Part shown: in pieces, positions 1 through 64,000 of the stretch
Layout: each line of letters starts with the position of its first letter
Position numbering within the stretch: position 1 is the stretch's first letter
DNA from: Caldilineaceae bacterium SB0661_bin_34
Lineage (GTDB): Bacteria > Chloroflexota > Anaerolineae > Caldilineales > Caldilineaceae
Assembly (NCBI GenBank): GCA_009841145.1
Contig: VXMJ01000093.1
Coordinates: 11,982-75,981 of the forward strand
Direction of reading: 5' to 3'
Length of the DNA stretch: 64,000 bases
Notes under the pieces: model-generated
What the model saw: the letters and a program-made list of their open reading frames with translations, nothing else
Databases searched by the model: none
What the model was told of the DNA's origin: nothing
Made by a program: the position numbers and the translations under genes

Positions 1-8
1 CGGATGCC

Positions 9-254
9 TTGGAGGATGCCCGGCGTGAGGGTATCGAGCAGGGCGTTGAACAGGGGATCGAACAGGGGATTGAACAGGGGATTGAACAAGGGATTGAACA
101 GGGCATTGAACAGGGCATTGGCACCGTCGTGTGCAGGATGCTGGACCAGGGGATGGACTGGCAGGTTATCGAGCAGCTCACCGGCGTGGATGAAGCCCGG
201 TACCGGGAACTGACGCGGCCGGCAGCCAACGGAGCGAGTGGAGCATCCGATTGA
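9..254 (+). CDS. C-terminal fragment of a protein with (GIEQ)n repeats (Rpn/PD-(D/E)XK transposase-like C-terminus); runs in from the left edge
   Basis: ORF MEDARREGIEQGVEQGIEQGIEQ..., 12-bp tandem repeat; near-identical C-terminus to the ORF at 485-820. Confidence 0.5.
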   Translation: MEDARREGIEQGVEQGIEQGIEQGIEQGIEQGIEQGIGTVVCRMLDQGMDWQVIEQLTGVDEARYRELTRPAANGASGASD

Positions 255-484
255 CAGGGTTGGGCTGGGGCCTGCTCCGTGTGCCTCACCGTGGCCCGTG
301 GCCGGTTGTTTCCGCAGCGTCCCCGTCCCGGGACCGCTGAATGGCTTCGGATGTGGCATGACGGCCCGGGGGCCATGCCGTGCCGCTTGCCATTTCGGCA
401 ACAACGGTGCCGGGGTGGCGGTTGGGCAGCCTTCGGCATGACCGATCCCTGCGGCTACTGTGCCACTTGACGGGTAGGGAGGAG

Positions 485-820
485 ATGGTGGACGAATACG
501 TGGACGAATTGAAACAGGCGGTTGGGGACATTGACCTGAGCCTGCTCGACGGCACGAACCCCTACGACCTGTTCCTGCTCGATAGGGCCAAGCAGAAGTT
601 CGGTCCCAAGCTGACGGATGCCTTGGAGGATGCCCGGCGTGAGGGTATCGAGCAGGGCGTTGAACAGGGAATCGAACAGGGCATTGGCACCGTCGTGTCC
701 AGGATGCTGGACCAGGGTATGGACTGGCAGGTCATCGAGCAACTCACCGGCGTGGATGAAGCCCGGTACCGGGAACTGACGTGGTCGGCAGCCAACGGAG
801 CGAGTGGAGCATCCGATTGA
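485..820 (+). CDS. Hypothetical protein, Rpn-type C-terminal segment with GIEQ repeats
   Basis: MVDEYVDELKQAVGDIDLSLLDGTNPYDLFLLDRAKQKFGPKLTDALEDARREGIEQGVEQGIEQGIG...; duplicate of the ORF at window start. Confidence 0.5.
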   Translation: MVDEYVDELKQAVGDIDLSLLDGTNPYDLFLLDRAKQKFGPKLTDALEDARREGIEQGVEQGIEQGIGTVVSRMLDQGMDWQVIEQLTGVDEARYRELTWSAANGASGASD

Positions 821-1663
821 CAGGGTTGGGCCGGGGCCTGCTCCATGTGCCTCACCGTGGCCCGTGGCCGGTTGTTTCCGCAGCGTCCCCGTCCTGGGAT
901 CGTTGCTTGGCGCCGGATGTGTGGCTTGACAGCCCCAGTGGCCATGCCGCGACTCCCGCCGTTTCGGCAACAACGGTGCCGGGAGGTGGTTGGGCAGCCT
1001 TCGGCATGACCGATTCCCGCGGCTACTGTGCCAACGGCACTGCTTCAGGTATGGATGCCTGTGGTGATCGCCATGAAGCTTAACTAAATCCGGTTCCGGG
1101 GATGCGCGCTGACAGCAGCTGTGTTGAAAGTCAAGTCCTTGGCAGACTCTGGGGAGGTATCCGCCAAGGCACGGCGAGAGGCAGGTAGCACCCCCAGCCA
1201 GCCCTCTTCGGTTCGGCCAGGATCCGGCACTGCCAGTCGTACCTATGTGCTCCCTGGTTTCGGGCTCCAGGATGCACACTGTTCCACACAATCCATCACA
1301 ATCGACAGTTGATTCGCTCAAACCCGGTGCCGTACCGGGCGCACTTGCTACCCGGCATCCGCACAAAACCGCCCAGGCCGGTGCTGTGTGCCCGACCCCT
1401 GTTCCTGCGGGCAGGCCGGCTGGAACGACGGGTTTCCACTCAAGACCTGTCCCATTGAAACCATCCGTCTGTCCTGTGGTATCACGGGTAGTACAATCTC
1501 GTGGTGCCGCGGGGCAACAGAGAGTGGCCGTAGTGAATGCCCCATGCCCGACACGTGGCCCGAAGCTCGGGGCGTCTTGGAAACCGGGACGGTCCGGCCA
1601 GGGCGCGATGCTCGGGCTCAGGGAAAACGCTGCTGCCCAATGGCCGCCGGCGGTTAACAGGGG

Positions 1664-2485
1664 GTGCAAACCATGGCAGCGAGCACTGCCACCCAGGAAG
1701 AGTTCCTTCGGTTGTTGGACGAGAATGCTGAGTTCCGGCAGCAGGTGCGCCAACGCATCCTGAGCCAGGAGCTGATCGAGTTGCCGGAGCGGTTTGCCGT
1801 CTTCGCCAGTCGCGTGGACGAGTTCATCACCGAACAACGGGCAATCAATGCCGAGCAGCGGGAATTCAATGCCGAGCAGCGGGAATTCAATGCCGAGCAG
1901 CGGGCATTCAATGCCGAACAGCGGGAATTCAATGCCGAGCAGCGAGAAACCAACGCTGAACAGCGGGCATTCAATGCTGAACAGCGGGCATTCAATGCCG
2001 AACAGCGGGAAACCAACGCTCGCGTGGAGAAACGCTTGCAGGGCATCGCCGACGACATAGGCATGCTCAAGGGCAATGTAGCGGTCCGAGCCACACGTGA
2101 CAATGCCGAGAGGATCGTAGAACAGGTACTGGACCTGCATCCCCTTTCCATTCTCTCCAGGTCGGAGCTGGTAGCCATGCTGAGACCCAAGGCATCCGAG
2201 ATCGAGCGGACTTGGAGGCACAGTTTCTACCGTGCCGATTTGGTGATGCAGTGCGAAGCCGACGACGGAACTGTGCACTACATGGCCGCCGAGGCTTCCT
2301 ACACGGCCGACCGGCGAGACACTGACCGGGCCCTGCGCAACGCGGGCTTGCTGACACGGTGTACCAACGCCCCTGCGCATGCCATCGTTGCCAGCGTGAG
2401 AAACGACCATGAAGTGCAGGCGCTGGTGGATGCCGGCAAGGTCCACTGGTTCCAGCTGACGAACCGGGACCTGACCCCGGACTAG
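1664..2485 (+). CDS. Coiled-coil protein with probable PD-(D/E)XK-like (DUF3782-type) C-terminal domain
   Basis: Heptads NAEQREF repeated about 8 times, then C-terminus VHYMAAEASYTADRRDTDRALRNAGLL..HAIVASVRNDHEVQALVDAGKVHWFQL. Confidence 0.6.
   Translation: MQTMAASTATQEEFLRLLDENAEFRQQVRQRILSQELIELPERFAVFASRVDEFITEQRAINAEQREFNAEQREFNAEQRAFNAEQREFNAEQRETNAEQRAFNAEQRAFNAEQRETNARVEKRLQGIADDIGMLKGNVAVRATRDNAERIVEQVLDLHPLSILSRSELVAMLRPKASEIERTWRHSFYRADLVMQCEADDGTVHYMAAEASYTADRRDTDRALRNAGLLTRCTNAPAHAIVASVRNDHEVQALVDAGKVHWFQLTNRDLTPD
1841..2020 (+). repeat. 21-bp in-frame tandem repeat (about 8.5 copies) encoding NAEQR(E/A)(F/T)
   Basis: gaattcaatgccgagcagcgg units with few substitutions. Confidence 0.9.
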
Positions 2486-3193
2486 TGCCGACCGGAACCA
2501 TGGCTTCGGACTGGAGAGTGCAAGGCACGGACTGACACCGGCGGAGTAGGGGCCGGCCTCGGAGCGTTGGTGCAACCCGCCTGGGAGCCGCGTACAGACC
2601 CTCACCGCCCTGTAGGGTGGGCTCCGGGTCTTGCAGATGTTGCTGCATAAGCCCAATTTCGTCGGAAGGCATATGGGCTCCGGCCGTAACCTGGCCAGTC
2701 AGGTCCAGGTGGAGGCCGACGAATGCCGCTGCGGGGACCAGGTCACGACCGGTACCCGAAGCCTCATTCCGGCTTGCCTGCCAAGGCTGTCTGTCCTCCT
2801 GCTGAAGGCGGCGCGTCGGCGCCGGAGCGTCGAAAACGTCCATCATGGGGGTCATGGGCGTCATCTTTCTCAGGGATGACAGCCGCATCTCCACGAGGCC
2901 GACCGTCCCCAACATGGCCATCCTCAAACACATCGCTCACAGCACTCTCAGATCCGAATAGCGGAGTTTGCCCGCTGTCCGGGATCCAACATCACATCAA
3001 ACTGCTAGGCATTGCGCCGGAACCCGCTCAAGTCCCGGCTCACTGCCCAACCTGTCGACCATGAGGAACCGTTGCGCTTGCCTTGCCTCCTGTTCCTGTC
3101 GACACAATCTGTCATCACGGTAGGAACTTACTTGACTAATTTTAGAACACATGTACCATACTATCTGGTGTTCACCATCGGGAGACATGTGTC

Positions 3194-3352
3194 ATGTTCA
3201 GGGAGTTTCTGTTCGGAACCAAGGCCGACATGGTCGAAAGGGGTTTGATCCTGGCCGCCATCGTGGCCACCGCTATGGCTGCGTGGACGACGCTGGGCGG
3301 CAACATCAGGGACCAGATCCAGGCAATCAGCACTCAGATCACCGGTGGGTAG
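3194..3352 (+). CDS. Flp-type pilin-like small protein (52 aa), below the ORF track size cutoff
   Basis: MFREFLFGTKADMVERGLILAAIVATAMAAWTTLGGNIRDQIQAISTQITGG; Flp architecture (short leader, E followed by hydrophobic stretch, amphipathic tail). Confidence 0.7.
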   Translation: MFREFLFGTKADMVERGLILAAIVATAMAAWTTLGGNIRDQIQAISTQITGG

Positions 3353-3365
3353 TGATCCCTTGGCC

Positions 3366-3794
3366 ATGACAGCCTTCAAGTCATCTGCACGGTCGCCTTG
3401 CCTGTACTCCTCCTCAAGGGGAGACATGGTTGAGGCGGCCGTCACCATGCCCCTGCTGCTGCTGGTGACCTTTGCCCTGATCAACTTCGCTTTGGTCGGG
3501 CACGCCCGGAACTCCGCGCAGAATGCCGCCAACCACGGTGCCCGGGTGGGTGCGGTGACCGCATCCGGTGCGGGCTCGGCCGCCAGGCAGGAAGCCGAAC
3601 GCCTGATGGCCAACTGTTTCTGCACCTACTCGGTGACCGTGAGTGCAGTCAACGCTCCGGGGGGCACGGTCATGGTGGTTGTGGCTTGGACCGTGCCCAG
3701 TTACATGGACGGCTTCCTGCAAGTAATGGGCGGCTCCGCGCAGGGCGATTTCAGCGGAACCGTCTCGGCCTCCCATCGCAAGGAGGGGTGGTAG
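3366..3794 (+). CDS. TadE-like pseudopilin
   Basis: SSRGDMVEAAVTMPLLLLVTFALINFALVGHARNSAQNAANHGARVGAV, TadE-type N-terminal TM segment. Confidence 0.7.
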   Translation: MTAFKSSARSPCLYSSSRGDMVEAAVTMPLLLLVTFALINFALVGHARNSAQNAANHGARVGAVTASGAGSAARQEAERLMANCFCTYSVTVSAVNAPGGTVMVVVAWTVPSYMDGFLQVMGGSAQGDFSGTVSASHRKEGW

Positions 3795-3801
3795 GGGCGG
3801 G

Positions 3802-4242
3802 ATGGTCAAGTTTGTCATCGGCCGCCAGGCCGACATGGTGTGGTCCGCACTCCTGTTCATCACCATCTTCCTACCCTTGGCCAGCCTGTCCGTCGATGTT
3901 CCCGAATACTTCAGGGTGGCCACGCTCCTGCAAGGAGCGCTGGATGCCTCTGCCCAGCAGGCGGTCAACGACTGTCTGGATCTCGAGGGGTTCAGCCGAA
4001 CGGGAACGGCAAGGCTGAAGTCAGCCTGCATTCAACAAGCGGCAGGTCAGCGCTTTCGTTCGGAAACGTCCAGTCTCGCGACCGGGGGGCACAGTCCGGT
4101 GCTGATGTCCGTTGCATGCTCGAACGAGTGCCGGTCCCTGCAAGTGCGGGGCGTGGTCTCCACCAGAGTGTTCTTCTCCATGTCCCCCCGGATTCGCATG
4201 GTCCGGGAGGCCCGGTCCGATGTCCGCATGGTGCATGGCTGA
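3802..4242 (+). CDS. TadE/TadG-like pilus assembly protein
   Basis: MVKFVIGRQADMVWSALLFITIFLPLASLSVDVPEYFRVATLLQGALDASAQQAV; adjacent to Flp-like and TadE-like ORFs. Confidence 0.6.
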   Translation: MVKFVIGRQADMVWSALLFITIFLPLASLSVDVPEYFRVATLLQGALDASAQQAVNDCLDLEGFSRTGTARLKSACIQQAAGQRFRSETSSLATGGHSPVLMSVACSNECRSLQVRGVVSTRVFFSMSPRIRMVREARSDVRMVHG

Positions 4243-4245
4243 CCC

Positions 4246-4698
4246 ATGCAGGTACGGTTTGACCTGTCCCTGGTCCGTGTTCGAATTCGTCATGCCGTGG
4301 TGGCCGCCGTGTCCTGCGCCTGTGTCCTGACCGGGTTGCTTGGCTTCGCGGTGACCGCCCCGATGGAGTCACCCCAAGTTCTGGTTCCGGCGCGCTGGAA
4401 GGCCCTGCAGGCCAAGTTGGCGGTACAGCGCGAAGTTGAAAGCCTGGCTGTGGACTTGGCTTACCTGGCCGGCCTGCTCCGGGAGGGCTCCGCCGACTCT
4501 GTGCAGGTGACATTGGTTGCACAACGGCTCCGTGCTCGATATCGGGAAGGCGAGCCAGCTACGGCTGCAGCCCGTGCCGCGGTCGTCACCGCGGCCGAAA
4601 CCGCCGTCAGGGAAGTACAAGGCGCAGCTTCACCCCGCGAAGTCGTGGCGGCGCTTGAAAACGCAAGGTTGAAGTTGAACCGTGTCACGCAACCATGA
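4246..4698 (+). CDS. Hypothetical exported/membrane-anchored protein of the pilin cluster
   Basis: N-terminal TM (VVAAVSCACVLTGLLGFAV), Ala/Arg-rich helical remainder; same strand, tightly packed. Confidence 0.5.
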   Translation: MQVRFDLSLVRVRIRHAVVAAVSCACVLTGLLGFAVTAPMESPQVLVPARWKALQAKLAVQREVESLAVDLAYLAGLLREGSADSVQVTLVAQRLRARYREGEPATAAARAAVVTAAETAVREVQGAASPREVVAALENARLKLNRVTQP

Positions 4699-5546
4699 GT
4701 TGGCCTACCGAACTTCCATCTCCCGCACCGGCTACCCATTGCCTCGGGTCTGAAGAACATTCGGAATACACAACTCTGTTCACTCGGATTGGTGCCCGCG
4801 GCTGGTCCGCGTTGGTCTCCTACAGCGAGTCGTGGTCCGAGTCGGAGCTTGGAGCCTGGCCTGCACCCGGTTCCCCGCTCGCGGTGCTGCGCGGTCTGGA
4901 CCTCATCGGTTTCGAGCAACTGCCGGCCGGAGCCGCCGGAACCATCTCGGTTCTCTACCTTACGCCCGCAGGACGCAGACGCCTGTTGGGGATGCGATTG
5001 TCTCCCGTCCACACCGAATACGAACGGCTACGGGACAGGTGGGGAACTCGGACCGAGGAACATCATGGCCAGGTCATCCTGTTTGCAACCTTGGCTCGCC
5101 GATTCGGATACCACGCCGAGGTGGGGGTCGCAGCTCCTGGTCAACGACTGTTTGCCGATGTGAAGTTGACCAGGGAGGACGGAACCGAGGCCTGGTGCCT
5201 GGTGGAATCCGGATCACATCGGGATACGCACCCCCTTGACCGCTGGCGCCAGCTGGGTCGATGCCAGCCGTTTCTGCCCCTGGTCGCGCCTGACCGGAAA
5301 ACAATGAACCAGCTCGGGGAACAGGCGCGGCCCCACATCTACAGGGTTCGCCTGACGAACCTGGATGAATTGCTCCTCACTGTCGACAGTGGCAACAGCC
5401 GGCTGTGGCTAACCGATGTAAACCGGTTTCGCGACGCTGACCTCGGACGCAATCGGGTTGTTCCGGGATTGAGGAGCAGGCTTGACTTCCAGTTCCAGGG
5501 CCATGTCCGGGCCCGTGCAGCTCACTGTCGTCAATACAGCGTTTGA
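4695..5546 (+). CDS. Hypothetical protein, possible replication-relaxation / nuclease-like fold
   Basis: 4-bp overlap with upstream ORF; HHGQVILFATLARRFGYHAEVGVAAPGQRLFADVKLTREDGTEAWCLVESG. Confidence 0.45.
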   Translation: MSWPTELPSPAPATHCLGSEEHSEYTTLFTRIGARGWSALVSYSESWSESELGAWPAPGSPLAVLRGLDLIGFEQLPAGAAGTISVLYLTPAGRRRLLGMRLSPVHTEYERLRDRWGTRTEEHHGQVILFATLARRFGYHAEVGVAAPGQRLFADVKLTREDGTEAWCLVESGSHRDTHPLDRWRQLGRCQPFLPLVAPDRKTMNQLGEQARPHIYRVRLTNLDELLLTVDSGNSRLWLTDVNRFRDADLGRNRVVPGLRSRLDFQFQGHVRARAAHCRQYSV

Positions 5547-6120
5547 CGCGCAACAGACGTTTGAGGTGTGTCATGGCGAACTGTCATGAACCCCGCGTCC
5601 CCGGCGCTGTTTCACTTTCGTTGCGTTTGGTCCGCACCCATCGGCATCCCCCGCGCCCAAAGATGCACCGGAGTGGTCACCCGGTGCCGCCATGGCGGTG
5701 CGGCCTGCGCGTCGCGGGCGCCACGGCCTGGCTCCACGTGCTCGGCGACGACACCCCTACGTACCCAACACCTGAGTTGGCGCGGCGAGGTGTGGAAGCA
5801 TGTGCGACCCCTGCGGTCCCTGCCGGGATCGAATGTGGATCAGGGCCGGAGAAGCAATCCTCCCATGGCCCAGAATCCCGAAGGGCAAGCTTGGTCCGGA
5901 TGCTTGCAATTGCATCGCGGGCCATGACCGGCCGATTCGGAAACCCGTCCTTCAAGGTGAAGACCTCGAGGCAACAATGAGACAACTGCTTCAACAAGTA
6001 GGATAGCCGCCCGCAACGAGTGGCTGTCTTCACTCCAGGAACCTTGGACGGCCTTGGGACTGTCCGGCACCCGTCCCACTTCAGGTTGCCTTGTGGTTCA
6101 GACGCGAGACCGCCCGCGGT

Positions 6121-7437
6121 CTATTTGAACACCGTGAACTCGGTGACGTATGCGTTCGTCACGGAAGTACCGGTATTGGCATAGTCGGTGACGGAACTGA
6201 TATTCGCCTCTTTGTCTACTGGACGCACGGTGAGCGAGGCGACCGGACTGATGATTGTGCCCCTGTCGTTGACAGCCCATGCCGTGAACTTGTAGGTCTC
6301 GTCACTGGCAAGCATGTCGATGGGAAAATCCCGATGCTCATCCGGAGCCAATGCAAAGATGAGGCTGTCAACGTCTGGCGGCGGTGCGTTGATAAAGGAC
6401 AGACCTTGATTGGCAGGAGTGATCGTATTGGGTGTGAAGGGCAGGCTGGACAGATTCTGCATCGCAACGGAAATCTTGCCGCCATCGTTAATCCTGACGT
6501 TGCTGAGAACCCTGTCGTCGTTGGCAAGGTTGGAGGCACTTGATCCAGGGGTGGTTTTTCCCACAGTCAGCGCAGTTTGATAGCTGGCCTCGGATGCCAC
6601 GGTGGCCACATCGTCTGCTCCAGGCACCACGTCGCCACCTTCGTCGGTGATCCGCATGATGTAGGCATCGAAGTCCGCATCCTCGTAGGGCCCCGCATCC
6701 GACTTGTAGGGTCTGCCGTCTGCTTGCTTCTCGGTGTTGGCCAAGCCGATCCTCAACCTCGCCGTGCGCGGCCTGGTCAGCAAGCCATCCGCCCTGTAGT
6801 TTCCGAAGCGTTCGTTGTAACCCACGTAGTAAAAGGTGCCAACCGGCACCAACTTAAAATGGACAAAGCCGCTGCTTTCAATCACAGTGATGTCAGTCGT
6901 GTAAGCCGGCGCGGACAGACTCTGGTGGACACGCACCTCCAGGATGTCGCTGATGAGGTGGCCGCCGTCCGGGGTATCGACCACAATCGCCATCTGGACC
7001 TTTACCTCGGTACCGGTCTTGACGTCGGTGAAGGTGGTCTTTCCCGCACCCAGCGACAAAGTTCTGGTGTCGAGGTCGTCGCCGTCGTCCAGGATGACCA
7101 CGAGGGATGCGTTGAATGTGTTGGGACCCAGACCCCAGGCCAGACCCCAGGTCGCCGGATCGGTGGTCGTCCACGCTACGTTGACTTCATCCTCAGCGTC
7201 GGCATCGCGGGCTACCGTCAAGTCTGCAATCTGGCCTTCCCGAAAGCGGGTTCCGTGGGGGCAGTCCGAGTAGTCATCGTCGAACAGGTCGCCAGTCGCG
7301 AGGCTGCCTCCGCTGATCACGGCCAACCCCAGAAGTGTCAGCAAGGCACTCCGGAGCAAGGTTCTTCCGGTCACCGTGGGGCTTCCCGTCGTACCGGTCG
7401 TGCGGACGGGTTTTGGCATTGCATTCCAAGCGTTCAC
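6121..7437 (-). CDS. Secreted protein, GDLFDDD paralogue family, copy 1
   Basis: Signal-like N-terminus, then GDLFDDDYSDCPHGTRFREGQIADLTVARDADAEDEVNVAWTTTDPATWGLGWGLGPNTFNASLVVILDDG. Confidence 0.8.
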   Translation of the reverse strand: MNAWNAMPKPVRTTGTTGSPTVTGRTLLRSALLTLLGLAVISGGSLATGDLFDDDYSDCPHGTRFREGQIADLTVARDADAEDEVNVAWTTTDPATWGLAWGLGPNTFNASLVVILDDGDDLDTRTLSLGAGKTTFTDVKTGTEVKVQMAIVVDTPDGGHLISDILEVRVHQSLSAPAYTTDITVIESSGFVHFKLVPVGTFYYVGYNERFGNYRADGLLTRPRTARLRIGLANTEKQADGRPYKSDAGPYEDADFDAYIMRITDEGGDVVPGADDVATVASEASYQTALTVGKTTPGSSASNLANDDRVLSNVRINDGGKISVAMQNLSSLPFTPNTITPANQGLSFINAPPPDVDSLIFALAPDEHRDFPIDMLASDETYKFTAWAVNDRGTIISPVASLTVRPVDKEANISSVTDYANTGTSVTNAYVTEFTVFK

Positions 7438-8491
7438 GGGAAGTATCCGTCACGGTCAAGTGGGTTGGGGTCAACGGCGCGATGATTGGTCGGAAGGCAG
7501 GGAGCACGATGGCAACCAGCTTCCCGATCCGGTGGAGGGGGGCATGGCCCAATGCCCTGATGCACCCGAAATCGTTTCGTTTCGGGTTGGGGACCGGCAG
7601 GGATCTCGCGCCGAACCGGTACCTCGTCCGATGACCTACTTGCCGGGATCGGACGTCAACCGCCTCTGGACGTTGCGCCCACAGCCGTTTCACCGTTTCA
7701 CGAAGGCTGTCTCCGATGGCCCAATCACCGCCGACCACGTCGATGGAGACGATCTCCCGTGGCGGTCCGTCCTGACCTGCGCCCAGACTTCCCGCTCGTG
7801 GATCTCGTCGTCCGGACGAGCGGTCCTTTCCTTCCGGCGGGTGAACGCAATGTGCTTCGACGATTGCGTGGGCGCCGGGATGGATGCGGGACGCATGCCA
7901 TTCCCCAAGACCCGCCAGTCAATGGCCGATTCTATACCGACTACTTGCATGTACGCAACTCGCATGGGCACAAAGTTATGAATGTAGGCGATTGGCACTC
8001 CATATGGATAACAAAGAGAAGTTCCTGAAGTCCAGCGTGGCGAGTGGGGCTTCGGGACGGATGGGGACCGGATGCAGGCCTTCGTCGTCGGCTAGGCCGA
8101 CGGTGGACGCGATGAACCCACGCAGGGCCCCTGCGGCTCCTGCGCAGGCACGGACCCAAGGCCACCACAACGGCGGCAGGCCCGCCTCTACGCCTACGGC
8201 ACCGTGGGCGTGTGTTCCCGGTTCCGAGGACGAGTTTCGGAGCCTTGAAAGCCCATTCCTGTTCCCAACTGCCGCGTCCCCTATTGGAAGGCGGTGGCCC
8301 TGGCCTGAGACAAGCGCACGGAACCTGTCCCACGCGCGGAAGATGCCGATAACGATCTGGAACCAAAATCAACGAGATTGAAACAGTGCCAAAGCCGAGA
8401 ATAGCTTGCCTTCCTGGTGGATCTATGCTATAAGGAGCCAATCAAGCGCCGGCACGCCGCCGCACTACGTTGACACCCTTGGAGCCGCGCT

Positions 8492-9928
8492 ATGAAGAAT
8501 ATCGGTGCTCGCGCGCTCAAGAGCATACCTTTGGTGCTCTTGGCGTTGATCACTGCTGGCGGAGCGAGTTTCGCTGGTGGTGACCTGTTCGATGACGACT
8601 ATTTCGACTGCCCCGCCAGGACTCGCTTGCGGCATGGCCAGATTGCTGACTTGACCGTGTCGCGGGATTCCGACGACGCGGATGAAGTCAATGTCTCCTG
8701 GACATCGACTGATCCGGCATCCTGGGGTCTGGGCTCAAACACCTTCAATACTTTCCTTGTGTTGCTTCTTGACGACGAGGACGGGGATCCGTTGTCGCAG
8801 TCCCTGTCGCTTGGTTTGAACAAGACTACGTTCGACGGGGTCAAGACTGCAGCCGAGGTGACGGTGGAAATGGCGATCGTTGTCGGTACGTCGCATGGCG
8901 ACTACTTAATCAGCGACATCCTTCGGCAGGACATCAACCAGAATCTGGGCACGCCGTCCTTCAGTGGCAAGTGGTATCAACTCTTGCAAACAACCCCCGG
9001 AACCGGCTATGAAACGCCTGATGCCGACGAAGCACCCGGCCATCAATACACTTTCGAAGAAGTTGGTGGCGGAAGTATGTATTACATCGGGTACAACGAA
9101 AATTTTGCGAACTACCGGAAGGGCACTGCCAACTACGTGCATAAACCTGCAACCCCTCGGCTGAGAATCGGTCTGGCTCACGACGTCAACGATGACGAAC
9201 AAGGGCGTGACAACGTCGACTTCGAGTCTTACATAATTCGCATTGTTGACTCGGATGGCGATGTGGTGACTGAAGGTGATGATGTACCGACGAGCGCGTC
9301 AGACTACGGATTCGGTATCAATAGTAATACTGATACCACAAGGCAGACGCTCAACAAACTCTGGATTCATGACCTTGCTGACACCAGTTACCCCACCTTC
9401 TCGAACTCGGGCACCCTCATCAGAAACGCCAACGGTTCTGGATTCCTATACGCGTCAAATTTTGTGTTTAACGCAGGCGCCCACATAGATACCGGAGAGA
9501 TCCTCAGCAACGTTCGGGTTAAGGATGGTTCCCAAATCACACCGGCGATGCATCAACTCCCGGCGACGGTTCTGACCCGCATGGACGACAACGAAGTTGC
9601 ACCGCCGTCAATATCGATGATGAAGGTTGATACAACAGGCAACGGTAATCAAACACTCTATCGAGACGCGGGTCAAGTGTTTGCCCATCCACCGGATGAA
9701 TATCGGGATTTCGCAGTCGATACGCTGACAACTGACGAAAGCCACACGATCACCGCTTGGGCCGTCAATGAGGATGGCGAAGTTATCAGTCCGGTTGCGA
9801 CGGTTAAGGTACATCCGACCGACAATACAGTCACTCTCACAGCTACGGCCGGCTTTGAGGATTATTTGAATCAAACTGCAATCGACACCGGCACATTGGT
9901 GGTCACCACCTTCACCGTGATCAAGTAG
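8492..9928 (+). CDS. Secreted protein, GDLFDDD paralogue family, copy 2
   Basis: MKNIGARALKSIPLVLLALITAGGASFAGGDLFDDDYFDCPARTRLRHGQIADLTVSRDSDDADEVNVSWTSTDPASWGLGSNTF. Confidence 0.85.
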   Translation: MKNIGARALKSIPLVLLALITAGGASFAGGDLFDDDYFDCPARTRLRHGQIADLTVSRDSDDADEVNVSWTSTDPASWGLGSNTFNTFLVLLLDDEDGDPLSQSLSLGLNKTTFDGVKTAAEVTVEMAIVVGTSHGDYLISDILRQDINQNLGTPSFSGKWYQLLQTTPGTGYETPDADEAPGHQYTFEEVGGGSMYYIGYNENFANYRKGTANYVHKPATPRLRIGLAHDVNDDEQGRDNVDFESYIIRIVDSDGDVVTEGDDVPTSASDYGFGINSNTDTTRQTLNKLWIHDLADTSYPTFSNSGTLIRNANGSGFLYASNFVFNAGAHIDTGEILSNVRVKDGSQITPAMHQLPATVLTRMDDNEVAPPSISMMKVDTTGNGNQTLYRDAGQVFAHPPDEYRDFAVDTLTTDESHTITAWAVNEDGEVISPVATVKVHPTDNTVTLTATAGFEDYLNQTAIDTGTLVVTTFTVIK

Positions 9929-10030
9929 CAGGTTCACACAGCCGGATCCAAACCTGCGTGGGCCTGTCAATCGGGAATGAAACCGTAGCGTCTCGGCCCA
10001 AACTTTCCTGGTTGACACCACGAGTTGGAG

Positions 10031-10065
10031 GACAGCCACCTGTTTCAGGTGGCTGTCTTGCTTCT
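10031..10065 (+). terminator. Rho-independent terminator-like hairpin downstream of copy 2
   Basis: gacagccacctgtttcaggtggctgtc followed by ttgcttctt. Confidence 0.75.
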
Positions 10066-10882
10066 TGGGATGCGACCGCTCCGTCGCTCGGCGCCACCGC
10101 TTCAAATGCGGGTCCTCTGTCGGCTTCGTCAACTCAGGCCGGTGGATGGCGCGAACCCAGATCTGGGTTGTACCGCTAGATTTTCTCCTCGGCTGACAGC
10201 GTCAGTCCACTCCTGGGTAGTCTGGAAATCGGGGCCAATCCGGCACAGACATTTCTGGCCATCAAGCGCAACCAACCCTGATGCCGCAAGGAAGTCATCG
10301 CGGCCTTTGCCAACACCGGGTGGGGTTCCTTCACGCCGGAGGCGAGGGACCGCTGTTAAATCCTTGAGCGTAACCGCGGACGCACCGAGCGGCGCACCGG
10401 CAGATCCTGGGCGGTTCAGGCCTCTGTTTCTGGGTGGCGGATCCCGTCTGGTGATCCCGCCCGCACAGCCTGATTCGGGTGTGGGCCGTGCGCACCGGCT
10501 CATGTGGTCGCCGTGCGCGCACGGTCCGCTACTACCGAGCCGGTCTGTGGACGCGGCCACGCGGCCGGGTCTCGGCCGTGGCCACTAGGGAGGCGAGAGG
10601 AGCCTGCACCATACCCTTGTGCCGCATACGCAAGGACCATACTTCTGCCGTGATGGGCATCCTGCGCCGAACTGCCCTGAATTTGGTGCGGACCGTTCAG
10701 CAGAACTGCCAAGATTGAGTAGTACGCTGGCGATCCCTCATCGCTTGTCAATCAGGTGATCACCCTTACAGGCGGGAAGTACAGACGACTTCGAGTTGGC
10801 GGCCATCGAATAATCTTCAACGTTGAGCATGGTGAATCCACAACCCTGGCGGTACTGAGGGTTCGACACCGGAGGGAAACCT

Positions 10883-11218
10883 GTGGCTAGTGAACAGACC
10901 ATCATCCTGACTCGCAACGAATACGAGGCCCTTTTGGAACGCAACAGTGAACTTGAGGACCGGTTGGCGGCTCTCGAAGCGGACGATGGTGTGCGTGTTC
11001 CCCACGAAGTTGCGCTCGCCATCATCAACGGCAAGAGGCCCATCGTCACCTTTCGGAACCATCAGGGCATCACATTGCAGGAGTTGTCGAAACGGACAAG
11101 GCTTGCTGTCGGCTATCTTTCCGAGATTGAATGCGGTCTCAAGCCGGGGTCTGTTTCGGCCATGGCTCGTATCGCCAGCGCGCTGGGCACGACGATTGAT
11201 GTCCTGACAAGGAAGTAG
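10883..11218 (+). CDS. XRE/HTH-family regulator (antitoxin-like)
   Basis: GTG start; GITLQELSKRTRLAVGYLSEIECGLKPGSVSAMARIASALGTTIDVLTRK is a canonical HTH_3. Confidence 0.8.
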   Translation: MASEQTIILTRNEYEALLERNSELEDRLAALEADDGVRVPHEVALAIINGKRPIVTFRNHQGITLQELSKRTRLAVGYLSEIECGLKPGSVSAMARIASALGTTIDVLTRK

Positions 11219-11534
11219 GGACAGTGCCACTTCGCGGCCAGCATGAGGCCGATCCGGAACGGTCCGTTCAACTGTAGTCCAAGGGCCTGACATTCCTGCG
11301 TCGGCGACATGCACAGCGATGCGAATGTCCTGCACTCACCCCTTGGATCGGACTCACCTGCTGGGAACAGTTGACGACGCCGCAAGGCCAGCCCAACGTT
11401 TTTGGGGCCTGCATAGCGTGAGTGGGCGATGGCCTGGTTGAGGTATCGCAAGCAATTTGGTAGAGGAAAGACGGTCCTCTGAAAGCGTTCTGGACCAGTT
11501 AATTAATAGGGTCGTTGGCGACAGAGTCAGGGTA

Positions 11535-11861
11535 TCAAGCCTTGGCGGAGTCGTGGTGGGCGTCCGGGACCGCCGCAGGGCGCGGTTCGGATGCAGCCGT
11601 CACGGCCATCTCTCGGGTCCGGGACTTTGGGTCTGGGTCCGCTGACCGGATCGGCGAAATCGGGGAGAGCCCGCGTTCCTGGCACACGGCCAGATACTCA
11701 TTCACGGTCGTGTGAAATTCGGATCGAATTTCAGACACATGACTGGTGAAAAAGGTACCAAGGCTCTGCTCGTTCGCTCCTGTGACAACACCTTCCCAGC
11801 CTGCTCCGGTGGCATCCGCATACACATCACAGCGGTAGTCACGATACATCAGGGGACTCAT
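11535..11861 (-). CDS. hicB: HicB-family antitoxin
   Basis: MSPLMYRDYRCDVYADATGAGWEGVVTGANEQSLGTFFTSHVSEIRSEFHTTVNEYLAVCQERGLSP. Confidence 0.7.
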   Translation of the reverse strand: MSPLMYRDYRCDVYADATGAGWEGVVTGANEQSLGTFFTSHVSEIRSEFHTTVNEYLAVCQERGLSPISPIRSADPDPKSRTREMAVTAASEPRPAAVPDAHHDSAKA

Positions 11862-12104
11862 ATCCGCGTTCCTTGAGGAATTTGACCAGTTCGCGTATGA
11901 CATAGGGCTTCATGTGAGGCACCGGGTGCGGCACATGTACCACGTGGACATGCCCGCATGTATCACCGCCACGCGCGACCCGGATCGTTCCTCCAGTTCA
12001 AAACCCAGGGCAGTCGGCCGACTGACCACTTGTCTCCAGGCTGGATTCTTGGGTACAGGTGTCCGGAAGAGACGTTCCATCGTCTTGCGTTGCCGGCTGT
12101 TCAT
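11839..12104 (-). pseudogene. hicA: HicA-family toxin, interrupted by a frameshift near 11940
   Basis: MNSRQRKTMERLFRTPVPKNPAWRQVVSRPTALGFELEERSGSRVAVIHAG...; HicA-like C-terminus VHVPHPVPHMKPYVIRELVKFLKERGYESPDVS is in the adjacent frame. Confidence 0.65.
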
Positions 12105-12618
12105 GTCGGACTGACCTGCTGTTGCCTGGGCCGCAATCCATCCCAAGTGAGAGATCTAGGCTGGAAATTCAATATGGTAAGGCAAAGAGCGCCAGATTGG
12201 ACACTGTTTCAGCTGTGCCGAGTTTGGCCCCCACCTGTCTTCAGCACATCTGAGGGTACAGAAAGTTCTGTGAAACCATCCAGATACCAGCGTAGGGAGG
12301 CGAAAGTCTGTCGACCGTGGTATTGGGTCGGTTTGGGACAGTGGCGGAAAACCCGGGTACAGTAGGTTGCAGTGCATCCCAATCCGCTGCTCGAACCAGT
12401 CGGATCATCTGGTCTCAGGTGCCAGTCGGCCAACCAGCTACCTAAACTGAGCGTAGGACCGAACCCTCGCCTACACTGTCGGATACCGTTCGGCTCAAAC
12501 AATACACTCCCTTCTGTCAACCGCACCTGCAAACCCCGAGTATTCCCAACCGGGGATGATCGCCTGTCAAAATCCCTCGCATTCGGCATTTCGGTAGTTT
12601 CCCAACGCGTGCTTGTCC

Positions 12619-13746
12619 ATGAACGAGTTCAGACAGGACAGTTCCCAATACCGGCGCGTGGTTGTCAAGATCGGCACCTCGAACCTCACCCAGGGCTCCG
12701 CCGCCATCAACCGGGACCAGATCGGCCGCTACGCGGACCAGATCGCCACTCTCCTGGGTGCCGACATCCAGGTCATGGTGGTCACGTCTGGAGCCAGGGC
12801 TGCCGGCCTCGAAAGGCTGAACACGGGACTGGATACCGCGGCTACCCACACCAAACAGGTTCTGACTTCCATCGGCCAGGCTCGACTGGCCGGCTACTGG
12901 GACCAGGCATTTGCCGAACACGGGGTGCTTGTCGGCCAAATCCTCCTTACCCGGCACGAGATCGAGGATTCCGTCAGTTACCTCAACATTCAGGACACCC
13001 TCGGCGCACTCCTCGAACGGCGCATCGTTCCGATCATCAATGAGAACGACGTCGTGGCCACCAGTCGTCTCAAGGTTGGGGACAACGACAGCATCGCGGC
13101 CATGGTCGCGGTCATGATGCAGGCGGATCTGCTCCTCATCCTCACCGAAACCGACGGTTTGTACTCCAAGGACCCCAGCAGGCATCCGGATGCGGAGCAC
13201 CTGAAGACGGTTCCCGTGGTGGACGGGCGCATCCGGGCCATGGCCGGGGGTACCTCCACCGACCAGGGTACGGGCGGCATGACCACCAAGCTGGAGGCGG
13301 CCCAGCGCGCCCAGCGTGCCGGTGTGGACACCATCATCGCGGATGGAGCCCGGGACCGGATCGTCCCCCGCATCGTTCTCGACCGCGAAGAGCTGGGCAC
13401 GCTTATTCCCGGCCTTGGCAATCTGCTGCAGAACCGGCAGCGCCGCATCCTGACCGCGGTGCCGGCCGGCACCATTCAAGTCGACATGGGCGCGCGCAAC
13501 GCCCTGGTCAACAGGGGCACCAGTCTTCTTCCTGCCGGCATAAAGGGCGTGGATGGTTCGTTTCGGCGCGGGGAGACCGTGCGGCTAAGCCTCTTGGACG
13601 GTCAGGAATTTGCCCGCGGCATCTCCCGCTACGCCAGTGCGGAACTCGAGGTCATCAAGGGCGTCCAGTCGTCTCAGATTGCCTCCCTGCTCGGCTATGA
13701 TTACGGTGCGGAAGCCATTCACCGCAACGACCTCATATTGATCTGA
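12619..13746 (+). CDS. proB: Glutamate 5-kinase (with C-terminal PUA domain)
   Basis: VVVKIGTSNLTQG, TSGARAAGLERL, PIINENDVV, VGDNDSIAAMVA, GTGGMTTKLEAA. Confidence 0.97.
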   Translation: MNEFRQDSSQYRRVVVKIGTSNLTQGSAAINRDQIGRYADQIATLLGADIQVMVVTSGARAAGLERLNTGLDTAATHTKQVLTSIGQARLAGYWDQAFAEHGVLVGQILLTRHEIEDSVSYLNIQDTLGALLERRIVPIINENDVVATSRLKVGDNDSIAAMVAVMMQADLLLILTETDGLYSKDPSRHPDAEHLKTVPVVDGRIRAMAGGTSTDQGTGGMTTKLEAAQRAQRAGVDTIIADGARDRIVPRIVLDREELGTLIPGLGNLLQNRQRRILTAVPAGTIQVDMGARNALVNRGTSLLPAGIKGVDGSFRRGETVRLSLLDGQEFARGISRYASAELEVIKGVQSSQIASLLGYDYGAEAIHRNDLILI

Positions 13747-13788
13747 CTCCTGCGGCCGCCGGTCGCTGAACAACACCTCCACCGGATT

Positions 13789-15066
13789 ATGGAAACACCC
13801 TCGGACTACATCCTTCAACTGGGACGCAACGCCAAGGCCGCGAGCTACAACCTGGCAACCGCCGGCATCAGGGAAAAGAACGACGCCCTGCTGGCAATCG
13901 CCGATGAACTGGCTGCCAGCCACGAGCTGGTCCTGGCCGGCAATGCCCTGGACATGGAGGCCGGACGCGCCGCGGACAAGAGTGACAGTCTCCTGGACCG
14001 TATGCTCCTGGACCCGGACCGTCTCAAGGCCTTGGAATCGGACCTGCGCTCCGTGGTCCGCCTGCCGGATCCGGTGGGCGAGGACGTACAGGGGAAGCTT
14101 CTGGAGAACGGCCTGCGCCTAACCTACCGGCGCATCCCCATTGGCGTGATCGGCGTCATCTACGAAGCCCGGCCCAACGTAACCCTGGACATTGCCTCCC
14201 TGTGCCTGAAGACCGGCAACGCGGTTATCCTGCGCGGCGGCAGCGACATTCGGCACAGCAACAAGGCCCTGATGCAGGTCATTCATGCCGGCCTTGAAAA
14301 GGCGGGCATGGACATCCGCGCGATTCAGAACATTGAGGATACGGACCGCGCCCATGTGACAAGCCTGCTGCGCATGGACGAGTATGTGGACATGATCATC
14401 CCCAGGGGCGGCGGGTCCCTGCACGCGCTGTGTCGGGATCAGGCTTCGATGCCGGTCATCACCGGCGGGGTCGGCATCTGCCACTACTTCGTTGATGAGA
14501 CCGCGGATCAGGACGGCTCCCTGACCGTCATCGAGAATGCCAAGACGAGTCGGCCAAGCGTTTGCAACTCCCTGGATACGCTGCTGGTGCACCGCAGCAT
14601 TGCCTCCGAGTTCATTCCCAAGGTTGTGGACCACATGACGGCCTGCAACGTGGACCTGAAGCTGACCGAGGACGCGATGGCAACCCTGAACGGGCACGGC
14701 GCCAACGGCCGTGTGGCCGCGGCCGGTCCCGAGGACTTCAGCACCGAGTGGATGGACCTCATCCTGGGGATCAAGGTGGTCGACTCCATGGAGGAGGCCA
14801 TCGATCACATTCGTGATCACAGCCTGGACCACTCCGACGGCATCCTCACGAACGACATGATGAATGCGAGGCAATTCGTGGCGGCCGTGAATTCCTCGGC
14901 CGTGTTCGTCAACGCCAGCACCCGGTTCAATGATGGTGGTCAGTTCGGCATGGGGTCCGAGGTGGCTGTTAGCACACAAAAGCTGCACGCCCGCGGTCCC
15001 TTGGGTCTGGAGGCCCTCACCTCCTTCAAATGGATCGTTGAAGGCGACATGCACGTCCGCGTGTAG
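13789..15066 (+). CDS. proA: Gamma-glutamyl phosphate reductase
   Basis: Follows proB; IGVIYEARPNVTLDIASLCLKTGNAVILRGGS, SRPSVCNSLDTLLVH, NASTRFNDGGQFGMGSEVAVSTQKLHARGPLGLEALTSFKW. Confidence 0.98.
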   Translation: METPSDYILQLGRNAKAASYNLATAGIREKNDALLAIADELAASHELVLAGNALDMEAGRAADKSDSLLDRMLLDPDRLKALESDLRSVVRLPDPVGEDVQGKLLENGLRLTYRRIPIGVIGVIYEARPNVTLDIASLCLKTGNAVILRGGSDIRHSNKALMQVIHAGLEKAGMDIRAIQNIEDTDRAHVTSLLRMDEYVDMIIPRGGGSLHALCRDQASMPVITGGVGICHYFVDETADQDGSLTVIENAKTSRPSVCNSLDTLLVHRSIASEFIPKVVDHMTACNVDLKLTEDAMATLNGHGANGRVAAAGPEDFSTEWMDLILGIKVVDSMEEAIDHIRDHSLDHSDGILTNDMMNARQFVAAVNSSAVFVNASTRFNDGGQFGMGSEVAVSTQKLHARGPLGLEALTSFKWIVEGDMHVRV

Positions 15067-15108
15067 CCGCGATTGGGCCACCCTGTCTCACAGGTAGGGA
15101 CAGTGAAC

Positions 15109-15855
15109 ATGGGCAGAAGAGCGGTCATCGGCATTTTGGGAGGCATGGGGCCGGCGGCGACCGTGGATCTTTTCGATCGCATCGTGCGAGCGACACCGGC
15201 CGAGACAGATCAGGATCACCTGCGGATCCTCATCGACAACAATCCGGCCGTGCCGGATCGCACTGCCGCGATTCTGGAAGGGGGGCCTGATCCCCTGCCT
15301 CTGTTGCAGGCAGGCGTGCAGGAACTGGCGCACCGCGGAGCCGAACTTCTCGCGATTCCCTGCAACACCGCCCATCACTACCTGCCGGAGTTGCAGGTGG
15401 TCTGTCCCGTTCCCATTCTCGACATGATCGTCGAGACTGCGAAACACATTTGCACAACCCATGGTGACGGGTGCACCGTCGGTATCTTGGCTACAACCGG
15501 TACCGTTGGCACCGGCCTCTATCAACGCGCCCTGGAAGCAGAGAATCTTGCCTGGATGCTGCCGTCGGACGCGGAGCAGGAGGCATTGATGGACGCCATC
15601 TATGGTCCACAGGGCATCAAGGCGGGAGCGGCCGCGGACAGCCCCCGCGCGGCGATCCAAGCGATTGGCAGACAGATGGCTGCCAGGGGAGCCGAAGCCT
15701 TTGTGCTCGGTTGCACGGAGATCCCCTTGGTGATCGGGCCGGGTGATCTGGTCAAGCCGTCCGTTGCGTCCAATCAGGTGCTGGCGGACGTGACGGTCCG
15801 AGTTGCGCTTGCGTCCGGGCAGCCGTCTACGGCAACTCAATCAGTCTTTGTGTGA
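15109..15855 (+). CDS. Aspartate/glutamate racemase family protein
   Basis: IGILGGMGPAATVDLFDRIV, LAIPCNTAHHYLPEL, FVLGCTEIPLVI. Confidence 0.93.
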   Translation: MGRRAVIGILGGMGPAATVDLFDRIVRATPAETDQDHLRILIDNNPAVPDRTAAILEGGPDPLPLLQAGVQELAHRGAELLAIPCNTAHHYLPELQVVCPVPILDMIVETAKHICTTHGDGCTVGILATTGTVGTGLYQRALEAENLAWMLPSDAEQEALMDAIYGPQGIKAGAAADSPRAAIQAIGRQMAARGAEAFVLGCTEIPLVIGPGDLVKPSVASNQVLADVTVRVALASGQPSTATQSVFV

Positions 15856-16377
15856 GGCCGTACCGGCCATGATTCGGTTGATGCACAACCTGTGACAACC
15901 CGTTCACAGTGGTTGCCGGGGGTGACGATGAACCGACTTGCATTCGTCTGACTGCCAGGCCGACCGGCTACAATTCCGGATGTAAGCCGAGTTGCCTGGA
16001 TGGTAGGGATTGGACCCTGGGCTTTCGCCTTTTCAGGCACCCTGTCCGTGATCTCCGGTAACCTGTTGTCCCCTGCCGTCCTGACCAGAACTCCGACAGG
16101 ATTTTCACCGCCAGTGCAGGCACGGCTCCGACCGAGATTAATCTGACGATCCTCTTTGTCCCGGTGTCAGCCCGACGGACTGGCGGACAGCGCCAGTGTG
16201 CCAAGGTTGCCCTGTTCGGTGGTCAGGCCCAGATTTTCTCCGATGGCTTCAGGAAAGCGGATCTCCGCCTCGCACTCCACGCGATTGTCGAGCTGGTCCC
16301 GCGCCGTGTCACGCAGGGCGTACCGGATTTCCGGCCGCCGTCATTGGATGGGCTCAAGGTGCTGTCCTCATCGAATT

Positions 16378-17838
16378 GGGGCTTATATACAATGGTTGAC
16401 ACCACGCATATCCGGTTCACGGGTCGCGGGAGTCCCTTTGGCTGGCCTTGCGACCGACCAGGGAGGGAGCGCTCCTCGCCGTGCAGCAGCCCCAGTCCCG
16501 CGGGCCGAAACGGGTACGGGCGGCAGTCCCGCCCGCACCAGGATGTTGATCGCCGCATTGTGGTCGGCGTTCGCTTGGAAACCGCAGGCTCCGCACGCGA
16601 ACACCGCCTGCGACGGTCGGTTTGACTTGGCGGTGTGCCCGCACTGGCTGCAGGCCTGCGAAGTGTAGGCAGGATCGACGAACCACAACTCGCCGGCCTT
16701 GTACTCGAGCTTGCGCTCCAGCTGTCCCCAGCCGGAGGCTAGGATGGCACGGTTGAGGCCCGCTTTCTGCTTCACGTTCTTGCCGGGGTTCTCGACCGTG
16801 CCCTTCGCACTCTTCGTCATGGCCTTGGTGTTCAGGTCCTCGAGCACGACGGTGTGGGCCGTGTCCGCCACCTTGCGGCTGATTTGGTGTGTGGCGTTGT
16901 CCCGGCGTCGGGCGCGCTTGCGCTGGAGTTTGCGCAGTTTCCCGCCAGTCCCGCGGCGGCGTTGGGAGCCCTTCTGCTGCCGGGCCATCCTGCGCTGGTA
17001 CCGCTTGATCTTCGCGTCCTCGACGGTCGTGTCGGGGAGGGCATGGACTTCGCCCGTGCTGTCCGTGGCCTGCCCCACGTTGCGGTCAACGCCGACCGCT
17101 CCGGTCTTCGCGGGCCGGTACACATCGGGGTGGTCTTCCGGCACCTCGAACACGATGTAGGCGTACCACTTCGGCTGCTTGCTCTCCGACTCCTGCCGTA
17201 CGCGGACGGTCAGCGGCTGGCCGTCGGCATACCTGCTGATGGGACCAAGACGCGCCCAGCCCATCTTCGGGATGTACAGGCGGCCGTCCTCGATGCGCAC
17301 GTGGGACGGGATGGTGAAGGCGGGTTGTATGTAGTGTTTGGCCTTGTACTGCGGACGCCCGTGATCCGGACGGTCCGGGTCGAAGAACGCGGCATAGGCA
17401 TCGCCCAGGTACTTGCAGACGTACCGGACGATTTCATAGTGGTAGTCCTTCAGCCACTCGTTGCCGGGTGCGTTTCGCAACTGCGTGAACCGCTTGCCCA
17501 GCGTGAAGAAGGTCGGATCACCCGGACCCTCCCCCGGCTTGCCGGACGCCTTCCATGTGCGGTAGTCCGTCTCGTGCCCGGCCAGCACGTGGTTCCAGGC
17601 GAACCGGCAGGCTCCGGCCAGTTGTTCGAGGTACTGGCCATTGGCCGCGGTGCCGGGATACAGGCGCACGCGCAGTGTCCGTATGACGGTCGGGGACTCT
17701 TGCGTTGTAGACTTGGGGATACTGGTCATGGTGTCGTCTTCACCGTGTCCGGTCGAGGGCCCGGTTCACAGTCGGGTCCTCTCTCTCGCATCAATTATAG
17801 CACAAGAATTCGGACGTCAACTATTCGATATAAGCCCC
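16378..17838 (-). mobile_element. TnpB-bearing element A with 23-bp imperfect terminal inverted repeats and degenerate 8-bp flanking repeat
   Basis: ggggcttatatacaatggttgac (16378 inward) vs reverse complement of 17816-17838 ggggcttatatcgaatagttgac (20/23); flanks atcgaatt / ttcgtatt (6/8). Confidence 0.75.
16383..17729 (-). CDS. tnpB: RNA-guided endonuclease TnpB (IS605 OrfB family)
   Basis: RuvC motifs GVDRNVG, VLEDLN, ADHNAA and zinc finger CSQCGHTAKSNRPSQAVFACGACG; uninterrupted 448 aa. Confidence 0.95.
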   Translation of the reverse strand: MTSIPKSTTQESPTVIRTLRVRLYPGTAANGQYLEQLAGACRFAWNHVLAGHETDYRTWKASGKPGEGPGDPTFFTLGKRFTQLRNAPGNEWLKDYHYEIVRYVCKYLGDAYAAFFDPDRPDHGRPQYKAKHYIQPAFTIPSHVRIEDGRLYIPKMGWARLGPISRYADGQPLTVRVRQESESKQPKWYAYIVFEVPEDHPDVYRPAKTGAVGVDRNVGQATDSTGEVHALPDTTVEDAKIKRYQRRMARQQKGSQRRRGTGGKLRKLQRKRARRRDNATHQISRKVADTAHTVVLEDLNTKAMTKSAKGTVENPGKNVKQKAGLNRAILASGWGQLERKLEYKAGELWFVDPAYTSQACSQCGHTAKSNRPSQAVFACGACGFQANADHNAAINILVRAGLPPVPVSARGTGAAARRGALPPWSVARPAKGTPATREPDMRGVNHCI

Positions 17839-18297
17839 TTCGTATTCGTAGTCGATGTCGTAGGCGTACGGCCGGGTCGCAGTAGGACAGACCTTCAAGG
17901 CTGCAGTGCCGCAGCTTTGAAGGTGCTCGCGCCGCCAGGCCACCCGTTCCTCTCCAGGCCGCGCGTGTCATGGCCAGGCGAGCATGGGGATGTCACTCCC
18001 GTGCGTGCTCATCCTGTGCGGAGGGCCCGTTCTACCTGACCGCAAATGCCTCCGAATGTGTCTCGAGAGGGAATGGCGTGAGGTAGTTCCCGACGGTCTC
18101 GGCCGGGTCCGTCGGGTTTCGTTGAACAACCCAATCTCGGTTCGGCTGTTGGTACCGCAGACCACGGCTGGGGCGGGAACCCGGAGGATGTTCGTCAGCA
18201 TCGCACCAGGAGATGTTGGAGAAGCGGTGACATCGGTGCACAGGAAGCCCAGTGGAGCGGTGATTGGGTCGGCAAGTTGGGTGTTTCTGGAAAGTAA

Positions 18298-19453
18298 TAC
18301 CAATCTAGCGTAAAAGAGGGACTTGGTGTAGGCTTGCCTGTCTCCCTGCCTGTCACCGGAGCCCTCCGCCATGGCCCGTCCCGCCGTCATTCCCTGGGCG
18401 GAGGCCGACACCGTTGAGGCCCTGCACCAACGTTACCTGGCCGAAGCCGACGGTGTCGTGCGCACGCGGCTGCATGCGCTGTGGCTGCTGCGCCAGCTGC
18501 AGGACGGCTGGACCCCCACGACGGTGGCTGCGGCCCTGGGGGTGCAGCGGAGCAGCGTGCAGCGATGGCTGAAGTGGTACCGGGAGGGCGGCCTGGAAAT
18601 GGTGTGCGGCCGGCGCAAGGGCGGCATCGGGAAGCCCTCCTACCTGACGCCGACACAGCAGGCACAGTTGGTGGCGGCGGCGGCCACGGGGCGGTTTGCA
18701 ACGGCGCAGGCGGTGCGGGACTGGCTGGAGGCCGAGTTCGGGGTGGTCTACACCCGCGACAGCCTGTACACGCTGCTGCCGCGGCTGGGGATCCGGCTGA
18801 AGCGGCCCCGGCCCCGGCACACGAAAGCCGATCCCCAGGCCCAGGCGACCTGGAAAAAAGGGGGCTCGGGGAACAGCTGAAGGCGGTTGGGTTGCAGGCG
18901 GGACAGGGGATCGTGTGGGGGGATGAGATGAAGCTGGGGCTGCGCGGCCAGGTGCGCCAGGTGTGGGCCCCGCGCGGCGTGGCGGTTTCCCAGGCCGTGC
19001 AAATCGGCTGGAAATACCTCTATGCGGCCGTGGCCATCGATCCCATGACGGGACAGCTGTGGTGGGCTTGGCAGGCGAACATGAAGGGCGCGGAGATGGC
19101 CCGCATCTGGGGCACCTGGGCCCGGGAGCCGGCCATCGACGGCTGGGTCTGGGACGGGGCCCGCGGCCACACGGGCGAGGACATGCAGGCCGTGGACGCA
19201 CCCCAAGTGGTGCAGCCGCCCTATGCCCCCGAGCTGAACCCGGTCGAGCGCTTCTTCCGGGAGTTGCGGCGGGCCATCGAGGGCCGGGTCTATCCGACCC
19301 TGCAGGCCAAGCAGGACGCGCTGGAACCGATCCTGGAGGCGTGGCAGGCGGACCCCAAGCGGGTGCGACAACTGTGTGGCTGGGACTGGATCCGGGAGGC
19401 CTTGGAGGCTCTGCCCGCCAACACTCAAGTCGCATAGCCATACTGGATTGGTA
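18298..19453 (+). mobile_element. IS630-family insertion sequence
   Basis: Ends taccaatctag (left) and ctggattggta (right) flanked by TA; two overlapping transposase ORFs. Confidence 0.85.
18371..19437 (+). CDS. IS630 transposase, two reading frames joined by probable -1 frameshift at A6 (about 18855)
   Basis: ORF1 MARPAVIPWAEADTVEALHQRYL...(HTH); ORF2 LGEQLKAVGLQAGQGIVWGDEMKLGL...VVQPPYAPELNPVERFFRELRRAIEGRVYPTLQ (DDE). Confidence 0.9.
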
Positions 19454-19630
19454 TAACAAAAGCGTAGCTGATGTGCAGGCATGCCTCAAACCGAAGTGCA
19501 ATTTCCCTGCTTGTTGCCGGATCGGTTGGCAATGGGAGGCATGTGGTGATAACAATTTAACTAGAACGTGACGGACGCGGACGCGGTATCGAGAAACATG
19601 GACATTGCTTCGACGTAAAGGAAATGCACT

Positions 19631-21076
19631 GTGACCAACGAAGCTCGTGTGTTCAGGAGTGCCTGGCTGGCGCTTCTGGTGTTGATCGTCATCAGCGGAG
19701 GCAGCCTCGCGGCTGGTGACCTGTTCGACGACGACTTTACGGACTGTCCTGTCAAGACCCGTTTGCGGGACGGCCAGATTTCAGGTCTGATGGTAGTCCG
19801 AGATGCCGACGACGCGGACGAGGTCAACGTTTCGTGGACAGGCACCAATCCAGACACCTGGGGTCTGGGCCCCAACGCGTACCGCGCGTCCCTTGTGGCG
19901 ATCCTGGACGACGGCGCAAGGCACAACCAGGACTTTGCACTGGGTACGCGGAAGGCTACTTTCGACGGGATCAGGACCGGTATCCAAGTAACGGTCGAGA
20001 TGGCGATCGTGGTTGACACTGTCAATGGCAGCTATGTTGTCAGTGACATCCTGCGCACATCAATCCACCAAAGCCTGACGGAACCCTCTTTCGGCAGCGG
20101 GTGGCATCAACTCATCGACGAAGTGGGCGGCAACCGCCATGACACGCGGGATCTCGACCCGGATACCCCCGGCCATCAGTATGACACCGAAAAGATCAGT
20201 GGCGGCATGATGTACTACATCGGCTACAACGAGAATTTCGCGAACTACAGGAAGGGGACCGCCGAGTACACGCACAAGCCATTGACCTCTCGGTTGAGGA
20301 TCGGTTTGGCGCACTCCGCCAACGAGACCGATGGCGCACGTGATGATGTTGAATTCGATGCCTACATCATTCGCATTGTTGACTCGGACGGCGACGTGGT
20401 GACTGAAGGTGACGACGTACCGACGATCAAGACCAACTACGGGCTTGGTCGCAACAGCCTGAATGACGCCGGCACACAGACATTGAACAAACTGTTTGTT
20501 CATAACCTGAATTTCAACAGGTATCCGCTCTTCACCGACAGGGGCACCGTCATCATAAGTCGGGACGGCAATCAGTTGGCGTACTCAACCGATTTTGCAT
20601 TTGACGCGAATGTCCATCAGGACACCGGCATCGTGTTGAGCAACGTGCGGGTTGTGGACGGTTTCAAGGTTACGCAGGCGATGCACCGCCTTCCGATGAC
20701 AGTTCTTGGTCGAACCGATAACAGCAGGGTATCCCCACCGTCGGTGTCGATTATCAAGGTCGACACCACGGGTGATGGCCAAACCGGATACCGGGACGCA
20801 GGGCAAGTTTTTGCCAATCCGCCGGACGAGCATCGGGATTTCCCGATCGATACGTTGTCAAGCGACGAAACCTACAGAATCACGGCTTGGGCCGTCAACG
20901 AAGACGACGAAGTCATTAGTCCGGTGGCGACGCTTGTCGTGCGCCCACAGGACAAGACGGTCACGCTTGCCGACAGCGACTCTGCCAGATTCACGGATTA
21001 CTTGAACCCGCCGGAGAATACTTTGGCAGTCACCGAAGGTACGTTGATTGTCACCGATTTCACAGTGTCCAAATAG
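19631..21076 (+). CDS. Secreted protein, GDLFDDD paralogue family, copy 3
   Basis: GDLFDDDFTDCPVKTRLRDGQISGLMVVRDADDADEVNVSWTGTNPDTWGLGPNAYRASLVAILDDG; co-linear with copy 2 to the C-terminus. Confidence 0.85.
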   Translation: MTNEARVFRSAWLALLVLIVISGGSLAAGDLFDDDFTDCPVKTRLRDGQISGLMVVRDADDADEVNVSWTGTNPDTWGLGPNAYRASLVAILDDGARHNQDFALGTRKATFDGIRTGIQVTVEMAIVVDTVNGSYVVSDILRTSIHQSLTEPSFGSGWHQLIDEVGGNRHDTRDLDPDTPGHQYDTEKISGGMMYYIGYNENFANYRKGTAEYTHKPLTSRLRIGLAHSANETDGARDDVEFDAYIIRIVDSDGDVVTEGDDVPTIKTNYGLGRNSLNDAGTQTLNKLFVHNLNFNRYPLFTDRGTVIISRDGNQLAYSTDFAFDANVHQDTGIVLSNVRVVDGFKVTQAMHRLPMTVLGRTDNSRVSPPSVSIIKVDTTGDGQTGYRDAGQVFANPPDEHRDFPIDTLSSDETYRITAWAVNEDDEVISPVATLVVRPQDKTVTLADSDSARFTDYLNPPENTLAVTEGTLIVTDFTVSK

Positions 21077-21178
21077 CAGGTTTGGAACCGCCGCTTAAAA
21101 AGCAGGATTTGAAGTCTGAAGCGGGAAGGCGGCCGGACTGCCTCGGGTCCGCTCCAGGCCAACGCCTGCGAATGCCGG

Positions 21179-21212
21179 GACGGCCACCCGACTGGATGGC
21201 CGTCTTGCCTTC
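21179..21212 (+). terminator. Terminator-like hairpin downstream of copy 3
   Basis: gacggccacccgactggatggccgtc followed by ttgccttctt. Confidence 0.65.
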
Positions 21213-21301
21213 TTGCGCGATTGCCTCTGTGTCGCCGGTGCCGTCGGCAGCAGTGTGGGACACATTCGCACAGTTGATCGCGTTCCACGGTTCGATCCGG
21301 A

Positions 21302-21628
21302 TCACGATCGGCCAGACCATGGTCCGATCCAGAGGAGTGTTTGTATTGGTTCCCTCCATGCGGTCGGGAACCACCGCGGCGGGGCGCACCATTTCGGCAT
21401 CCGTCCCTCGGACTCCTGCTTGACACGAACCGTCCGCGGCTTGCCACCGGGGTATGGGACTCTTCCCGACAGTCTCAACCATCCCCGTTTGGGAATGTAC
21501 AGGTTGCCGTCCTTGATGCGCACATGGCCCGGGATGGTAAATCCTAGCGTCTTGAATTTGCCCAAGGGGCCGAGATAGCATGGGGTGGGCTTATGAATTG
21601 TAAATCTACCTGTATGGATTGAATTCAA
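21302..21628 (-). pseudogene. Degraded TnpB fragment
   Basis: GFTIPGHVRIKDGNLYIPKRGWLRLSGRVPYPGGKPRTVRVKQESEGRMPKW matches the FTIPSHVRIEDGRLYIPKMGWARLGPISRYADGQPLTVRVRQESESKQPKW block of TnpB A. Confidence 0.75.
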
Positions 21629-21885
21629 TGGGTCTCAGCATCAAGAACAAGGAGACGTGCCGGCTGGCCAGCGAGTTGGCGCAGCTGACCGGTGAGACCA
21701 TGACCGGGGCCATCACAGTGGCCCTCCGAGGGCACCTGGAGCGCATGCGGAGGGAGGGCAGCACCGAGACCCGCGTACAGAGACTTCTCGCCATCGGCAG
21801 CCGATGCGCAGGCATGCTGGACGACGGTCCCACTGCCGTCGAGCATGGCGATTTCCTGTATGACGAGCGCGGGCTACCCAAGTGA
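21628..21885 (+). CDS. vapB: VapB-family antitoxin (Rv0623/PSK type)
   Basis: MGLSIKNKETCRLASELAQLTGETMTGAITVALRGHLERMRRE. Confidence 0.85.
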   Translation: MGLSIKNKETCRLASELAQLTGETMTGAITVALRGHLERMRREGSTETRVQRLLAIGSRCAGMLDDGPTAVEHGDFLYDERGLPK

Positions 21886-22257
21886 TTGTCGACATGTCGG
21901 CGATCCTGGCAATCCTATTCCGCGAGCCGGACGCGGAACACTACGCCACGGCGATTGCGCTGGCATCGTCTTGCCGGATGTCGGTTGCTACGCTGGTGGA
22001 AGCGACCATGGTGCTCGAGAGTCACGGCGGTTCCGCAGTCGGGTATGAACTGGATGCATTTCTGGAAGAGGCGGAGATCGAGCTGGAGCCGGTCACTCCT
22101 GAGCAGGCGCAGGGCCTGGAGGCGATTTGGCAAGGGCCATCACCCGGCCGGGCTGAACTTCGGTGACTGCTTCGTCTATGCGCTGGCCCAGGCCACGCGG
22201 GAGCCTCTTCTGTTCAAGGGCCAGGACTTCGCGCTGACCGACGTTGAAGTTGCATGA
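21882..22257 (+). pseudogene. vapC: VapC-family PIN toxin with single frameshift near 22120
   Basis: [47 protein letters not shown]... then adjacent frame [43 protein letters not shown]. Confidence 0.8.
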
Positions 22258-22355
22258 CGTTGGCCTCGATCGATTCAATTGACATCGCCGCGCATGTGGA
22301 AAACGTGCGGACACACTGCGAATCCGTGGGAGTGGGGTGTAGCCCGGCCGCAGTG

Positions 22356-24191
22356 TCAGTCGGTATTGAAGATGCTTTCCATGAAGGCGAAGATCTCCGG
22401 TTCGCGGTGTCGGAGATCGACTCTGCCCCAGTTCCCGCGCAGACCGAAATCCGACAACCTCCAACTGGCGTTGAAGTACACCGTGGTGAAGACGGCAAAA
22501 AACTCCTCAACGTTCAACATCGCATAGGTGTCCTCAAAGCGCCCCAGCCGCTTGGTCCGGTCGTAGAGTGCATCGATTTGCACATGCTCGGCTGGAGTGA
22601 AACAGAGATTTTGAATGAGGTGTGCGAACTCGTGGATCGTCACGTCCGACCATATGTCGCCATCATCCAGTAGGGCGAGCAAATTGTTCTCCGGGACGCC
22701 GGACACGGGCTGGCCCGGAATCCCGCCGAGGCCGAGGTACGTATCGTACGGGTCCCCGACCTCATCAAGCTGTCCCTGCAATTCCGCGAATTCGGGCAAG
22801 GCGGTCACATGGGAGTCGCCGGGGTAGATCGCCAACTCCGCACCCGCGTCCGCCAGACAGTCGGGAATGCCATGCCGCACACGGGCCAACATGAGTTCCA
22901 CCCTGTCGGCCGCGACGTGCAACGCCCGCGGGTCTACCTGACCGGGTGCCTTAATCCATATGCCGCCGCTTTGCAGAAATTGGGCGTAGTAGGACGGCAC
23001 CGCGACAACGCTTAGGTTGTCGAGCAACGACCGCCTAATGCTTTCGGCCTCTTCCCATGCACACATGCGGTGCTGTGCGCGGAAGCCGCGGGCCGGTCCG
23101 AGTTGGGAACCGCCCACCATGATCACCTCTTCGACATCGAGCAGGCACGCACCGGGTCGCTCCCGTACGCGATATTTGAGAACATACCGTGCCTGGCCGG
23201 CGATCTCCAGCTTCTCGAATGAATCGATCTCGAACACCAGCGCATACGGCCAATCCGAGCGTAGATTGGCCCGGATCGTCCGGGCCAGGCGGTCGAGCGC
23301 CATACCGTCCGGGTGGGGGTGCGAACGAAGCCGCAGGCTGCCCTCGCCCACCCATTCCGCATCGGCGACATGCGCCTGCTCCTGTGTCCATCCGGCGGGA
23401 ATGTCGACTGCGAACGCGTAGTCGTGGTTCCGGATCACGATGCCGGTGGCGGTAATCGTCGCCCGTCGCGGCGTAACCGCAGGCTCCTCGATGGCTGCGG
23501 GGGTCGGCGTTGCTGCGACTGCCGCAGGCGTGGAGATGCCCGCACCGTGCACCCAGCCCGTCGTACCGTCGGCCAAACGGATCAGCACCCAGCCCCGGTC
23601 GTGCTGCAATACGCATACCGGCTGCCCGGCCACCACGTACTTGCCGGTGTGCGCATGTCCGGTGCCGGGTCCCAACCTCACGCGGTAGCCGGCCGCATGC
23701 GTCCCCCAGACCCTTGCGCACGGGACCGCCGTCGGCGTGGATGGCGCGCGAACAATGGGCGTGGCGCGGGCGATGGGCATGGGCGTGGGCGAACGCACAG
23801 GGCGCGCCGTTGCCGTTGGCGTCGGCAGGGACGGATCGAGCGAAGCCAGATACGCTTGCCAGGTTCCCACGTGGTGGGACATGATCCAGCCAACTTCACC
23901 GGTTTCCGTTTCCAGTTTCAGGAGCGACCAGCCGGAACCGCCTCCGGAACTCGCCAGCACGCAGACCTGAAGCCCGGGTGCAAGTTCCCGGCTCGAATAG
24001 TTGAACGTCGCCGGTATCGATCCTCGCAGCACATACTGGAGCTCGCTCGCGCAATCCATCCTGGGAGTCGGCGGCTCTTCGGCCGCCGCGACGCCCGACC
24101 ACGTGAAGCCAAAACCCAGACCACAGGCGACGACCGCCATTAGGACTCGACAGGCAAGGCAACTCCGACGAAACTTCACCGCTGTTTCCAT
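22356..24191 (-). CDS. Secreted SH3b-domain protein with C-terminal putative metalloprotease (HEFAH) domain
   Basis: Signal peptide, two SH3b-like segments with Pro/Thr-rich linkers, and WSDVTIHEFAHLIQNLCF (HExxH). Confidence 0.7.
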   Translation of the reverse strand: METAVKFRRSCLACRVLMAVVACGLGFGFTWSGVAAAEEPPTPRMDCASELQYVLRGSIPATFNYSSRELAPGLQVCVLASSGGGSGWSLLKLETETGEVGWIMSHHVGTWQAYLASLDPSLPTPTATARPVRSPTPMPIARATPIVRAPSTPTAVPCARVWGTHAAGYRVRLGPGTGHAHTGKYVVAGQPVCVLQHDRGWVLIRLADGTTGWVHGAGISTPAAVAATPTPAAIEEPAVTPRRATITATGIVIRNHDYAFAVDIPAGWTQEQAHVADAEWVGEGSLRLRSHPHPDGMALDRLARTIRANLRSDWPYALVFEIDSFEKLEIAGQARYVLKYRVRERPGACLLDVEEVIMVGGSQLGPARGFRAQHRMCAWEEAESIRRSLLDNLSVVAVPSYYAQFLQSGGIWIKAPGQVDPRALHVAADRVELMLARVRHGIPDCLADAGAELAIYPGDSHVTALPEFAELQGQLDEVGDPYDTYLGLGGIPGQPVSGVPENNLLALLDDGDIWSDVTIHEFAHLIQNLCFTPAEHVQIDALYDRTKRLGRFEDTYAMLNVEEFFAVFTTVYFNASWRLSDFGLRGNWGRVDLRHREPEIFAFMESIFNTD

Positions 24192-24289
24192 CTTGTGGCT
24201 CCTTTCCAGGGGAGCAATGTGGCACATGGCTACTCGACGGGCTGACGACCGACTGCTGCGACCATGGTTGCTCAAGTCGCCCGGGGTCG

Positions 24290-24375
24290 TTACGGCCTCG
24301 CATTCAGGCAACTGGGGTTGCCGTTCCAATCCAGAATCCTTGCATCGTCAGTCACGAGCCGGTGGTCGGCCGCTC
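24290..24375 (-). pseudogene. C-terminal remnant of a PIN-domain toxin
   Basis: ADHRLVTDDARILDWNGNPSCLNARP resembles the C-terminus DDHRLVTADERILQWPGNLRCLDARK of the gene at 26038. Confidence 0.65.
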
Positions 24376-24737
24376 CGGTCGTCGATATTTGGATACAGGT
24401 AGGCGTTGTCTGCTCGCTTGGTCGAATGGTTCCAGGCGTGGTACTCCCATGCCTGCCGCGATATTTGGCCCGCAGTGTCGGCAAGCAGTTCGTTGACAAC
24501 ATCGGCGAGGTGACTGGTGGATTGAGCCAGACCGGAGGCTGCATCACGATAGGCCGCGTCGGGGTCGCTGGGGCTGCCGCTGACGCCGACTGGGCGTGTG
24601 ACCTGCAGCCAGTCGCCTTCGCTCTTGCGACCTGTTACTGCGACTTCCGTGTCTGGACCTTGTGGATCGCTGGAACTCCACAACGGCTTGTTTGGAGCAC
24701 CACGCATACCCGGAACGGCTCCAAGCGTCATCCTAGT

Positions 24738-25448
24738 CTACGATGCTGTCGGCCATGGCCTCTCCCCCTTCGGCATCCGGTAGCCGACGCGGGGCTCGGT
24801 GAATATGTAGATGGGGTTGGCCGCGTCATCGCCCAGCTTGTGCCGGAGCTTCTTGATAACGGTGCGCATGGGCCGAATGTCGCCGTTGCCCCTGTCTTTC
24901 CAGACCCGTTGCAGCAGTTGCTCGTAGGTCACCACCCTGCCGCTGTTCGCCGAAAGCTCGGTCAGCAACCGGTACTCGATGGCCATCAGTTCGACCGGTC
25001 GCCCGGCAAGCGTCCCCGCGCGGTCGGCGTAGTCGATCGTGAGATCACCCAACACAAACGGTTCGGACGGTTCGGACACCGCCAGCTTGCGCAGTGCCGC
25101 CCTGATTCTCGCGGCCAGCTCCGAGGGCGAGAAGGGCTTGACAACATAATCCACGGCCCCCGTGTCGAAGGCCCTGACGACGAGCTCCTCCTGGCCGTAC
25201 GCGGACAGGAAGATGGCCGGGACGTCGGCCAGCATCAAGATATCCTTCATCAGCTCGATCCCGTCGGCGCCCGGCAGCATGAGGTCGAGAAGAACCAGGC
25301 CGGGTCTCTCCTCCTCCATGAGGCGCAGCGCCTCCCCCGGGTCCCCGGTCACAATCGGCGCGTAGCCGGACTTGACGAGGGTGTCGCGGACGTAGAGCAA
25401 GTCCTGGGGGTCGTCGTCAACCGCGAGGACGCGCACCCGTTCTTCCAC
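24738..25448 (-). CDS. OmpR/PhoB-type response regulator
   Basis: Receiver VRVLAVDDDPQDLL, LVLLDLMLPGADG, KPFSPSELAARI plus winged helix YRLLTELSANSGRVVTYEQLLQRVWKDRG...VGYRMPKGE. Confidence 0.92.
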   Translation of the reverse strand: MEERVRVLAVDDDPQDLLYVRDTLVKSGYAPIVTGDPGEALRLMEEERPGLVLLDLMLPGADGIELMKDILMLADVPAIFLSAYGQEELVVRAFDTGAVDYVVKPFSPSELAARIRAALRKLAVSEPSEPFVLGDLTIDYADRAGTLAGRPVELMAIEYRLLTELSANSGRVVTYEQLLQRVWKDRGNGDIRPMRTVIKKLRHKLGDDAANPIYIFTEPRVGYRMPKGERPWPTAS

Positions 25449-25523
25449 CGCCCGACGCGGGGCGCGGGTCGAAGATGAAGGGCGGTTGCCGGCGACATCG
25501 GGCGCGGGCCGCGCTCACGCCTG

Positions 25524-25874
25524 TTGATGTTGTTGAGTGCAGTCGTCAGCATGGCGGCCGGGGCGCTATTGTTGGGCCAGACCGTACTGACCGGGTTCCT
25601 GGCCGGGCGGTTCCCGATTGTGCTGATCGGCGGTGCGGTCGTGGTGGTCGGTGCGGTACGTCTGTGGCACGGACGTTATGGCGCCCGGTCGTGGCGCAGT
25701 ACGCTGATCGGCACCACCTATGTGGTTCTTGGCTTGATCGTGATTGGAAAGCCGCTTGTTGCCCAGGAACTGATCATGCTGCTACTGTCCGCCTGGGCGG
25801 TGGTGGCGGGACTGTTGGCCTTGTTCACATCGTTCTCGCTGCGCCGCAGCCAGAAGCCTGCCCGCACTGGTTGA
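25524..25874 (+). CDS. Small multi-span membrane protein (DUF308/HdeD-like)
   Basis: Several hydrophobic segments: MMLLSAVVSMAAGALLLGQTV, FPIVLIGGAVVVVGAVRL, TTYVVLGLIVIGKPL, MLLLSAWAVVAGLLALF. Confidence 0.55.
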   Translation: MMLLSAVVSMAAGALLLGQTVLTGFLAGRFPIVLIGGAVVVVGAVRLWHGRYGARSWRSTLIGTTYVVLGLIVIGKPLVAQELIMLLLSAWAVVAGLLALFTSFSLRRSQKPARTG

Positions 25875-26011
25875 CCTCGGTTCAATCTGCGCCGGCAGGC
25901 TGATGCCACCCCAATCCGCCCCATCGGCGCGCAAACCCGTCCACGTCGGTACGTACCGCCGGAGAGCGGCCTGCTGCTGCTCCCGTAGTTCCTGACTGGC
26001 CAAGGCCCCAT

Positions 26012-26034
26012 TCCGCAAACGACCGTTTGCGGGA
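26012..26034. repeat. Palindromic repeat, copy 1
   Basis: tccgcaaacgaccgtttgcggga. Confidence 0.8.
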
Positions 26035-26037
26035 CGG

Positions 26038-26436
26038 TTACTTCCTAGCATCCAGGCAACGGAGGTTGCCGGGCCATTGCAGAATCCGTTCATCGGCCGT
26101 TACCAGCCGGTGGTCGTCCAACGCGGTCGCGACAATGATGCGGTCGGCGGGATCTTTGTGGAAGTCGGGAAGCTGGACGGCCTTGATGCCGATTGCGCCA
26201 TCAACGGCTATCTCTTGCAGACCAGCTTGGAACAGGCTTGTACGCCAGATCGTGAAGTCGGTCTCGAGTTCCATTCTTCCCTTCTCGTGCAGCAAGGCGA
26301 TTTCCCAAAATGAAATCGCCGAGACCGCTACATTGCCGTTCGACCAGGCCTCGTCAATCGCACGGCGGGCGGTTCGGCCCAGTTTGCCGTCATCAAAGAA
26401 CAACCAGATCAATGCATTCGTGTCGAGCACGATCAC
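26038..26436 (-). CDS. PIN-domain toxin (VapC-like), intact
   Basis: MIVLDTNALIWLFFDDGKLGRTARRAIDEA...VSAISFWEIALLHEKGR...DPADRIIVATALDDHRLVTADERI. Confidence 0.92.
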   Translation of the reverse strand: MIVLDTNALIWLFFDDGKLGRTARRAIDEAWSNGNVAVSAISFWEIALLHEKGRMELETDFTIWRTSLFQAGLQEIAVDGAIGIKAVQLPDFHKDPADRIIVATALDDHRLVTADERILQWPGNLRCLDARK

Positions 26437-26723
26437 GGGTTCAGCACCCGGTCAGGGTTCGACTCTGCTTCCCACTCGACGTCGAGTGGTGTGATGATGT
26501 CGCCCATGAATCGAACCAAATGCTTGTCCCGGCCGAAGGGGGCGCGCAGCTTCGGAGCGTGAGGCATTAGCTTCGCGGCTGGTCGGCCATGTTTCGTGAT
26601 CACGATCTCTCCGCCACTCTCTTGAATTTCATCGATCAGTTTCAGGCAATTGGCCCTGAATTTCGAGACCGGGATCGTTTTGGTTGCACCTACGGTGCCG
26701 GGCACGTTTATCACTTGGATGCC
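26433..26723 (-). CDS. Phd/YefM-type antitoxin (start uncertain)
   Basis: TIPVSKFRANCLKLIDEIQESGGEIVITKHGRPAAKLMP; 4-bp overlap with PIN gene. Confidence 0.88.
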   Translation of the reverse strand, partial: GIQVINVPGTVGATKTIPVSKFRANCLKLIDEIQESGGEIVITKHGRPAAKLMPHAPKLRAPFGRDKHLVRFMGDIITPLDVEWEAESNPDRVLNP

Positions 26724-26791
26724 TATCGTATGTTGTGCAATAAGGACATTGTACATGCAGCGTACAATAATACACGTACAAGCGAGTCCCC

Positions 26792-27025
26792 ATGTTGCAT
26801 CCCCGCGTCCTGTTCCGGGCCCTGCTTCCAGTGCTGGCTGGCTGCATCATGTCTGCGCGCGACGAACCGTCGCCCGCAGAGGTCGAGACCGTGGTTGAGG
26901 AAGTTGCGGAACCGGCACAGGTGCCAACGTTTACGCCCACACCTGTGCCCATAGGACAGCGGCCAACCCCGGCACCGAGCCCCCTACGGGCGGCTAGGCC
27001 TACGAGGGCAACCCGAAGTGATTAG
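26792..27025 (+). CDS. Small lipoprotein with Pro/Thr-rich tail
   Basis: LLPVLAGC lipobox; VPTFTPTPVPIGQRPTPAPSP. Confidence 0.5.
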   Translation: MLHPRVLFRALLPVLAGCIMSARDEPSPAEVETVVEEVAEPAQVPTFTPTPVPIGQRPTPAPSPLRAARPTRATRSD

Positions 27026-27142
27026 GCAGACAGCCAGGCCCAACCCCAACAAGCCATGTGTATCGGACCCGTCACACGGTTGTCAAGGTCTTGAGGTTGT
27101 ACGAACCCGGAACAGGGTCGGCAGTCCAGTCGTGTTTGCCGG

Positions 27143-27165
27143 TCCGCAAACGGCCGTTTGCGGGA
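27143..27165. repeat. Palindromic repeat, copy 2
   Basis: tccgcaaacggccgtttgcggga; contains a perfect 20-bp palindrome. Confidence 0.8.
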
Positions 27166-27262
27166 CGCAGGCTGCGAGTGCGGCTCCCCTACACTGGGGG
27201 ACGGAACCGTCGGCCGCCGCCATGACACTCCGATCTTGAACCGACAACCGGGAACCTGCCTC

Positions 27263-28301
27263 ATGCGAATTTGCGCCTTTCGCGCCCGCGGTCCCGGATC
27301 AGGGTGGTGGACTGCCGGACGGGGTGGCCTGATCGTGCTCTGCGCCCTGTTGTTCGGTCTGGGCGCCTGCCGGGGGCCCCAACTAGGTCTGCATTTCGTG
27401 GATCGGAAGGTGCTGGAGGACCTCTATCGCTGGAATGGAGGTGTCCACTGGTACCGTCAGGAAAACTGGAAGCAGGGCGATCTTAATTGGGAAGGCGTGA
27501 CCACCCACCAGTCAGGCCACGTCCAGGAGTTGCAGTTGTCCGCCAACGGGCTGCACGGGCCACTGCCCGGCCTGGACCCGCCCCAGTGGCTGGACCTGGA
27601 GGTGCTGGACCTGTCCGGGAACCGATTGCAGGGGCCCTTCCCGCAGGCCCTGGCGTTGTTGCCCCGGCTGCGTGTCCTGGATCTGGGGTCCGGCCCTTGG
27701 GTGGGCTGCCTGCCAGCGGCCTGGCGGCACGGCGGGGTGGACGTGCGGAGTCCGGCTTTGCCTTTCTGTGGGGACGCGGCGGATCGGGCCACGATGGCGG
27801 CGGTGATGGCAGCCACTCGCGACCGGGAGGGGTGGCAGGCATTGCATTGTGCCGTGGGAGAAGCTCTCGCGCTGTCATCCTGTTGGGGCGATCCGCGGAC
27901 GCCCCTGTCCCTCTGGCGGGGGGTAACCACCGATCCGATGGGACGGGTCATGGGTCCGGACCTGAATTACAGACACCCCCAGTTGACTGGGCCTATTCCG
28001 CCCGCCCTAGTCCAACTGGCCGCCCTGGAGTGGTTGGACTTGGGGTCCTATCAGTTGACTGGCCCGATCCCCCCCGGCAATGGGCCAGGCAGTTTCTCTG
28101 AGGTATCTGAATCTGTCGCACAATCAACTGGCGGGATCCATTCCCCCGGAACTCGGCCAACTCGCGAATCTGTGGGGGCTGAATCTGTCGCATAATCAAT
28201 TGACGGGGTGCCTGCCCCGAGAGTGGCAAAACATATCAGGCCCCATTGTCTCTTTCGGTAACGCGCAGGGCCGGGACGAACTTTCTTTCTGCCCGACTTG
28301 A
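27263..28301 (+). pseudogene. Leucine-rich repeat lipoprotein, frameshifted near 28080
   Basis: Lipobox LLFGLGAC; LRRs LDLEVLDLSGNRLQGPFPQAL, LEWLDLGSYQLTGPIPP; continuation MGQAVSLRYLNLSHNQLAGSIPPELGQLANLWGLNLSHNQLTGCLP is in another frame. Confidence 0.75.
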
Positions 28302-28810
28302 GGCCCATCACCCCCATTCTCCTCCCGAGGCCCACTCCCGCCTAGCCCGTTGCCGCTAGCCACCACTGATACACAGTGCGGGAGTATCGGACAACCACTT
28401 GTTTGCCGGCTCTCTGCCAAGTCCAAGGCCTCCGACCAGACTGGCAGTGCCTACAGGCCGTGGTCCGCCTGGCCGGGGCCTGAGCCTTTCGGAGATCCGG
28501 TGTTTCCTGTGGCGCAGCGAGGTCTGGACGGTACCCAAACACATCTGCCGTTGGCAGACTGAGGCCATGGTGGGAGCCATCAATCCGTCACTCGTACAAG
28601 ACATCGGATCCTTGCCGGTAATCCAACCCGCCGGTTTCCGAACCGGATAGGGTGAGCCGACCGCACCGCTACGGTGTCATGCATTCGAACGGTCTCGCCA
28701 ATCCCGCCTTGGGGTTGGCATGCAGGCCCGGCATGAACCGGCTCCCCACCCCTGTCCATATCCGCGGTGTACCCGCCGCGTACCTTCAGGACAAACGCCT
28801 TGGTCCTCCT

Positions 28811-29044
28811 CTATACGGTACATCCTCTGAGGGGTAGAATGTCCGAGTTGCGCATGCCCTCCCGATGTCCCGGAGGCGATCCCCTGTTGACAGCTTGGTT
28901 CACACACCGCCTGCGTCGCCCCCGCACGGGCCAAGTGCCGCAGCAAGCGGCGAATTCCGGGTCGCTGTTTGCGAAGCGATGTACGGGACCTTCCGCCATG
29001 GACACATCCAACAGGGCATTTGACACATCGATACCCATGACCAT
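28811..29044 (-). pseudogene. IS110-family transposase N-terminal remnant
   Basis: VMGIDVSNALLDVSMAEGPVHRFANSDPEFAA, like the IS110 DEDD N-terminus; not continued intact. Confidence 0.55.
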
Positions 29045-29328
29045 TGGCAGACTGCATCGAAACCCACCGGATCGGAACTTGCCGGCCTGAACCCAGCAGC
29101 GGTCCAGCAGTTGTTGTAGCTGGCATGTCTTCGGATCCTCCTCGCCATGCACCACTGCCTAGCCCGACTGGATTGGAAGAACCACCACTAGTGGGAGGCC
29201 TGTGTGGTCACTGTTGCATGCAGGTTTGCAACGGAAGAATCGGGCTGCCCTGAATTTGGTGGTGGGGTGACAATGCATACGGCCCGGACGCAAGATGTTG
29301 AAAGGGAGTACAGCAGAGGAGACTGCCG

Positions 29329-31038
29329 ATGTGGTCCGTGAAGATCCTGATCCAGGCTCTGACCACATGTCTTTTCCTGCTCCTGGCAGCGGGATGTGTG
29401 GCCCGGGAGGCCCGGGCCTCCCAGTTTGAGCACCTGCCGGTCGGAGCCAAAGCCCGTCTGGGCCGGGGTACCGTTGAAGCCATGCAGTATGCGCCGAATG
29501 GCACGCGCCTGGCTGTTGGAGGCAGCGCAGGCCTCTGGTTGTATGACCAGGCCTACGAAGTCGAGTTCCTGCTCACAGGTGAATCTCCGCCGACCATACT
29601 CCAGGGAAGAAGGAATGTCCGCAGCGTAGCCTTCAGTCCCGATAGCCAGACCCTGGCCAGTGTCAGCGCGGACCACACAGAGCTTTGGGGCGACGGCGCC
29701 GTCCACCTGTGGGATTTGGCCACGGGCACTCTCCAACACACCCTGCAGGGCCATGGGTTGGATGATGTCTGGAGTGTGGCCTTCAGTCCCGACGGCCGGA
29801 CCCTGGCCAGTGCCGGCGGCGACCGGACCATCCGCCTGTGGGACGTGGCCACGGCCACCCTCCGGCATTCCCTGGAAAGTCCGCATAGCATTTGGAGTGT
29901 GGCCTTCAGTCCCGACGGCCAGACCCTGGCCAGTGCCGGCGAGGACGGCACAATCCGCCTGTGGGATATGACCACGGCCACCCTCCGGCACACCTTGCAG
30001 GGTCATACGGATCGGGTTCGCAGCGTGGCCTTCAATCCCGACGGCCACATCCTGGCCAGTGGCAGCGAGGACCACACCGTCCGCCTGTGGGACGTGGCCA
30101 CGGCCACCCTCCGGCACACCTTGCAGGACCATACGGATCAGGTCCGCAGTGTGGCTTTCAGTCCCGACGGCCACATCCTGGCCAGTGGCAGCGACGACCA
30201 CACCGTCCGTCTGTGGGATGTGGCCACGGCCACCCTCCGGCACACCCTGCAGGCCCATGACGACTGGGTGGGCATCGTGGCTTTCAGACCTGACGGCCAT
30301 ATCCTAGCCAGTGTCAGCGGAAACCGCATCATTCGCCTGTGGGGCATGACCACAGCCACCCTCCAACATACCCTGGAAGACCATACCTATCAGATCGTCA
30401 GTGTGGCCTTCAGTCCCGACGGCCAGACCTTGGCCAGTATCAGCTGGGACCGCACCATCCTGTTGTGGGACGTGGCTATGGCCACCCTCCGGCACACCCT
30501 GCAGGGTCATGGGTTGGAAGAGGTCCGCAGCGTGGCCTTCAGTCCCGACGGCCACATCCTGGCCAGTGGCAGCGAGGGCCGCACAATTCGCTTATGGGAT
30601 ATAACCACAGCCACCCTCCGGCACACCCTGCGGGGTTATGGGTTGGAAGAGGTCCGCAGTGTGGCCTTTAGTCCCGACGGCCGGACCCTGGCCAGTGGCA
30701 GCGACGACCACACCATCCGTCTGTGGGACACAGCCACGGGTACTTTCCAACACGCCCTGCAAGGCCATGGGGACTGGGGTGACTGGGGCTGGGTCCCCAG
30801 CGTGGCCTTCAGTCCCGACGGTCGGACCCTGGCTGGTGCCGGCGGCGACGGCACCGTCCGCCTGTGGGATGTGAGCACAGGTACCCTTCGGCATACCCTC
30901 CACGGGCATAGGATTGCGGCCTTCCATGTGGTATTCAGTCCCGATGGCCAGACTCTGGCCAGTGCCAGTTTGGACGGCACAATCCTGTTGTGGGATATGG
31001 ACGCGGTGGAGATTGCCGCAGTTAACCCAGCGCGGTGA
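29329..31038 (+). CDS. WD40-repeat lipoprotein (11-12 repeats)
   Basis: Lipobox LLLAAGC; repeated VRSVAFSPDGHILASGSDDHTVRLWDVATATLRHTLQ. Confidence 0.92.
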   Translation: MWSVKILIQALTTCLFLLLAAGCVAREARASQFEHLPVGAKARLGRGTVEAMQYAPNGTRLAVGGSAGLWLYDQAYEVEFLLTGESPPTILQGRRNVRSVAFSPDSQTLASVSADHTELWGDGAVHLWDLATGTLQHTLQGHGLDDVWSVAFSPDGRTLASAGGDRTIRLWDVATATLRHSLESPHSIWSVAFSPDGQTLASAGEDGTIRLWDMTTATLRHTLQGHTDRVRSVAFNPDGHILASGSEDHTVRLWDVATATLRHTLQDHTDQVRSVAFSPDGHILASGSDDHTVRLWDVATATLRHTLQAHDDWVGIVAFRPDGHILASVSGNRIIRLWGMTTATLQHTLEDHTYQIVSVAFSPDGQTLASISWDRTILLWDVAMATLRHTLQGHGLEEVRSVAFSPDGHILASGSEGRTIRLWDITTATLRHTLRGYGLEEVRSVAFSPDGRTLASGSDDHTIRLWDTATGTFQHALQGHGDWGDWGWVPSVAFSPDGRTLAGAGGDGTVRLWDVSTGTLRHTLHGHRIAAFHVVFSPDGQTLASASLDGTILLWDMDAVEIAAVNPAR

Positions 31039-31321
31039 CAGCAAAAAAGGCAGGGCCGTGGCCAAGGTGTTTGATGCATATTGGGTAGCGACCATGGTCC
31101 CGGACGACATCCGATGGTGGTGTCCAACAACTGTGCCAGATGTCACCCGGTGCCATCCAGCCAGTGCCGAACTCCAAGGAATACTTTGCTCTTCGTCTCC
31201 AATGTCCACAGGTCTAAAAATGTGGTTGCCCCGGCTGTAGTGGCAGGGCAATTGCAAGATTGTGTTGCGGGAGCGCTTGTCTAGGACCGGGGCTCCTTGT
31301 TGACCCCATGGAGGCCCCGTC

Positions 31322-31642
31322 ATGACTCCTTGCCTGGCCGCGTCCCTGCGGAGCTGTCTGGAGGATATGTCGGATTCTCGCAGTGCCCATGCCCGCCGTC
31401 ACCCGTTCACATCCATTCTCTTCCTGGCCCTGACCGCCGTCATTGGCGGTGCCGACACCTGGGTGGAGGTGGAGGAGTTCGGTCGGGACCACCGCGCCTG
31501 GTTTGAGCGGTGGCTGTGTCTGCCGCACGGCATCTCCTCCCACGACACCTTTGGCCGGGTCTTCGCCCTCCCCGACCCGGAGCAACTGGAAGCGGGGTTT
31601 GCCCGGTGGGTGCAGGCCCGGCACGACCAAATGACGGACTAG
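31322..31642 (+). pseudogene. Truncated ISAs1-family transposase (N-terminal DDE_Tnp_1-associated region)
   Basis: DSRSAHARRHPFTSILFLALTAVIGGADTWVEVEEFGRDHRAWFERWLCLPHGISSHDTFGRVFALPDP; stop, then VVALDGK in frame and decay. Confidence 0.8.
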
Positions 31643-32003
31643 GTGGTGGCTCTGGATGGCAAGTACGGTGCCGCCTCCGCCGTCAAGGGCGCCAGGGTGA
31701 TGGCTGCCAACAGTGGGGCCGCCGGCAACGGCCCGGGACCCAAGATTTTGACAAATGCACGGGCATCAACAGCTGCCGGACCTGGTCGTGTACGCGTGGG
31801 AGCCGACCGCACCGCAACCGGGTGGCATGGCAGCTCCGACCAGGGCGGGTTCCGCTGTCCCGCAAACGCTCGTTTATGCAGCGGTCGCGCGACCCAGGCC
31901 ATCCGCGCCGCGGCCCCTCGGCCGCACCTACCGCAAAATCCCGTCCCGAAACCAGAAACACTTCCCTGTCCCGAAAGCAGCTACGCAACCTGCCTGGATC
32001 CCA

Positions 32004-33293
32004 TCACATTCGGAGCGTAGTGGACCCGAAACCGGATTCAAGCGCATTGGCCAGCTGATACAGATCACGGGAATGCATCCCCAAACCTTGATCGCGCCAA
32101 ATCCGGCAAACTATGCCGTCAATGTTCCTCTCCGAATCGGGCGGCGCATCCCGGCCAGCGCGATAGAAGAGCAGTCGACTCCCGCCATACATCCATGATG
32201 TCGAAAAGCCCGGCGGCCGCGACTGTCTCCAACGCCGGAACTCCGGCAACTCTTCGTGATGGGCGTCCATCCAGGCCTCCTGCCCAACCTGTACAACGAC
32301 CAGTCCCAGTGAGCCGGGCACAAGACTCCAGTCCCCATGATTGTTCTTGAGTGTTGCTCGTATGCCTGGTGTCACCTGTCCTCCCAGACGCTGTAGCCGC
32401 GCTGCGCCATCAAAGAACCGGAAGGTCTCGATCAGACTCTCGACCACATACGGAAAAAAGATGGGATAGGGCGTCTGGCTCTTGAGGAGGTTTTCTCCAT
32501 GCAGTCCGGTCGACTGCCCAAATTTCGTTGTGGGTTCCGCGTAGTACCTTGTGTCCATGTACACCTTGCTTGCGCCGCCGTACGAGTCGTCATAGATAGT
32601 CAGTACATCAGCGACGGTCGCTATTGGCTCACCCACCAGCTCCAATCGCGCATTCGGTTCGCAACGAGCGAACCTGCTGTCCGCTTCCTGCCGATGTGCA
32701 TCGTCAAGGGTCTCGTACAGACACGTCAACGAGTGATGCTTGCCAGGATCCTTCATAGACCGCATCAAGTCTGCCTTCATCACAAGTTCGGCGGCCATGA
32801 CCAACAGGTGCAAGGCAGGCATGATTTCCACAACCGACCTCGGAGGCCGTCCACTGGGCATCACCGCTCCATACGCTGCAAGGTAACGTTCCGCGAAACG
32901 CGCCATCAGTTCTGGGCTACCATGCTGATCCACTACGGTGCCATCCTGGATCGTCCCCTCCTGGCTTGGCAAGACTTCCCTCGTATCAGTCAGGCACACA
33001 GCCGGATACTGCACAGTAGCGCACTGTCCGCGGCTGTCCGTCATGTTGATCATCGCTAGCATACGCTCCACCCCAGGTTGGTGGCCATCGCCAGACTGTT
33101 GCTGGCCTGACGCTCTGCTAGCTTGACCAAAGTGGTACGAGAACTCGGTTTGGATTTCCCGGCCACATTTCGCACAGGTGTACGGCTGTTCTACTTGCAT
33201 CGGCCTGCCGAGTGTGGCCAAGTTGTGGCAATAGATCCGAACGGCTCCCGGCAGGAATTCTTGTTGACCACATTGATGACACTGTCCTTCCAT
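32004..33293 (-). CDS. Hypothetical protein with N-terminal zinc ribbon and a HEPN-like helical segment
   Basis: MEGQCHQCG...YTCAKCGREI; HLLVMAAELVMKADLMRSMKDPGKHHSLTCLYETLDDAHR. Confidence 0.5.
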   Translation of the reverse strand: MEGQCHQCGQQEFLPGAVRIYCHNLATLGRPMQVEQPYTCAKCGREIQTEFSYHFGQASRASGQQQSGDGHQPGVERMLAMINMTDSRGQCATVQYPAVCLTDTREVLPSQEGTIQDGTVVDQHGSPELMARFAERYLAAYGAVMPSGRPPRSVVEIMPALHLLVMAAELVMKADLMRSMKDPGKHHSLTCLYETLDDAHRQEADSRFARCEPNARLELVGEPIATVADVLTIYDDSYGGASKVYMDTRYYAEPTTKFGQSTGLHGENLLKSQTPYPIFFPYVVESLIETFRFFDGAARLQRLGGQVTPGIRATLKNNHGDWSLVPGSLGLVVVQVGQEAWMDAHHEELPEFRRWRQSRPPGFSTSWMYGGSRLLFYRAGRDAPPDSERNIDGIVCRIWRDQGLGMHSRDLYQLANALESGFGSTTLRM

Positions 33294-34028
33294 AAGATCT
33301 CCTCGGTACCCAGGGGATTTTGCCGCCCATGGTGAACGGCAACGAACATCACATGCATCCGACGAACCGGCTTGGTTTGCCCTGATTTCGAGCCAATTCC
33401 TCGGCCGGGCTCCAAACAGAGGCGCTGTGCTTCGATTCCTGGACGATTTTAGGGCTCCGAGGTACTACAACACCCCTTGGGAGCCAGGGGAATCTCTCGA
33501 ATCAGGGCAGCTTGGGCAGGTCGGCCATCCCAACAACACGCAATTGACCCTTGGGAGCGGCCGCCTTCTCCGCCGCCCTTCGAATGAACGCGGTGGCATG
33601 ACTGAGCTTACGAACGGGGATGATGGCTGCTACGTCTGTGGACATGACCCGTGCAGGTGCAGCCCTGAACCCGACGATGACGAACCGCAATGCGAGCTGT
33701 GCGACGGACGGGATGATGTGAAGCAACGGCAGCTTCAGATCATGCCTCATGGTTCGGTGTTGCCCTACTGTTTGCCTCTCTGCCGGGTTGAAGTTCCAGA
33801 GCGTGGCACCCTGCGGGGCCAAGCATGAACATTCCCGTTCCGTCCATTCGGCCGCGGTTCGGACCTGGGGCAAAAGGCAGCGTTTTTGGAACTCAGGTCG
33901 TTACGCACCGATCCGGCGCGCCCGGCCGACGGCCGCCACCGTTCCAAATAAGCATCCGAAAACAACGTGCCGTACGGAGCCGCCAAACCGTTTCCGGTAC
34001 AATGCTGCAACCACACGGAGGAACCTGC

Positions 34029-34643
34029 ATGCACGAATTGACCCAAGGGCTGGCCGACGACCCGAGTCAGGACAGCCGTACGCGTGCGCGCCTTGATCAG
34101 TCAATGGTTGGCGCGCAGCGGCTTGACATCTGCACCAGCTACATAAGCAGAGCGGATTTGGAGCAGTTGTGCGACTGGCTGGACCGAATGGACAACAAAG
34201 CCAGGGTGCGAGTGTTGATCGGCATGGCGGCCGATGGTTGGGAGGATTGGGGCAAAGACGAAATCACCATCAGGGCCGAACCTTTCTTTCTGGCCCAACA
34301 CTTCAGACCCGACCAAAAATATGATCAAGACGCGATTCCGTTATTGGAGCGGCTGAAACGGCAGGAGGCCGACGGGCGCCTGATCGTGAAGTTGCGCCAC
34401 CCGCGCAGTGCCCTGCACGCCACACTCTATGTTTGGACCGATGCGGCCGGTCGGGAGGAGGCATGGCACGCCAACATGCCGCAGTTGGCCAGCACCCGCG
34501 ACTTCGTGGCCTGGTTCGACGCGCGCTGGCGGGAACAGGATTCGGTCGGTGGTCCGAAACTGGTGGAAGAAGCCCGACAGGTCGTAGTGGCCAATCGGCC
34601 GGACCAGTATGGGAAAATCCGCGCGGCACGCGCCGGACGATGA
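34029..34643 (+). CDS. Phospholipase D-like protein (nuclease-like N-terminal domain, degenerate HKD)
   Basis: LDICTSYISRADLEQLCDWLDRMDNKARVRVLIGMA...DGRLIVKLRHPRSALHATLYVWTD...DFVAWFDARWREQ. Confidence 0.6.
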   Translation: MHELTQGLADDPSQDSRTRARLDQSMVGAQRLDICTSYISRADLEQLCDWLDRMDNKARVRVLIGMAADGWEDWGKDEITIRAEPFFLAQHFRPDQKYDQDAIPLLERLKRQEADGRLIVKLRHPRSALHATLYVWTDAAGREEAWHANMPQLASTRDFVAWFDARWREQDSVGGPKLVEEARQVVVANRPDQYGKIRAARAGR

Positions 34644-34676
34644 CAGCCGCAGGCAACCTGCACCGGAGTTGAAGGC

Positions 34677-35261
34677 ATGAAATTCGGTTACGCGCGGGTA
34701 TCGACCCACGATCAGCACCACGACCTGCAGCTCGACGCGCTGCGGGCCGCGGGCTGCGAACGCATCTTCACCGACAACTGCTCCGGCGCGACCGCCTGCG
34801 CGGACCGGCCGCAGCTCCAACAGATGCGCGCCCAGCTCCGGCCCGGCGACGTGATCGTGATCTGGAAGCTCGACCGCCTGGGCCGCAACCTGCGCGACCT
34901 GCTCGTGTTCGTCAGCGACCTCGAGGGCGACGGCATCGAGTTCATATCGCTGACCGAGCAGATGGACACGACCACCATGATGGGGCGGCTGGTGTTCCAG
35001 ATCTTCGGCGCGCTGGCCGAATACGAGCGCAGCCTGATCTCCGAACGAACGAAGGCCGGCCTCGCATCCGCCCGGGCGCGGGGCCGCAAGGGCGGACGCG
35101 GCCGCAAGTTCGGCGACGCGCAGGTCCGGCGTGCGGCCGAACTGATGCGCGCCGGCCAGCTGACGGTGGACGAAATCTGCGCCACGATGGGGATCGGCCG
35201 CACGACCCTCTACCGCTACATCACGCCCGAGGGCGACATCCGCCCGGAGCCGCGGCCGTGA
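34677..35261 (+). CDS. Serine recombinase (resolvase/invertase family)
   Basis: MKFGYARVSTHDQHHDLQLDAL, VIWKLDRLGRNLRDLL, FQIFGALAEYERSLISERTKAGL, C-terminal HTH. Confidence 0.97.
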   Translation: MKFGYARVSTHDQHHDLQLDALRAAGCERIFTDNCSGATACADRPQLQQMRAQLRPGDVIVIWKLDRLGRNLRDLLVFVSDLEGDGIEFISLTEQMDTTTMMGRLVFQIFGALAEYERSLISERTKAGLASARARGRKGGRGRKFGDAQVRRAAELMRAGQLTVDEICATMGIGRTTLYRYITPEGDIRPEPRP

Positions 35262-36211
35262 GGATCGAGTTCGAGCAAGGGGTGCCGTCCAAGGCCGATC
35301 TGGCCGACCTGCTCGCCCAGTGGCGCGCGGTCACAATCCCCGCAAAAATGAAATACGCGTGGATGCTCGCAGTGCGCGTGCGTTGGAGCACCTACGCGGC
35401 CGCCACGCGCGACCTCGAGCAGCCCTTTCAAGACCTCAACCACGATGAGGTGGCCGATCTGCTCGACAAGGGCCATGCGCCCGCCCGCCGGTGCGAAGCC
35501 GCGCAGCTCGACGACGTGCGCGCCTACGACCAGGCCATGGTGCAGATGCTCCAGCTGTGGGACGACGAGGAACCGCTGACTATCGACCATCTGCACGCCG
35601 CGCACCGAACCATGATGGACCTGCGGTTCGACAACGGGATCGAGAACGACGACTGGCCGCTCGGTGCGTTCAAAACGAAACCCACGGCTGCGGGGGCCGC
35701 GTACACAATGGCGGAGTGCGCGCACCCCGCCGTCGTGCCCGCCCTGATGGACGAGATCGTGTGCCGCGCCAATGTGCGCGTCGCCGCGATGCTCCGCAGT
35801 CCGGGCCAATTCGATCCATCCTGGGCGATCGCAGCGCTGCACTATGAATTGATTGCGATCCAGCCGTACGCCGACGGCAATCATCGGATTGCAATCTGGC
35901 TCGACAACTGGATGTGCATGGCGGCCGGCTACCCGCCGCTCGTGATCCATGAGAACCGGTACGACGAGTATTTGCGCGCCCTGTCGGCCATGAAATCCTT
36001 TGCCTTGCCGGACGACCCGCAGGTTGACCTGCCGACCGTCCGGCAGATGGCGATCAGCGCCATCGACATCCAACCCCTGCGCGACTTCTATGCGCTCCGC
36101 CTGGCCGAAAGCCTGGCGTTCTCCACGGCGATTGCCGGGGGCCATGCGGTGGCGTTGATCGATGGCGGGCACGCCGCAGAGCTCGAACACGACCTCGGAG
36201 GACCACCATGA
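35258..36211 (+). CDS. Fic-domain-like protein with degenerate Fic motif
   Basis: GTG start overlapping the resolvase stop; LIAIQPYADGNHRIAIWLDNW in place of HPFx(D/E)GNGRxxR. Confidence 0.75.
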   Translation: MRIEFEQGVPSKADLADLLAQWRAVTIPAKMKYAWMLAVRVRWSTYAAATRDLEQPFQDLNHDEVADLLDKGHAPARRCEAAQLDDVRAYDQAMVQMLQLWDDEEPLTIDHLHAAHRTMMDLRFDNGIENDDWPLGAFKTKPTAAGAAYTMAECAHPAVVPALMDEIVCRANVRVAAMLRSPGQFDPSWAIAALHYELIAIQPYADGNHRIAIWLDNWMCMAAGYPPLVIHENRYDEYLRALSAMKSFALPDDPQVDLPTVRQMAISAIDIQPLRDFYALRLAESLAFSTAIAGGHAVALIDGGHAAELEHDLGGPP

Positions 36212-36288
36212 GCGACTTCGACTTGGACAACGATTTCGCCCACCGGCCGATGGCCGCCCAGAAGGTCCGCGACGAGAGGGAACCATGA
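36208..36288 (+). CDS. 26-aa small ORF coupled by ATGA overlaps on both sides
   Basis: MSDFDLDNDFAHRPMAAQKVRDEREP; starts within the fic stop and ends within the next start. Confidence 0.4.
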   Translation: MSDFDLDNDFAHRPMAAQKVRDEREP

Positions 36289-36563
36289 AGGCATTGAGTG
36301 AACTGCGCAGCGAACTGGTTGCATTCCACGGGTACCCAGTGCAGGTCGAAGTCGCCATCGCTGCCTGGCATCCACGGAAAGAACAAATCATGTTGAACCG
36401 AAGGAGCGATACATCCCTTGCGCTGTATCGCTACCCGACGCCGGACGGCGCACCAACCCTGGCCGAAGGCTGGGCTCCCGCGTCCAGCTACTACCCCGAA
36501 CCAGCGGCGGGCCGTCGCCCACCCTCATGGGAACCTCCATGCCCCATTTCGACGAAGCCCTGA
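36285..36563 (+). CDS. Hypothetical protein (92 aa)
   Basis: MKALSELRSELVAFHGYPVQVEVAIAAWHPRKEQIMLNRRS...; ATGA overlap with preceding ORF. Confidence 0.4.
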   Translation: MKALSELRSELVAFHGYPVQVEVAIAAWHPRKEQIMLNRRSDTSLALYRYPTPDGAPTLAEGWAPASSYYPEPAAGRRPPSWEPPCPISTKP

Positions 36564-36680
36564 CGATTCTGCGCGACCGTGCGACCGGCCTGTTTGCCCA
36601 GGGCCGCAGCTTCGAGCACCTGATGCAGGCGGCGCTCTCGCGCCACCCGGGCAGCCTGGGCGACCGCTTGGAGGTTTCGG
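36539..36680 (+). pseudogene. Truncated N-terminus of a large helicase-type protein
   Basis: MPHFDEALTILRDRATGLFAQGRSFEHLMQAALSRHPGSLGDRLEV resembles the extreme N-terminus of COG4889-like helicases; similarity then lost. Confidence 0.5.
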
Positions 36681-36728
36681 CAATCTGTGGTCAACCCGAT
36701 GGCCTCAACCCTCGGGGCGGCCTGTCCG

Positions 36729-37922
36729 CTAAGTCGGCGCAAGCACTCCATCGCGAATTTCAAGGCACTGTGCCGTGTCCCTCATTGCCTCCGGATAGTG
36801 TCCCCAGTCAGGGGTCGCGGCCACCACCTGTGCGGCATCGGCCATGGCCTCGTACACGCGCATGCGCCGGCTTGCATCAAGTTCGCTCATCACGTCGTCC
36901 AGGAGCAGCAGCGGAAACTCGCCGGTGAGTTCCCGAATGGCCTGTGCCTCCGCCAGCCGCCAGGCCAGGATGCCCGTCCGCTGCTGGCCCCGACTTCCGA
37001 ACTTCCCCAAGGACCTGCCGTCGTTGAGGAACACCACGTCGTCCCGATGCGGCCCGGCCATGGTATGGCCCCGTTCCAGTTCGGTGCCCAGCACCTCTTC
37101 CAGCGCGCAACGGAACTGCTTCCGTTGCGTTTCATCCTCTGTTTCGTCGCTCGCTTCGGGCGTCCCTTCTCCATTTTCGAAGTCCACGGCAGCCGACGGC
37201 CGGTAGCGCACCGACAGCATGTCGCCGTTGGCGGTCAGTTGCGCCTGGGCCTGCTCGGCATGCCTGGACACCCTTTGAATCCAAGCGGCCCGCCGCCGCA
37301 TGACCTGTACGCCTTCCTCAGCCAGCTGTTCGTCCAGAAACGCCATCTGCCGCGTGAATGTCGGCGACGGTGTTGCAGTTCTTCCTCGCCACTGGGCCAG
37401 GAGGGCGTTCCGGTTCGCCAGTACCTTGCGGTACCGGACCAGATGATGCATGTACTGCGCGTCCAGTTGGCACAGGGTCACATCCAATGCCCGGCGTCGC
37501 AGCTTGGGACCGTCGGACACCAGTCGGGTGTCCTCCGGCTCCACCAGTACCACCTTCAGGTGTCCCAGCATGTGCGTGGCAGTGACTTCGGCACCGTCCA
37601 GGAAAAGATGCTTGGCCATGGGCGGGCCCAGCCGGCCGGTGCCAAAGAACACACGGAGGACATGCCCCGTGCCGGTTGCGTTCTCTGTTTCGGCGCGCAG
37701 GTCGAAATACTGTGGTTCCTTGGTGGCCAGGCCGTCGTGTATCGACTGCCGATCGGTTTGTGACCGCAACGACTTGCTCAGGGCCAGGAAGCAGATGGCG
37801 TCGAGCAGGTTGGTCTTGCCGGCTCCGTTCGGTCCCTGCACCAGCGTGCAGGGTGCCGTGAAGTCCAGCTTCACGTGCCGGAAGTTGCGGAACTGTTTCA
37901 GTTCCAGCTGTCGCAGAACCAT
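36729..37922 (-). CDS. recF: DNA replication/repair protein RecF
   Basis: LRQLELKQFRNFRHVKLDF, GPNGAGKTNLLDAI, GPHRDDVVF, SRGQQRT, LLLLDDVMSELDASRR. Confidence 0.96.
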   Translation of the reverse strand: MVLRQLELKQFRNFRHVKLDFTAPCTLVQGPNGAGKTNLLDAICFLALSKSLRSQTDRQSIHDGLATKEPQYFDLRAETENATGTGHVLRVFFGTGRLGPPMAKHLFLDGAEVTATHMLGHLKVVLVEPEDTRLVSDGPKLRRRALDVTLCQLDAQYMHHLVRYRKVLANRNALLAQWRGRTATPSPTFTRQMAFLDEQLAEEGVQVMRRRAAWIQRVSRHAEQAQAQLTANGDMLSVRYRPSAAVDFENGEGTPEASDETEDETQRKQFRCALEEVLGTELERGHTMAGPHRDDVVFLNDGRSLGKFGSRGQQRTGILAWRLAEAQAIRELTGEFPLLLLDDVMSELDASRRMRVYEAMADAAQVVAATPDWGHYPEAMRDTAQCLEIRDGVLAPT

Positions 37923-37957
37923 GGTTGCCGCGAAGTGCCGCCCCGGAATCTGCAGTC

Positions 37958-38998
37958 CTATGCCTGCAGCCAGGTGTCCGGCGAGACCAGGTGGCCCACC
38001 AGGGTCTCCAGAACCGCTTCGGCATGAGGCGTGGACTTCATCTTCAGATCCGCCTCCAGCAACATGTCCACCATGGCCCGGATCTGGTCTGGTGAAAGCC
38101 GCGCCGCGTTGCGCATGGAGCGCTGCACGGCATAGGGTTTGACCTTCATCGCCTTGGCAATGGCATCGGGACTCTCGCCCGAGAGACGCACGGCGGCCAG
38201 CATGCGCGCCTGGGAGCCAAGAGTCGCCAAAATCTGGATCGGATGCAGGCCTTGGGACAGGAGATGGCTCAGGACGCGCATGGCCTCGTCCCGCTGTTGT
38301 TGGAAGACCGCATTGCTCAGGGCAAAGATAAAGTCCTCGCTGTAGTCGGGCACCAGCTCCCGCACGGCCTCAAGGGAAATGGGTTCCCCCTTGGCATAGG
38401 CGGCCAGCTTGTCCAGCTCCTGATCCAGATTGCGCAGGTCGCTGCTGGCGCGCCGGACCAGTTCGTCCACCGCCGGGCCCGCGATCCGAATCTGTTTTTC
38501 GCTGCATCGGAATTCGGCCCAACTGCGCATCTCATTGCGTTTGGGTGCCGCCAGGTTCTCCCGGCGCAGCTGCTTTTCCCTCTCCAGGTCCTCGATGGTT
38601 GGCACTGCCATGCCACCGGCCGGAGCCGGCAGTTCGCGGATGGCCTTGAAATCGGGCTTCAGATCTGGTTCGTACAGCACCAGGACCGTGGTTGCGGGCA
38701 TGCCGGCGAGTGCCGTCAGGCCCAGTTGCCACCGTTCCGCCAATGTTTCCCGGCCTCGGGTTTTGGACCGCCGGACCGAATCCGCGAAGGCGGTCCAAAT
38801 CTTGTGGGCCGCCACAATTCGCTCGTCCGCCATCACCGGCAGGGCTTGAATCTCCCGCTCAATGTCCCCCAGCGACGCGCCCGGCGCCTCCAGCTCCACG
38901 TAGTTGAAATCCGCCATGGCCGGATCCAGGCCGGCCTTCAAGTTCTTCAGGAACAACTGGTAGCGGAACGGATCCGCCCCGGCGCACAGATGGATCAC
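37958..38998 (-). CDS. holA: DNA polymerase III subunit delta
   Basis: HolA-like layout: YQLFLKNLKAGLDPAMADFNY..., EDFIFALSNAVFQQQRDEAMRVLSHLLSQGLHPIQILATLGSQARMLAAVRLS. Confidence 0.88.
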   Translation of the reverse strand: MIHLCAGADPFRYQLFLKNLKAGLDPAMADFNYVELEAPGASLGDIEREIQALPVMADERIVAAHKIWTAFADSVRRSKTRGRETLAERWQLGLTALAGMPATTVLVLYEPDLKPDFKAIRELPAPAGGMAVPTIEDLEREKQLRRENLAAPKRNEMRSWAEFRCSEKQIRIAGPAVDELVRRASSDLRNLDQELDKLAAYAKGEPISLEAVRELVPDYSEDFIFALSNAVFQQQRDEAMRVLSHLLSQGLHPIQILATLGSQARMLAAVRLSGESPDAIAKAMKVKPYAVQRSMRNAARLSPDQIRAMVDMLLEADLKMKSTPHAEAVLETLVGHLVSPDTWLQA

Positions 38999-39519
38999 AT
39001 TCGGGCCCCGACCGAGACCCGCACGGCCGGCTTGCCGAAGACCCTCAGGGCATACACCTCGGTCGCCTCTCGATCCCGCAGGTCCGCCAGGGTGGTCACG
39101 GTCTGCAATCGGGGACCCAGCACCTTGGCTGCCACGCTCAGGGCCGTCATCGACAGCAGGCTGGCGATAAACCGGGCCATGGAGAATCCGCGTCCAGCCC
39201 GCCCCAGGAATTGCATCACCAGTACCGACAGCAGTGCCTGTACCACCAGGTTGGTGCCGCAGTCCGGGTGGATCGCCAACCTGCGGTGCCCCTCGTCAAT
39301 CGCCGCTTGGGCGTCTGCCACCGCCTGGTCCACGTCTTCGACCGACATCTCCCCGAACAGGGTGAAGCCCGACGGGTCGCTCAGTCCGCTGGCTTGCCGT
39401 ATCTGCCCTCGACCGCCCAAAACATGCAGCGTGGCATGCTCCCAGGCATGGTTCTGGCGCGTGCTGCGCACCGCCGCCAGCAGGTCCGTCAAAACTGACG
39501 ATGGACTGGGACTGTGCAT
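38995..39519 (-). CDS. DUF6391-like membrane protein
   Basis: NHAWEHATLHVLGGRG, SGFTLFGEMSVEDV, LAIHPDCGTNLVVQALL. Confidence 0.65.
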   Translation of the reverse strand: MHSPSPSSVLTDLLAAVRSTRQNHAWEHATLHVLGGRGQIRQASGLSDPSGFTLFGEMSVEDVDQAVADAQAAIDEGHRRLAIHPDCGTNLVVQALLSVLVMQFLGRAGRGFSMARFIASLLSMTALSVAAKVLGPRLQTVTTLADLRDREATEVYALRVFGKPAVRVSVGARM

Positions 39520-41528
39520 CAGGCCCGTCCCAACAGGTCCAGCGCCTTGGCCGTCACGTTGGCCGGGGTCAAGCCGAACTTCTCGTAGAGCACTTCAAAG
39601 GGCGCACTGGCGCCGAAGTGGTCCAGTCCGATCACCGCCCCGGTCTTCGGATCATTGCCGACCCAGCGTTCCCAACCCAGGGTGGCGGCCGCCTCCACCG
39701 CCAGCCGCGGCACACCTGCACCCAGGACTTCCGTTCGATACGCCGCATCCTGTGCGCCAAACAGTTCCCAGCTGGGCATCGACACCACGCGGGCTGCGAT
39801 CCCCTGTTCGGACAGGGAGTCGGCGGCTTCCATTGCGATGGCCACCTCGCTGCCGCTGGCGATCAGCGCGATGTCGGGCGCGTCCTCTGTGTCCCGGAGT
39901 ACGTAGGCACCCCGGGCCGCGGCCGGCAGGTAACCCCCTTCCGCATCTTCGTGCGGCCACTCCGGTACGGTCTGCCGGGTCAGGGCTAGCACGGTGGGGC
40001 CGTTTCGGTTCTCCAGCGCGATGCGCCAGGCACTGGCGGTCTCAGTGCCGTCGCACGGCCTGATCAGGGTCAGGTTGGGAGTGGCGCGCAGGATGGCCAG
40101 ATGCTCGATCGGCTGGTGCGTCGGACCATCCTCGCCCAGGCCGATGCTGTCATGGGTCATGACATAAACGACGGGCAGTCCCATCAGGGCCGCCAGCCGT
40201 AGGCTGGCCCTCAGGTAGTCGGTGAAGACTAGGAACGTTCCGCCGTAGGGGATCACGCCCCCATGTAGGGCCATGCCGTTCAGGGTGGAGGCCATGCCGT
40301 GCTCGCGCACGCCGAAGCGCAGGTTGCGCGCCTGCCGGTTGGAGGCCAGGAAGTCGTCGGACGAATCGATGTCCGTCTTGTTGCTGCCGGCCAGGTCCGC
40401 GCTGCCGCCAATGAGCCAGGGAACTGCCTCCGCAATGGCGTTCAGGGCCTTGCCGGACGTGTTGCGCGTGGCATCGCCTTTGCCGGGTGCGAATTCGGGA
40501 AGGGTCTCCTGCCATCCCTCCGGCAGCTCTCCACTCAGGGCCAGCTTCAGTTCCGCAGCCTTCTCCGGATGGGCCTCCGCATACCGACCCAACAGGTCGT
40601 GGTACGCCTGTACCTTTTCCTCACCGTCCGCGACCGCTCGGCCCATGTGGGCCGCCACGTCCTCGGGAACATGGAACAGTTCGTCCGTCCAGCCCAGTTC
40701 CGCACGGGTCAGGGCCACTTCTTCCGCGCCCAACGCGGCACCGTGCGAGTCCGATGTGCCGCCCTTGTTGGGACTGCCGTAGCCGATGGTTGTGCGGCAG
40801 CCGATGATGCTGGGTCTCGAATCGCCCTGTGCCGCTTCGATGGCCGCCGCCACGCCGACGGCATCCATGCCGTCCACCTGCTGGACATGCCAGCTGTAGG
40901 CTTCGAAGCGGTTGGCCCAATCCTCCGAGTAGGACAGATTCGTTGCACCGTCGATGGTGATCCGGTTGTCGTCGTACAAGTAGATGATCCGGCCCAGCTG
41001 AAGGTGGCCGGCCAGGCTGGCCGCCTCACTGGCCACGCCTTCCATCAGGTCCCCGTCGGACACGATTCCGTAGATGTGGTGGTCCACCACCGGAAAGCCG
41101 TCCGCGTTGTAGCGGGCTGCCTGCCACTCCGCGGCCAGGGCCATGCCCACGCCGTTGCCGAACCCCTGACCCAGCGGTCCGGTCGTGGTTTCCACTCCCG
41201 CCGTGTGGCGGAACTCGGGATGGCCCGGCGTTTTGCTCTGCCATTGCCGAAAGTTCTTCAACTCGTCCAGTGGCAGGTCGTAACCCGTCAGGTGCAGCAG
41301 GGCATAGAGCAACATCGATCCGTGTCCGGCGCTGAGCACGAAGCGATCGCGGTCCTGCCAGTCCGGATGCCTGGGACTGTGCCGCAGGTACCGGGTCCAG
41401 AGCACATAGGCCGTCTGGGCCATGCCCATGGGCATGCCCGGGTGCCCGGAGGCAGCCTGCTCGACCGAGTCGACCGCGAGCATGCGGATGGTGTTGACAG
41501 CCTTGAGGTCCAAGTCGGAAAGATGCAT
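39519..41528 (-). CDS. tkt: Transketolase
   Basis: [90 protein letters not shown]. Confidence 0.98.
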
Positions 41529-41621
41529 GGAGGGGTTCCTGTGAGTGCCTATTCCCCGATTCTAGCTGTGCGGACGCCCGAGACCCGATAGTCGATTCGC
41601 ATACCGGGTGCCGGCTTGCCG

Positions 41622-43373
41622 TTAGACGGCCACGGCCATGCCGTCGGCTCCCGGATCCGCAACTCCGGTCACCGACCCTGCTTCGTCGATGGCAATCGCA
41701 TGCACGATTGCGAAACCGCCGCGACTATAGCCCGTCCTCTCCGCCGGATGCATGTTCGCGATACGCTCCACCGTTTTCTTGGGGAACCGGGCATGCATGC
41801 GGATGAGGTTCCCCTGGCAATCGAGACGCGGGGCATCCACGGCCTCCTTAACGTTCATGCCCCAGAGCAGGGAGTTGAGCAGCACCTGGGCCACGCTGGT
41901 AATGATCATGGTGGAACCGGGGGCGCCTAGGACCAGGCGGGGTAGTCCCCCGCGGGTGACAATCGTGGGGCTCATGCCCGTGGTGCGGCCTTTTCCGGGG
42001 GCAATGGAGTTGGGATGTCCCGGCAGGGGATGGAAGTTCACCATGGAGTTGTTGTACATGAACCCCATGCCGGGGGTGACGACCCCGCTGGCGGATCCCA
42101 GGGAATGGGTCAGGGACACGCACAGACCCTGCCTGTCGACCACGGACACGTGTGTCGTGTCCTTGGAGCCCTGTGGTTGGAAGGACACCTTGATCGGGTC
42201 TCCGCGCTGGATGATGTCCACCCAGTGATCGGCGCGCGCCGGATCCATCATCCAGCCGGTTGGAACCGCCTCGAACTCCGGATCCGCCATGTGGGGATTG
42301 CGGTCGGCAAACGCGGCCTTCATGGCCATGGCCAGCAGGTACAGGTAGCGCGGGGAGTCCGGCTCCAGACCCGGCTCCGTGCACAGCCGTTCCATGATGT
42401 TCAGGATGGCCACGACCGTGGCACCGCCGTGCGGCGGGGCACTGGACGACACGTCCCAGCCCTTGAACGAACCACACACGGGTACGGACGGCGGAAGGGC
42501 ATACGCCTCCAAGTCGCCGGCAGTCACAAAGCTGCCGTTGGCTTCCAAGTCGGCCGCTATGCGCTCCTTCATCTCGCCGCGGTAGAAGTCCTCGGCACCG
42601 AACTTGGCAACGTGCCGCAGGGATGTGCCGTAGTCCGGATTGCTGACGGGCTGATTAACTAGGGGTGGCTTTCCTGTTTTGGTCAGGAAGATGCGGGAGG
42701 CCTCCGGGTTGCGCTGGACGACCTCCAGCGGACTGACGCCGCCTGGTGCCTCAGGCCAGCGCTGCCAGACCCGTGCCGTGCGGTCCATCATGCGCCAGCC
42801 GCCTTCCGCCAGGTCGGCAGCCGGTTCGAACAGATCCGCCCAGGGCAGGGAGCCCCATCTTTGGTGCATCTGGTGCATACCTTTGACCGAGCCAGGCACG
42901 CAGATGGATGTGTAGCCGCAGTCGTTGACCTGATCACGCAGGATATAGCCCCAGCCGGTCGGACCAAACCGTTCGAAGCGGTCCGCCCACATATCCGGGA
43001 AGGTCCCGGAACCCGCCAGGGCCGGGGCATCCACGGATGCCGGTGCGGAACTCCCGGGCTGGTGGATCGTTGCTACCAGATAGCCACCGAGGCCGCACAT
43101 GTGGGGGGACACCACCCCCTGGGCCAGTCCCGCCGTGATGACGGCGTCCACGGCATTGCCGCCGCGTGCGAGCACGTCCACCGCGGCATCGACCGCGTAC
43201 GGTTGCGGTGCGCAGACCATTCCCTGCGCCAAAGGGGCTTGTACTTGCATGGGAGGGATCCCGTGTTGGACGGATGCAGCCAGAGGCCTGTCCATTATGG
43301 CGCAGTCCGACCGCGGAGCCATCGTGACGGTTCCGGTCGCTTTCGGCGCATCCTGTGCCACCCAACCGGTCAA
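41622..43373 (-). CDS. ggt: Gamma-glutamyltransferase family protein (start uncertain, possibly 43250)
   Basis: AVDVLARGGNAVDAVITAGLAQGVVSPHMCGLGGYLV, KDTTHVSVVDRQGLCVSLTHSLGS (catalytic Thr), APGKGRTTGMSPTIV. Confidence 0.93.
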   Translation of the reverse strand: MTGWVAQDAPKATGTVTMAPRSDCAIMDRPLAASVQHGIPPMQVQAPLAQGMVCAPQPYAVDAAVDVLARGGNAVDAVITAGLAQGVVSPHMCGLGGYLVATIHQPGSSAPASVDAPALAGSGTFPDMWADRFERFGPTGWGYILRDQVNDCGYTSICVPGSVKGMHQMHQRWGSLPWADLFEPAADLAEGGWRMMDRTARVWQRWPEAPGGVSPLEVVQRNPEASRIFLTKTGKPPLVNQPVSNPDYGTSLRHVAKFGAEDFYRGEMKERIAADLEANGSFVTAGDLEAYALPPSVPVCGSFKGWDVSSSAPPHGGATVVAILNIMERLCTEPGLEPDSPRYLYLLAMAMKAAFADRNPHMADPEFEAVPTGWMMDPARADHWVDIIQRGDPIKVSFQPQGSKDTTHVSVVDRQGLCVSLTHSLGSASGVVTPGMGFMYNNSMVNFHPLPGHPNSIAPGKGRTTGMSPTIVTRGGLPRLVLGAPGSTMIITSVAQVLLNSLLWGMNVKEAVDAPRLDCQGNLIRMHARFPKKTVERIANMHPAERTGYSRGGFAIVHAIAIDEAGSVTGVADPGADGMAVAV

Positions 43374-43579
43374 CTGCCACGAACGACCAAGTTGGCAGGG
43401 AAGATTGAAGCCCCTACCGACTTCACTTCACAATGAGGAAGCTCCAGAGTTGTCGTGCTTCCCGGTCCTCGGCCGGGACCGATCAGCCAAGGGCACCACA
43501 TGCACCCGTTCCGGTCCACCAAGGCACCGGCACAGCGGCATAAGTAGTCCGTCCGCCACCAAGTAACAGGGATTCCAAC

Positions 43580-44440
43580 GTGAACGCGATCGTGAACATT
43601 CTCAATCAACAAGTGACTTCGGTCGGGGGGAATCCGCTGACGCTGGCGGACATCCTGACCACCGTCGGTCTGGTTCTGGCCTTCTATTTCCTGGCCCGGA
43701 TTACCACGAGGGGTGCCAGACACTTCCTGCAAAAGAGGACGCGCATCTCGGCCACGGCCCTGCGTCTGAGCCTTCAGATGTTCAGTGGCTTCATGCTACT
43801 GGCGGGGGTCTATGTCTCCCTGTCCGCCTTGGGCCTGGACCTGTCCATATTCCTGATTCCATTGGGTGCCATGAGCATCGGTCTGGGTTTGGGCCTGCAA
43901 TCGTTGGCCGGGAACTTCGTCGCCGGTTTGGTCCTTCTGACCGAGCGCACCGTGCGCGAGGGCGACATCATCGAGGTGGACGGCATCATGGGCACGGTTC
44001 AGGAGACCGGCCTGCGCGCCACCGTCCTCAAGACCTTCGGCAACACGGAGGCGGTGCTTCCGAACTCGATCCTGACCTCCCAGCGCCTCGACAACTGGAC
44101 GCGGTCCGATCGGATCCTGCGCGTCGAATCATTTGTAAGTGTGGCCTACGGCACCGAGGTGGAGCCGGTCCACCAGGCTCTCATGGAACGCATCCAAAGC
44201 CACCCGGCGGTCCTGGACGAACCCGAACCCAACACCTTCCTGGTCGAGTTGGGGGATTCCGCCCTGCGGTTCCGGATCCTGTATTGGATTGACGATCCCA
44301 AGCAGCGACTGCGTTCCCTCAGTGAAATTCTGCAAGGCATTCACGAGGACTTCGCGGAGCAAGGGATTGCCATTCCCTTTCCGCAGTTGGACGTGCACCT
44401 TCGCGACCGGTCGGCCGCGTCCAATCCTTCCACTGGATGA
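43580..44440 (+). CDS. Mechanosensitive ion channel (MscS family)
   Basis: LIPLGAMSIGLGLGLQSLAGNFVAGLVLLTERTVREGDIIEVDGIMGTVQETGLRATVLKTFGNTEAVLPNS. Confidence 0.95.
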   Translation: MNAIVNILNQQVTSVGGNPLTLADILTTVGLVLAFYFLARITTRGARHFLQKRTRISATALRLSLQMFSGFMLLAGVYVSLSALGLDLSIFLIPLGAMSIGLGLGLQSLAGNFVAGLVLLTERTVREGDIIEVDGIMGTVQETGLRATVLKTFGNTEAVLPNSILTSQRLDNWTRSDRILRVESFVSVAYGTEVEPVHQALMERIQSHPAVLDEPEPNTFLVELGDSALRFRILYWIDDPKQRLRSLSEILQGIHEDFAEQGIAIPFPQLDVHLRDRSAASNPSTG

Positions 44441-44697
44441 GCAGGAACCATGTCTGCAAGAGTCCGTTGGGGATGATGTGTTGGATGACACGACCAACAG
44501 GGAGGACACGAACAGTACGGCCACGGGCAAAGGGAGGCAGGCACAGGGATGATAGCCATTGTGGAATCCCGGTTTCGTGCATCGGGAATCCGGTCTCCAT
44601 GGTGAAGTCCCACCAATGTTCAGCGTCGATGGCACCAGTTCTGAGGATGTGGTAGCTTGAACCGTCTGCCTGCCGCCGTTCGGACGGCGTCTTCAGT

Positions 44698-45834
44698 TTG
44701 AACAGGAGAGTACTGTTGTCCAATTCCCAACTGGCCTTCCCGGATCTTGCGGTCCAGGGGTTCCGTAGGTTCCGGGATTTGAAAATCTCGGAGTTGGGCC
44801 GCGTAACCTTGATCACCGGGAAAAATAACACAGGCAAGTCGTCGATCTTGGAGGCGTTGCGGATCGGTGCGCGCAAGGCTGAGCCAGCCGCCGTGTTCGA
44901 CATTCTCGGTACGCGCGCGGGTTATCGCCGCGGTAGTAAGGAAGATGCACACTCCCTTGACTTTGATGGTGATTTCCTCTTTTCTGATCTTTTTCACGGA
45001 TTTCCCACGTTGGATGATGAATTCGGTCCGATCGTTATCAAGACAAGTAATCCGAAAGATCCTATGGAACTTTCCATGCATGTCGAATGGATGGCATTTA
45101 CCGAGGACTCGCAAAGCACTATGGAATTTGTGGATCGAAATCGAGTTGTACGGGAAGAAATACCCGGGGGACCTGTCTTGGTGGCCCGCACAAAGACAGA
45201 CAAATTTGTTGTACGGCTGGGCAATCTTCACAGTTTTCGCAATCACATGCCGCGTCCTGATTCAAACAGAATGACTTGCAAGTTCGTGAAGGCCAACGGA
45301 GCCTCGGAATCTCTGGGAAGGATGTGGGATCGCGCAGTATTAAGGGACGAAGAAGAGGAGGTGGTTAGGGCATTGAGAGTCATTGAACCCAACATCGCTG
45401 CGGTTCGCATGCTCGGTGGGGATGACCGCTACAGACCGGCGAAGACACCGTACATTCGTGTGGAAGGTCTGAGCCGGTATGTGTCAATCCTCTCTTCTGG
45501 TGATGGCTTGAATCGCATGTTCACCTTGATTCTTGCACTCTTGGATGCCAGAGGGGGACTTCTGCTGATTGACGAGTTCGAGAACGGATTGCATTACACA
45601 GTACAGCGAGAGGCTTGGCGCATCATATTCCAACTGGCCGAATGTCACAACATCCAGATTGTTGCCACCACTCACAGTTGGGACGCAGTGGCAGCCTTTC
45701 AAGCGGCGGCAGCTGAAACTCCGGAAGTGGGGGTTTTGCTGCGTCTGACTCGGAAGGGGAGTGATGTCATACCAACAGTATTTACTGAAGAGGATCTTCA
45801 AGTGATTACCAAGCGGCGCATAGAGGTGCGGTGA
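44698..45834 (+). CDS. AAA-family ATPase (OLD/AAA_21-like)
   Basis: Walker A ITGKNNTGKSSILEAL; SSGDGLNRMFTLILALLDARGGLLLIDEFENGLHYTVQ; TTHSWDAVAAF. Confidence 0.9.
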   Translation: MNRRVLLSNSQLAFPDLAVQGFRRFRDLKISELGRVTLITGKNNTGKSSILEALRIGARKAEPAAVFDILGTRAGYRRGSKEDAHSLDFDGDFLFSDLFHGFPTLDDEFGPIVIKTSNPKDPMELSMHVEWMAFTEDSQSTMEFVDRNRVVREEIPGGPVLVARTKTDKFVVRLGNLHSFRNHMPRPDSNRMTCKFVKANGASESLGRMWDRAVLRDEEEEVVRALRVIEPNIAAVRMLGGDDRYRPAKTPYIRVEGLSRYVSILSSGDGLNRMFTLILALLDARGGLLLIDEFENGLHYTVQREAWRIIFQLAECHNIQIVATTHSWDAVAAFQAAAAETPEVGVLLRLTRKGSDVIPTVFTEEDLQVITKRRIEVR

Positions 45835-45835
45835 C

Positions 45836-46462
45836 ATGACCGGAAATAAGGTGCTGCTGGTCGAGGGTCTTGACGATAAACGGGTAATGGACAGAATTTG
45901 CCAAGTACACGAGGTTCCATGTCCAAGCTTGGAATATTTGGGAAGTGATACAGAATTGCTGAAAGTGTTCTCTACTAGGCTCAAGGTTCTGGGCAAGGAA
46001 GATGCAGAGGATGTTCTGGGTGTGGTGATTGATGCTGACACCAGTGTGCCGAGTCGTTGGCAGTCGCTGCGAGATCGGTTAGGCAATGCCGGTTTTCTGG
46101 ATGTACCTGATCAGCCCGAGCCGGATGGGACCATTGTTTTCCCAGCAACAGAGGAATTGTTGCCGAAGGTGGGTATCTGGATCATGCCTAACAATCAAGA
46201 TTCAGGCAAGCTGGAGGACTTTCTGGCATTCCTAGTGCCTGACTCCGATTCCCATTGGCAACACGCTGAGTCATGTGTGGATTCTTTAGATCAGCCACCA
46301 TTCAGAACTGTGGATCGGAGCAAAGCCGTTATCCACACTTGGTTGGCTTGGCAGGCAGATCCTGGCCTGCCTTTTGGCACAGCGATCCAAAGTCAGTTCT
46401 TGGATCCCGATGCACCTCATGCTCGACGGTTGGTCCATTGGCTGCGTGAACTGTTCGGATAG
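45836..46462 (+). CDS. TOPRIM-like protein (DUF3226-type), partner of the upstream ATPase
   Basis: VLLVEGLDDKRVMDRI, VLGVVIDADTSVPSRWQSLRDRL, IWIMPNNQDSGKLEDFLAFLVP. Confidence 0.8.
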   Translation: MTGNKVLLVEGLDDKRVMDRICQVHEVPCPSLEYLGSDTELLKVFSTRLKVLGKEDAEDVLGVVIDADTSVPSRWQSLRDRLGNAGFLDVPDQPEPDGTIVFPATEELLPKVGIWIMPNNQDSGKLEDFLAFLVPDSDSHWQHAESCVDSLDQPPFRTVDRSKAVIHTWLAWQADPGLPFGTAIQSQFLDPDAPHARRLVHWLRELFG

Positions 46463-46685
46463 GTCTGGTTCGAGCCTTGGGTGTTCACTGTCAGTCGTCT
46501 TATGTCACCAAAGACCTTGGTGCCCACAGGTTGCTTGCAAATGTGCGCGTTCCGTTGCCTTGCTCTACTTGCCGTCAGCTGTATTTACAGGTCTGGATTC
46601 GTTCCTGTGTCACTGGCATGAAAGCAACCCGGGGGGTGTCCGGCCGGCCAGTGTGGATGCGGCACACAACTCTTCCGAGAGTGGT

Positions 46686-49079
46686 TCAGATGCGGGACAT
46701 GTACACTGGGCTGCTCCAGGCTTGGGCCTGATCGACTTGGGTGACACGCACCCAGTAGGACTGCGCACCCGTTGGAGCGTCAACGTCGCGAAAGGTCAGG
46801 CTGGCTCTCGTGGGTGCATCGTTGTCTGGTGCTGGGCCAATCGCGACCCGACAGTCCAGGCCTTCCGTTTCGCGTACAAGGGGTGCCTTGAGTACATGGG
46901 CCAGTGGGAACGAGAAACGGATTGGAGGGGCGTTGAAGCTGCACATGGTGTGTTCGTCCCCTTCGATCTCCAGCACAAGGCCCGCTCGATTGCCGGCGGT
47001 GGCATTCCGCCAAGCCACGCGGTCTCCGCTGGGCTGATCCACGCGGTCCTCGCCTCCGTGGAAGTTCACTGCCTCGACCGCATGCAGCATGCCCCGGTCC
47101 AGATGCAGCGAACCATCCCAATTCACGCGCTGGGCACGTGCCGTACCGCGCTGGGCGGTGCCCTGCCATAGCAGGCGGATCCGATGCCGCTCGTTGGCCG
47201 CAGGAGACGGTCCCGCCAGCTGCCACTGACAAATCTGCCTGTCGTCTCGCAATAGTTCGATCGATTCGAGCGGTGCCGTACCCTCGACTTCAATCGTGGC
47301 CAGGGGATCGCCTGCCGTGGTGAGCAGTGAACCCATCGGTTGCCCGTCCACCTCAAACCACAGGCCTATGCGTTCGCCCGATGTGGCATAGCACCGGCGA
47401 GCCGACAATGCCTCCCAAATGCCTGTGCGGGTTAGCTCTTCTGCATAGACCGCGGTCAGACCGTTGCGCACGTTCCGGTTGTTGCGCCAGCCCGGATGGC
47501 AGGCGCCGGGACGGCCGGTGATGCCGTCGGTTCCGGCCGTGATGCCGACTCGGTAACCGCGGCGGAGGGCGTCCTTGATGAACCATTCCGACGTACCGTG
47601 GGTGGAGTGGATCTCCGCCAGCCGCTCGATTTCCGGAGCATGCCAGTCAAGATTGGTGGGACGGCCGCCGACATGCATGTTGATCAGCACCGGTTCATGT
47701 CGCATGGCTTCCAGGAACGGCTCGGCGGTGGTCAGGTCCGGTTCGGGGTCCGGCTCGTCCTCCTGGAAGAACCGGCCCGAGCGGCGCAGCCGGGGCTCGT
47801 CGTGCCGGTAGAAAACATTGCGATCCCCACCGTCCGAGGTAGGCGCGCTCCACTCGCAACCCAGGAAGGTGATAAACCGGCCGGGTTCGTGGAAGTTTTC
47901 CGTCTCGGTCCGGGTCAGATCCCACAGGTCGCGCGACACATAGTGGTCGTTGCCCTGGTGTGTGATGAACTGAAGTCCGGCGGCGTCCCGGGCATAGGTG
48001 AAATGCTCCGCCATGGAGCCGACACCACAGCCGACTTCACTCTGGCCCGAATGCATGTCTCCCCAAAAGCGTCGCCACTTGGGTGGTTCCGTGGCGATCC
48101 GGACGGGATTGCTTTGCGTGCTCAGGTCCGAGTCCGGCAGATGAACCTCCAATCTGGTTAGGCCGCTGGCCTTGTATCGGACAGGTACGTGGACTACAGG
48201 CGGGTCCGCGCAGACCACAGCCTCTCCCAGTTCAAGGAGCGGACCGGCTGGTTCCTCGCACAGTTCCCTGACCTTGGGCCGGGCATGGACCGGCATGCTG
48301 GCGTTGCCCCAGCGATCTTCGGCCCTGATGGTCAAGGTCCTGGTTTCACCTACCAACCCGTGGTCGGGTGCAATGACAACCAGGCGCTCCGGCGGTCCGG
48401 GCACGATGGACAAACCCTCCACCGGCGGCAACCGATGCCAGGAGTCGCTCCGGTCCGGATCAATCAGCACCATGAACTCTAGGTTGCGCAAGCGGAAGGT
48501 GGGCACGCGCCAACCCCTGCCTCCATACGCTCTGTTGCCGCAGGTCAGGATCACCTTGTCCCCTTCCGCCAACTGGCCCCGCCCGACCGTCAGTTCAAGA
48601 TGGTGCTGCCAGGGGTCGAAGGGACCTTGGCGGAAGTAGCGCAGCCCAATCTCCGCTACGGGTGCGCGGCCGTGTGTGGGTCGAGTCACGACGGTGGTGA
48701 ACCCGTCGCCGCCGGGATCCTCGAATTGCAGGTCGGTCCAATCCAGCGGCCAGGACCAGGCCAGCGCCAGTTGTCCCCCCGGTCCAAGCTCGGTCTTCCC
48801 GATCGTGAATGTGAACTCAAGCGAGACCCACTCGCCAGCCACGAAGGGCCGCCGCGGCGAACAGGTTGCATGGCCGTAGAGCTGCCGGCGTTCTTTCGGG
48901 GACAAATTGATGTTATGCCAGATCGTGGGTCGGCCGGGTTGTCCGCTGGCGATGATCATGTTGGGGATCTCAGGCAAGGTGGTTGGAAGGCGCAGGTTCG
49001 GTCCAACACGCGTCCGGAAAGTCCGGGCGGCTGATCCTTGACTGCCACGCGGATTGTTCCCGCGAAGGTCCAGGCTCAA
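46686..49079 (-). CDS. DUF3604/PHP-like metal-dependent protein
   Basis: RFWGDMHSGQSEVGCGVGSMAEHFTYARDAAGLQFITHQGND..., EIHSTHGTSEWFIKDALRRGYRVGITAGTDGITGRPG. Confidence 0.8.
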   Translation of the reverse strand: MSLDLRGNNPRGSQGSAARTFRTRVGPNLRLPTTLPEIPNMIIASGQPGRPTIWHNINLSPKERRQLYGHATCSPRRPFVAGEWVSLEFTFTIGKTELGPGGQLALAWSWPLDWTDLQFEDPGGDGFTTVVTRPTHGRAPVAEIGLRYFRQGPFDPWQHHLELTVGRGQLAEGDKVILTCGNRAYGGRGWRVPTFRLRNLEFMVLIDPDRSDSWHRLPPVEGLSIVPGPPERLVVIAPDHGLVGETRTLTIRAEDRWGNASMPVHARPKVRELCEEPAGPLLELGEAVVCADPPVVHVPVRYKASGLTRLEVHLPDSDLSTQSNPVRIATEPPKWRRFWGDMHSGQSEVGCGVGSMAEHFTYARDAAGLQFITHQGNDHYVSRDLWDLTRTETENFHEPGRFITFLGCEWSAPTSDGGDRNVFYRHDEPRLRRSGRFFQEDEPDPEPDLTTAEPFLEAMRHEPVLINMHVGGRPTNLDWHAPEIERLAEIHSTHGTSEWFIKDALRRGYRVGITAGTDGITGRPGACHPGWRNNRNVRNGLTAVYAEELTRTGIWEALSARRCYATSGERIGLWFEVDGQPMGSLLTTAGDPLATIEVEGTAPLESIELLRDDRQICQWQLAGPSPAANERHRIRLLWQGTAQRGTARAQRVNWDGSLHLDRGMLHAVEAVNFHGGEDRVDQPSGDRVAWRNATAGNRAGLVLEIEGDEHTMCSFNAPPIRFSFPLAHVLKAPLVRETEGLDCRVAIGPAPDNDAPTRASLTFRDVDAPTGAQSYWVRVTQVDQAQAWSSPVYMSRI

Positions 49080-49966
49080 GCAATGAACGGTTTGAGGAAC
49101 TGGTGGGAGAGCCGCAGGCCCCGCACTGCCGTTTCCTGCGTGGCAGCCCAGACTCTGTCCTCGTGTTCCACGCTGAGGGCCTGGTCGTAACCGGATTGGA
49201 ACAGTTCATCCAGGAAGTGGAACCAGTTCACCTCCCCGTAACCGGGTAGTCGGTAGCGCCACCATTGGCTCTGCCCGGCTCCGCTGAGCTGCCGGCCGTA
49301 GATGCCGAAGGCATTGCGCCCGTCCAGGAGGATTTCCGTGTCCTTGGCGTGGACGTGGTAGATGCGGTCGGCGAAGTCGCGAATGGGCTGAATCCAATCA
49401 ATTCCCTGCCAAACGAAATGCGACGGGTCGTAGCACAGACCCAGGGCCGGCGACGGCACGGCACTGAACATCGCGTGCCACATTTCCGGAGTGGTGGCCA
49501 GCATGGTTCCGTTGCGCGGCCAGTTTTCGAAGGCCAGGCGTACGTTGCGGGACTCGGCATGGGCCGCGATGGGCGTGTACAGCTCCTTGAAGACGGCAAT
49601 GTTGTCGTCGCCGCTCAACGACATATCCTTGCCCAGAAGATGGGTGATGACTCGGATGCCGTGTCCGGATGCCCAGTCGATGGCGTCCATGACCTGCCGG
49701 GTCAGCGCGGCCTGTTGGTCGCTTTCCGTGCTCAGGTCCGGTGGAGTCAGGGAGCCGGTGGCGTGCAGGGCCATGTCAAGGCTGCGGACGACCTTGACGG
49801 CCGCGTCGTTGAGGACCGGCACGTCCAGCGTGACGTAGCCGATGTCGGATGCAATTGCCGCAAAGTCTGCGTAGTCCATGCGGTGTAGCGCGCCGTTGCT
49901 CTGAAAGCAGCCCAGGTACATTTGGCCCAATTCCTTGGTACGGGGGGATGTTCGATTGGACACCAA
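49076..49966 (-). CDS. Sugar phosphate isomerase/epimerase (xylose isomerase-like TIM barrel)
   Basis: NVRLAFENWPRNGTMLATTPEMWHAMFSAVPSPALGLCYDPSHFVWQGIDWIQPIRDFADRIYHVHAKDTEI; 4-bp overlap with DUF3604 gene. Confidence 0.9.
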   Translation of the reverse strand: MVSNRTSPRTKELGQMYLGCFQSNGALHRMDYADFAAIASDIGYVTLDVPVLNDAAVKVVRSLDMALHATGSLTPPDLSTESDQQAALTRQVMDAIDWASGHGIRVITHLLGKDMSLSGDDNIAVFKELYTPIAAHAESRNVRLAFENWPRNGTMLATTPEMWHAMFSAVPSPALGLCYDPSHFVWQGIDWIQPIRDFADRIYHVHAKDTEILLDGRNAFGIYGRQLSGAGQSQWWRYRLPGYGEVNWFHFLDELFQSGYDQALSVEHEDRVWAATQETAVRGLRLSHQFLKPFIA

Positions 49967-50136
49967 GCATCTTGGTGCCTCAACTGCAGATCAGCATAGC
50001 AAGCTGTGTTCACAGACACGGACATGATCCACATGCCGCGGATCGGGCTGGCCCTGCACGGGCGCATTCGACTGTCCGCGATATAGAATCCGGTTTCTTC
50101 ACGCAACGAACATAACGGATTCGCACCAGGACACCC

Positions 50137-50550
50137 GTGTCAAACCCTTCCCAGACTACCAATCCGGATCACTGGCATCACGTCGCGTACGATGCCCAAA
50201 TTGTGGAGGGGGCCTGCCTGCTGGTGGAGGTGGAAGGCCGCAGCATCGGCATGTTTCGCTACAAAGGGGAAATAAGAGCCATCCTGAACATTTGCCCTCA
50301 CGCAGGTGAGCCGCTGTGCATGGGCGCAATCCAGGGCACGACGTTGCCGTCGGCATCCGGCCGTTTCATGTGGGGTCGGGAGAATGAAGTTCTGAGGTGC
50401 CCGTGGCACGGCTGGGAGTTTTCGCTGGACGACGGGCAGTGCCTGTTCAACAGCACGCGCATTGGTCTGGTGCCGACGGAAGTCCGGGACAACGAAGAGG
50501 TGTACGTCTACATGCGGCCCAGGCGGCGCCGGCCCTTGGACAGCATTTGA
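50137..50550 (+). CDS. Rieske [2Fe-2S] domain protein
   Basis: ILNICPHAGEPLC...EVLRCPWHGWEFSLDDGQC. Confidence 0.92.
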   Translation: MSNPSQTTNPDHWHHVAYDAQIVEGACLLVEVEGRSIGMFRYKGEIRAILNICPHAGEPLCMGAIQGTTLPSASGRFMWGRENEVLRCPWHGWEFSLDDGQCLFNSTRIGLVPTEVRDNEEVYVYMRPRRRRPLDSI

Positions 50551-50593
50551 CCGGGCAACATCCGAATGGCCCGCGGCGGCGGGTGGGATGGTT

Positions 50594-50735
50594 GGCACTG
50601 TTTCAGTCTCGTTGATATTGGTTGCGGGCTGTCGTGGGCATATCCTCCGTATCAGTGGGTTCCGTGTCTCGCGTCAGGCCATGCTGCGGGCCATCAGGCA
50701 CACGAAGTTGAGGGTCCCCGCCTCGGACTTCGAGC
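50594..50735 (-). mobile_element. Solo right end of the IS at 52577-53616, opposite orientation
   Basis: ggcactgtttcagtctcgttgatattggttgcgggctgtcgtgggcatatcctccgtat..ctgcgggccatcaggcacacgaagttgagggtccccgcctc is nearly the reverse complement of 53480-53616. Confidence 0.85.
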
Positions 50736-50914
50736 CTTGGTACCCGCCACCCTACAACCCGGAACTGAACGATGTTGCGCACCCGTTCCGGAAGGTCAAG
50801 CCTTGGGGCTCTGCCCATGCCCATGCCCGACAGCTGACAGCCGTCGTGCAAGCCGGTTTCCAACGCCTCCGGGACCAGGTTGCGTCCGAACCTGCACCCA
50901 TGGCAGCTGTTTAG
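50736..50914 (+). pseudogene. IS630-like transposase C-terminal remnant
   Basis: EPWYPPPYNPELNDVAHPFRKVKPWGSAHAHARQLTAVVQAGFQRL resembles the IS630 PPYSPDLNPIE..F.K.K tail. Confidence 0.7.
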
Positions 50915-52362
50915 GGCTTGCAGGCATAGACACGCACGTATTCGAGTTCCATGCTCTGTGGCCAGATGTTGGGATCGATGCCTTTGGCAGCCGCCCAGTC
51001 ACCGCCCACATACAGGTTCAGGATGAGACGGAAAGGGTGGTCGAAAGGCCACTCTTTGTAGTTCGCTTCGGGATTCCACATCCGATCGTTCTTGAACACA
51101 AAGTAGGGAGTGTCGTCTGCATAGATCGTGATGGTGGACTCGGTCCATTCCACCGCGTATCGGTGGAAGGCGGTACTGGCATCCGGGAAGTGGAGCGTTT
51201 GGGCATCCAGTGTCTCGGTTCCAGCCCTGTTGCTGTAGACCACCGTGTGGATGTTGGCATGCACGATGCCGGGCTTGTGCCCCACGAATTCCATGATGTC
51301 GATTTCGCCGTTGTTCGGCCAGCCACCGTAGGGATCGGTATTGGAAACCATCCAGATGGCGGCCTTGGTCCCCCGCCCCGCGGGTAACCGGGCCGACATC
51401 TCGAACCATCCGTAGGTCCATGCCTGTCTGGAGGTCAGCCGGGGCACCGTGTATTCGCGACCACCGTACCCGTCCTTGTGGGCCTCCAGGATGAGGAGGC
51501 CATCCTCGACGCGCGCGTTGGCCTTCCGGTTGGCCGTTGTGTAGAAGAGCGCGTCCGGGTTCCAGTCGTTCTGGCGGGTGTCAAACCACCATCGGGAGCT
51601 GTCGGGCAGACCGTCCCGTTCGAATTCATCGGACCAGACCAGGGGACAAGGCACACCCGGGTCCACCGTAGGCGTGGCCGTGGGCACCGGCGTTGGCGGC
51701 GAAGGCTTCGGGGGGCCGGCCACCATGGGCAGAACTGCCCGGTGGTGCTCCGCCAGATCCGTGAGCGGTCCATAAATCCACAGGGGGCTTGCACCCCCCG
51801 TCGGATCCGAGATTCGCACCCAATCCCCCGCTGTGTTCAGGGCTTGGGCCTGCAACGGATCGCCCTGCCGCACCTGTGTGCGGACCGGGTAGTCGGTACC
51901 CGGCCCGATCCGGACGTTGACGACGGCACCGGTGACGGTGAGCACTATGGTGACCGGGGCGGGCGGCACCGGCGTGGTCTCAGGCAGAGCGGTTGGGACA
52001 GCCGCCACGGACAGGCTGTCCCGGAGCGCGGCGGTCAGATTGGTATGGTCAACGTGAATCCACAGGGTCCGGTCCTCATGGAGGACTTGGATCCACTCCC
52101 CGTCGCCATCGCGGCCCCGCACCGGGAGCCGGGTTCCCTGCACCACGCGGGTGGCGACGGGGTGCATCGGGCCGGGCCCCTCCCGCAGATTGGCAATCGA
52201 ATGCTGCGTGGTAGCCTCCAATGCGGGAACCAGGTCGGTGCAGGCGGCCATCAGGATGACCGGCAAACACCAAGAGGCCACTGTCCACAGCCATGACCGC
52301 CCAGCAGGCCACATGAGGGGCACGTTTCCCGGCAACTCCGGCCGGATTCGGAAACGCAACAT
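50911..52362 (-). CDS. SH3b-domain lipoprotein with GH16 family glycoside hydrolase domain
   Basis: Lipobox VILMAAC; GH16 active site NNGEIDIMEFVGHKPG; W..DEF start, GW FEMSARLP. Confidence 0.95.
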   Translation of the reverse strand: MLRFRIRPELPGNVPLMWPAGRSWLWTVASWCLPVILMAACTDLVPALEATTQHSIANLREGPGPMHPVATRVVQGTRLPVRGRDGDGEWIQVLHEDRTLWIHVDHTNLTAALRDSLSVAAVPTALPETTPVPPAPVTIVLTVTGAVVNVRIGPGTDYPVRTQVRQGDPLQAQALNTAGDWVRISDPTGGASPLWIYGPLTDLAEHHRAVLPMVAGPPKPSPPTPVPTATPTVDPGVPCPLVWSDEFERDGLPDSSRWWFDTRQNDWNPDALFYTTANRKANARVEDGLLILEAHKDGYGGREYTVPRLTSRQAWTYGWFEMSARLPAGRGTKAAIWMVSNTDPYGGWPNNGEIDIMEFVGHKPGIVHANIHTVVYSNRAGTETLDAQTLHFPDASTAFHRYAVEWTESTITIYADDTPYFVFKNDRMWNPEANYKEWPFDHPFRLILNLYVGGDWAAAKGIDPNIWPQSMELEYVRVYACKP

Positions 52363-52576
52363 CTGTCAGTATCCTCCTTGGAGCCAGCCCCGCCCGCCTT
52401 GTTGGGTTGGGATACCAGCCAGCCGGTGAAGGGCAGACCTGTTCCAAACTGAACCGGCCAATGCTCCCAACGAATTCGCAACGCGCGGGGCCACGCAGTC
52501 CGGACGGCAGTGCAGGCGGCAGGATCCCGAATTATTGCAACATGATCCCTTCCGCCCCAAACCCATTTGTGCCGAT

Positions 52577-53616
52577 GGCACCGTGGCAATCTCGTTGATA
52601 TTGGTGGCGGTCGCGCAAACACCAAGGAGAACCCTCGCCATGGACTTCATCCTGGTCCCGGCCGACCCCGAACGCCAACGGGCCCTGCCCGACGATCCGG
52701 GTGCCGGCCCCCAAGGCGGAGTCTGCGCCTGGCGGCACCACGGTACCTCCCCGCCACCTGGCCGTGCAAGGCCTGTCTGGGCCGCATCTTGCCCCTGCCG
52801 CCTGACGTGATCCCGCCAGCGGCCGCCGACCTTCCGGGAGCTGGTGGCCGACCTGTACGTGCCCTGTGTCAGTTTCCGAGGCCTGTCCCGCCTCCTGGCC
52901 CGACTGGGCTGCGGGGTGGGGGCCGCCACCCTATGGCGGGACGTGCAGGCGGTGGTCCCCGGTCTGGCGCCCGACCCGTGGGCGGACCTGCCACTGTGGG
53001 TCGAAGTGGACGAGACTTGGCTGTCCATCGGTGGTGAAGAGCGTCCGGTGGCGGGGTGGTCCTGGGGCCGGAGGGCGCACGGCTGGACCTGCGCCTCAGC
53101 GGTCCCGGCTTCGACCGGAGCGGCTGGTTCACAGGCTTGGCCGCGCGCGGGGTGCAGGGGCTGACGACCAACGACGAACCAGTCTACGGGCCCGGCCCGG
53201 GAGGCGGCAGGCCTGGGCCGACAACAATGTGCCCTGCGCCTTCAGCGCACCGTGGGGCGGCACATGCGGAGTATCGACGAGGACGACCTGACCCACCGGG
53301 ACCGGGTCCTGTCGCCCATCCTGCGACGCCTGGCCCGGGCGCGACCACCGGAGGCGGGGCCCGGTCCGTTGGCGCTCTGGGAGGTGGTGATAGGGGAACC
53401 CAAGGTGTCCGCCTATACCAACCGGTTGGAAGGCTGGTTTGGCCGCGTCAAGCCCCAAACCCGCCTGACGCGGGGGCTGCAGACCGAGGCGGGGACCCTC
53501 AACTTCGTGCGCCTGATGGCCCGCAGCATGGTCTGACGCGAGACACGGAGCCCAATGATACGGAGGATATGCCCACGACGGCCCGCAACCAATGTCAACG
53601 AGATTGAAACAGTGCC
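52577..53616 (+). mobile_element. Degenerate DDE insertion sequence with about 34-bp imperfect TIRs
   Basis: Left ggcaccgtggcaatctcgttgatattggtggcgg vs reverse complement of right ggcactgtttcaatctcgttgacattggttgcgg; transposase fragments LPLWVEVDETWLSIGGEERPVAGW and YTNRLEGWFGRVKPQTRLTRGLQTEAGTLNFVRLMARSMV in different frames. Confidence 0.8.
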
Positions 53617-53768
53617 GGGATGGTTCGGAACGGCATCGCCATCGCGCAACGCGTTTTATGATTTACCTCAAGCAGGACCGCGCAATCAGTCCTGTGCAGG
53701 TTCGCACCGGCCATGCGCCCCGTATCGGATAGGACCCGGATGCGCGGACCGCGGTCAGGAGGCACGTT

Positions 53769-54773
53769 ATGGAACTCCAATTCCCACGCCCACGACGTGG
53801 AGAGCGGGAGAAGGAAAGGGAAACTCGCTACACAAACTGGCGCGGCATCCAGCCTTTGGCCGCCGTGGACCTGGAGCGCGGGTTCGACTACGAGGATGAA
53901 TGGAATCAGCGCTTCCAAACGTTGCGTGCCGATCCCGCGGCTCGGGAAGGGGTCCGGGAGGGCTTGGAGCGGCTGGAGCGTAGCATGGCCATCGAGACCG
54001 GTGTCATTGAGGGTCTGTACAACCCCACCCACGGCGTCACGCAGACCCTGCTGAGGGAGGGCTTCCGCGCGGAGTATGTGCGCCGACAGGGTGTGGACGT
54101 GGAACCGGAACATTTGGTGACCGTCCTGGACGACCATATGGCGGCCGCCGAAATGGTCTACGCTTTCATCCGCGAGGATCGGCCCATCACCAAGCACGCG
54201 ATGCGCGAGCTGCATGCCCAAATCACCGCCCACCAGGAAACACACAACGCGGTGGATATGCTGGGTCGGCGCGTGCAACGGAAGCTGCGGCGCGGCGTGT
54301 GGAAGGACTTCCCCAACAATCCCACGCGGCCCGACGGCACCGTCCACCTCTACGTGCCGCCGGAGCAGGTGGATCCGCAACTGGACCTTCTGCTGGATCT
54401 CTATGGGGCCTACGAGCCGGCTCAACATCCTCTGCTGACAGGGGCCTGGATTCATCATCGCTTCATCCAGGTCCACCCCTTCGCGGACGGCAACGGACGT
54501 ACGGGCCGCGTGCTCCTGAACTGGCACTTGGTCCGCAATGGATGGCCACCTATCCTGGTGCACCGCCAGGATCGCAACGCCTACCTGTACGCCATGCAGC
54601 AGGCGGATGCGGACGACCTTTCGGTCCTGACGGAATTCCTGATTGCCATGGCGCGCAAGTCGATCCGCGTCGTCATGGCCGATTTCCCGGTGGAGGAGCG
54701 CATGGGCGTGCTGGGACCCGACGACCCCGACTACGTGTACCGCAAGGAGGACGGTTGGCGCAACGGCGTCTGA
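53769..54773 (+). CDS. Fic family protein (canonical motif)
   Basis: IHHRFIQVHPFADGNGRTGRVLLNWHLVRNGWPPIL. Confidence 0.96.
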   Translation: MELQFPRPRRGEREKERETRYTNWRGIQPLAAVDLERGFDYEDEWNQRFQTLRADPAAREGVREGLERLERSMAIETGVIEGLYNPTHGVTQTLLREGFRAEYVRRQGVDVEPEHLVTVLDDHMAAAEMVYAFIREDRPITKHAMRELHAQITAHQETHNAVDMLGRRVQRKLRRGVWKDFPNNPTRPDGTVHLYVPPEQVDPQLDLLLDLYGAYEPAQHPLLTGAWIHHRFIQVHPFADGNGRTGRVLLNWHLVRNGWPPILVHRQDRNAYLYAMQQADADDLSVLTEFLIAMARKSIRVVMADFPVEERMGVLGPDDPDYVYRKEDGWRNGV

Positions 54774-55166
54774 AACTGGAGTCAGGCACCGACAACCATC
54801 AACGGCGGCACGCCTTGGCCGGAGTTGCCCCTGCGCGTGAAGGATGGAAACGCAGGCAGCCGGCCGGCCCGCGATCGGATGCGTTGACACCGCGGGTCCA
54901 TTGCGTAGCGTCCGCACGTCCAACCAGGGTCGGCGGCCCCACCGAATTCTGCAGGCACCACCGCTTCGGTCCGGCCACGGCCACCGCATAAATAGCGTCC
55001 GTTGGTCTGCGGGCCAACCGGCCGCCTATACTCAACCCGCCGTGAGCCAACGGCGGCACGCACCGCAGTCGGGCCCCTACATCTCCGGCGCGCGCGGGCT
55101 GGCCTGGGCACCATGGCCACCTCCGCGTCCAGTTCCCTTCTCCAGTCAAGGAGTTCAGAATCCACC

Positions 55167-56783
55167 ATGTCCGCACAGACTGAAGATCGTCGATCCAAGG
55201 TTCCGTTCTATACGTTTCCCGGAAACCGGGAACAGCAGGAGGAAGCTCTGGCTGCCAACCCCATGCTCAAGCGGTTTGTGTGGTCGCGTACTGCCCTGGC
55301 TGGAGACCGGCACCGCCCCTACTACCACTATGTGAACCCTGAAAGCGCACTTAACGACCCCAACGGCCTCTGTTATTGGAACGGGCTCTGGCACCTCTTC
55401 TACCAGGGCTATCCGCCCGAGGATCCGCGGCAGCACTGGGGCCATTGCGTCAGCGAGGATCTGATCCACTGGCGCGATTTGCCCTATGCCATCTACCCGG
55501 ATCCCGAAGAGTGCTGCTTCTCCGGCGCCACGCTGGTCGAGGAGGACCGGGTGATTGCCATCTACCACGGCACCAAGGCGGGCAACATGGTGGCCACCAG
55601 TTCGGATCCGCTGCTGCTCAACTGGGAGAAGCTGACCGGACAGGCCGTGATTCCGATGACCGCGCCGGACGGTGGCGAACTGCCCTACCGGGTTTTTGAT
55701 CCCTGCATTTGGCGCAAGGGCGACTTCTACTACTCCCTGTCCGGCGGTACGCTGCCGCACCCCACCAATGGCGTCCGTACGCGGGCGAACTTCCTGCTGC
55801 GCTCCCGCGACATGGAGACGTGGGAATACCTGCACCCGTTCATCGAAGGGGACACGATGACCAAGCTGGGCGACGACGGGGCCTGTCCCTACTTCTGGCC
55901 CATTGGGCAGGGGGATGGGGAACGGCACATGCTGCTCTTCTACAGCCACATGAGCGGCGGCCAGGCCCTGCTCGGGGACTACGACAAGGACCGGGATAAG
56001 TTCGTGGTTACCTCCCTCCACGAGGCGAATTTCGGGGCGTCCGGTCCCGGTGGCGTACATGCGCCGTCGGCCACGCCCGACGGCGAGGGCGGCGTGATCG
56101 TGATCTACAACATGAATCCCGGACGCGTGTGGCGGGGCTGGGATCAGATCATGACGCTCCCGCGCCGGCTCACACTGCGCGCGGACGAAGGCCGGGTCCG
56201 GGATCAGATGGCGGTGGAGCCGGCCGGCGACATCGAGTCGCTGCGCTCGAACGAGGTCTCCCTGACGGATGTGGCCCTGCCGGCCAACGAGGAGGTTGTC
56301 CTCGACAAGGTTGCCGGCGATGCCCTGGAGCTGGAGCTGGAGATCACCGACGGGGATGCCTCCGTGATTGAACTCAACGTTCTCCGTTCGCCTGGGGCGG
56401 AGGAGTATACGCGCTTCTCCTTCTACCGCAGTCGCGGCTTCCGCAACTGGGCCCGGTATGGCGGGTGGGAGCCGGCCGGGCTGCGGGCGGCCACCGACAG
56501 CATTGCCATGCTGGACAACAGCCACAGCTCCATCCTGGACGACGTCTCCGCCCGCCCGCCCGAACAGGCTCCCGTCTATCTGGCCCCGGACGAGCCCCTG
56601 CAACTGCGCGTGTTTGTCGACCGTTCGGTGGTGGAGGTGTTCGTCAACGGACGCCAGTGCGTAGCCCTGCGCTGCTATCCGGGTCGGCTGGACAGCACCG
56701 GGATCTCGTTGCGTGCCGGGGGAGCCCCGGCTCGGGTGACGCGCCTGCGGGCTTGGCAAATGGCCAATCTGTTTGCCCAGTGA
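55167..56783 (+). CDS. Glycoside hydrolase family 32 (beta-fructofuranosidase/levanase-like)
   Basis: YHYVNPESALNDPNGLCYWNGLWHLFYQGYP, CCFSGATLVEEDRV, YRVFDPCIWRKGDFYYSLSGG, VFVDRSVVEVFVNG. Confidence 0.94.
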   Translation: MSAQTEDRRSKVPFYTFPGNREQQEEALAANPMLKRFVWSRTALAGDRHRPYYHYVNPESALNDPNGLCYWNGLWHLFYQGYPPEDPRQHWGHCVSEDLIHWRDLPYAIYPDPEECCFSGATLVEEDRVIAIYHGTKAGNMVATSSDPLLLNWEKLTGQAVIPMTAPDGGELPYRVFDPCIWRKGDFYYSLSGGTLPHPTNGVRTRANFLLRSRDMETWEYLHPFIEGDTMTKLGDDGACPYFWPIGQGDGERHMLLFYSHMSGGQALLGDYDKDRDKFVVTSLHEANFGASGPGGVHAPSATPDGEGGVIVIYNMNPGRVWRGWDQIMTLPRRLTLRADEGRVRDQMAVEPAGDIESLRSNEVSLTDVALPANEEVVLDKVAGDALELELEITDGDASVIELNVLRSPGAEEYTRFSFYRSRGFRNWARYGGWEPAGLRAATDSIAMLDNSHSSILDDVSARPPEQAPVYLAPDEPLQLRVFVDRSVVEVFVNGRQCVALRCYPGRLDSTGISLRAGGAPARVTRLRAWQMANLFAQ

Positions 56784-57043
56784 CGACGGGCGGGATCGGA
56801 GCGGCAGACCCGTCTGCCACCGACCGTGTAGGCAACCCGTAGGTTGTTCGGAAGATACGCGTATGTTGCACTCCCGATCGATCGGCAGACTAGTCGTCTA
56901 TGTCACTTCAGCATGTTTTGCCACTGTTGATAGAATAGGAGTGTCCCAGTACAACTTTGGATGCCGCCGATGCCGATGATCGCGGGTTTCCTGGTATCCG
57001 GTACCGGGGGCATGCCTGTTTCAGCTGACAAAGGAGCGAGCTG

Positions 57044-57667
57044 ATGAACCGAATGAGGAAAACCGCCCGCAAGGTGATGGCATTCATCTTGGTGTTCACC
57101 CTGTTGTCCTTGAGCTTGCCGGTTGCGACGCCGGTGCTGGCTCAGGACATGATGTCCTGCGACGAGATGTCGGCCATGGCCATGTCGACTCTGGACATGA
57201 TGCAGGGTATGTCCGCCGATGAACTGGCGGCCATGGCTTCCATGGGGCTGAGCATGGTGGATGCGATGGGGGCGGACCAGACCATGGCTATGGCCGTGAT
57301 GGGAGCCGACCTGCTGTCGTCATTCGTGATGGATATATCCGGCCTGCTCGTGGGCTTATCCGAGGACCTGTTGGGTGACATGATCCTGATGGGGCTCGCC
57401 ACTGCCGGCATTGACTCCTTCCCCTGGATGAGCGTCGAAGAGATGGCTTCCATGGCTTCCATGGGCATTTCCATGGTGGAAGGGATGAGTTCGGCCGAGA
57501 TGGCGGGCATGGCCATGATGGGCCTGGATATGGCCATGGCCATGTCTGCGGCGGACATGGCAGCCTTCGCGGCCGTGGGCCTCGACATGCTGGCTGGCGT
57601 GCCTGCAGGGCAGCTGGAAGCAGCCGTGGCGATGGGCGTGGACATGTTCTGCGGCATGATGATGTAG
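57044..57667 (+). CDS. Exported methionine-rich repeat protein of unknown function
   Basis: aaaggagcg RBS; signal peptide ending LSLPVATPVLAQ; mature region with 38 Met and no K/R/H. Confidence 0.8.
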   Translation: MNRMRKTARKVMAFILVFTLLSLSLPVATPVLAQDMMSCDEMSAMAMSTLDMMQGMSADELAAMASMGLSMVDAMGADQTMAMAVMGADLLSSFVMDISGLLVGLSEDLLGDMILMGLATAGIDSFPWMSVEEMASMASMGISMVEGMSSAEMAGMAMMGLDMAMAMSAADMAAFAAVGLDMLAGVPAGQLEAAVAMGVDMFCGMMM

Positions 57668-57746
57668 GTCTCTTGTTTGACCTGGGGGATGGGATGCGCT
57701 GAGGAATCCGCACCAACGGTCTTCTGGCTGATCCCTCCCCACTTCA

Positions 57747-57790
57747 CAGGCCCCGGTCGTCCCTACGGACAACCGGGGCCTGTTTGATTC
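57747..57790 (+). terminator. Terminator-like hairpin downstream of Met-rich gene
   Basis: caggccccggtcgtccctacggacaaccggggcctg followed by tttgatt. Confidence 0.75.
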
Positions 57791-58500
57791 CCGGTCTGGC
57801 AGCCGCATGCCGGCAACTCCAAGACTACAGTCGTAGATCACGCGGTTGCCGGCAGCGCCAATGGGATCGTGCCAGGACCCGCGATGTCGCTGCGGGCATC
57901 CGGAGCACCAAATGCCTCGGTTGGACCTACCTCACCCGCGTCATGCAGTAGGTCCAGTTTGTGGTGTTGCGCTCCTCATAGTCGCTCCGGACCGTTTCCT
58001 ACTCGGCCATCTCAAGGGTTGTGTCGATGTACCTGTGCGCGCTGATCGGTCTCACTATTGAGGTCAAGTGGCAGTCCAGGAGCATAAACACCGTGGAGGT
58101 CCACAGTTCGGCGACCGCCACCGACCAACCTCGACAGGGGATCATGTCAATTACAGGGAGCGACGCCAACGAATGGCGGCGGATCCGGGGACCATGGTCG
58201 TCGCCGTGATCGGCAATCCGCGACAAGCGGACTGAAACACTACAAGGGCGATGCCGCGGCTGTCCAGGCTGGCATGGTCCACGGGCCTGCCGCGCGGCAA
58301 CATTGGACCATGCGGCCTTGCTCCCGATCGAAGGACACGACTGCCAAGCCTCCGCTGGCCGGTCAGCACCGGATCGGTGGTCGGACGGACGACGCGGTCA
58401 ACAAGGGACGGAGCGGCCGCGAACTACACGGGGAGGTCCATGCGGCAGTCCATATCGCCCCGTCAAACGTCGGACCGTCATGCTGACGTACCTGAACAAA

Positions 58501-59342
58501 TCAGCAGCTCAGGGATCCTTGGGGGTATGCCCTTGCCGCTGCAGCAGGACCTGGAGCCGTGTGATCTCCGCCTCTGCTTCCCGTACCCGTGCAGCTTCCC
58601 GGTCTGCCCGCGCGGCTTCCCGGTCTGCCCGCGCGGCTTCCTGGTCTGCCCGTGTGGCTTCCTGGTCTGCCCGTGTGGCTTCCTTCTCGTGGGCCGTCCC
58701 GGCTTCCTGCACCGTCAGATACCACCTCCGCTGCACCGGGTTCCACAACCGCAGAATACCGGTGGTCATGTCCAGCCCCCAGTCCGTATCCAGAACGGAA
58801 CTCCGTCCAATCAACGCTCCGCGCGGGCTGTCGGGCTGCAGGGGGATGGGGACATAGGTGCCGTCCCGCAGCTGCCAGCCCAGCAAATCCTCGGTCAGAT
58901 ACTGGTGGTGGGGGTCGTACTGCCAATATTCGGGAATGCCCAAGGCGGCGTAGCGTTCCCACTTGAGGCTGCTGTCCTGGGGGTGGGTGGAGGGCGAAGC
59001 CATTTCCATGACCAGGTCCGGCACTTTCCCGTACACCCAGGGTGCATAGCCCTCCTCGCCCGGCACTGCCACTTCGTAGGCCAGCAACACATCGGGTGCC
59101 ACATAGGCCGTCAGATTGGCGGGATCGTAGTACAGGGCACAATTGCCCCGAACCGTGCCCGCACGACCCAACTGCCGCAGATGCATCTTCAGAGCAAAGA
59201 CGGCATCGGTGATGGCATGGTACTGGAGTTCGGTGTCGGCCATGGGTTCATCGTCATCGGACGGGTACCGGATCCCCGACTCCTGCGGGGGATCTCTTAG
59301 GACCACGTCGTCCCAGCCGTTCCGGTCTCGGGTCAGTGCCAT
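58501..59342 (-). CDS. Uma2-family (DUF820) PD-(D/E)XK nuclease-like protein with C-terminal coiled coil
   Basis: ALYYDPANLTAYVAPDVLLAYEVAVPG...PDLVMEMASPSTHPQDSSLKWERYAALGIPEYWQYDP. Confidence 0.9.
58594..58677 (-). repeat. 21-bp in-frame tandem repeat (4 copies) encoding EA(T/A)RAD(Q/R)
   Basis: gcttcccggtctgcccgcgcg x2 then gcttcctggtctgcccgtgtg x2. Confidence 0.9.
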
Positions 59343-59389
59343 AAATGTGTTTTGCCTCCCGTAGCTCGATTGTAGCAAAGGAAAACAAC

Positions 59390-64000: not shown

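Follow-up and report, generated by a model that had tools for sequence, protein, structure and literature searches.

A window of 64,000 nucleotides from the genome of Caldilineaceae bacterium SB0661_bin_34 contained two tnpB transposons, Element A and Element B. Element A probably belongs to a family of non-autonomous transposons whose sole cargo is tnpB with its guide RNA and which an IS1595-family DDE transposase mobilises in trans; their TnpB would cut the unoccupied allele. The sequence features that carry this reading are: IS1595-type ends with 8-bp target duplications; an IS1595 transposon with matching ends; a motif found on one side of the insertions; and a predicted guide-RNA helix formed with the terminal inverted repeat (TIR).

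Element A occupied positions 16378..17838 of the window on the minus strand (1,461 bp), with boundaries common to seven copies in its own genome and to many copies in congeners. Its ends, GGGGCTTATATACAATGGTTGAC and GGGGCTTATATCGAATAGTTGAC, were identical at 20 of 23 positions by direct reading. The TIR at the tnpB 3' end (16378..16400, plus strand) doubles, when read in the tnpB sense, as the 3' terminus of the predicted guide-RNA scaffold; the TIR at the tnpB 5' end, again by direct reading, lay at 17816..17838 (minus strand). The target duplication was found on the tnpB 3' side at 16370..16377 (ATCGAATT on the plus strand, AATTCGAT in the tnpB sense) and on the tnpB 5' side at 17839..17846 (TTCGTATT on the plus strand, AATACGAA in the tnpB sense). 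The two octamers matched at 6/8, representing a decayed duplication. A sequence-only reading had reported a TIR and octamer architecture at 16370-17846, a span corresponding to the element plus both octamers; its values for end identity and octamer match were reproduced, as was its placement of the stop codon in the TIR. That reading did not extend to IS1595 as the mobilising family, to the motif on one side of the duplication or to the TIR-containing guide RNA. The motif GGGNNTTAYAT occurred four times in the window, exactly once at each end of Element A and of Element B (chance expectation: mean 0.38, largest shuffle 3).

The tnpB gene of Element A (16383..17729, minus strand; 448 aa) was the only frame filling the 1,461 bp, and no Y1, serine or IS1595 transposase gene lay inside. 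Its TAA stop codon (minus strand, 16383-16385) fell within the TIR, 5 bp from the element end. In profile searches the protein matched Pfam PF07282, PF01385 and PF12323 and NCBIfam NF040570. Alignment to ISDra2 TnpB (8bf8) and a motif scan indicated that the RuvC D/E/D triad and the zinc-ribbon motifs were retained intact. Judged by triad, zinc ribbon and profile match, all of which were present, the protein is a member of the TnpB family, the ancestor of the CRISPR-Cas12 nucleases. About 500 bp past Element A, an IS630-like transposase was found split between two frames (18371-18880 and 18481-19437; 18371-19437 as a whole).

The seven near-full copies in the same genome (L001-L007; Element A and six others) were each 1,460-1,462 bp long and encoded proteins sharing 91-100% identity. 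The same ends were clear in six of the seven; the right end of L002 was degraded. Two copies had perfect 8-bp duplications (AAAGATCA in L003 and AATCAGTA in L006, both 8/8), three had 6/8 matches, and two had none. A central tnpB segment of a few hundred bp was practically identical in DNA among L001-L007, which diverged by several percent elsewhere; either gene conversion took place or the assembler collapsed the repeats. The own genome and three congeners also contained tnpB subfamilies A2, B, C and D, which had the same kind of end and different inner sequence, and GGGnnTTAyAT bounded the related tnpB subfamilies in all four congeneric genomes. All genomes were MAGs with repeat-broken contigs, and some ends were set by hand.

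Across the four congeneric genomes, 26 of 45 two-ended copies (including L176, at 8/8) had duplications matching at 7-8 of 8 positions, where the chance of an octamer match of at least 7/8, taken from mismatched flanks, was 0.004 per pair. About 40% of the two-ended copies had no good duplication, L002 and L007 among them; possible causes are decay, recombination between copies, or repeat assembly. Decay in place is shown by one insertion common to the own genome (L004) and the congener Plut_88876 (L050), since its duplication reads 6/8 in the former and 8/8 in the latter. The 6/8 match of Element A is weak taken alone and is settled by the other copies, which reach 8/8. An IS982-like transposase apparently lay within the 5' region of one related tnpB element (L126; G000:C42:1649), a nested insertion.

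TnpB loci with the same kind of end were also found in two proteobacterial MAGs. These distant relatives (L286-L295, reached via L081 and L085) had GGGAATTATAT-type or related ends, which suggests that the architecture has spread more widely; at L078 (Gammaproteobacteria) a TIR was looked for and none was seen. The earlier suggestion that A and B form a single transposon family was borne out, the same end type being present in A, A2, B, C, D and the proteobacterial loci. A search for family members without this end returned no such subfamily of this TnpB clade among intact copies.

Element B (59390..60992, plus strand; 1,603 bp; TIR GGGAATTACATACCTGACTAAGCACC) encoded a tnpB of 495 aa (59488..60975, plus strand). 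Its target duplication, AAAACAAC, was present as a left copy (59382..59389), preceded by GG at 59380-59381, and a right copy (60993..61000) matching it at 8/8. For an empty-site search, as the sequence-only reading had proposed, the flanks of Element B were joined with one octamer and then searched in congeners. Two congeners contained uninterrupted orthologous sites, each with no element and a single octamer. The inverted repeats are thus the true ends of the element, since the empty sites carry a single 8-mer. Nor is the inverted repeat internal to a larger element: the flanks differed at every copy, in agreement with the Element B empty sites.

Prokaryotic TnpB proteins have been described in IS200/IS605, IS607 and IS1341 elements (PMC3627910, PMC9956272). 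Element A has tnpB alone as a long gene-like frame, the classical IS1341 arrangement, and it could be read as an IS1341-type remnant left by an IS200/IS605 or IS607 element, its ends being inverted repeats by coincidence. This is extremely improbable. IS200/IS605, IS607 and IS1341 elements are without TIRs and target duplications (PMC3627910), whereas both recur here in dozens of insertions; such ends are absent from another TnpB-like family that is multi-copy in this genome; and the family-wide ends and duplications, together with the Element B empty sites, contradict a remnant. On the features tested, Element A does not belong to IS200/IS605 or IS607. The other TnpB-like family (L273-L281) was approximately 2.0 kb long with ends reading ...GGAACAG, had no TIR or duplication that could be seen, and may be IS607-like.

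An IS1595 transposase was suspected as the mover because the ends and the 8-bp duplications of the tnpB elements fit this ISXO2-like family, whose eukaryotic relative is Merlin. The IS1595 family is defined by 8-bp duplications and GG ends (PMC8101967). The tnpB elements had both 8-bp duplications and ends starting GG, and their TIR matched that of an intact IS1595 transposon in a congener (L134 in G003). L134 contained an intact IS1595 transposase gene (NF033547, E=8e-53; PF12762, E=3e-41). Its TIR, GGGGATTATATCGAGGGGTTGAC, was identical to the Element A end at 19 of 23 positions, and its duplication, TATGGTTT, was present on both sides at 8/8. It was a single copy, and its left end had a 3-nt difference. 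Directly behind a B-type end in the own genome (C33:69511) lay an N-terminal zinc-ribbon fragment of IS1595-like type; this fragment was spotted by eye, had no profile match, and was 82% identical in DNA to L134 over 65 bp. The family's ends, GGGGCTTATATACC, and a 7/8 duplication (flanks TTATCCTT/TTATCTTT) were also found on a MITE-like stretch that measured about 250 bp and lacked tnpB (L284/L114; G000:C33:11564).

Given L134, the fragment at the B-type end and the MITE-like stretch, the tnpB elements are most simply non-autonomous IS1595 passengers. They differ from IS1595 elements in carrying tnpB and a guide RNA and no transposase gene, and for want of that gene they are not themselves IS1595 insertion sequences. 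An IS1595-family (Merlin-related) DDE transposase likely moves them in trans. The own MAG had no intact IS1595 with matching ends, and its IS1595 copies on C100 and C20 were decayed and lacked matching ends. Among IS1595 elements of other genera in the class, most showed no clear ends or ends of the GGC type. Two solo A-like ends were considered as autonomous partners and rejected, a second end not being found: L045 (G000:C88:4846), beside a broken IS5/IS1182-like transposase gene, and L046 (G000:C100:137926), beside a Uma2-like gene. Sites of GGGATTTACAT in the genome were also rejected, being placed in unrelated sequence.

The flanks of the insertions were asymmetric. With flanks read in tnpB orientation (left being the tnpB 5' side, and the right side read as a mirror image), the base just outside the duplication (-9) was G at 64 of 71 left sides vs 16 of 70 mirrored right sides (Fisher p=7e-17; distinct insertions). 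Among elements with a target duplication (TSD) of at least 6/8, G occupied -9 in 27/28 left and 7/28 right sides (p=3e-8). Family-A left ends had C at -10 (27/32), G at -9 (30/32) and A at -8 (30/32). In Element A the corresponding CG next to the duplication on the tnpB 5' side was at 17847..17848 (minus strand), the putative TAM position (CG|A, with the bar at the duplication edge). The motif differed by subfamily: CG|A in A, mostly RG| in B, and NG|T in D. In the proteobacterial MAGs, which hold the distant relatives (35-40% identity), G was found at -9 in 6/6 left ends; their right ends were mostly missing because the contigs stop there.

In TnpB biology the TAM is the motif required 5' of the target (PMC8612924). 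We infer that the one-sided motif is the TAM of these TnpBs, set off from the element end by precisely one duplication length. This position agrees with a guide beginning at the duplication. Conservation was strongest at -9, outside the 8-bp duplication, so that the motif does not abut the left end, unlike in IS200/IS605. The asymmetry could instead reflect a target preference of the IS1595 transposase (G|W) combined with unequal ends, TnpB perhaps being an inert passenger. Such a preference is suggested by W-rich bases on either edge of the duplication, and in family A the inner parts of the two ends are unlike; this reading is nonetheless improbable. The two ends of C-subfamily elements differ from each other at 1/24 bases, yet show the same one-sidedness, and A and D have nearly identical outer ends, yet different motifs. 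The motif therefore tracks TnpB more than the transposase. In a small control of four IS1595-family elements, three of them from other genera with other ends, G lay just outside the duplication in 1/8 flanks, vs 27/28 for the tnpB elements. An inert passenger also sits poorly with a tnpB that is under purifying selection and has kept its catalytic motifs.

The 120-150 nt leading up to the right end were conserved and had a similar predicted fold in all subfamilies. The predicted omegaRNA scaffold of Element A (GGGACT...AAGCCCC; 16378..16499, minus strand) overlaps the tnpB 3' end and is based on the fold common to the subfamilies, covariation and lowered synonymous divergence. The scaffold predicted for Element B (GGGAAT...ATTCCC) spans 60844..60992 on the plus strand (z = -3.0). 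In the predicted closing helix an internal GGGnn pairs with the terminal n'n'CCC of the TIR, and the two strands covary: AC-GT, AA-TT, GC-GC, GA-TC and GT-GC. Over 25 distinct combinations the nn bases paired at 86% (0.86), vs 6-14% (0.06-0.14) with the partner slid by 1-3 bases, and the observed pairing was reached by 0/20,000 shuffles in a procedure that ignores relatedness. Thirteen family-A ends had one A.C mismatch in the closing helix, where an adjacent second GGGGCT can pair instead. The predicted fold of Element A uses this second GGGGCT and, with z=-1.7, is not strikingly stable alone. No family in Rfam matched the predicted guide RNA.

The final 60 codons overlap the predicted RNA, and in most pairs compared their dS was below that of the rest of the gene (for example 0.02 vs 0.16, 0.08 vs 0.29 and 0.20 vs 0.57). 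Outside the last 60 codons dN/dS was 0.14-0.46, by which measure tnpB is under purifying selection. The predicted scaffold appears to extend to the last base of the element, so that the guide RNA would include the right TIR. Because the scaffold would end there, the guide would consist of the duplication and about 12 nt from the adjoining flank. For Element A the putative guide segment, placed from this shared end of scaffold and element, is AATTCGATGAGGACAGCACC (16358..16377, minus strand; duplication plus 12 nt).

For Fanzors in DDE transposons, predictions assign both the TIR and the duplication to the reRNA scaffold (PMC10711439). By analogy with the proposal for Fanzor1s, the duplication could lie within the scaffold here and contain the TAM, the guide following after it. 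Within subfamilies the duplication is near-fixed at its first base or first two bases (the A in 30/32 family-A ends), and for IS607 TnpB a near-fixed right-flanking base belongs to the scaffold (PMC10711439). This arrangement is improbable in the present elements: bases -6 to -1 were variable or merely A/T-rich, the conservation peak at -9 lies beyond the duplication, and the closing helix stops at the last base of the element. The placement preferred here has the scaffold ending at the element boundary and the TAM beyond the duplication.

TnpB is thought to aid the persistence of IS605/IS607 elements by cutting the empty site. In the present elements, TnpB would process its own mRNA to yield an omegaRNA, the scaffold of which stops with the last base of the element. 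The nuclease would then cut an unoccupied allele, where a TAM (NG|W) is followed by the original 8-mer and the downstream sequence, and repair from the occupied copy would restore or spread the element. The element's own copy would be spared, because at the right junction the C of the TIR replaces the G before the guide match, and the left junction matches over 8 nt only. With the motif outside the duplication, an intact empty site would be cut, and a donor site left with two tandem 8-mers should escape. Since tandem octamers would escape and the empty site would be targeted, the system looks more like allele homing than repair of the donor joint. For ISDra2 it has been proposed that TnpB cleaves the empty site and that repair copies the element back (PMC8612924).

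Compared with IS200/IS605, IS607 and IS1341 elements (e.g., ISDra2), the present elements share a TnpB with RuvC and zinc ribbon, a guide RNA overlapping the tnpB 3' end (predicted here), and, as far as can be deduced here, a guide taken from the flank past the right end and a TAM located 5'. They differ in having a TIR, a target duplication of 8 bp and a motif that lies 8 bp off the element, where IS200/IS605/IS607 have Y1 or serine transposases and a TAM abutting the left end. In eukaryotic Fanzor1/Fanzor2*, a TnpB homologue was likewise captured by TIR/TSD transposons, some of them non-autonomous (PMC10711439). The host is bacterial here, with relatives in Caldilineaceae and Proteobacteria MAGs, and in contrast to Fanzor1, where the duplication is predicted in the scaffold, conservation here puts the TAM outside the duplication. 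Eukaryotic Fanzors seem to be the closest parallel, the present elements being a bacterial counterpart.

No prokaryotic precedent linking TnpB with IS1595, a DDE transposase, TIR/TSD or Merlin was found in the open-licence literature, and, as far as found, the empty-site trick for target-duplicating transposons has been raised for eukaryotic Fanzors only. These elements are probably bacterial RNA-guided DDE transposons, with TnpB on IS1595 elements, the right TIR in the guide RNA and the motif shifted outward by the length of the duplication. If true, they would extend the empty-site trick to bacteria and provide an example of DDE transposons capturing TnpB, a capture that an E. coli assay could test, as well as a source of TnpBs with short G-type TAMs and a case in which a transposon end covaries with a helix of the guide RNA. 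To judge from these sequences, TnpB seems to have adapted to a DDE transposon, and movement in trans by an unrelated transposase would explain some transposase-less tnpB genes.

Follow-up and report, generated by a model that had tools for sequence, protein, structure and literature searches.

Helices of the SRP54 M domain and of calmodulin, neither of which is an exported protein, carry Met-rich hydrophobic surfaces. Beyond the cytoplasm, SilE acts as a periplasmic Ag+ sponge through Met/His motifs (PMC5008109), is disordered when metal-free and is encoded in the sil operon; together with PcoE it represents the periplasmic Ag+/Cu sponges. The Met-rich helix region of the multicopper oxidase CueO, an insert within that enzyme, contributes to a labile Cu site whose ligands are two Met and two Asp (PMC6155172). 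MrpX of Azospira suillum and BcrX of Brucella (the BcrXQP system) are exported, very Met-rich proteins without known enzymatic domain that are associated with the MsrPQ methionine sulfoxide reductase system (PMC8315932); they carry MXKDX repeats, and their genes share one operon with msrP, along with an ECF sigma/anti-sigma pair. MsrPQ also serves the E. coli copper chaperone CusF, whose Mets it maintains in the reduced form (PMC9302797).

Here we describe a gene whose product shares some feature with each of these systems, found in a 64,000-nucleotide stretch of a Caldilineaceae genome of 4.34 Mb (this whole stretch is hereafter the window). The encoded protein is organized as follows:

57044..57667, + strand: gene for an exported Met-stripe repeat protein, 207 aa (ORF translation, orthologue alignment, Ka/Ks)
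57044..57145, + strand: Sec-type signal peptide, aa 1-34 (read from the sequence; kept in 4/4 orthologues)
57146..57664, + strand: mature acidic Met-rich region, 173 aa (eight 19-aa repeats, predicted helical; 8 AlphaFold2 helices at matching places, low confidence)
57158..57160, + strand: Cys39, directly before repeat 1, invariant in orthologues
aa 40-58, 59-77, 78-96, 108-126, 132-150, 151-169, 170-188 and 189-207, + strand: the eight repeats (self-comparison, repeat layout)
57650..57652, + strand: Cys203, within repeat 8, invariant in orthologues

The first-pass annotation had the coordinates, frame and composition of this gene right. Its signal peptide is typical in sequence (MNRMRKTARKVMAFILVFTLLSLSLPVATPVLAQ), with cleavage probably after ...VLAQ (aa 34) or ...VLA (aa 33), and the mature part of 173 aa contains 38 Met (22%), 31 Ala, 23 Asp/Glu and 2 Cys, with a computed mass of 17.7 kDa, pI of 4.05, GRAVY of +0.85 and net charge of about -23. 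Lys, Arg, His, Tyr and Asn are all absent from the mature part of the window protein. The same annotation's statement that basic residues are lacking thus stands for this copy, but not for the most diverged orthologue (L007), which has an Arg at aa 165. Of 1162 ORFs with 80 aa or more in 386 kb of the same genome, the Met fraction of the full-length product (0.198) is the highest, as compared with a mean of 0.023 (sd 0.016) for ORFs of at least 150 aa in the same 386 kb, and its K/R/H-free run of 197 aa is by far the longest (runner-up 116). Next in Met content within this DNA comes a frame (L072:799, + strand, 135 aa, 13% Met) with a small, hydrophobic, membrane-protein-like sequence. The two Cys could possibly form a disulfide (Cys39-Cys203). 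Lipoprotein anchoring via Cys39 was considered and rejected, because MMSC is not a lipobox and lies ~5 residues past the probable cleavage site.

Comparison with the known systems gives partial likenesses only. As with MrpX and BcrX, the protein is exported, very Met-rich and without known enzymatic domain, and an MsrPQ-type pair is encoded in the same genome; unlike them, it has no Lys in its mature part, no MXKDX repeats and no NCBIfam or other sequence match, its Mets sit at a fixed register within repeats predicted to be helical, and its gene is linked neither to msrPQ nor, in the neighbourhood seen, to an ECF sigma factor (msrP lies on contig C46, this gene on C53 among GH32, Uma2 and sugar ABC transporter genes). 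The likeness to SilE and PcoE lies in a small exported Met-rich protein made of repeated motifs, but His is absent here, the repeat is predicted to be helical, no metal operon surrounds the gene, and no Pfam, NCBIfam or PDB sequence match was obtained. With CueO it shares Met-rich, Asp-containing helices, although here the whole protein would consist of such helices, without cupredoxin domains (no Pfam match). Met-lined hydrophobic helix surfaces recall the SRP54 M domain and calmodulin, which have other folds and gave no Pfam, PDB or Foldseek match here.

The Met pattern whose recurrence had been noticed from the sequence is a true 19-aa period. Self-identity at lag 19 is 0.338, above all 2000 shuffles (maximum 0.227 at this lag), and no shuffle reached 0.338 at any lag from 10 to 60. 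The eight repeats (e.g., EEMASMASMGISMVEGMSS and AEMAGMAMMGLDMAMAMSA) have a mean pairwise identity of 33%, with Gly at column 10 in 7/8 repeats and Glu, Asp or Gln at column 2, adjoining the Met stripe described below, also in 7/8. AlphaFold2 places 8 helices on the repeats, at low confidence (mean pLDDT 54 with the signal peptide, 66 without), and a Foldseek search of the pLDDT-54 model against PDB and BFVD returned no match at E <= 0.001. Alpha-solenoids (MgtE_N-like and others) gave no Pfam match, nor any Foldseek match for this single model. We infer eight short helices, each with an acidic, an aliphatic/small (packing) and a Met face.

On a 100-degree helical wheel, 27/35 repeat Mets fall in columns 3, 6, 9, 13 and 17, which form a stripe over an arc of about 180-300 degrees; these columns were chosen from the window sequence itself and duplicated repeats share columns by descent, so that repeat duplication alone could generate part of the pattern. 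Column 11 is Leu, Ile or Val in 7/8 repeats and Met in none, Met and L/I/V/F point different ways on average (233 vs. 336 degrees, permutation p = 0.0007), and the acidic residues occupy a third side of the helix (127 degrees). The orthologue comparison, with four sequences of which three are very close, is a more independent test than the column pattern: 26/27 register Mets are invariant, vs. 5/10 other Mets (Fisher p = 0.003). The sole register Met lost is M83V/I, and the off-register losses (M47I, M96V, M129I, M158V and M165R) are exchanges for Ile, Val or Arg.

The first-pass annotation had named free replacement of Met by Leu or Ile as the mark of a simple hydrophobic helix repeat. In an ordinary repeat of this kind, Met would merely replace Leu and have no specific role. 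The Met/Ile/Val exchanges at positions 47, 83, 96, 129 and 158, and the Met gains at 85, 175, 194 and 196, are what such a repeat might show. However, the exchanges concern mostly off-register Mets; the aliphatic and Met faces segregate, the total Met count is held at 35-39, and no Met-to-Leu change occurs among the four orthologues even though Ka is several-fold that of the neighbours. Since 26 of the 27 register Mets are invariant and Met-to-Leu changes are absent, Met and Leu are not freely interchangeable here, and we regard an ordinary helical repeat as quite improbable. The Mets thus appear to be selected by position, and their thioethers therefore probably matter.

A conserved register of this kind is in line with a binding surface, for either soft metals (thioethers plus neighbouring carboxylates) or hydrophobic partners. 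In the latter case, flexible Met stripes would form a groove or surface for peptides, lipids or copies of the protein itself, by analogy with the SRP54 M domain and calmodulin. Amphipathic helices in which the Met register is conserved as structural residues are, and the acidic and hydrophobic character of the protein, would suit such a scaffold, as would the spacing of the Mets: pairs 3 or 4 residues apart are unenriched over composition, so that a discrete metal motif of the MxxM type is not demonstrated. On the other hand, the Met content is far above that of the two analogues, an exported Met surface would be prone to oxidation, and PDB and BFVD offer no fold similarity, albeit from a poor model. 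We consider a hydrophobic-binding scaffold somewhat doubtful, and rank it second.

An oxidant-scavenging role, also put forward in the first pass together with a suggested check for an adjacent methionine sulfoxide reductase in relatives, calls for an account of the repair genes. None lies beside the gene. In this genome, one MsrA was found and MsrB (SelR) had no match, while contig C46 carries msrP (C46:51463-52419, L059) followed directly by an msrQ-like gene. NCBIfam gives MsrP at 413 bits (cut-off 207), and the second protein has the NCBIfam MsrQ model as its best match, at 87 bits, below the cut-off of 130. Judging from its start (MNRRRF...LIAAC), this MsrP may be exported by the Tat route and carry a lipid anchor; with its Tat-like and lipobox-like N-terminus (RRRFMRATG...LIAAC), it is a candidate lipid-anchored MsrP. 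A promoter motif common to the Met-rich gene and msrP was sought, and only a 12-mer shared with coding-like sequence emerged. MsrP is present in 4/4 congeners and in 42/61 genomes searched among the relatives, and is therefore enabling rather than specific. Given the upkeep of CusF by MsrPQ in E. coli, the presence of this pair suits a metal-binding protein and an oxidant sink alike.

A sacrificial sink of the MrpX/BcrX kind, in which surface Mets would consume HOCl, HOBr or H2O2 and be regenerated by MsrPQ, would account for the 22% Met and for the absence of Lys, His, Tyr and Arg, residues that hypohalous acids would otherwise modify; it has precedents in Azospira and Brucella, the MsrPQ-type pair is at hand, and one congener (bin34) was obtained from the sponge Aplysina aerophoba (PMC5649159). 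However, a sink should ignore the Met register and retain the number and exposure of its Mets, and the reverse is observed: the off-register Mets, expected to be the more exposed, are those that are lost. Moreover, msrP is on another contig whereas mrpX and bcrX share its operon, the nearby genes examined include no ECF sigma pair, and the protein is not of the Lys-containing MXKDX type. This weakens the case for a simple sink, which we judge unlikely.

We next consider where the gene occurs. Among 100 relatives it is carried by its own genus only, in 4/4 genomes including the window's own; the named copies come from metagenome-assembled genomes of Caldilineaceae/Caldilineales. Since it sits at the same place in all four congeneric genomes, with Ka/Ks of 0.11-0.33 over the whole gene, it is a genuine gene that has been inherited vertically under purifying selection. 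Its mature part is nonetheless fast-changing, with a Ka of 0.10 relative to L007 vs. 0.001-0.016 for neighbouring genes. Beyond the four congeneric copies, nothing was recovered by profiles run against the genomes of the class (396) and of the phylum Chloroflexota (400) or by degenerate-pattern scans of genome and viral contigs, tblastn against phages and plasmids gave no relative, and a DNA pattern for MAxMAxMG picked up no Met-rich relative. Weak class matches (E 0.001-0.1) were, where inspected, to the signal peptide, to MgtE or to other or spurious frames, and none was a Met-rich relative. Pfam, NCBIfam, PHROGs, PADLOC and PDB sequences likewise gave no match to the Met-rich protein. The gene is a taxonomically restricted orphan whose repeat matches no searched library, in agreement with the initial remark that no family could be recognized.

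The locus is conserved as far as contigs reach, with a GH32 gene upstream and Uma2 and sugar ABC transporter genes downstream. Around it, the window shows several other features. The Uma2 protein has C-terminal heptad-like repeats (58560-58680, ADREAARADREAARA) that seem length-variable between species, as identity falls and gaps appear over this interval. An IS605-type TnpB (OrfB) gene lies within a ~1.6-kb insertion (~59390-60997), which is probably recent because L005 and L007 have the two flanking sequences directly joined. A further insertion of ~3.0 kb (50594-53616), missing from the three orthologous loci, is bounded exactly by 136-nt inverted repeats (50594-50729 / 53481-53616, 94% complementary) and contains an SH3-GH16 glycoside hydrolase gene (50911-52362, minus strand) and transposase-like frames; it resembles a transposable element that carries a glycanase as cargo.

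The gene is also flanked by the following non-coding and possible minor coding elements:

56926..57043, + strand: hyperconserved 5' leader, 118 nt, from a TAGAAT -10-like hexamer, with two predicted isoenergetic folds
56970..57044, + strand: possible 24-aa upstream ORF, its TGA overlapping the main ATG (TGATG), open in 4/4 orthologues
57021..57044, + strand: predicted 6-bp hairpin UCAGCU/AGCUGA, with the Shine-Dalgarno sequence AAAGGAG (57030-57036) in its loop
57746..57783, + strand: 17-bp hairpin 3' of the gene, probable terminator, pairing kept across species

The leader is 97-98% identical in the four species (2-3 changes per 120 nt), with similar conservation over the first ~100 nt of the coding region, vs. 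61-88% identity in 60-base windows of the intergenic DNA immediately upstream. Neighbouring genes of the same species have Ks of 0.13-0.25, and at a neutral difference rate of 0.12-0.2 the probability of 3 or fewer changes in 120 is 2e-4 to 1e-8. Transcription would start at the TAGAAT hexamer, a start placed from the sequence; a promoter scan gave no sigma-70 match. Two alternative folds have nearly equal computed energies (A -35.6 and B -35.5 kcal/mol) in 3/4 species, with a shuffle z-score of just -1.5 and changes too few for covariation. The leader is single copy and confined to the genus, Rfam returned no significant match for it, and matches to leader fragments (GATGCCGCCGATGCCGATG) in other genomes were set aside as short matches due to chance. 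An antisense ORF (56908-57099) as the cause of this conservation is disfavoured, since its GTG start reads Glu in L007, although the frame is open in 4/4. The 24-aa upstream ORF, with one G-to-D and one silent change and no convincing RBS across the four orthologues, may be due to chance. Overall, the leader looks like a cis-regulatory RNA, and is a separate candidate in its own right.

Of the expression signals proposed in the first pass, the gene's own RBS is present (AAAGGAG); the 6-bp hairpin immediately before the start codon is predicted in 4/4 orthologues with this Shine-Dalgarno sequence mostly unpaired (one loop change, in L005). The strong terminator is only partly borne out: the 3' hairpin is conserved, with 98.5% of cells paired and 2 pairs changed on both sides (compensatory changes not significant vs. 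shuffles, 91/500), but it has a weak U-tract and received no score in the terminator scan. It is probably a transcription terminator all the same.

We tentatively prefer to see the product as an exported Met/carboxylate buffer for Cu(I) or Ag(I), with Mets repairable by the MsrPQ-type pair, since the Met stripe is separate from the L/I/V/F face, the register Mets are fixed, column-2 Glu, Asp or Gln adjoins the stripe, and CueO, SilE and the MsrPQ upkeep of CusF provide precedents. Under this proposal, eight short helices would fold with acidic, packing and Met faces, and their aligned thioethers and carboxylates would bind extracytoplasmic Cu(I) or Ag(I), making the protein a buffer or sponge for metal. 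A Cys39-Cys203 disulfide would tie the protein ends together, extracytoplasmic MsrPQ would keep the Mets reduced, and the leader RNA would be the probable control point of production. Several observations go against it. No copper or silver genes occur among the examined neighbours (GH32, Fic, Uma2, TnpB, sugar ABC transporter), SilE-type sponges also employ His and are disordered without bound metal whereas this protein is hydrophobic and His-free, the Met-Met spacing is unenriched and the structure model of low confidence, and no retention signal was identified, so that a freely secreted buffer could be lost; the widespread MsrP is weak evidence in its favour. Of the two roles initially suggested, Cu(I)/Ag(I) binding is thus slightly favoured and the simple oxidant sink weakened. 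Our order of preference runs from the soft-metal buffer through the hydrophobic scaffold and the sink to a repeat in which Met has no specific role, with some room left for other functions.

It is tempting to speculate that a Met-stripe helical repeat with conserved working thioethers, rather than His or Cys, found in one Caldilineaceae genus and under the control of a bistable, likewise undescribed leader RNA, is an undescribed architecture, which we put forward as a possibility. If Cu(I) or Ag(I) is bound, the protein would be a thioether metal sponge that has a regular 19-aa repeat, lacks His and is poor in Cys, and its presence would suggest that uncultivated bacteria, sponge-associated at least in part, handle metals or oxidants; if instead the protein is a hydrophobic scaffold, it would be an exported analogue of Met-bristle proteins. 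On either reading, it offers a clean test case for register-conserved Met in a secreted protein.
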